Part shown: piece by piece, positions 1 through 23,269 of the stretch
How the letters are laid out: each line of letters begins with the position of its first letter
Position numbering within the stretch: position 1 is the stretch's first letter
Notes under the pieces: model-generated
Told to the model about the DNA's origin: nothing
Seen by the model: the letters and a program-made list of their open reading frames with translations, nothing else
Database searches by the model: none
Program-made: the position numbers and the translations under genes
From: a virus
Virus record (IMG/VR): IMGVR_UViG_3300018059_000261
Span: 1 to 23,269 of that record
Direction: 5' to 3' (one strand)
DNA length: 23,269 nt

Positions 1-817
1 AACTTCGGGGGATGAGCATCATCACTGCCGCGATCAACGAGACCAGTCTGAAGTTCCGTGCAAGCAGCGGCCAGGCAAGATCACCATCCGGGTGTTTCAC
101 CCAGAGATCCTGGCAGTCGAGCCCCATCGCCGTCTCGGTGATCCGTGTAATATCTTCAGGAAATGTGAGCGTCCTCGCCAAGATCTTGGCATTCTTCTCC
201 TGGAGTCTGTTCATCACAGGAGGGACCCCATCCCCGGCATCACCCTTGAGGCATTTGAACGCCAGATGGTGCTCCGGGGAGTCAAACCCTGTCTCCCTGG
301 AGAACCCAGGCAGCCCCAGATGAATCTTTTTACGGGGGTCGTAGATCCAGACCCCTTCCCGGATGAGCTGCCAGAAATCCCCATCTGTGCTCACGATCAG
401 AGTAGGTCTCCAGGACTTGTTCATCACAGCTAGAGCCACCAGGTCGTCACCTTCGACGCCCTCACACTCGACCTGACAGACCGCGAGGTTGGTCAGCGCC
501 TCACGGAAAATCTTCATCTGGTAGTTCAGGTCACTGAATGCTTGATCATCAAGTCGACTCACCCGATTCTTGTACCCAGCCCAGAGCTTCCGCCTGAACA
601 CCGACTTCTGATCCCACGTGATGATCGTCCGCTCTGGTCGATATTTCGCGACGTACCGGAACAGTTCCGCGAGACTCCCATGAATGAGGCTGGTCGAACC
701 AAGCCCCTCTACGGAGAGTTGTCCACGGAACGCATACCAGCTCCGCATCGCCATATTTTTTCCGTCGATCACCAACGTCGTGATCTTAGGCGGTACGCTG
801 GTGTCGTCGCTCGACAT
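1..817 (-). CDS. 5'-nuclease (FEN / T4 RNase H / Pol I 5'-exonuclease type), 3' end outside window
   Basis: I translated this gene by hand; it runs off the window edge, so only about 272 residues are seen. Family members remove RNA primers and 5' flaps at the lagging strand. The metal-binding acidic motifs are present in order: LVIDGKNMAMRS (D18), VEGDD (residues 121-125), STDGD (141-145) and KGDAGDG (189-195, the usual GDxSDN loop with Gly for Ser and for Asn). The ATG at 817 has GAGGTG ten bases upstream and overlaps the end of the preceding gene by 32 bases; no other start keeps the first motif. Its place after uvsX and the polymerase fits an Okazaki-fragment processing role. Fold and activity class are fairly sure; the exact subfamily is not, because the C-terminal DNA-binding part is missing. 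Confidence 0.85.
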   Translation of the reverse strand, partial: MSSDDTSVPPKITTLVIDGKNMAMRSWYAFRGQLSVEGLGSTSLIHGSLAELFRYVAKYRPERTIITWDQKSVFRRKLWAGYKNRVSRLDDQAFSDLNYQMKIFREALTNLAVCQVECEGVEGDDLVALAVMNKSWRPTLIVSTDGDFWQLIREGVWIYDPRKKIHLGLPGFSRETGFDSPEHHLAFKCLKGDAGDGVPPVMNRLQEKNAKILARTLTFPEDITRITETAMGLDCQDLWVKHPDGDLAWPLLARNFRLVSLIAAVMMLIPRS

Positions 818-1424
818 CGAAGGCAAGCACCTCATCAACGGCGTAGAACACCGGCTTCCCCTTGGATTTCGTGTACACCACTTCCTTGTCCGACCCTGCT
901 GAGATCCCTGGGAGTCTGAGCACGCCATGGCACTTATCGATCCAGGCGTAATCGAACGGCAGCCTAACGCGATAGATCTCCTCATCATTTTCATGCGGCG
1001 TGATCATGTTCCAGAGCGCTTGAACCTGCGGGAGGAACGGGATGATCCCCGCCTTCAGCAGCACATCACCGATCTTACAAGCGTCGTGAATCCCCTTCTC
1101 AAGATGGGCCCGCATTGGTCCGGCAACGTAGATGTACGTCCGCTCATCAGGACTCGACTGTTCCTTCGGCACGATCGTGATGTTATACCCGCAGGCCTCC
1201 GCGTATTTGACGAACGTCGGCAGCACCACGTTCCTGGTTCGGCCTTCGATGTTGTTGACCGCTTCTCTGGTCATCCCCATCTTCGCTCCGATCTGCCGCT
1301 GCGTGAGATTCTTTTCCTCACGACCACGCCGGCACACGTTGAGCATGGCCTCAAATTCTGGGGTTCGCTGGATGGTCTTAGTTTTCGGACGCCCGGCGAT
1401 TTTGAGGTTCTTCGCTCGCGCCAT
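786..1424 (-). CDS. HTH domain fused to DUF4406 / nucleoside deoxyribosyltransferase-like domain
   Basis: This 212-residue protein has two parts. Residues about 25-85 form an XRE/Cro-type helix-turn-helix (NLTQRQIGAKMGMTREAVNN followed by an IEGR turn). Residues about 95-205 resemble the DUF4406 / nucleoside 2-deoxyribosyltransferase-like Rossmann family, with YIYVAGPM at the first strand, a DYAWIDKC segment and the loop GISAGSDKEV near the end of the fold. Relatives hydrolyse or transfer nucleobases from (deoxy)nucleosides or (deoxy)nucleotides. Its ATG shares one base with the uvsX stop (TGATG), so the two are probably translationally coupled. A DNA-binding domain joined to a nucleotide-binding domain suggests either a regulator sensing a nucleotide or an enzyme targeted to DNA; both are inference. 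Domain calls are fairly secure, function is not. Confidence 0.78.
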   Translation of the reverse strand: MARAKNLKIAGRPKTKTIQRTPEFEAMLNVCRRGREEKNLTQRQIGAKMGMTREAVNNIEGRTRNVVLPTFVKYAEACGYNITIVPKEQSSPDERTYIYVAGPMRAHLEKGIHDACKIGDVLLKAGIIPFLPQVQALWNMITPHENDEEIYRVRLPFDYAWIDKCHGVLRLPGISAGSDKEVVYTKSKGKPVFYAVDEVLAFDVERRHQRTA

Positions 1425-2404
1425 CAGAGCACCAGCTCAGGGAAGCGATCGACTATCTCATCGATCTCATGCCAGAAGAACTTCTTGTCCTGGTACATGA
1501 ACGCCTTGCCGTCATCGACACGCTCGATCTTCTCCTCATCCGCGAGCAGGTCGGCATACCCGCTCCAGGGGAGAATCCCATCGTTGAAGTTCACGATAAC
1601 CTCGCAGCGTCTGAACGGCGGTGACAGCTTGTTCTTGATACAGTCTACAACGATCCGCAGAGCCACGGTCTTGCCGTTCTCGATGAATCGCTTGTTGTGA
1701 CCCTGATACAGTACACGATGCTCGACCCGGATACGTTGACTCGCATGAAATCCTGGGGCATCACCACCCGGCGTTGTCTCTGTCGGCCCGAACATTACGC
1801 CGACCTTGTGACGAACCTGATTGACGATGAGTAGCGCAGTCCGCTGCTTCCCAATCAGTGCTGTCATCCGGCGAAGCCATGCACCAATGGCCTTGGCCTT
1901 TGTCATGTCCGCCTTGTCCAGCTCCTTCATCTCGTGCACGGTCGGTGCCGCGGCGAGTGAATCCATCCCGATCACGAGAATGTCTTTCTTGTTCTTGACC
2001 CTGAAGTCATGCGCGTAGTCGAACTGCTGTCTGAACGCGCTCTCCACGGTCAACGGCCTGCTGTAGCGCAGTCGATCGGCATTGACGCCGATCCGTTGCG
2101 CGAAGCCCTGTCGCTCTTCATTCCCGTGATCCATCGCATGTTCGATGTCCTGGAGGAGATTCATCCCGCCCAACTTCGATGCCTGAGCCATGATCTCCAA
2201 CATCAGGAGTGTCTTGCCCCCAGAGTACGGACCGAAGATCTCCACCATCCGCTCGAGTGGAATCCCACCACCAAGGATCCGATCGATGGCATGATTACCG
2301 GTCGAGATGAATTCCACTCTGGGGTGATGCTTGAGGTAGTCGCTGTAGACATGCAACTCCTCTGGATCCAGTCGTTCCTCTGCTTTCTCCTTCGGCTTTC
2401 TCAT
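1424..2404 (-). CDS. uvsX: RecA/UvsX-family recombinase
   Basis: This is a 326-residue RecA-fold strand-exchange ATPase, close to the length of RecA and T4 UvsX. Walker A is GPYSGGKT (residues 58-65). The catalytic Glu is in DIEHAMD (E88), matching the RecA DAEHALD segment. Walker B is ILVIGMDS, and the L2 loop/base region reads TTPGGDAPGFHASQRIRVEH, closely paralleling RecA TTGGNALKFYAS. It would form filaments on ssDNA and drive repair and recombination-dependent replication together with the gp32-like, UvsY-like and UvsW-like proteins encoded nearby. AGGAG lies six bases before the ATG, and a 13-bp stem-loop (2422-2455) sits just upstream of that ribosome binding site. The C-terminus (FPELVL) is not strongly acidic. 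Family assignment is secure; the symbol is by analogy with T4. Confidence 0.92.
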   Translation of the reverse strand: MRKPKEKAEERLDPEELHVYSDYLKHHPRVEFISTGNHAIDRILGGGIPLERMVEIFGPYSGGKTLLMLEIMAQASKLGGMNLLQDIEHAMDHGNEERQGFAQRIGVNADRLRYSRPLTVESAFRQQFDYAHDFRVKNKKDILVIGMDSLAAAPTVHEMKELDKADMTKAKAIGAWLRRMTALIGKQRTALLIVNQVRHKVGVMFGPTETTPGGDAPGFHASQRIRVEHRVLYQGHNKRFIENGKTVALRIVVDCIKNKLSPPFRRCEVIVNFNDGILPWSGYADLLADEEKIERVDDGKAFMYQDKKFFWHEIDEIVDRFPELVL

Positions 2405-2421
2405 CCTGGTCTCCTGGGTCC

Positions 2422-2455
2422 GGGCGAGCTACCTGATGGTCTAGGCAGCTCGCCC
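2422..2455 (-). promoter_or_regulatory. Stable stem-loop in the leader of uvsX
   Basis: The minus-strand RNA can pair GGGCGAGCT with AGCTCGCCC (9 bp), continue through a G-U wobble and then CCU/AGG, giving a 13-bp helix with an 8-base loop AGACCAUC. The wobble pair exists only in the minus-strand RNA; on the plus strand the same position is an A-C mismatch, which favours function in the uvsX mRNA. No U-run follows, so it is not an intrinsic terminator. It ends about 17 bases before the AGGAGACCAGG-ATG start region of uvsX. A role in RNA processing, mRNA stability or translational control is inference. Confidence 0.6.
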
Positions 2456-2463
2456 ACCCGCCG

Positions 2464-2628
2464 CTAGGCGCCCTTGTTCGAGAGTCCGTTCGCCTTCACG
2501 AATGCCCAGAGCTTCTTGGTCATCTCGGGTGGCGTCACGGGTGTGCTGCCCATGACTGACTCCACTGTCTCCTTCCGTCCCTTGAAGTTGATCGCGTACC
2601 CACCGAATGCCAGCTTCTTCTTCGCCAT
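2464..2628 (-). CDS. SWIB-like mini-protein, 54 aa
   Basis: This is a hand-translated short gene (ATG at 2628, TAG at 2464-2466). Its start is preceded by GGGGTGAG at good spacing, and it begins three bases after the stop of the 41-residue gene. The C-terminal half, VTPPEMTKKLWAFVKANGL, looks like the core helix of SWIB/MDM2 domains (consensus ..TxVTKKLWxYIKxxxLQ..), but the rest of a full SWIB domain (about 75 residues) is missing. The N-terminus is basic (MAKKKLAFGG). It lies between the SSB and uvsX genes, so a DNA-transaction accessory role is reasonable but unproven. The reading frame is well supported by spacing and ribosome binding site; the SWIB relation is tentative because of the short length. 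Confidence 0.6.
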   Translation of the reverse strand: MAKKKLAFGGYAINFKGRKETVESVMGSTPVTPPEMTKKLWAFVKANGLSNKGA

Positions 2629-2630
2629 GT

Positions 2631-2756
2631 CTACTCACCCCCCTCGTCTGTGTCGTTAGAGAAGGAGAACGCCCCAGCCCCACTCCACGTTCTACCCTCA
2701 AGCACCGGCGCTTCGGTCACTCGTGTCCGCTCCCGCGGGCGTATCAACTGGGTCAC
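2631..2756 (-). CDS. Small hypothetical protein, 41 aa, GTG start
   Basis: This hand-translated frame fills most of the 140-base gap between the SSB gene and the SWIB-like gene. It starts with GTG at 2756, preceded by AAGGA nine bases upstream, and stops with TAG three bases before the next ATG. The protein begins VTQLIRPRERTRVTEAPVLE and ends SNDTDEGGE: a basic N-terminal third and an acidic end. I recognise no family. The tight packing and ribosome binding site are the only support. An overlapping 86-residue minus-strand frame (2441-2701) covers the same DNA but conflicts with two better-placed genes. Confidence 0.45.
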   Translation of the reverse strand: MTQLIRPRERTRVTEAPVLEGRTWSGAGAFSFSNDTDEGGE

Positions 2757-2768
2757 GCCAGTGTATCC

Positions 2769-4085
2769 TTACCGCCGACTCCGTCTGCGTCGCTGTTCCT
2801 TCTCCTCTTTGTTACCCTTGCCCTTCGCGTCGCCCCTCAACTTCTCCAGCTCACGGGCGGCCTCGTCATCGTAGTCGTCACCCCGCCCACGCCCCGCTCT
2901 GGTACCACGGTCGGTATCTCGATCTCCTCGTGAATCACGGTCGCGTCCGGACTCAGCATCACCAGCACTACCACGGCCCCGATCACCATCACGATCACGC
3001 CCGCGATCGTCACTGGAACGCTCCCGATCGCGATCAGCACGCTCCGGTTCCGGGTCACGATCGCGATCACGCCCAGAACGAGGCCGCTCATCCCGACTGC
3101 GATCATCACGATCCCGATCATCACGGCCGCGATCCCGACCTGATCTCTCCGGCTCAGCATCCCGTCCACGGCGAGACTCACGCTCCGGCTCTGGATCTCG
3201 CTCACGTCCACGGCTACGGTCGTCGCGTTCACCGGTTTCTCCGCGATCGCCACGGTCCCGGTCACCGCGAGCACTGCCGCGATCACGATCATCACGAGCA
3301 CCACGATCGTCACGATCGCGACCTCGAGACTTGTCATCCTTGTCGTCCTTCTCCTCGGTATCCGCGCCACGCTCCTTGGCAATCTCAAGTGGGTCCTCCC
3401 CTTCGATGATCCGGTCCATCTCCTTCGGGTTGAAAATCCGGCGACTGACGTAGTCGTCCAGATCCAGCATGGTCTCCACAACGCCCTCGGCGACAACTGA
3501 GGAATCCCGTTCCGCGAAGATCTCATACTTCGTGTCGTTCATCTTCTTGCCGGTCCGCTTGACCCCGATGTCGTACCCTTTGTCGACCTTGAGCAGGTCC
3601 GGGTACTGCTCCGTGATCAGGGTCATGACTCCCTGGTAGATCATCGTACCGAACGACCAGAGCACCGGCTTGTCGTCATCCTCATCCCTGTCGAGAATCT
3701 GCGCCATCCACCGCGGCTGGACGACGATCTCCTCGGCGTACTTCAGATCCTTCTCCTTCTTGGACGTCTTGAGGATGTCGACGAAATCGCAGATCGGACA
3801 CTCCTCATCCTTCGCGATGCAGAGCTTCGGGCAGTACACCGGAATCTTCCCGTTGTCGCCGAAGCCCCAGTGCTGCCCGATGAACTTGAACCAAGGCTTG
3901 CTCTTGTCGAGCGATGGCAGCACCCTGAGCCAGCTCGTGCCCTCCTTCGGGCCCTTCCAGAAGTCGACCTTCCGCCCCGATCGACTCTTAGCGGCGATCA
4001 ACTCCTTCTTGTAATATTCCATCATCTTGGGATCGATCGTCCCAAGGTCTGCGTGATACGCCTCTTTGTCGCGATCACGTGCCAT
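2769..4085 (-). CDS. gp32-like ssDNA-binding protein with long Arg-Asp-rich tail
   Basis: This 438-residue protein has an N-terminal gp32-like core (about 1-245). A zinc-binding set, H72, C85, C89, C96 and C99 (CPKLC...CPIC), matches the zinc module of T4-type gp32. Aromatics and basics around SWLRVLPS and PWFKFIGQHWGF fit an OB-type ssDNA-binding surface. Residues about 247-405 are almost entirely Arg, Asp, Glu, Gly and Ser with many RD/DR dipeptides and recurring DPEPER or DAEPER blocks; the end is Lys/Glu-rich and then RRRRSRR. Usual SSB tails are short and acidic and recruit partners, so this polyampholyte tail with a basic terminus is unusual. It sits between the UvsY-like mediator and uvsX, as expected for a recombination-replication set. 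The AGGAG before the ATG is eleven bases away, slightly far. Confidence 0.83.
   Translation of the reverse strand: MARDRDKEAYHADLGTIDPKMMEYYKKELIAAKSRSGRKVDFWKGPKEGTSWLRVLPSLDKSKPWFKFIGQHWGFGDNGKIPVYCPKLCIAKDEECPICDFVDILKTSKKEKDLKYAEEIVVQPRWMAQILDRDEDDDKPVLWSFGTMIYQGVMTLITEQYPDLLKVDKGYDIGVKRTGKKMNDTKYEIFAERDSSVVAEGVVETMLDLDDYVSRRIFNPKEMDRIIEGEDPLEIAKERGADTEEKDDKDDKSRGRDRDDRGARDDRDRGSARGDRDRGDRGETGERDDRSRGRERDPEPERESRRGRDAEPERSGRDRGRDDRDRDDRSRDERPRSGRDRDRDPEPERADRDRERSSDDRGRDRDGDRGRGSAGDAESGRDRDSRGDRDTDRGTRAGRGRGDDYDDEAARELEKLRGDAKGKGNKEEKEQRRRRSRR
2780..3340 (-). repeat. Low-complexity coding repeat (CGATCA/GATCGCG-rich) encoding the SSB tail
   Basis: This is the DNA behind the SSB tail. It is built of short degenerate units in which CGATCACGATC-type strings recur (densest at about 2930-3340). 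Arg and Asp codons alternate (CGT/CGC and GAT/GAC on the coding strand), so the repeat produces RD dipeptides. The units are imperfect and mixed with GAGCCGGAGCGT-like blocks that encode the DPEPER segments. It is likely to vary in length between relatives by slippage or recombination; that is inference. Confidence 0.75.
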
Positions 4086-4092
4086 GTCGGTG

Positions 4093-4629
4093 TTATCTCC
4101 TCTCTCGTGTGCGTTGAACTACATGTGAATCCCGCTCTCGATCGATCTCTGCTGCCGCGATCTTCCCGGCCTTGCGGGCGAGATCGACATCCAACTGCCG
4201 CCGAATGTTGGTGGCCAGCGCCACAAGCATGTCCCGGCGGTGGGTCATCGCATCGCGGGCAACCTGCATCCGATCGACGACCTTATCCTGCTTCAGCTTG
4301 TCGTCTTCCAGTTCGCGGTACTTTCGATGCCGGACGACATACGCTGCTGTCTCTTTGTCGGTCGGCTTTTTCTCCCCGGCAGCCACACTGTTCTTGTGTT
4401 CGTCGACCAGGTCAGCTTCCAGGCGATCCATCTTGAGCTTCAGGACCGCCACAGCATCCTTGGCCTCCGAGTGCATAGTCGCCCAGAGCGCGAACTTCGC
4501 CGGATGCTCGGCGAGTTCGACATCGATGTTTCGCTCATCGATCACCACGTCATCGTAGAAGTTGATCTTCCAAGGTTTGCCATTCGGTGTCGTGACTGTC
4601 CACTCGGCAAACTGATCTCGCAGTTTCAT
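4093..4629 (-). CDS. UvsY-like recombination mediator (probable)
   Basis: This 178-residue, largely helical, charged protein lies directly upstream of the gp32-like gene in the transcription unit. Its pattern resembles phage proteins that accompany UvsX/gp32 pairs and are compared with T4 UvsY. It has an N-terminal IDVELAEHPAKFALW element (Ile-Asp, Pro, aromatic-x-x-Trp), a long helix ending in a basic/acidic stretch (KMDRLEADL), a PTDKETAAYV turn, and a terminal helix with VARDAMTHRRDMLVALA. UvsY loads the recombinase onto SSB-coated ssDNA. Sequence similarity is judged by eye and is weak, so the call rests on both layout and pattern. Its ATG overlaps the stop of the dUTPase-like gene by four bases. 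The C-terminus is basic (QRTRERR). Confidence 0.58.
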   Translation of the reverse strand: MKLRDQFAEWTVTTPNGKPWKINFYDDVVIDERNIDVELAEHPAKFALWATMHSEAKDAVAVLKLKMDRLEADLVDEHKNSVAAGEKKPTDKETAAYVVRHRKYRELEDDKLKQDKVVDRMQVARDAMTHRRDMLVALATNIRRQLDVDLARKAGKIAAAEIDRERDSHVVQRTRERR

Positions 4630-5054
4630 ACGTGCTCACCCCCTCCGCTCTGACTCTCCCTGAGCCGCTGCTGTTCCTGTGTCATGCGCTCCTCAACAAT
4701 GGCACTCTTCCGAATGAACATCTCTTTGAACTTACTCCGGATCTCCGGCATGTAGACGGGAATGTTCCAGATGTACTTCTGCGCATCGACGAATTCCTCG
4801 ATCGCCGCCTCCATGTCAATGGGTCGATCCAGCTTGTGCACCTTGTAGTTGGTTGCCTTCTCCAGGAATTCGATGAGCTCACCAATCGCGCTCAGCACCA
4901 TCTTGATCACCATGTCATTACGCTCGACCGGTGTCAACTCCTCAGGAACTTCTTTCCCAGGAAACTTCAGCGCAATCACACGCTCCTGAAAACCCTCCTG
5001 ATAGTCGATGTAATCATCGAGCGTCTTCAGTGCATTACCCGTCGTTGCTGTCAT
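4626..5054 (-). CDS. All-alpha NTP pyrophosphatase, probably dUTPase (dimeric dUTPase/MazG type)
   Basis: The 142-residue protein contains the ExxE...ExxD metal-binding signature of the all-alpha NTP pyrophosphatases: E59-L-I-E62 in AIGELIEFLEKATNYK, and E87-F-V-D90 in EEFVDAQKYIWNI. Members cut dUTP (or related NTPs) to the monophosphate and PPi, keeping uracil out of DNA and supplying dUMP. The start was set at 5054 because GGAGATAACG precedes this ATG at ideal spacing. The frame stays open upstream to 5126, but that would overlap the polymerase gene by 92 bases and adds an Arg/Ser-rich segment. It overlaps the polymerase end by 20 bases. Substrate is inferred from the UDG-rich neighbourhood; a general MazG-like activity is the alternative. 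Confidence 0.72.
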   Translation of the reverse strand: MTATTGNALKTLDDYIDYQEGFQERVIALKFPGKEVPEELTPVERNDMVIKMVLSAIGELIEFLEKATNYKVHKLDRPIDMEAAIEEFVDAQKYIWNIPVYMPEIRSKFKEMFIRKSAIVEERMTQEQQRLRESQSGGGEHV

Positions 5055-8000
5055 CGTTATCTCCATCTTTCTCAGATTTTTCATCGCCCTTGTTGCGCTT
5101 GATCGTATTCTCCCGGAGCTTCGCACGCTGTTTGTCTGTCAGCCCAGGCACCATCAGCTCCCACTCTGTCTCTGGGTAGCATGCCACCAAGATCCGATAT
5201 GACGGTGGGAAGATCAGCTTGGTCCAGTAGTAGTTGTGATCGTACTCACCCTTGAAATCATCGGCGTGAATCGCCTGCAGCTTCGGCTTCTGCCCGATGA
5301 CGATATAAGGGACCTTCATACCGATGTAGAACTCCCCACCCCCATCCCTGAATGCTCGGGCGATTTCAACGTGGACCTGCTTGGCCTTGTAGCTCTCGAT
5401 CGCTCGGGCAATCCCTTTTGTTATCGTGATCTGCTCAACCGGGAGTTCGCCGTTCAGGACCTTCTCACGCTCTGACATAAGAAAATCTACCAGGTGTTTC
5501 TTGTTCACCTTCTGTCTGACAATCATCTCGATCACAGTCCGCTGCATGTCTCGGGCGTACTCGATCCCATCCGACCGCATGCACTCGAGTCCCTTGACTT
5601 CAGTGAAGCTCGCCTTCTTGCCCTTGTACATTGTCATCAAGCCTGCGTAGCGCTTTTTGCGAACAAAGAACATACGGCTGAAATAGTTCTCGTACTCGAG
5701 CTCAACGAGGAATCGCGACTCTGGGATGCCAAACTTCTCGTTAAGATGCTTTTTCAGATACTCATTACAACCTTTGACGAACCCGGCCCCATCATCAGCA
5801 GGAAGTTTGATGTACATCGAGTCCGTATCACCGGCCAGTGGTTCGAGTCCCTGCAGCTTCGCGTAGTCGATCGCCTGCTTGAGAATGTACTGCCCGCCGA
5901 GCGTAACTGCCTCAGCCACCTTTGGATTGAAATAGCGACTCTCAACGTTGCCCATGTCACCGTAGAACGAGAGGCCCAACCGCTTGAAGGAGTAAGCCAG
6001 TCTGTAGTAGAGCAGGAACAGATCCGAGCCGACCTCTTGATCCTGCTGTAGCTTCTGATAAACCTTCCGCTTCTCACCCGTATCCTGGAAGATCTCCGGT
6101 ATGAATCCCTTGCGTGACGTAAGGAACTTCGTCCCTGTCGGCGCTGTAACGTAGTCACGGGGATCGAGCAGCTTGGCTTGCTCATCAGTGATATATGTCT
6201 CCGGGCTGATGTTCCAGGCGAGCATAACCGATGGATATAGACTCTTGAAGTCGACTGCGGCGACATCTTCGAAAATCCCAATCTTAGGATCGAGCACGTA
6301 CGCCCCTTCGTACATACTCCCTTCTACGCCATACTCACGCTTCTTGAAATCGACCTTGCCGCCTTCCTGCATAATCCGCACTTTCTTAGTCGGAAAGTGC
6401 ATCCCCACCTGCTTACCTCGCTTGAGCAGCAGGGAATCAATCTTGGTCGTAATGTGATAGTCCCGCGCAAAGCAGTTTCCGATGCGTGAGAAGACCTGGT
6501 CAATCTTCGCAAACCCGGTAAACTTCTCCAGCTCGACAAGCAGGTGAACATCGAATCTGTTGTATTCCTCTAGGATGTCTGGCGCCTGCCGGTACAGCTC
6601 GAGGAATCGAACGACGTTGAGCCCACGTTCCTTGCATTTCAGCCGCCAGTCAAGCTTCCCGGTCTTGAGCTGATGTGACGCGATCGCCTGGAGGGAGAAG
6701 CTAGTATTTGCCGTCGCCCCGCGCTGGAAGTACCGCTTCCAGGTCCTGAGCAGATCGATCGTATGGACGTAATCCCACCGAGCCTGTACGCCATGCATCC
6801 GCATCCGCTGCCGGAGAATCGGGAAGTCAAAGTTGTTTCCGTTCCAGGCGTACATGATGTCGATCTCCGCCATGCGGCGGGCAAACTTGATCAACATCAT
6901 TTTCTCGCTCCGGTCATTCTCCTTCTCGAGGAGGAGGAATCCTTTCTCCGGCTCACGCGTCTTGTCCCGCCAGTGGCACTCCCAGGCGATGGAGAGGATT
7001 CGACGCTCGGCCAGATCACGGCGGTCGATCAACGGCTTCGTGTCGTCGGTCTCAATGTCCACGTACATCTCGTCGTATGACGACTGAATCTTGATGTCGA
7101 AGTCGGTAAGGAATCGTCGTGATGGCGTGAGATCCGCCTCGTAGTGCTTGACCCCCTCCTTCTCGATATCATCAAGGAGATCTCTGAGCAGCTGATCCTT
7201 GGGGTACTTCTTCAGAATGTTGTCGTCCCACAGCGTGAGATAGCTCTCGAGAAGATGTTCGCGCAAGGCTGCCGTCCGAATGACATGACGGACTGAAAAG
7301 ACCTTGGTCCATTCCGGATTCACTTCATCCGGTTCGAGACGATGCACCGCTTTCTGTCCCATCCAGTAGGACCAGAACTTCGTCCCGAGTCTGATAGCAT
7401 CCTTGGTCCTAAGATAGAAGTACCAATCAAAATCGATTCCAGACCGCACCACTTCTTCGCTCTTATGCCCGTTCTTGTTCGAGGAGACTAGCACGACGTT
7501 CGGCCCATCCGACCACGCCGTGCTGTACTCTTGATTGTCATTCCAGGGATTCCGCGAGAACACGCCTGACTTGGACTCCAAGGCGGCGATGACGCTCTTG
7601 TCTTCCTGATGATGCTCGACCTTGGCTGTATCAATGTACGTCCCGGTCACGCTCGCGCCGATCAGGACCAGTGCACGCTGGAGTTGGTCCATGACCTTCC
7701 GGCGCGTGGTCATGTCCTGCGGGTTGTAGAGGAAATGTGCCGGATGGTAGAGCGGGATGATAATGCGACCATCCTTCTCAATCTCACGCCCAAGCAACTC
7801 CTTCATCGGGGCGTTGAGATCCAAGAGTGCCCGCACCGCGTAGAGACCCCAGGCGAGAATGACACGTGGGTTGACCAGCTCGATTTCCCGCTTCAACCAC
7901 TTGTTGACACAGATATCGACCGACTCTTTGGACGGCTTCCCGATGTTGCCCTTCTCATCGTACCCAGGAAAGCACTTGACCGCATTGGTGACGTACATCT

Positions 8001-8196
8001 GCGCCCGCGAGAATCCGGCCTCTTCCAACATCTGATCGAACAGGACGCCAGCCTTCCCGAGCATCGGACGGCCAGCTTTATCCTCGTTCAGCCCAGGCGC
8101 TTCAGCCACAGACATGATCCGCGCCTTTGGTGGTCCCTCTCCGAACACGACCTGCTTTGCAGTCTTATGGCAGTCGCACGCTGTACAACGACTCAT
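5035..8196 (-). CDS. Uracil-DNA glycosylase :: family B DNA polymerase fusion
   Basis: This 1053-residue replicative polymerase carries an extra N-terminal UDG domain. Residues 1-185 have a family-4-like pattern: cysteines C4, C7, C75 and C96 (iron-sulfur candidates), AEAPGLNEDKAGRPMLGKAG (31-50) and a YHPAHFLY motif (H151). A polymerase N-terminal region follows, then the 3'-5' exonuclease: Exo I DIET (D380/E382), Exo II NNFD (D457), Exo III YNRFD (D549). The palm has motif A DFKSLYPS (D649), motif B FKRLGLSFYG (K738), motif C GDTDS (D790/D792) and a later RKKRY. In motif B the normally conserved Asn of KxxxNSxYG is Leu742. The ATG at 8196 was chosen because it makes an ATGA overlap with the upstream UDG gene; the frame is open to 8337, but those 47 residues lie inside that gene. 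Core domains are certain. Confidence 0.96.
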   Translation of the reverse strand: MSRCTACDCHKTAKQVVFGEGPPKARIMSVAEAPGLNEDKAGRPMLGKAGVLFDQMLEEAGFSRAQMYVTNAVKCFPGYDEKGNIGKPSKESVDICVNKWLKREIELVNPRVILAWGLYAVRALLDLNAPMKELLGREIEKDGRIIIPLYHPAHFLYNPQDMTTRRKVMDQLQRALVLIGASVTGTYIDTAKVEHHQEDKSVIAALESKSGVFSRNPWNDNQEYSTAWSDGPNVVLVSSNKNGHKSEEVVRSGIDFDWYFYLRTKDAIRLGTKFWSYWMGQKAVHRLEPDEVNPEWTKVFSVRHVIRTAALREHLLESYLTLWDDNILKKYPKDQLLRDLLDDIEKEGVKHYEADLTPSRRFLTDFDIKIQSSYDEMYVDIETDDTKPLIDRRDLAERRILSIAWECHWRDKTREPEKGFLLLEKENDRSEKMMLIKFARRMAEIDIMYAWNGNNFDFPILRQRMRMHGVQARWDYVHTIDLLRTWKRYFQRGATANTSFSLQAIASHQLKTGKLDWRLKCKERGLNVVRFLELYRQAPDILEEYNRFDVHLLVELEKFTGFAKIDQVFSRIGNCFARDYHITTKIDSLLLKRGKQVGMHFPTKKVRIMQEGGKVDFKKREYGVEGSMYEGAYVLDPKIGIFEDVAAVDFKSLYPSVMLAWNISPETYITDEQAKLLDPRDYVTAPTGTKFLTSRKGFIPEIFQDTGEKRKVYQKLQQDQEVGSDLFLLYYRLAYSFKRLGLSFYGDMGNVESRYFNPKVAEAVTLGGQYILKQAIDYAKLQGLEPLAGDTDSMYIKLPADDGAGFVKGCNEYLKKHLNEKFGIPESRFLVELEYENYFSRMFFVRKKRYAGLMTMYKGKKASFTEVKGLECMRSDGIEYARDMQRTVIEMIVRQKVNKKHLVDFLMSEREKVLNGELPVEQITITKGIARAIESYKAKQVHVEIARAFRDGGGEFYIGMKVPYIVIGQKPKLQAIHADDFKGEYDHNYYWTKLIFPPSYRILVACYPETEWELMVPGLTDKQRAKLRENTIKRNKGDEKSEKDGDNDDSNDG

Positions 8197-8810
8197 CGCG
8201 GCACCTTGATTCCTTCTCCGGCACTGAGGCGTCTGTAGACGGCTCTGACAAACGCCCACTGATTCTCGTACGCGTAGCGTGAAATCCCATCTGGATAGAG
8301 CAGTGCCGCTGGATGATTGACGTACGTACTGATCCATCGTCTCTGCGCCTTCGTCTCATCATGCAAGCGTGAGTGATACCACTTGACGCGAAACGGTTCG
8401 ATGAGTCCGATCCGCTGCCCAGCAATGCGCCCAAGCGCGACGATCATCTTGAGATTGGGGAGACTCACCAACTCAGCCTCGAGCCAGTCCGCACAGTTCG
8501 CGATGTAATCGTCCTGCACCTTCCCTTCACATTTCATCGCGTTAGTCACGTAAAAATCATCAAGCGTGAATCCAGCGTTGATCATCGTGCTACGCAGAAT
8601 CTCGCTCCCCTTAGTCGTCTGCTCATCATCCCAAAGGTGAAGCTCAAACGGAATACGCTTAGGATTCTGCGGCACCACATTCCCTGGATTCTGCGCAAGC
8701 AATAGCATTTTCGCCTGTGGGTTCCCAATGCCCAGCCCCTTACTTGCCCGGAGCAGGCAGTGGTCGCATTTGCGAATGACCTCGTTAAGTGTAAGTGACT
8801 CTAAGCCCAT
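8193..8810 (-). CDS. Stand-alone uracil-DNA glycosylase superfamily protein
   Basis: This 205-residue protein is of the UDG superfamily and most like family 4. Four cysteines in the family-4 spacing (C15, C18, C94, C106) could hold a 4Fe-4S cluster. Motif 1 reads LLLAQNPGN (39-44), which departs from the usual GEAPG, and the second catalytic-loop motif is NHPAALLYP (H166). FYVTNAMKC and LKMIVALG match the conserved core strands. It is encoded directly before the polymerase, whose own N-terminus is a second UDG domain, so the phage has two UDG modules side by side. The AQNPG motif means the specificity may differ from simple uracil removal, or activity may be reduced. The start overlaps the kinase gene by 26 bases and its ribosome binding site is weak. 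Confidence 0.8.
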   Translation of the reverse strand: MGLESLTLNEVIRKCDHCLLRASKGLGIGNPQAKMLLLAQNPGNVVPQNPKRIPFELHLWDDEQTTKGSEILRSTMINAGFTLDDFYVTNAMKCEGKVQDDYIANCADWLEAELVSLPNLKMIVALGRIAGQRIGLIEPFRVKWYHSRLHDETKAQRRWISTYVNHPAALLYPDGISRYAYENQWAFVRAVYRRLSAGEGIKVPR

Positions 8811-9324
8811 GATGTCTCATGATCCGTTGAAAGTCAACAACCAATGCATCAATTGTCCGTGTCCCATCAAGGATGTGCGTCTGATACTCATGCGTGGAAA
8901 GTCCATGTGACCACTGCTCGTAGGCCTCATGAATCTGCACATGCCGCTCTGTGATGACGTGCATATCACCACGCTCACTCATCCGCTGCAGTGCCACAGG
9001 TTGTGGAACACGCAAGTAACACACGACAAGTCCGCCCAGCTCCCATGGCCCTCGGTACCGTGGGATCGGGCGGTTATAGACTTGAGCGTAGATCGGTCCG
9101 GTCACGACGCAGAAGCGATCGCAGATGTAAGTGCTCGCTCGATCGTACATTGATGTGAACAGGGCCAGATCACGCTGCTCAAGCTTGCTGATCTGTTCCC
9201 ATAGCTCTCGATCGAACGGACCCCAGTTCACGAATCGCATGTTGTCGAACGTGAGAAGTTGACGAAGGCGTCGATAGAGTGTCGTCTTGCCACACCCATC
9301 GGGCCCCTCTAAAGCAAAAATCAT
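8785..9324 (-). CDS. Thymidylate / deoxynucleoside monophosphate kinase-like
   Basis: This 179-residue P-loop kinase starts MIFALEGPDGCGKTT, with Walker A G7-x4-G12-K13-T14 in the EGPDGxGKTT form typical of thymidylate kinases. The DR motif appears as YICDRFCVVTGPIYAQ, and a LID-like stretch follows around RMSERGD. It would phosphorylate dTMP or another dNMP to raise dNTP supply during replication; dTMP is the best guess given the adjacent dUTPase and UDG genes. It is slightly short compared with cellular Tmk (about 205-215 residues). It begins in an ATGA overlap with the preceding small gene. A deoxynucleoside kinase is the alternative. Confidence 0.82.
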   Translation of the reverse strand: MIFALEGPDGCGKTTLYRRLRQLLTFDNMRFVNWGPFDRELWEQISKLEQRDLALFTSMYDRASTYICDRFCVVTGPIYAQVYNRPIPRYRGPWELGGLVVCYLRVPQPVALQRMSERGDMHVITERHVQIHEAYEQWSHGLSTHEYQTHILDGTRTIDALVVDFQRIMRHHGLRVTYT

Positions 9325-9560
9325 TTCGGCCCACGCTCCTTGATCATCGCAGTCAGCTCATCACGGAGTCCGCATGGGAGACAGGTCGCACGTGGAAACG
9401 GGCAGTACTTCCCAAGTGGTGGCGTAAAGAGATCTATCAACAGCTTCGCTTCATCCCATGACAACATGATCATCGGTACTTCCTTGCCCGACGGATCAGT
9501 CATAGTCAGAACATGGAACCACGGCTTGAAATTCATCTTCACTGGGACCTGATCAGGCAC
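9321..9560 (-). CDS. Small hypothetical protein with Cys cluster, 79 aa, GTG start
   Basis: I place the start at GTG 9560 because GGAGGAGATCG precedes it directly; the frame is open to 9596, but that overlaps the previous gene more, and an ATG at 9536 lacks a good ribosome binding site. Near the C-terminus the protein has YCPFPRATCLPCG, three cysteines that could belong to a small metal site. The middle (MLSWDEAKLLIDLF) looks like an amphipathic helix. No family recognised. It overlaps its neighbours at both ends by four to eight bases, in keeping with a coupled operon. Confidence 0.6.
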   Translation of the reverse strand: MPDQVPVKMNFKPWFHVLTMTDPSGKEVPMIMLSWDEAKLLIDLFTPPLGKYCPFPRATCLPCGLRDELTAMIKERGPK

Positions 9561-9714
9561 CGATCTCCTCCGTGTACAACTCCTTGCCATCGACAACCCA
9601 GCCCTGCATCTGTAAGTATCTCTCCCAGACGTTTCGCTGCTCCCGTGCTTCTGTCTCCGAGTGCACGCCTTGAATTTCCCGACGAATCGTGAGAATCACC
9701 GTTGTCTTTTGCAC
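9553..9714 (-). CDS. Small hypothetical protein, 53 aa, GTG start
   Basis: This hand-translated gene starts with GTG at 9714, six bases after AAGGA, just inside the end of the glycosyltransferase gene's stop region, and ends with TGA at 9553, overlapping the next start. It begins VQKTTVILTIRREIQGVHSE and continues with a helix (REQRNVWERYLQMQ) and a WVVDGKELYTEE hairpin-like end; this composition looks like a folded small protein. No family recognised. A competing 60-residue ATG frame at 9539-9721 has a Gly/Ser/Arg-rich shadow composition and was rejected, although its ATG forms an ATGA overlap with the previous stop. Confidence 0.55.
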   Translation of the reverse strand: MQKTTVILTIRREIQGVHSETEAREQRNVWERYLQMQGWVVDGKELYTEEIGA

Positions 9715-9717
9715 TGC

Positions 9718-10860
9718 TCATCCTTCCAATAGATGCAACAGATCTGGTTTGATGTTCCGCGCCCAGACTTCTTGATACTCCCCAGCATTCATGTTCTGCG
9801 TCAAGTGAATGAGCTGTTCCTTCGTCGCCCGCTTGTAGAGTCCGGCATCGAAGACGCCCTGAATGAACCCGGCGATATGCATGGGATCTAGACTCCGCAG
9901 CAATCCTGGCCAGTCATTCCCGACAAGATCCGTGTACCCATCGCAATTGAATAAGATCGGGAAGGCGCCACAGGCGATGGCCTCACGAATGCTCTCTCCA
10001 CCGAACCCGTTATCACAGAGTCCGATCACGGCCTTGCTACGCCTGAGCAGTTGCGTATATGCACCCAGATTCTTGTTCGTCCCCTCCTGTACGTAGACGT
10101 TATCGATGCCCTCCAGCAACTTATTCTCTGTGAGGTACCGAGTCTGATCCGGGAAGTAGACCTTCCCCTGCCAGCCAGTCTCACGGAGCACCTTGAGCGC
10201 GGTGATGAATTCGACATGATGCGAGTAGTTGGTGCCACTCCCACGTAGAACGAAAAGCAAATCGATGTCACGGTGCACGCCCCATTTCGTCGACCATGTC
10301 GGATCTTTGAGCTGCTGGACGTTCCAGGCGAATGGCCAGAGTCTGACCCGCTCTGACCGCAGTGATTCCTTGCAAATAAATCGCTGCATCGTAGGACTCA
10401 GACAAGTCAGGAGATCCACAGCACTGTAGTTAAGATCGAACAGTGGTCGCATCCACGGCCACGCTGTCTCTGGAGAAAGGTTGTGTTGCTGCACCACCTT
10501 CATCTTCGGATAAGCACCCTTGATCGCCCAGCCGATCAACTCGTGCGAGGTGAAAAGAATATCAACATCCTTGAACAGCGTCGACCATCGATGTGGATAC
10601 CACTCGAGTCTCTGCGCCATGTTCTCCGGTGGGATCGGCGCTTCATGAACATCGAACATGTCACCTGTCCCATCCCAATCCGGAAGCGTCTGGCAATCCT
10701 TGAGCGGCGGCACCAGTAGCCGGATCTTCCAGCCCAATTCCTCGTGAATCTTGCGCGCCATAAACATGATGTGCTTGGTGGCAACACAGGAGTGCAGGAG
10801 AAATTTCCCGCTCTGCTTATCTTGTTGACTGAAGAAAGGAAGGAACGCAATGCGCGTCAT
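9718..10860 (-). CDS. GT-B fold glycosyltransferase (GT4-like)
   Basis: The 380-residue protein has the layout of a GT-B glycosyltransferase. It has an N-terminal Rossmann half (IAFLPFFSQ; VVQQHNLSPE around residue 125), a hinge and a C-terminal nucleotide-sugar half. The latter starts at DIDLLFVLRGSG and carries the donor-site motif GFGGESIREAIACGAFPILF, in which the E-x7-E spacing of GT4-type enzymes is recognisable. It lies between the sigma-like and dNMP-kinase genes, within the DNA replication block rather than among structural genes. A DNA-base glycosyltransferase (as in T4-type phages) is therefore possible, but no base hydroxymethylase is visible in the window, and modification of cell-surface or phage proteins is an alternative. 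The start overlaps the sigma-like stop by four bases (ATGA). Confidence 0.8.
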   Translation of the reverse strand: MTRIAFLPFFSQQDKQSGKFLLHSCVATKHIMFMARKIHEELGWKIRLLVPPLKDCQTLPDWDGTGDMFDVHEAPIPPENMAQRLEWYPHRWSTLFKDVDILFTSHELIGWAIKGAYPKMKVVQQHNLSPETAWPWMRPLFDLNYSAVDLLTCLSPTMQRFICKESLRSERVRLWPFAWNVQQLKDPTWSTKWGVHRDIDLLFVLRGSGTNYSHHVEFITALKVLRETGWQGKVYFPDQTRYLTENKLLEGIDNVYVQEGTNKNLGAYTQLLRRSKAVIGLCDNGFGGESIREAIACGAFPILFNCDGYTDLVGNDWPGLLRSLDPMHIAGFIQGVFDAGLYKRATKEQLIHLTQNMNAGEYQEVWARNIKPDLLHLLEG

Positions 10861-11441
10861 GCGACTTTCTCCAGGAGCGGGAGCACCTGCGCCCGCATCG
10901 TCACGAAGTGTTCCTCGACTTCTCGGTAGGAGAGGTTGAAGTAGTGCGCGAGATAGACAAATTCAGCCCGCTGAATCGGCTTGTTCGGCCAGGGACGGAA
11001 CAGCTCGAAGCAGAGCCCGAGCGTCACTGGATCGCGCTCTGGTGTCGTCAGGATTTCAAACATCTCACGCTGAATCCCGGTGAGCAGATTCATCGCCTCA
11101 TCGAGGACATAGTGGAAAAAGAGACCATAGCCGATGTCCTCAGCGATGAGACGTCCCAGGTGCGACTCGCTCAGATCAGTGAATCGACTACAGCGCTTCA
11201 ACTCCAACGCCCAGACCTTGCGCAACCGGAAGAGAACACCCTTGCTGATCATCATGCAAAGGGCTTCATCAGTCACCCGACGGGCATGCCGCCGGTAGAC
11301 TTTCACTGCGACAAGGCGGGCTTCCTGGAGATAGTCGTCAAAGTCAAGGGCGCGGGCGCCCCAACTCAGACGCGCGTAGCGACGGGCCATCCCCACGATC
11401 ACGCCCTGTTGTTTCTCGAGGATTCGATCCAGCCTGTTCAT
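10857..11441 (-). CDS. Sigma-70-like factor (probable phage sigma)
   Basis: The 194-residue protein opens like a sigma region 2: ILEKQQGVIVGMARRYARL, then DFDDYLQEARLVAVKVYRRH, matching the DLxQEGxxGLxxAxxxFD core helix that binds the polymerase clamp helices. The C-terminal part (FVYLAHYFNLSYREVEEHF) could be a degenerate region-4 HTH. The size matches small phage sigma factors such as T4 gp55 (185 residues). It would redirect host RNA polymerase to phage promoters. AGAGG lies six bases before the ATG. The first 98 bases overlap the end of the primase frame, and since the region-2 homology starts within the first few residues, the overlap appears real. Partial sequence match only, so the role is probable rather than proven. 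Confidence 0.68.
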   Translation of the reverse strand: MNRLDRILEKQQGVIVGMARRYARLSWGARALDFDDYLQEARLVAVKVYRRHARRVTDEALCMMISKGVLFRLRKVWALELKRCSRFTDLSESHLGRLIAEDIGYGLFFHYVLDEAMNLLTGIQREMFEILTTPERDPVTLGLCFELFRPWPNKPIQRAEFVYLAHYFNLSYREVEEHFVTMRAQVLPLLEKVA

Positions 11442-12399
11442 TGGATGCCTCTAGATGAAATCGCCGACGGAAGTGGTCGGCCCAGCCTGTCGCTTCGATT
11501 CGAGTGACTGGGATGTCTTCACGACGAAGATCCCCAGGATCACCATGGGACAGACGGCAGATGGTGATCGGAACTTGATAATCACGGAGGTCATGCGCGA
11601 TCTCCTGCGCATCATCGATGGCGTCAGGATCCAACCAGACTTCGATCGCTTCGAACTTCCCGGTCTCCAGCAAGCGGTGCTGTGCATCATGCACCTGTTT
11701 GCCGAACAATGATGTCGCTTCATCACCAAGCGCGATGGCATCGAACACACCCTCGGTGATCTTCAGAGTCTTGGCCATCTTCGCCTGATCCCAGTTGAAG
11801 AGGAGTCTAGAACTGTTCTCCACGACTTCATCGCCCGCCGGATTCATGTACCGCTTCCCCGCCCCCATGAAAAGACGGGCCATGAAGTAGACGATCTCTT
11901 TCTTCCGTACCACTGGAATGATGATGCGGCGCGCGTAACGACCACCTGCACAGAACCCAATCCTGTACATGAGGAAATCCGCGTCAGTGAGCCCACGCTC
12001 CCTGAGGTATTTCACCGCCCGCATCCCCAGGACGTAGTCGTCGAGATCACCTACCGGATAGATCGCTTCATATTCCTCAGGGAGCACCGTTGCCCTGGGC
12101 TGACGAATCTGCTGCTCGTAGTGTTCCTCATAGGACGTGGTCGAGTACTGAGCCCAGCGCCCGTTCTGTAAGATCTCCCAGGCCTCAGCTTCTGAGATCC
12201 CACGGTGATCGCGGAGGAAATCCACAATGCGGGCACCCTTACCAGCTCCACACCTGAAGCAGAAGAATCTGTACTTCTTCACGTTGATGTAGAGCTTCCC
12301 ACGCTTGCCACACCAGATACAGTCTACGGCTCGCTCATCCCCAGACTTGTTGATCCGAGGAAATGACTCGAATACATAGCGCTCCAGATCAAACGCCAT
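11344..12399 (-). CDS. DnaG-type DNA primase (zinc ribbon + TOPRIM)
   Basis: With the start at 12399 the protein has 351 residues, shorter than bacterial DnaG. The N-terminal zinc ribbon has C27-x2-C30 and C47-x2-C50 (CIWCG...FFCFRCG). The catalytic core follows, with the TOPRIM segment LKITEGVFDAIAL (Glu) and WLDPDA (the DxD pair). GDPGDLRRED matches the typical primase segment after TOPRIM. It lays RNA primers for the polymerase alongside the DnaB-like helicase. I chose 12399 because it starts directly before FDLERYVFESF and overlaps the nucleotidase stop by only 11 bases; the frame is open to 12495. The last 30 or so residues (from about HLEASNEQ) are encoded inside the sigma-like gene and have a Gly/Arg/Ser-rich, shadow-like composition, so a frameshifted or shorter natural end is possible. 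Confidence 0.88.
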   Translation of the reverse strand: MAFDLERYVFESFPRINKSGDERAVDCIWCGKRGKLYINVKKYRFFCFRCGAGKGARIVDFLRDHRGISEAEAWEILQNGRWAQYSTTSYEEHYEQQIRQPRATVLPEEYEAIYPVGDLDDYVLGMRAVKYLRERGLTDADFLMYRIGFCAGGRYARRIIIPVVRKKEIVYFMARLFMGAGKRYMNPAGDEVVENSSRLLFNWDQAKMAKTLKITEGVFDAIALGDEATSLFGKQVHDAQHRLLETGKFEAIEVWLDPDAIDDAQEIAHDLRDYQVPITICRLSHGDPGDLRREDIPVTRIEATGWADHFRRRFHLEASNEQAGSNPRETTGRDRGDGPSLRASELGRPRP

Positions 12400-12856
12400 A
12401 GGACCGCAACTCATCGAGGGATCGCTGAGCCGACGTATGGGTGATGAAACGACCACCAGCTTGCTCCCAAAGATCCTTGTACTTCTCCCAGTCATCGATT
12501 AGAATGTCGCGGGGCTTACAGTACTTCGCCTTATCACGACTGAAACATGTAATCACTTGCGTACCAGGGAATTGATCCGCGCACCACGCCTTCTTGTGAT
12601 CTGCCGCCCACGGCATGCTGCTCGGTACGCCAGTGAGAATGATGGGCTTTGGTTCGAAGAACAAGACCCCATCCCAGAGTAGCGACGCATCAGCCATTCG
12701 CGGAAGCGTCAAGTAAAAATAATGTTCTTTCGCGATGGTCTGCCAGAACCACTCTGAACCATCTTCACGTTCGGCTTGTCGCGGATGCTTACCGAACAAA
12801 AGTGTTGCCCGAGCATCGAAGTCGGCGAGCACACCATCCAAGTCGACGTAGATCAT
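12389..12856 (-). CDS. HAD-family 5'(3')-deoxyribonucleotidase-like
   Basis: This 155-residue HAD hydrolase starts MIYVDLDGVLADFDA, with the nucleophile pair D5-x-D7 and the DGVLADF form typical of 5'-nucleotidases. Motif II is ILTGVPSS (Thr). A Lys follows before the last acidic motif, DILIDDWEKYKDLWEQAGG, which closely matches 5'(3')-deoxyribonucleotidases and related phage enzymes. It would dephosphorylate a deoxynucleoside monophosphate; dUMP/dTMP would fit the uracil-control genes nearby, though this is inferred. It starts three bases after the helicase stop and overlaps the primase start. Confidence 0.82.
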   Translation of the reverse strand: MIYVDLDGVLADFDARATLLFGKHPRQAEREDGSEWFWQTIAKEHYFYLTLPRMADASLLWDGVLFFEPKPIILTGVPSSMPWAADHKKAWCADQFPGTQVITCFSRDKAKYCKPRDILIDDWEKYKDLWEQAGGRFITHTSAQRSLDELRSYGV

Positions 12857-12859
12857 GTG

Positions 12860-14359
12860 CTAGCCGGAGGCTGAGCGTTTCCGCTCATCGGGCCTCTCCT
12901 CTTTCTCGTCCTTCTCTTCAGTACGCTTGAATCCAGTCCAGTCAGCCTGCAGCACCGCTTCACCAGCCCGAGAGAAGTTTCCTGTCTTCTTGTCGAACTT
13001 GAATGGCGCCGCGAAGTGTGCCGTGCCCTCCCGGTTCTTGGCGATGTAGATCCGCATCAGATCTTCTTCCTCTTCCTCGGGAGTCTGACAGAGCGTGAAC
13101 ATCAGCTCTGTCATCCATGCCACCTCGTAGCACTCCGCAAGATCCGTCACTGAAATGACCGGCTTCTTGAACGCACCCTTGTTCGTCTGCATCGGAACGT
13201 GCATCACCGCGTCATACTCACGGCCGATGATTTGGAGGTCGCTGTAGATGTTCGCCAGCTCGTGTCGCTTCTCTCGCTCCTGGTAGCGTTGCACCCCGTG
13301 CATCCGGCCTGGGTAGTCCACCAGGATCACATCAGGTTGAAAACCCTCTTCAGCGTTGAGCCGCTCCAGCTCGGCCTGAATGTTCTCGACCGTCGCCTGT
13401 TTGCCCATCATCTCGATGATGATCAACTCCCCGGCGTAGATCTGGAGCGCCCGGAGTCGTTCCATCGTCAGCGTCGGATCATCGAGCATGTCGTTCCGAG
13501 TGAAATGGGTGACACAGCGATCGACGCGACGCGCAATCGCCTGCTTGGTCATCTCACACGTGATGAACAGCACCTTCTTGCCCTGATACAGCGCAGTCTT
13601 GGTCACCCACACCAGCGCGTAGGTTTTCCCTCGGCCAGTCGGGGCAGCCCACACAACCATGTCACGACGAAGTGGCCCACCATCAGTGAGATGATCAATG
13701 GATGCGAGGAGCAGTGGAATGCGAAGTCCGTACTGCGCCTCATCGAGGAAGAGTTGGGACATCCGCTGCTGGGATTCTTCGAAGTAGCGGATGATGTTGT
13801 GCCCGTTTGACACGCCGATCTGCTTGAATTCTCGCATCACCTGGTCGAAGCGTTGATATTGCCGCTCCCCAGTCCGCTCGGCAAGATCTCTGATAGAGCC
13901 CAGCTCCACGAGCATCGCATCGACCGCCCGATCCTGCACCCACTCTTTGACCTGGTTCGTGATCAGCTTCGCATCGTGCACCTTAGTCCGCGCCAGCTCT
14001 TCAATGAGACTCACCCAGGCCTCAGCGACATCTGGAGGCAAGCGCGTCCCACGCCGCTTGATCTCTTTCCTGACCTCGACTTCGATCGCGTCGATGCTCG
14101 GCACTACGCCCATGTCTTTCCAACACCGGAGCAGGAGCCCAGCCATGTCGCGGTACAGGGGCGTCGTGAAATGCGAAGCGCGAATGACCCCAGCGTAGCG
14201 GGCCATCGCCGTACGGTCGTTCAGCAGAACTGCAAGCAGTTTCTGCTGATACGACTTCGAAAACGGATAGCTTACCCGGTCGAGTGCCGGGGCGAGGGTG
14301 GTGAGTTCTGGATCTGTTCGGCGAGCGACTCGAGACTCTGCCCGTGTGTCTGATGCCAT
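12860..14359 (-). CDS. DnaB-family replicative helicase
   Basis: The 499-residue protein has the two-part layout of DnaB. An N-terminal helical domain comes first (about 30-180, beginning YPFSKSYQQKLLAVLLND and ASHFTTPLYRDMAGLLL, as in DnaB). The RecA-like motor follows from about 210, with Walker A APTGRGKT (239-246), a CEM segment (269) typical of DnaB motif H1a, and Walker B DVILVDYPG (D348). It unwinds DNA at the fork and works with the primase two genes downstream. GGGAG lies seven bases before the ATG, supporting this start even though it overlaps the upstream gene by 88 bases. The C-terminus is a Lys/Glu/Arg-rich tail. No separate loader is recognised, but the preceding 266-residue protein is a candidate by position only. 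Confidence 0.92.
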   Translation of the reverse strand: MASDTRAESRVARRTDPELTTLAPALDRVSYPFSKSYQQKLLAVLLNDRTAMARYAGVIRASHFTTPLYRDMAGLLLRCWKDMGVVPSIDAIEVEVRKEIKRRGTRLPPDVAEAWVSLIEELARTKVHDAKLITNQVKEWVQDRAVDAMLVELGSIRDLAERTGERQYQRFDQVMREFKQIGVSNGHNIIRYFEESQQRMSQLFLDEAQYGLRIPLLLASIDHLTDGGPLRRDMVVWAAPTGRGKTYALVWVTKTALYQGKKVLFITCEMTKQAIARRVDRCVTHFTRNDMLDDPTLTMERLRALQIYAGELIIIEMMGKQATVENIQAELERLNAEEGFQPDVILVDYPGRMHGVQRYQEREKRHELANIYSDLQIIGREYDAVMHVPMQTNKGAFKKPVISVTDLAECYEVAWMTELMFTLCQTPEEEEEDLMRIYIAKNREGTAHFAAPFKFDKKTGNFSRAGEAVLQADWTGFKRTEEKDEKEERPDERKRSASG

Positions 14360-15072
14360 GCGATGACTCCCACGCGATGCCTGAACACACGATAATGCTC
14401 ACGAGTCCGATCCACTAGCTTCTGATCCCCATCCAGGCTCACCCACTCACGCCGCTGCTCGGTACTCAACTGTTGCAGGGTCCGTGGGAGATCACGGTAC
14501 GACGAGGTGAAGTAGAGGAATGTCCCGGAAAACTCATGAGCAAAGAGCACCCAGAAGCGGCCCCATTCAAACCAGTGATACTGCCGCCGATACTTGGCGA
14601 GGCGGACGGTATCCAGCGCGAGACGAGGTGGCGTGTATCCAGCGCTGCGAGTGGGGAGGTCTAGGTATGTCTGGCGCGGTTGATCGGGGCGACCCCCGAA
14701 GCGGGCACTCCTCTTGACCCGTTGTTCCTCGACGATGGTGTTGTAGAATTTCCCACCAAGATTCCGCGTGTACGGACGAATCGCAGTCTGATGCTCGCGG
14801 AAACGCGTGCAGAGCAGGCTGTAGTATTCGTTCGCAGAGGTGTTCGATGTTCGCAGGTGGGCATCCAGCTTCTGAAACGTCTTGACGTATTTCGATTTGA
14901 TCTCTTGTGATCTGTGGTCGACAACGCTCATGCGAGCGTTGAGCTTCCCTTGGATGTAGGCCTCCCACCGCAGAGCAAGCCAGAGCAGGTCGTGGGAGGA
15001 CGCCGTCAGAGTCTCGCCTGCCGACGCCCCGCTGCGCTGCCTCACCCTGGATGGGAAAGCCATGTGAGGCAC
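14272..15072 (-). CDS. Hypothetical protein, 266 aa, upstream of the replicative helicase
   Basis: I do not recognise this protein. It is basic and rich in Arg, Tyr and Trp (for example RRQYHWFEWGRFWVLFAHEF around residues 165-185), with a helical N-terminal half (HDLLWLALRWEAYIQG; KTFQKLDAHLRT). No membrane segment or known motif was seen. The start is either GTG 15072, with AGGG about five bases upstream, or the ATG at 15063. Its last 88 bases overlap the DnaB-like gene. The position suggests a helicase-loader or primosome partner, but this rests on gene order alone. The leader holds a pair of 14-base direct repeats, one overlapping the start codon. Confidence 0.62.
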   Translation of the reverse strand: MPHMAFPSRVRQRSGASAGETLTASSHDLLWLALRWEAYIQGKLNARMSVVDHRSQEIKSKYVKTFQKLDAHLRTSNTSANEYYSLLCTRFREHQTAIRPYTRNLGGKFYNTIVEEQRVKRSARFGGRPDQPRQTYLDLPTRSAGYTPPRLALDTVRLAKYRRQYHWFEWGRFWVLFAHEFSGTFLYFTSSYRDLPRTLQQLSTEQRREWVSLDGDQKLVDRTREHYRVFRHRVGVIAWHQTHGQSLESLAEQIQNSPPSPRHSTG

Positions 15073-15104
15073 TCTACCCTGGTGTTGAGACCATGTGAAA
15101 CACT
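15060..15104 (-). repeat. Pair of 14-base direct repeats at the start of the 266-aa gene
   Basis: CCATGTGAGGCACT (15060-15073) and CCATGTGAAACACT (15091-15104) match at 12 of 14 positions and start 31 bases apart, about three helical turns. The first copy overlaps both candidate start codons of the 266-residue gene. The flanking DNA (15105-15130) is unusually A/T-rich for this window. They may be an operator pair or part of a leader RNA. Confidence 0.45.
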
Positions 15105-15151
15105 TTCTTTTGGGTGAATTTTTATTTTTCTGGACAGCCTAGGAAGATGAA

Positions 15152-15367
15152 CTACAGAAGCGGCATGCACTTCTTGCAGATCAGACACCGAATGAACGAA
15201 CCATCCGGCGATGATTCAAGCCTGAAGTCGTTGTGATACTGTGACGCTGAGACAATGACATGATCAGCCGCTGTGCGCAACAGCACTTCCGCATCATCAT
15301 CGAGTCCAAGTTCAAGTAACCCGATGTCAAGCTTCGACGGATCCATGCGAATCTTGAAGTCGGTCAT
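15152..15367 (-). CDS. Small hypothetical protein, 71 aa, C-terminal Cys cluster
   Basis: The start at 15367 gives an ATGA overlap with the SLOG-like gene; the frame is open to 15445, but the additional residues are encoded inside that gene. The protein begins MTDFKIRMDPSKLDIGLLEL, has an acidic middle and ends FIRCLICKKCMPLL, with cysteines spaced CxxCxxC. This could be a metal site lying very close to the C-terminus. No family recognised. It is the last gene before the 266-residue protein, with an A/T-rich 80-base gap between them. Confidence 0.6.
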   Translation of the reverse strand: MTDFKIRMDPSKLDIGLLELGLDDDAEVLLRTAADHVIVSASQYHNDFRLESSPDGSFIRCLICKKCMPLL

Positions 15368-15798
15368 GGATTGATGACGTGAAGCATGCGCAGCGGACTC
15401 GTCATCGGATTCAACTGCTTCTTCGCGAAGCGAATCGTCGCCCACGTTCCAGATCGAATGTCTTCGCCGATCGTCTTCGGACAGGCAAAGATGAGCTCAC
15501 TCACCATGACGATGTCCTCGTTGCGCTTCAGCGGTGGACGTGGATCACAGACGAAGTGTGACGGGGAGTAGGCACGCTGCTTGATGAGATCCGATGGATG
15601 CGAGACTACAATGAATCCGAGAGTGTGCGCCATGCGGGCGGCTTCATCATCAGCCCCGATACAGTCACCATGGTGAAAGACATGCCACCCCTGTCTGCTC
15701 GGGCGCATGCCGAACATCACCTTCCCGAGTTGCGCGAAGAGTTCTTCCTTCTGATTACTCGTCATCCCTTCGCGAGTGCCCGTGAATCCGATGATCAT
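15364..15798 (-). CDS. SLOG / DprA-like Rossmann nucleotide-binding protein
   Basis: The 144-residue protein starts MIIGFTGTREGMT, a glycine-rich first loop typical of SLOG (DprA/LOG-related) Rossmann proteins. HHGDCIGADD (42-51) forms the second signature, then VVSHP, a PPLKRNEDIV segment, and a RSGTWATIRFAKK helix start. Such proteins bind or cleave nucleotides, and related domains occur in DNA-uptake, base-metabolism and signalling systems. With the HTH::deoxyribosyltransferase-like gene this is a second predicted nucleotide-handling Rossmann protein. The start 15798 forms an ATGA overlap with the upstream stop; the frame extends eight residues further. Fold is fairly secure, substrate unknown. 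Confidence 0.72.
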   Translation of the reverse strand: MIIGFTGTREGMTSNQKEELFAQLGKVMFGMRPSRQGWHVFHHGDCIGADDEAARMAHTLGFIVVSHPSDLIKQRAYSPSHFVCDPRPPLKRNEDIVMVSELIFACPKTIGEDIRSGTWATIRFAKKQLNPMTSPLRMLHVINP

Positions 15799-16052
15799 CG
15801 TGTGCCCTGCTTCTTCAGCCATCGCGTCAGCCCATCACGAATCTCTGTCGCCTGCTTGACGTTGAGATGAGCCGATGATCCAGTGGCATTGTCCCGCAGC
15901 ACGCCACCTTTGATGAAGATCCAGACCTTGTCGAGTGGATCAGAGCTGCTTTCGACCACGCTGATGTCAGCCCCGTACGTATCCTCGAGTTTGATGAAGC
16001 AGGTGAAGCCACGATCGTTCGTGAAGAAATCACGCTTGATGCGTCGTGCCAT
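15795..16052 (-). CDS. Small hypothetical protein, 85 aa
   Basis: It begins MARRIKRDFFTNDRGFTCFI and has a strand-rich middle and a C-terminal helix (LNVKQATEIRDGLTRWLKKQG). This shape is common among small phage proteins, but I can assign no family. AGGAGG lies seven bases before the ATG, one of the best ribosome binding sites in the window. It is the first gene after the structured 180-base gap, so it may open a new transcription unit. A TGTCCA motif (16074-16079) lies 22 bases upstream of the start. Confidence 0.68.
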   Translation of the reverse strand: MARRIKRDFFTNDRGFTCFIKLEDTYGADISVVESSSDPLDKVWIFIKGGVLRDNATGSSAHLNVKQATEIRDGLTRWLKKQGTR

Positions 16053-16080
16053 TGATGTTCCTCCTGTGTCAGTTGTCCAA

Positions 16081-16155
16081 GCGGCGACCGAAGGTCGCTG
16101 CCCGCGCCAGCGGGCTTCTTCGTTTTCATCACTGCGCCGCTCGCTTTAGCGAGCG
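16081..16155. promoter_or_regulatory. Cluster of three perfect or near-perfect stem-loops in the intergenic gap
   Basis: Part of the 182-base gene-free gap 16053-16234. There are three helices. 16081-16101 has a GCGACC/GGTCGC core with loop GAA, extendable to 9 bp. 16100-16115 pairs GCCCGC with GCGGGC around loop GCCA and is followed on the plus strand by TTCTTCGTTTTC, so it is terminator-like in that direction. 16138-16155 pairs CGCTCGC with GCGAGCG around TTTA. On the minus strand they would form a structured leader for the 85-residue gene. Between 16168 and 16200 the gap also holds two G6 runs flanking CTATATGGATATAC, an imperfect A/T palindrome. A small RNA, a structured leader or a processing site are all possible. 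Confidence 0.5.
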
Positions 16156-16200
16156 AGAAGAGAAAGACTTAAGAGGGGGGCTATATGGATATACGGGGGG

Positions 16201-16235
16201 AGATTGAGACCGCATCGGGCAACTCAGTCTTTTTT
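16201..16235 (+). terminator. Intrinsic terminator, plus-strand orientation
   Basis: Plus-strand AGATTGAG pairs with CTCAGTCT (8 bp with one G-T wobble), with a smaller CCG/CGG helix in the loop, and is followed directly by a run of six T (16230-16235). It ends at the stop codon of the minus-strand uvsW-like gene. In the minus direction the T-run would precede the helix as A's and C's would follow, so it would not work that way. It would stop rightward transcripts that could otherwise run antisense into the helicase gene. Confidence 0.55.
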
Positions 16236-17725
16236 CATCCTTGATAACACTTGATGAGCTCGATCTTGTAGCCTTCGGACCGATACGCTTTCAGGCGTCC
16301 AGCACTGTGATCCAGCAAGCGTTCGTGCGTGGCATCCAGGAAGTCGTAGATGATCGATTGCACCTTGCCCTCCCTGGTCCGGGCATTGCGTCCAGCCTGC
16401 TGCTTGGCCTTGGTCGGACTCTCCATCCCACAGGCGTTGACGATAACATCGATCTCCGGGATGTTCACGCCTTCCTTGAGTACGGTGGTGATGAGTAGCG
16501 GGCGTTCAGCCTTGACAAACCGATGGAGGATCGCGAGCCGCTTGAACATCGGCTGCTCACCATGCAGGAACTGCGGGCTCCACACCGCCGTGCCAGCCAT
16601 GCTCTTCCCAAGATACTCGAGGAAATCCCCATGATCAACACGATCGACGAAGATCAAGACACGCTCCCCAGCCTCACAGTGCGCCTTGATGGTCTGATAC
16701 ATCGCCGTCGCTCGTGGTGGATAGTCACAGATCCCGCGCTCGTACAGGCCACCAGGCGTGAAGAATCCTGATGTCGAGATGTGTTCCAGTGCGTCTGGGG
16801 TCTTCTCGTAGCTGATCATCCTGACGGTGGTCGGCACCGAGAGTCCACGCTTGACCAATTCCTGTGTGGTGACACTGCTCTTCAGGACCGACCCGGTGAA
16901 GCCGATCAAGGTCATGTCCTTCACCTTGTCCCCACCCAGTGGCGTCGCTGAGAGCGCGTACTTATACAGCGCCCGCTTGGCCTCGGTGAAGACCTGCCCC
17001 CACTTCTTCCCCTTGAAGTGATGCCCCTCATCGACCATCACCATCTCGACGTCATCACGGAGCCAGCGCAGGAACGGATCATGCCTGGGGTCTGGTCCGT
17101 CGTGAGCGGCATCGATCCGCTTGACAATGCTCTGGACCATCCCGATCGTCAGCAGCGCTGGCTTGAATGTCCCCTCATCACGGATCTCGCCGACAGACAT
17201 GCCCGGCAGCATCTGCTTGACGTCCGCCGTGAACTGCCTGAACAGCTCCTTGGTCGGGACGATGTAGAGCGTGTTCACCCTCAGCCGTCGGATGATCTCC
17301 ATTGCGATGATCGACTTACCCGCGTTGACCGCCGCGAGAATGATCCCACGCCGCTTGAACAGACTCTCATCGACGATGTGTCCTTGATAGTCTCTGTTCG
17401 CATCTTCCGTGATGCCGATGAGCGGAGGAAGCTCAGGGATGCGCGGTGTAGGAATGATCACTCGTCGGTCGTCGACTGGATCCAGCTCAATCCCGCTGTC
17501 ATTCAGCAACGCCTGGACGTGATCGAGTAGCCCAGTAGCAAACCCGCCGTTGATCCCGAAGAATCTGATCTTACCGTCCCACAACCCCTGCCTGACCTGA
17601 GGAGAGAACCGGGCGCCCTTGATCGGAATCGCCATGGCGTCGTAAAGCATCGACTTCAACTCAGGGGAGAGATCAGGGATGCGACTCCGGATCGATCCTA
17701 CGATGACCTCGACCTTCTCAGCCAT
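16235..17725 (-). CDS. uvsW: UvsW-like SF2 DNA/RNA helicase
   Basis: The 496-residue protein matches the length of T4 UvsW (about 500). After an N-terminal domain (1-115; RFSPQVRQGLWDGKIRFF resembles the UvsW substrate-binding domain) come the SF2 motifs. Motif I is AAVNAGKS (131-138), motif II is DEGH (232-235), motif III is SATP (259-262). Motif V lies in TTVLKEGVNIPEIDVIV, and motif VI is QQAGRNAR. UvsW unwinds R-loops and branched DNA and moves Holliday junctions and stalled forks. It complements the UvsX/UvsY/gp32 set here. The ATG at 17725 has no clear Shine-Dalgarno sequence, and a 9-bp GC hairpin ends 14 bases before it. Confidence 0.88.
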   Translation of the reverse strand: MAEKVEVIVGSIRSRIPDLSPELKSMLYDAMAIPIKGARFSPQVRQGLWDGKIRFFGINGGFATGLLDHVQALLNDSGIELDPVDDRRVIIPTPRIPELPPLIGITEDANRDYQGHIVDESLFKRRGIILAAVNAGKSIIAMEIIRRLRVNTLYIVPTKELFRQFTADVKQMLPGMSVGEIRDEGTFKPALLTIGMVQSIVKRIDAAHDGPDPRHDPFLRWLRDDVEMVMVDEGHHFKGKKWGQVFTEAKRALYKYALSATPLGGDKVKDMTLIGFTGSVLKSSVTTQELVKRGLSVPTTVRMISYEKTPDALEHISTSGFFTPGGLYERGICDYPPRATAMYQTIKAHCEAGERVLIFVDRVDHGDFLEYLGKSMAGTAVWSPQFLHGEQPMFKRLAILHRFVKAERPLLITTVLKEGVNIPEIDVIVNACGMESPTKAKQQAGRNARTREGKVQSIIYDFLDATHERLLDHSAGRLKAYRSEGYKIELIKCYQG

Positions 17726-17738
17726 ACATGCAACGAGT

Positions 17739-17768
17739 GCGGGGGCGCTGAGTACAAGCCGCCCCCGC
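17739..17768 (-). promoter_or_regulatory. GC-rich 9-bp stem-loop just upstream of uvsW
   Basis: GCGGGGGCG (17739-17747) is perfectly complementary to CGCCCCCGC (17760-17768), with a 12-base loop. It fills most of the 54-base gap between the stop of the Lys-rich gene and the uvsW start. No T-run follows in either direction, so it is a poor intrinsic terminator. With no recognisable ribosome binding site at uvsW, the hairpin may modulate initiation or protect or process the RNA. Confidence 0.55.
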
Positions 17769-17779
17769 TTCGTCGTGCC

Positions 17780-18874
17780 CTACTTGCTCTTGCCCTTGGT
17801 GACCATCTCCAGCGCGGTCGGGGATGCCGTCCCGACCAGGCCATCCTTGTACTTGATGGCGACGCCGTTGGGGCCGCTGTAGCGCAGGACCTCACCGGTC
17901 TTGCCCTTCAGCTTGGGGTTCCGATCGCCGATGTACTTGACGATGCTGCCGAGCGGGATCTCCTTCTTCGCGTCGGTCAGCCCGCCCTTGCCGGTCTTGG
18001 CCGCCTTGGGAGTCACCGCCTTCTTGCTGCCCGCCTTCTTCGCGCCCTTCTTCTTGCTCATGTCCTCGGTCTCCTTCTCCGTGTCGTTGGTGGTTACTGG
18101 TTCCGGATCGGGCTCCGGGGTGACAACCGTCTTGCCACCCTTGCCCTTCTTGATAGCGTCGGACTCGGCCGCCACCTTGCCGCTCTTCTTCTTCTCGGGC
18201 TCCACCTTGGCGTCTTTCTTCTTTGCCTCGGCTGGCTTGGCCTTCTCTTGCGTCTCCTTCTCCGCGAGCAACCGCTTGCGGATCTCGCTCGGTGACTCGT
18301 CCTTCATGTCGTTAGCTCCTATTGTGTGGAGTGATTGAAGCCGCTTCCCTGTCTTGAGCGCCTCTCTGATCAGAACGATCGCCAGTTCGTTTGGGTGTTT
18401 CCCCCTCCCTTCAGTGTTGAGCAGCGTGTCGAGGGCGGCGATGTGATCCCGCCGCACTGTCGTCTCCACGTACTGCCCGGTCTTGGTCAGTGTCACCTTC
18501 TCGTACTCGTAGGCCAGCCGGTAAGCGAGAATCGAGACGAGATCCCCTGTCGCCGTGATGCCCCGGGTGGCGAGCAGATCCCGAAGCGTCTCCGCTGCCT
18601 GATCCTTCGCCCACTGCGTGAAGGCATAGACACTCGGCTCGCCGATCACCGTCTCGACTGGGACGCCGTACTTGTATCCCTTCTTGTTGATGACGACCGG
18701 GAGCTTCCACGCCTGCCAGCCCTCCATGTTGCTGCTGATGTTCTGCGTCGGGACGATGATGCAGTCCGATTCCAGCCATGCGTCCTTGTAGGTGACCCGG
18801 CCGGTGACGCCTGCGACTATTTCTTGAACGTACTTTTCCGCGATGTCATTGAGCCACGCCGGGATTCTCGCCAT
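17780..18874 (-). CDS. Three-part protein: unknown N-domain, Lys-rich linker, SH3/KOW-like C-domain
   Basis: The 364-residue protein has an unrecognised N-terminal domain (1-185), then SPSEIRKRLLAEKETQEK (about 193-210), a linker dominated by Lys, Ala, Glu and Pro with H1-like KKKGAKKAGSKKA blocks, and a compact C-domain (about 305-360: IPLGSIVKYIGDRNPKLKG, then GEVLRYSG) resembling small SH3/KOW beta-barrels. Two internal ATGs carry good ribosome binding sites: 18307 (AGGAG, 8 bases) and 18061 (AAGGAG, 9 bases). These would give in-frame 175- and 93-residue products. The EIRKRLLAE stretch recurs in the 173-residue protein upstream. A nucleoid- or RNA-binding role is inferred from composition. 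The start at 18874 has AAAGG almost touching the ATG and overlaps the HTH gene by 58 bases. Confidence 0.72.
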   Translation of the reverse strand: MARIPAWLNDIAEKYVQEIVAGVTGRVTYKDAWLESDCIIVPTQNISSNMEGWQAWKLPVVINKKGYKYGVPVETVIGEPSVYAFTQWAKDQAAETLRDLLATRGITATGDLVSILAYRLAYEYEKVTLTKTGQYVETTVRRDHIAALDTLLNTEGRGKHPNELAIVLIREALKTGKRLQSLHTIGANDMKDESPSEIRKRLLAEKETQEKAKPAEAKKKDAKVEPEKKKSGKVAAESDAIKKGKGGKTVVTPEPDPEPVTTNDTEKETEDMSKKKGAKKAGSKKAVTPKAAKTGKGGLTDAKKEIPLGSIVKYIGDRNPKLKGKTGEVLRYSGPNGVAIKYKDGLVGTASPTALEMVTKGKSK

Positions 18875-19098
18875 ACCTTTCGATGCAGCCGTTGCAGGGC
18901 TCGCGTGCGGCCACTGCGCCAGATCTTGGTGAGCTGCTTGTCATGCGTGATGACATGATACAACTGACTCCGCCGCATCCGCAGATCCTTCGCGGTCTTG
19001 GTCATGTTCCACTTGTTCCGGGTCAACACCTTCTTGATGAACATGACGCGGTGTCGCCGCATTTCCGTATCAAGTACTGTATGTGGGATTGCCCCCAC
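18817..19098 (-). CDS. Small Fis-type helix-turn-helix protein
   Basis: The 93-residue protein contains HRVMFIKKVLTRNKWNMTKT followed by AKDLRMRRSQLYHVI. This is the Fis/NtrC-type HTH in which N-x-T-K-T-A-x-x-L is the first helix and R-x-S-Q-L-Y the recognition helix. The C-terminus is very basic (RSGRTRALQRLHRKVWRESRR). It is probably a DNA-binding regulator or architectural protein. The start is uncertain: GTG 19098 has an AGAGAGGGG very close to it, while ATG 19062 or 19044 would give 81 or 75 residues with weaker sites. It ends inside the next gene. Inverted repeats TGTCCA/TGGACA lie about 80 bases upstream of its start. Confidence 0.68.
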   Translation of the reverse strand: MGAIPHTVLDTEMRRHRVMFIKKVLTRNKWNMTKTAKDLRMRRSQLYHVITHDKQLTKIWRSGRTRALQRLHRKVWRESRRGSMTSRKSTFKK

Positions 19099-19176
19099 CC
19101 CCTCTCTGTATGTTCAGCCCAGATGCCCACGTTCACCTGGTCTAACAACATCACTCTACATCACCGGCGTCAGCGA

Positions 19177-19196
19177 TGTCCAGAACAAAGTGGACA
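19177..19196. promoter_or_regulatory. Inverted repeat TGTCCA-N8-TGGACA (possible operator)
   Basis: A perfect 6-base inverted repeat lies in the 108-base gap between the 173-residue gene and the Fis-like gene. The same hexamers recur in opposite order (TGGACA-N6-TGTCCA) in the promoter region of the 173-residue gene at 19775-19792, so the two gaps flanking that gene share a motif. Read on the minus strand, the second arm could also serve as a weak -35 (TGGACA), but no good -10 follows. Confidence 0.5.
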
Positions 19197-19206
19197 CCCA
19201 GGATGT

Positions 19207-19728
19207 TCACTCACCAAGGATGCTGTTGATCGTCTCGAGTCCAACCAGGCTGACAAGTCGCTTGTACTTCAAGGCATCAGTGTTAACCCGGGCAATGTTC
19301 TGAATCTTTTTGATTGCTTCCTTTTTCTTGTCGGCATCAGCATGAACAGCGTCGACAGCCTCCTTGATTCTTGAATTGCTCTCAGCGAGCAAGCGACGGC
19401 GGATCTCTACCGGCGTCTCGGTCGGCGTCGTATAGGTAGCAACGCCAAGTGCCTTGCCCATCATCGACATCTGCTCTTCTTTCGGCCGTAACAGCATGAT
19501 CCAATTGCGGTGATTTAGACGCTTACAGACTCCAGCCTTGGCAATCAGGTGAATCCAAGAGATTGCCGTCTGATTGTCGAAGTTATTCACCGCTCCAAGC
19601 TTCTGCAAGACAGGAGCGTTGAACTTCCGCTTGCGCCCAGCAAGTACCTTGATGAACTGCAGACGAGCAGCTGTGATCTCCGACTTGTTCGGTTGACGCC
19701 GCGTCTTTGGTCCTACATCTTCTGTCAT
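19207..19728 (-). CDS. Hypothetical protein with possible winged-helix domain, 173 aa
   Basis: The first third is basic (MTEDVGPKTRRQPNKSEITA) and leads into a region that could be a winged helix (about 30-85: NAPVLQKLGAVNNFDNQTAI, then WIHLIAKAGVCKRL and NHRNWIMLL as the wing). TPVEIRRRLLAESNSRIKEA (about 103-122) resembles a stretch in the Lys-rich 364-residue protein. The C-terminal third is predicted helical and charged. I know no family for it. GGAGG lies seven bases before the ATG. It is the first gene behind the best promoter in the window and has TGGACA-type inverted repeats on both sides, which makes an autoregulating DNA-binding protein a reasonable guess. Confidence 0.62.
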   Translation of the reverse strand: MTEDVGPKTRRQPNKSEITAARLQFIKVLAGRKRKFNAPVLQKLGAVNNFDNQTAISWIHLIAKAGVCKRLNHRNWIMLLRPKEEQMSMMGKALGVATYTTPTETPVEIRRRLLAESNSRIKEAVDAVHADADKKKEAIKKIQNIARVNTDALKYKRLVSLVGLETINSILGE

Positions 19729-19756
19729 CGTGTTTCCTCCCCTTGAAAGTTAGATG

Positions 19757-19792
19757 CAACATCATCCTAGATTGTGGACAGTCACTTGTCCA
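19757..19792 (-). promoter_or_regulatory. Sigma-70-type promoter with overlapping inverted repeat
   Basis: On the minus strand, TGGACA (-35, 19792-19787), a 17-base spacer and TAGGAT (-10, 19769-19764) give a good match to TTGACA-N17-TATAAT. A T-run lies just upstream. Predicted transcription would start near 19757, leaving about 29 bases before the ATG at 19728. The -35 and spacer are covered by the inverted repeat TGGACA-N6-TGTCCA (19775-19792), so a protein bound there would block RNA polymerase. Confidence 0.6.
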
Positions 19793-19838
19793 TAAAAAAA
19801 GGATAGAGCACAGGACTTTTTTGTCACACTGCCCCTGT

Positions 19839-20045
19839 TCACTTCCGCTGACTGATCTGGTAGGTCAACTCATCGACCGCCGCCTGCCCAGCCTTCTGCA
19901 TCTCCACCGGTGTCGGGATAAAGACTGTCTTTGTCTCGATCGGCAGAATTACACCGCCGAGATCTCCGGCCACAATGTCGGACTTCAGCCGAACCTCCAG
20001 GTACAGCTTCTCGATTGGATCCCCTTCCTTGTAGTGAATCGTCAC
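19839..20045 (-). CDS. Small hypothetical protein, 68 aa, GTG start
   Basis: This begins with GTG in a GTGA overlap with the preceding stop and has an unusually complete ribosome binding site, GGAGGTGATCA, encoded in the end of the upstream gene. The protein starts MTIHYKEGDPIEKLYLEVRL and is beta-rich with an IPTPVEMQKAGQAAVDELT helix at the end. No family recognised. After its stop there is a 110-base gap containing A- and T-runs (AAAAAAG...CTTTTTTT on the minus strand), a weak terminator candidate, then the promoter of the 173-residue gene. Confidence 0.65.
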   Translation of the reverse strand: MTIHYKEGDPIEKLYLEVRLKSDIVAGDLGGVILPIETKTVFIPTPVEMQKAGQAAVDELTYQISQRK

Positions 20046-20263
20046 TGATCACCTCCACGGGCAATCTGACGCGTCTGTACAACTACATCCAACTTCGACA
20101 CCAGCGCCTCCTGCCTGAAGTACTGCTGTTCTTTTGTGAGGCTCTCGTCGTCTGCGAGCGTTGTGAGGATTCCAGCCTCACGCAGTGCCTTGATGAGTAT
20201 CAACGCCACTGTCGATTTCCCTGAGCCCACCAGCCCTGATACTGTTACCGTGATCTGAGGCAT
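20042..20263 (-). CDS. Mini P-loop NTPase-like protein, 73 aa
   Basis: MPQITVTVSGLVGSGKSTVA contains a full Walker A (GLVGSGKS) as in small nucleotide or APS-type kinases, followed by a helix (LILIKALREAG) and a DDESL segment. The protein ends after 73 residues, so no Walker B or catalytic half is present. It could be a truncated kinase or a small nucleotide-binding partner, perhaps of the AAA+ protein encoded just before it. The ATG at 20263 has AGGAG seven bases upstream; a TTG one codon earlier is less likely. Confidence 0.65.
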   Translation of the reverse strand: MPQITVTVSGLVGSGKSTVALILIKALREAGILTTLADDESLTKEQQYFRQEALVSKLDVVVQTRQIARGGDQ

Positions 20264-20287
20264 CAACCTTCTCCTATGCTTTGAATT

Positions 20288-22024
20288 TCATGAAGTGGGT
20301 TTGAATTGCTTGACGTAGTCGATGATCTTCGCCGTGATCGGTCCACCCTTGGCCATCAGCCCACCAAGCTTCAGCAAGTTCTTGATGTCCCGTCCAGAGA
20401 GCTTCAGCCCATCATTGGAGCACTTGCCGACGATCTGTTTCCGCTCATCAAGCGAGAGCTTCATCTTGCTCATGTCCGCGAGGATCTGCCAGATCTTGTG
20501 CTGATCCACCTCGTTCGGATACTCATACCCCAGCTTCGCGATGCAGCGTGAGGCGATCGCATCATCGACATCGTCAGCCCTGTTAGTGGTTAGGAACAGC
20601 ACTGCCGCCTGATACTCCAGGACTCGGAGGAAGACACCAACGATCGCGTTCTGGTTGAGATCATCACCACGCTGACGGACGTAGACGTCGGCTTCGTCGA
20701 GGAGCATCACGCTGTTCCAGCGGCTATTCCTGACGAAGCACTTCATCAGTTCCTTCTCGAGATCCTGCGGTGTGATCCCAAGTTGCGAGCACTGTACCGA
20801 GTAGAGTGCCCGCTGCTCGGCCTCGGCGTAGACCTCAGCTGTCAGAGTTTTGCCGGTCCCAGGCTTGCCGCAGAGCAGAATCACAGCGCCCCCAGCCTTG
20901 CCACCGACGATGTCCTGGAACGCCCCACTCTTGTGCTCGATGAGCAAGCCGACAAGTTGCTTCAACTCATCCTTGAGCACCAGCTTGTCGGCCAGCTTCG
21001 TATCGTAGATGTGTGGCTCTACGTTCTGCACATGCACGCGGAGCCTGACGTGCTTCTTCAGATCGTACATGGCGAGATTGAGATGGACCGGGATCTCAAT
21101 GTCACCTATTGGCAAGATCACAGGTGGAAGATCCTCACCCTCGGTCTCATCATCATCGACGTCATCGACGTCATCATGCCCACTCACCTTGGTCGAAACA
21201 ACCTGTTTCGACCAATAATCACGGCTGATCCAGACCTTGTCATCGCGATCACGCCGCTTGGGGTTCTCGTAGAAGACATCAATGATACACCGCCCTGGTT
21301 CCTCCTGCGAACCAATCACTACGTTCGGTGGCGTCCGCCAGTGCCAGCCACTCTCATCATCACCGCCGAGCTCATCGAGATCAGGTACGCCGATGCCCCA
21401 GACATGCATCTGTGCGCCAATCTTCGGTTGCAGCTCGATGTAACGAGCCCGCTGCTCCAGGTATTCAGCCCTGATCTCGTCGCTCTCGATGAAGTACTTC
21501 CGTCCAGCCAGGACATCAAGCGGCGTCCGATGGATGAGGTCGGCATTCCAGAGCAGCAACTTCTCGATGTGCCGTTCACCGAACTCCTCGTAGAGTAACG
21601 CCAGCACGATATGTGCTGGCGTCACACCGTTGCTGTTCTCCCGGCGTGGAAAATACTCGATGTTGTCGAGATAGTACGGCCACCACAGGTCGTCATCTTG
21701 ATAGTACAGTCGATGCCCTGGAACATCCTTGATCGTCGCCTTCATCAGCGTCGACATCTGGAAGGCATCGCGGGCGACCTGATTGGTGTCACCCTTCATC
21801 GCCTTCTGCCAGATCTTGATGTTGTGGAGCGCAGTCTGCACGCCCCGCAGCTGCGTATACTTCTTCAGCAGCGTCGCCAGTTCCTCCAAGCGCTTGGCAC
21901 TCAGCACCTGAAGGTCAATCTCTCGCTTCTCGTTGAGTCCCCAGCCGAGATCACGCGCCCCAAAGACACTGAGCACCTTGAATCCGATGCCCTCGGCGGT
22001 CTCCTTCTTGAGAATGATGTTCAC
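20288..22024 (-). CDS. AAA+ ATPase with large unrecognised N-terminal region
   Basis: The 578-residue protein has a classical AAA+ module from about 345. It has Walker A GKPGTGKT (386-393), Walker B MLLDEAD (D443/E444), sensor 1 TTN (N481), an arginine-finger candidate R493 in AIASRC, and a sensor-2 GRDIKNLLKL helix. The first 280 residues match nothing I know; they are rich in Trp/Tyr (YYQDDDLWWPYYLDNIEYF, about 107-125). An acidic Asp linker follows (DDVDDVDDD, 284-292). The AAA+ core resembles proteasomal/FtsH/CbxX-type remodelling motors rather than clamp loaders. It may remodel a protein complex during infection. The start is GTG 22024 in a GTGA overlap with the zinc mini-protein, so the two are probably made together. 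Confidence 0.82.
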   Translation of the reverse strand: MNIILKKETAEGIGFKVLSVFGARDLGWGLNEKREIDLQVLSAKRLEELATLLKKYTQLRGVQTALHNIKIWQKAMKGDTNQVARDAFQMSTLMKATIKDVPGHRLYYQDDDLWWPYYLDNIEYFPRRENSNGVTPAHIVLALLYEEFGERHIEKLLLWNADLIHRTPLDVLAGRKYFIESDEIRAEYLEQRARYIELQPKIGAQMHVWGIGVPDLDELGGDDESGWHWRTPPNVVIGSQEEPGRCIIDVFYENPKRRDRDDKVWISRDYWSKQVVSTKVSGHDDVDDVDDDETEGEDLPPVILPIGDIEIPVHLNLAMYDLKKHVRLRVHVQNVEPHIYDTKLADKLVLKDELKQLVGLLIEHKSGAFQDIVGGKAGGAVILLCGKPGTGKTLTAEVYAEAEQRALYSVQCSQLGITPQDLEKELMKCFVRNSRWNSVMLLDEADVYVRQRGDDLNQNAIVGVFLRVLEYQAAVLFLTTNRADDVDDAIASRCIAKLGYEYPNEVDQHKIWQILADMSKMKLSLDERKQIVGKCSNDGLKLSGRDIKNLLKLGGLMAKGGPITAKIIDYVKQFKPTS

Positions 22025-22110
22025 GCTTGTGTCTCCCTGCAGAATGGGCAGACATCAACCGGTGGTTCACTCGGCTGCTCTACCCACTCGTGCTCACATG
22101 TGTCGTTCAC
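22021..22110 (-). CDS. 29-aa zinc-knuckle-like mini-protein, GTG start
   Basis: This hand-translated gene starts with GTG in a GTGA overlap with the upstream stop, with AAGGAG five bases before it, and ends in a GTGA overlap with the AAA+ gene. The protein carries CEHEW near the start and CPFC near the end, a C-x-H...C-x2-C layout typical of tiny phage zinc proteins. Perfect fit between two coupled genes and a strong ribosome binding site support it despite its size. Function unknown; co-translation suggests a partner of the AAA+ protein. Confidence 0.6.
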   Translation of the reverse strand: MNDTCEHEWVEQPSEPPVDVCPFCRETQA

Positions 22111-22613
22111 CGCATCTCCTTCTTGATAATGATCCCTGACAACGGGAGTGTCGGCAGAACAACATCTGTTCCGGCTCCAAATCCTGAATGTTGACCGAGA
22201 CGTGGGTCAGGAATCTTCCCAGGTCTGTTTGGATCTTGACTCAGCACGTTCTGATTCTGAGTCTGCCACTGCGCCCGCTTGATCGGGCATGTGACGACGC
22301 GATACTCACCGACACTGCGCTTGTAGACACTCAAGATCGTCGTGTCCCAGTGATCATCGAACCACCGCTCGGTCCGCCACTGCTTCTCCCCCTCCTCCAT
22401 CAGGCGGAGAATCGGGTTGGGTTGCTCCCAGCGTTCGACGAACCAAGTCGGCTGCACACAGATCCCTGGCACCATCTTGACTGACGAAAGATACACCGTC
22501 TTGGGTTCTGCATCGAACGTACTTACCTTCGGGACGTTGTACCCGCTGATGAAACCGAGACTGAAACATCCCAGACCAACACTGAGCACACCGCCGAGTA
22601 GACGCCGGTTCAT
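22107..22613 (-). CDS. Membrane-anchored or exported hypothetical protein, 168 aa
   Basis: It begins MNRRLLGGVLSVGLGCFSLG: two arginines followed by a hydrophobic stretch to about residue 25, fitting a signal anchor or uncleaved signal peptide (no clear AxA site). A Cys at residue 16 could suggest a lipobox, but the surrounding LGC-F pattern is weak. The rest is soluble, Trp/Arg/Glu-rich (about 57-95) and ends with hydrophobic PLSGIIIKK. No family recognised. Its ATGA overlap with the next exported protein suggests they are made together; envelope action, such as exclusion of superinfecting phage, is speculative. Confidence 0.65.
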   Translation of the reverse strand: MNRRLLGGVLSVGLGCFSLGFISGYNVPKVSTFDAEPKTVYLSSVKMVPGICVQPTWFVERWEQPNPILRLMEEGEKQWRTERWFDDHWDTTILSVYKRSVGEYRVVTCPIKRAQWQTQNQNVLSQDPNRPGKIPDPRLGQHSGFGAGTDVVLPTLPLSGIIIKKEMR

Positions 22614-22867
22614 CTAAAGTCTCCGAGCTGGTAGGGGAGACACGTCGCGGTCTCGCCTGTATGCAAGCCGTGGCGGTATGAGGCGCCGATACAGCCATCG
22701 AGTGACGTGAACCGCAAGATCGCCTTGATTGCCACGCCCTGTTCGTCGGTCTGCCAGAGCGTCCACAGCTGCACGGGGCGTGGCTGTGCCGCTGTCATGC
22801 TGGCGAGCATGCCGACGAACACCACCGCGGCTAGAATGCCGATGATCCAGTTGATGCGTCGTATCAT
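22610..22867 (-). CDS. Small secreted hypothetical protein, 85 aa
   Basis: The N-terminus MIRRINWIIGILAAVVFVG is a typical Sec signal peptide with positive n-region and hydrophobic core, and SMTAAQP offers a signal-peptidase I site (TAA/QP). The mature part would be about 57 residues with two cysteines (GCIGASYRHG and ATCLPYQLG) that could form one disulfide in the periplasm or outside. GAGGAG precedes the ATG. No family recognised. Confidence 0.66.
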   Translation of the reverse strand: MIRRINWIIGILAAVVFVGMLASMTAAQPRPVQLWTLWQTDEQGVAIKAILRFTSLDGCIGASYRHGLHTGETATCLPYQLGDFR

Positions 22868-23250
22868 CTTGATCTCCTCTTCTTCATGATCCCTTTGAGA
22901 TATTCGTCATCCTTTGCCGTGATCGCCTTGACCCGAGCCTCGGCTGCCGGTGACTTCATGAGTCCCAGCAACGACTGCGCTCCCATGGCTTCGGCTTTCT
23001 CCCTGAGTGTGCGGAGCTGCATTACCTTTCGTCGCGGCTTCCGCTTGCCGAGCAGATTGAACTTCAGTAGAATCAGATCCTTGAACTTGAACTCAGTCCC
23101 TGTGATCTGCTGATCCCATGTCCCGGCGAAGCTGGCGGCATCCTTGATGCCCTGGCGATAGCCACGCCGATTCTCCGCGATCATCTTGTCGCGAATTTTC
23201 GGACCAATCTGCTTCTGGATTTCCTCTATCCGTTGCTTGACGCTTTTCAT
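22864..23250 (-). CDS. Basic hypothetical protein, 128 aa
   Basis: A Lys/Arg-rich, mostly helical protein beginning MKSVKQRIEEIQKQIGPKIR and ending MKKRRSR. KFKDLILLKFNLLGKRKPRR (about 54-73) is the most distinctive stretch. No catalytic motif or membrane segment is visible. GGAGGACACG precedes the start at good spacing, and the stop overlaps the next ATG by four bases. It may bind nucleic acid by composition only. The 19 bases after it to the window end hold the ribosome binding site and nothing else seen. Confidence 0.6.
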   Translation of the reverse strand: MKSVKQRIEEIQKQIGPKIRDKMIAENRRGYRQGIKDAASFAGTWDQQITGTEFKFKDLILLKFNLLGKRKPRRKVMQLRTLREKAEAMGAQSLLGLMKSPAAEARVKAITAKDDEYLKGIMKKRRSR

Positions 23251-23269
23251 TGCGTGCTTCGTGTCCTCC

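Follow-up and report, generated by a model that had tools for sequence, protein, structure and literature searches.

A UDG domain on the N-terminus of a phage family B DNA polymerase and a second, diverged UDG gene alongside it

Phage replicative polymerases that carry an N-terminal UDG-superfamily domain are already known from family A: the fusion has been published for PaBG gp205 (PMC7412058), and the polymerase of Thermus phage phiLo (PDB 9qhs) and gp31 of Bacillus phage SPO1 are built in the same way, with the UDG upstream of the exonuclease and polymerase domains. For the glycosylase itself, TthUDGa of family 4 provides a reference, with mutational data that cover E41, G42, E47, F54, N80, N89 and H155 (PMC5387724). 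Here we describe a locus of the same general layout in a 23,269-nucleotide stretch of viral DNA (IMG/VR record IMGVR_UViG_3300018059_000261; hereafter the window), in which the UDG domain is joined to a family B polymerase and a second UDG gene lies directly upstream.

Domain layout of the fusion and its close relative

The fusion gene lies on the minus strand (5035..8196) and encodes a protein of 1053 aa from an ATG at 8196. A sequence-only reading of the window had placed a UDG on the N-terminus of a family B polymerase, and profile searches confirmed this: PF03167 matched residues 18-167 (E 3.7e-31, 108.5 bits, cut-off 24.3), TIGR00758 (UDG family 4) exceeded its cut-off of 125.3 with 130.8 bits on the fused domain, and PF00136 (DNA_pol_B) matched residues 583-974 (E 3.5e-49), alongside PolB exonuclease-type matches. 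The UDG domain, supported by both profile and PDB matches, occupies residues 1-180 (7657..8196, minus strand), most of which were modeled by AlphaFold2 with pLDDT above 90. It is followed by a flexible linker at residues ~181-222 (7531..7656, minus strand; pLDDT below 50 over 182-222), the PolB N-terminal and 3'-5' exonuclease domains (6517..7530, minus strand), with the exonuclease motif DIETD at 380-384, and the polymerase domain (5092..6516, minus strand), with DFKSLYPS including D649, KRLGLSFYG, and GDTDS at 789-793. The PF00136 match, the catalytic Asp motifs and the PolB exonuclease motif all assign the polymerase part to family B; its top PDB match was 9 degrees N PolB (E 1e-46), and Foldseek on the polymerase model returned 9 degrees N and KOD-type PolB. 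In the AlphaFold2 model of the whole fusion, the UDG and Pol domains were confident, residues 182-222 were disordered, and the exonuclease/NTD region was modeled poorly because the alignment there was thin. PolB relatives without the fusion start at about residue 222 of the 1053-aa protein, indicating that the UDG was added ahead of a complete PolB. A longer open reading frame reaching 8337 is a mechanical extension only, and residue numbering throughout runs from the ATG at 8196.

The stop codon of the upstream gene, which we call UDG1, and the start codon of the polymerase overlap as ATGA (8193..8196, minus strand), and translational coupling of the two genes through this overlap is likely. 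Among the matches listed, the only close relative in IMG/VR was a 97-kb phage contig (L003, IMGVR_UViG_3300037424_000553), in which the two genes are arranged in identical order and overlap in the same way. This second contig rules out an assembly chimera or chance as the origin of the UDG-PolB arrangement. Identity between the window and L003 was 89% for the polymerase, 78% for UDG1 and 95% for the MazG-like gene that follows the polymerase, and the linker, at 76%, was the lowest among the segments compared. With dS at ~1, the fused UDG had a dN/dS of 0.115, UDG1 one of 0.167 and the Pol domain one of 0.043, values which indicate that purifying selection maintains both UDGs.

Active site of the fused domain and its proposed function

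The top PDB match of the fused domain was TthUDGa (1ui0, E 3.9e-35). The motifs named in the sequence-only reading proved exact in the numbering from the ATG at 8196: C4, C7, C75 and C96, AEAPG at 31-35, and HPA at 151-153. The four cysteines align with the Fe-S cysteines of family 4, and the TthUDGa pocket residues E41, E47, N80 and H155 correspond to E32, E38, N71 and H151. The domain had been called a complete-looking family-4-type UDG, a description that holds for the four pocket residues and the cysteines and fails at the uracil-stacking F54, where family 4 has an aromatic residue and where the fused domain has M45 in the window and Leu in L003. Phe occupies this position in 92 of 103 aligned UDGs, with a replacement found in few relatives, and in TthUDGa the F54A substitution lowers activity ~17-fold (PMC5387724). 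The fused domain further differs from TthUDGa in having a polymerase attached, in A31 at the place of G40, and in a longer loop at the N89 segment, with about five extra residues.

Our favored reading, in which we place evenly balanced confidence and which draws on sequence comparison, is that the 1053-aa protein is a phage replicative PolB with a tethered family-4-type UDG that would couple uracil excision to the replisome. The UDG would swing on its ~40-aa linker and, at the fork or immediately after it, take uracil out of the viral DNA, the uracil stemming from dUTP misincorporation and from deamination of cytosine exposed in the single-stranded template, such that base excision repair would be coupled physically to replication. 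The need would be greatest in a phage whose dCTP deaminase supplies a dUTP/dUMP pool. In favor of excision are the retained pocket residues and four cysteines, the dN/dS of 0.115, the occurrence of the fusion on three unrelated polymerase families, the thymidylate/dUMP genes found near fusions, and the dCTP deaminase of L003 and PaBG; against it stand the Met/Leu in place of the stacking Phe in both PolB fusions and the longer loop in the N89 region.

The absence of the uracil-stacking Phe also fits the main rival to excision, that the UDG fold chiefly gives the polymerase an added DNA-binding part, for structure or processivity, while excision is a side activity or has been lost. Motif 1 is degenerate in the UDG-PolA fusions of SPO1, Lysinibacillus, Pseudomonas and Serratia phages, where the SPO1 group and others keep a domain with QENPF, ADNPT or GDNPN, and in SPO1 the cysteines have degenerated as well, leaving the domain without them. 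Since the UDG domain persists despite such degenerate motifs, it can be kept for a non-catalytic reason, and there is a precedent in the vaccinia D4 UDG, which is reported to serve in the poxvirus polymerase holoenzyme (PMC10253040, PMC5682278). We nevertheless regard a primarily structural role as unlikely for the window, as the fusions to PolB and PolC, and most of those to PolA, retain the Fe-S cysteines along with the catalytic residues E, N and H, which a mere clamp would not need.

The Met/Leu at the Phe54 position could also slow catalysis, as would suit a domain that, on binding a template uracil, makes the polymerase pause and does not cut, in the manner of the archaeal PolB read-ahead pocket. 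Archaeal PolBs detect template uracil via their N-terminal domain (PMC7544198), and a sensor would avoid the abasic sites that would result from excision ahead of synthesis. We nonetheless consider such a sensor improbable: the residues that give family 4 its strong glycosylase activity are otherwise retained, and the Q53 and H109 features of UdgX-type tight or covalent binding are absent. The fused domain scored 136.6 bits with TIGR03914, under the cut-off of 189.95; its longer loop does align at the R-loop position of MsmUdgX, and a joint clade of the fused UDG and UdgX was not rejected (AU p 0.53). At the place aligned with His109, however, the window has Gly and L003 has Ala, and motif 1 reads AEAPG, not GEQPG, leaving no Gln53. 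With both residues absent and the profile score below its cut-off, we do not assign the fused UDG to UdgX.

The second glycosylase gene and its surroundings

UDG1 (8193..8810, minus strand) encodes a standalone 205-aa Fe-S UDG-superfamily protein. The sequence-only reading had described a second UDG with a changed motif 1 ahead of the polymerase and had suggested a PF03167 search of both proteins; the AQNPG motif was confirmed, and UDG1, like the fused domain, matched PF03167 above the cut-off of 24.3 (E 2.2e-12, 47.7 bits). With TIGR00758 it reached 43.3 bits against the cut-off of 125.3, placing it outside the family 4 profile. Its motif 1 departs from GE[AG]PG in having QN in place of EG, and E47 has no equivalent; the four cysteines, the Phe, the Asn (in TN) and HPA are retained. 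The predicted structure had a pTM of 0.80, and its top fold match was again the family 4 enzyme TthUDGa (1ui0). The difference in character that had been read between the two UDGs is thus borne out, with the fused domain keeping E, the E47 equivalent, N and H, and UDG1 having Q and no E47. In TthUDGa, E41Q causes a ~900-fold loss of activity and the E41Q-G42D double mutant stays within ~5-fold (PMC5387724). As the QN of UDG1 resembles the QD of family 1, and as the four cysteines, N, H and Phe are all kept, UDG1 may be altered in activity and is probably not dead. In our proposed scheme it would be a divergent second UDG whose translation keeps pace with that of the polymerase, and its QN motif suggests a changed base specificity or weak uracil binding instead of robust uracil glycosylase activity.

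Whether the pair arose by duplication, as had been proposed, is neither supported nor excluded by the sequence comparisons. A recent tandem duplication with split roles would account for two adjacent genes that both encode Fe-S UDGs, and a joint clade of UDG1 and the fused UDG was neither recovered nor rejected in an AU test on 36 sequences (p 0.38). Against this, the two share only 27-29% identity, UDG1 ranks 102nd-103rd, near the bottom, among the compared UDGs when the fused UDG is the query, and the top matches of UDG1 are standalone phage UDGs. The free tree, moreover, places the fused pair from the window and L003 beside a standalone UDG (support 96/79). By similarity, UDG1 does not come out as sister to the fused domain, and the trees do not separate the alternatives. 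We consider a recent duplication improbable.

Several neighboring genes, all on the minus strand, relate to nucleotide metabolism. Just after the polymerase is a MazG/all-alpha NTP pyrophosphohydrolase-like gene (4626..5126), the true start of which is probably inside the open reading frame; its match to phrog_173 (NTP pyrophosphohydrolase) was weak (E 1.4e-5), it had no Pfam or NCBIfam match, and the dUTPase-like label given to it earlier is plausible only. Just before UDG1 is a deoxynucleoside/thymidylate-kinase-like gene (8785..9324; PF01712 E 1.1e-6, phrog_761 E 7.6e-18), and farther along are a possible but weak GT-B/GT4-type glycosyltransferase (9718..10860; PF13439 E 4.8e-5, under its cut-off) and an NT5C-like deoxyribonucleotidase (12389..12856). 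The L003 contig encodes, in regions outside the window, a dCTP deaminase (PF22769 E 9e-21), as does PaBG, and a TS-family protein that is closest to CMP 5-hydroxymethylase (E 7e-26, versus 2e-13 for thymidylate synthases) and that in the alignment has an Asp at the place of Asn177 in thymidylate synthase. The deaminase and the hydroxymethylase-like enzyme therefore provide a plausible source of uracil. Thymidylate/dUMP-producing genes were found near 18 of 44 UDG-Pol fusion loci, compared with 2/33 standalone UDGs (Fisher p 0.0005) and 20/150 PolB loci without a fused UDG (p 0.00015), in a small sample whose loci are not all independent and which has no control of PolA without UDG. PADLOC gave no match that would indicate a defence role.

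These surroundings bear on a further possibility, that UDG1 is a glycosylase of changed specificity in a phage with modified cytosine, acting for instance on a modified pyrimidine or on what deamination makes of it, and leaving plain uracil to the fused UDG. The closeness of the L003 TS-family protein to CMP 5-hydroxymethylase, its Asp, and the weak glycosyltransferase-like gene in the same gene cluster are in line with such a division of labor, as are the conserved cysteines, N, H and Phe of UDG1 and its dN/dS of 0.167. There is also a precedent in Brig1, a UDG-superfamily enzyme that excises alpha-glucosyl-hmC (PMC11078745). Excision of its own modified base would, however, harm the phage, modified cytosine in the phage DNA is only putative, and the large loss seen with E41Q alone in TthUDGa speaks against it, though the double mutant tempers this point. 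We therefore hold this specificity to be possible and somewhat doubtful.

Distribution of UDG-polymerase fusions and comparison with known systems

Among 80 sampled IMG/VR UDG loci, 41 were UDG-PolA fusions, 33 were standalone UDGs, three were truncated at contig ends, and three were UDG-PolC fusions, of which two (L159 and L171) are contig-truncated and were counted through their kinship to the third, L167. The UDG-PolC architecture was confirmed by Pfam in L167 and in L271 (59% identity over 1351 aligned columns), and an identical copy is present in L195, from another metagenome; the identical copy and the 59%-identical homologue rule out an assembly chimera. UDG-PolA fusions were also present in reference phages, namely SPO1, Lysinibacillus LysYB1, Serbin, Lebethron, phiLo, Mel-JY34 and the Manatee Spring phages. 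The UDG-PolB fusion is rare and, among the matches listed, occurred only in the window and L003, with none in 150 related PolB loci. A separate UDG-like gene stands next to PolB in two loci (L028 and L243), and in L243 it lies immediately before the PolB open reading frame and overlaps it, an arrangement that may resemble a pre-fusion state. When genome contigs were scanned with an alignment of the polymerase, the one match was short and weak, in the Lachnospiraceae contig L022 (29% identity over 68 residues of the exonuclease region), without a UDG. The sequence-only reading had called for a search for the same fusion in related phages: for PolB, it is borne by one close relative only, and more broadly the UDG is common on PolA and present on PolC. 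In the open-licence literature, we found no report of a UDG on a family B or C polymerase.

That an N-terminal UDG is found on family A, family B and family C replicases alike suggests selection for co-location, not chance fusion, and the family C cases point to convergence. Compared at the sequence level, these fusions suggest that linking uracil surveillance with replication is a recurrent and beneficial strategy. More broadly, and tentatively, tethering of Fe-S UDGs may have arisen separately on phage PolA, PolB and PolC as a general answer to uracil from phage pyrimidine metabolism, here paired with a translationally coupled AQNPG glycosylase of new specificity. Since the tether is present on three polymerase families that are unrelated, what looked like a curiosity becomes open to comparative testing, with each family set beside the others for the state of its catalytic site, its linker and its nucleotide-pool genes. 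The tether also raises the question of how a polymerase escapes stalling at abasic sites made by its own UDG domain, and such proteins may be of use in biotechnology as natural single-chain uracil-proofreading polymerases.

Set against known systems, the polymerase of the window has the exonuclease and polymerase fold and the catalytic motifs in common with archaeal-type PolBs (9 degrees N, KOD, Tgo), which lack a UDG and share only ~25% identity with it. The phage polymerases PaBG gp205, phiLo and SPO1 gp31 match it in the placement of the UDG but belong to family A, and no second UDG gene was seen alongside them, unlike in the window. The SPO1 domain, with QENPF as its motif 1, lacks the cysteines that the fused domain of the window keeps. 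A UDG tether on a family A phage polymerase was thus already known; what the window adds is the family B case and the coupled second UDG.

UDG domains on family C and family A polymerases

Among the loci from the metagenome surveys, a UDG joined to a family C polymerase (DNA polymerase III alpha) was found at L167:4956-8978 (+), L271:3956-7981 (+) and L195, with truncated copies at L159 and L171. The domain order from the N-terminus is UDG, PHP, Pol3_alpha and finger domains, and the fusions fall into two lineages with 59% identity between them.

In UDG-PolA fusions from SPO1 and from phages of Lysinibacillus, Pseudomonas and Serratia (L008:3941-5779; L018:3995-6670; L010:3986-6502; L017; L020), motif 1 is degenerate (QENPF, ADNPT, GDNPN, GDAPN) while the UDG domain is still present; in SPO1 its cysteines are also gone. 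The domain may be retained for a non-catalytic reason. Another UDG-PolA fusion, of 1405 aa (L176:4983-9200), is split by an intein that contains a LAGLIDADG domain.

Unfused family B polymerases

Separate UDG-like genes lie beside unfused family B polymerases at L243:3986-4681 and L028:7849-8529, the latter copy being strongly diverged (motifs GTQPV and TPD). The 1280-aa PolB-like ORF at L207:4740-8582 has matched blocks ~315 residues apart, possibly separated by an inserted element.

Other genes of the related phage and the window

The 97-kb contig of the related phage L003 (also L192) encodes a TS-family protein (L192:8621-9562, -) whose top PDB match is a CMP 5-hydroxymethylase. In the place of Asn177 of thymidylate synthase, this protein has Asp. 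It is a possible dCMP hydroxymethylase, a candidate hinting at modified cytosine in this phage. A U32-peptidase-family protein gene (phrog_5757; L192:12479-13552, -) adjoins the FEN-like nuclease gene.

The window encodes a gp32-like SSB (2769-4085, -) whose C-terminal tail is very long (~190 residues) and consists mainly of Arg/Asp/Gly/Glu repeats, in contrast to T4 gp32, whose tail is short and acidic.
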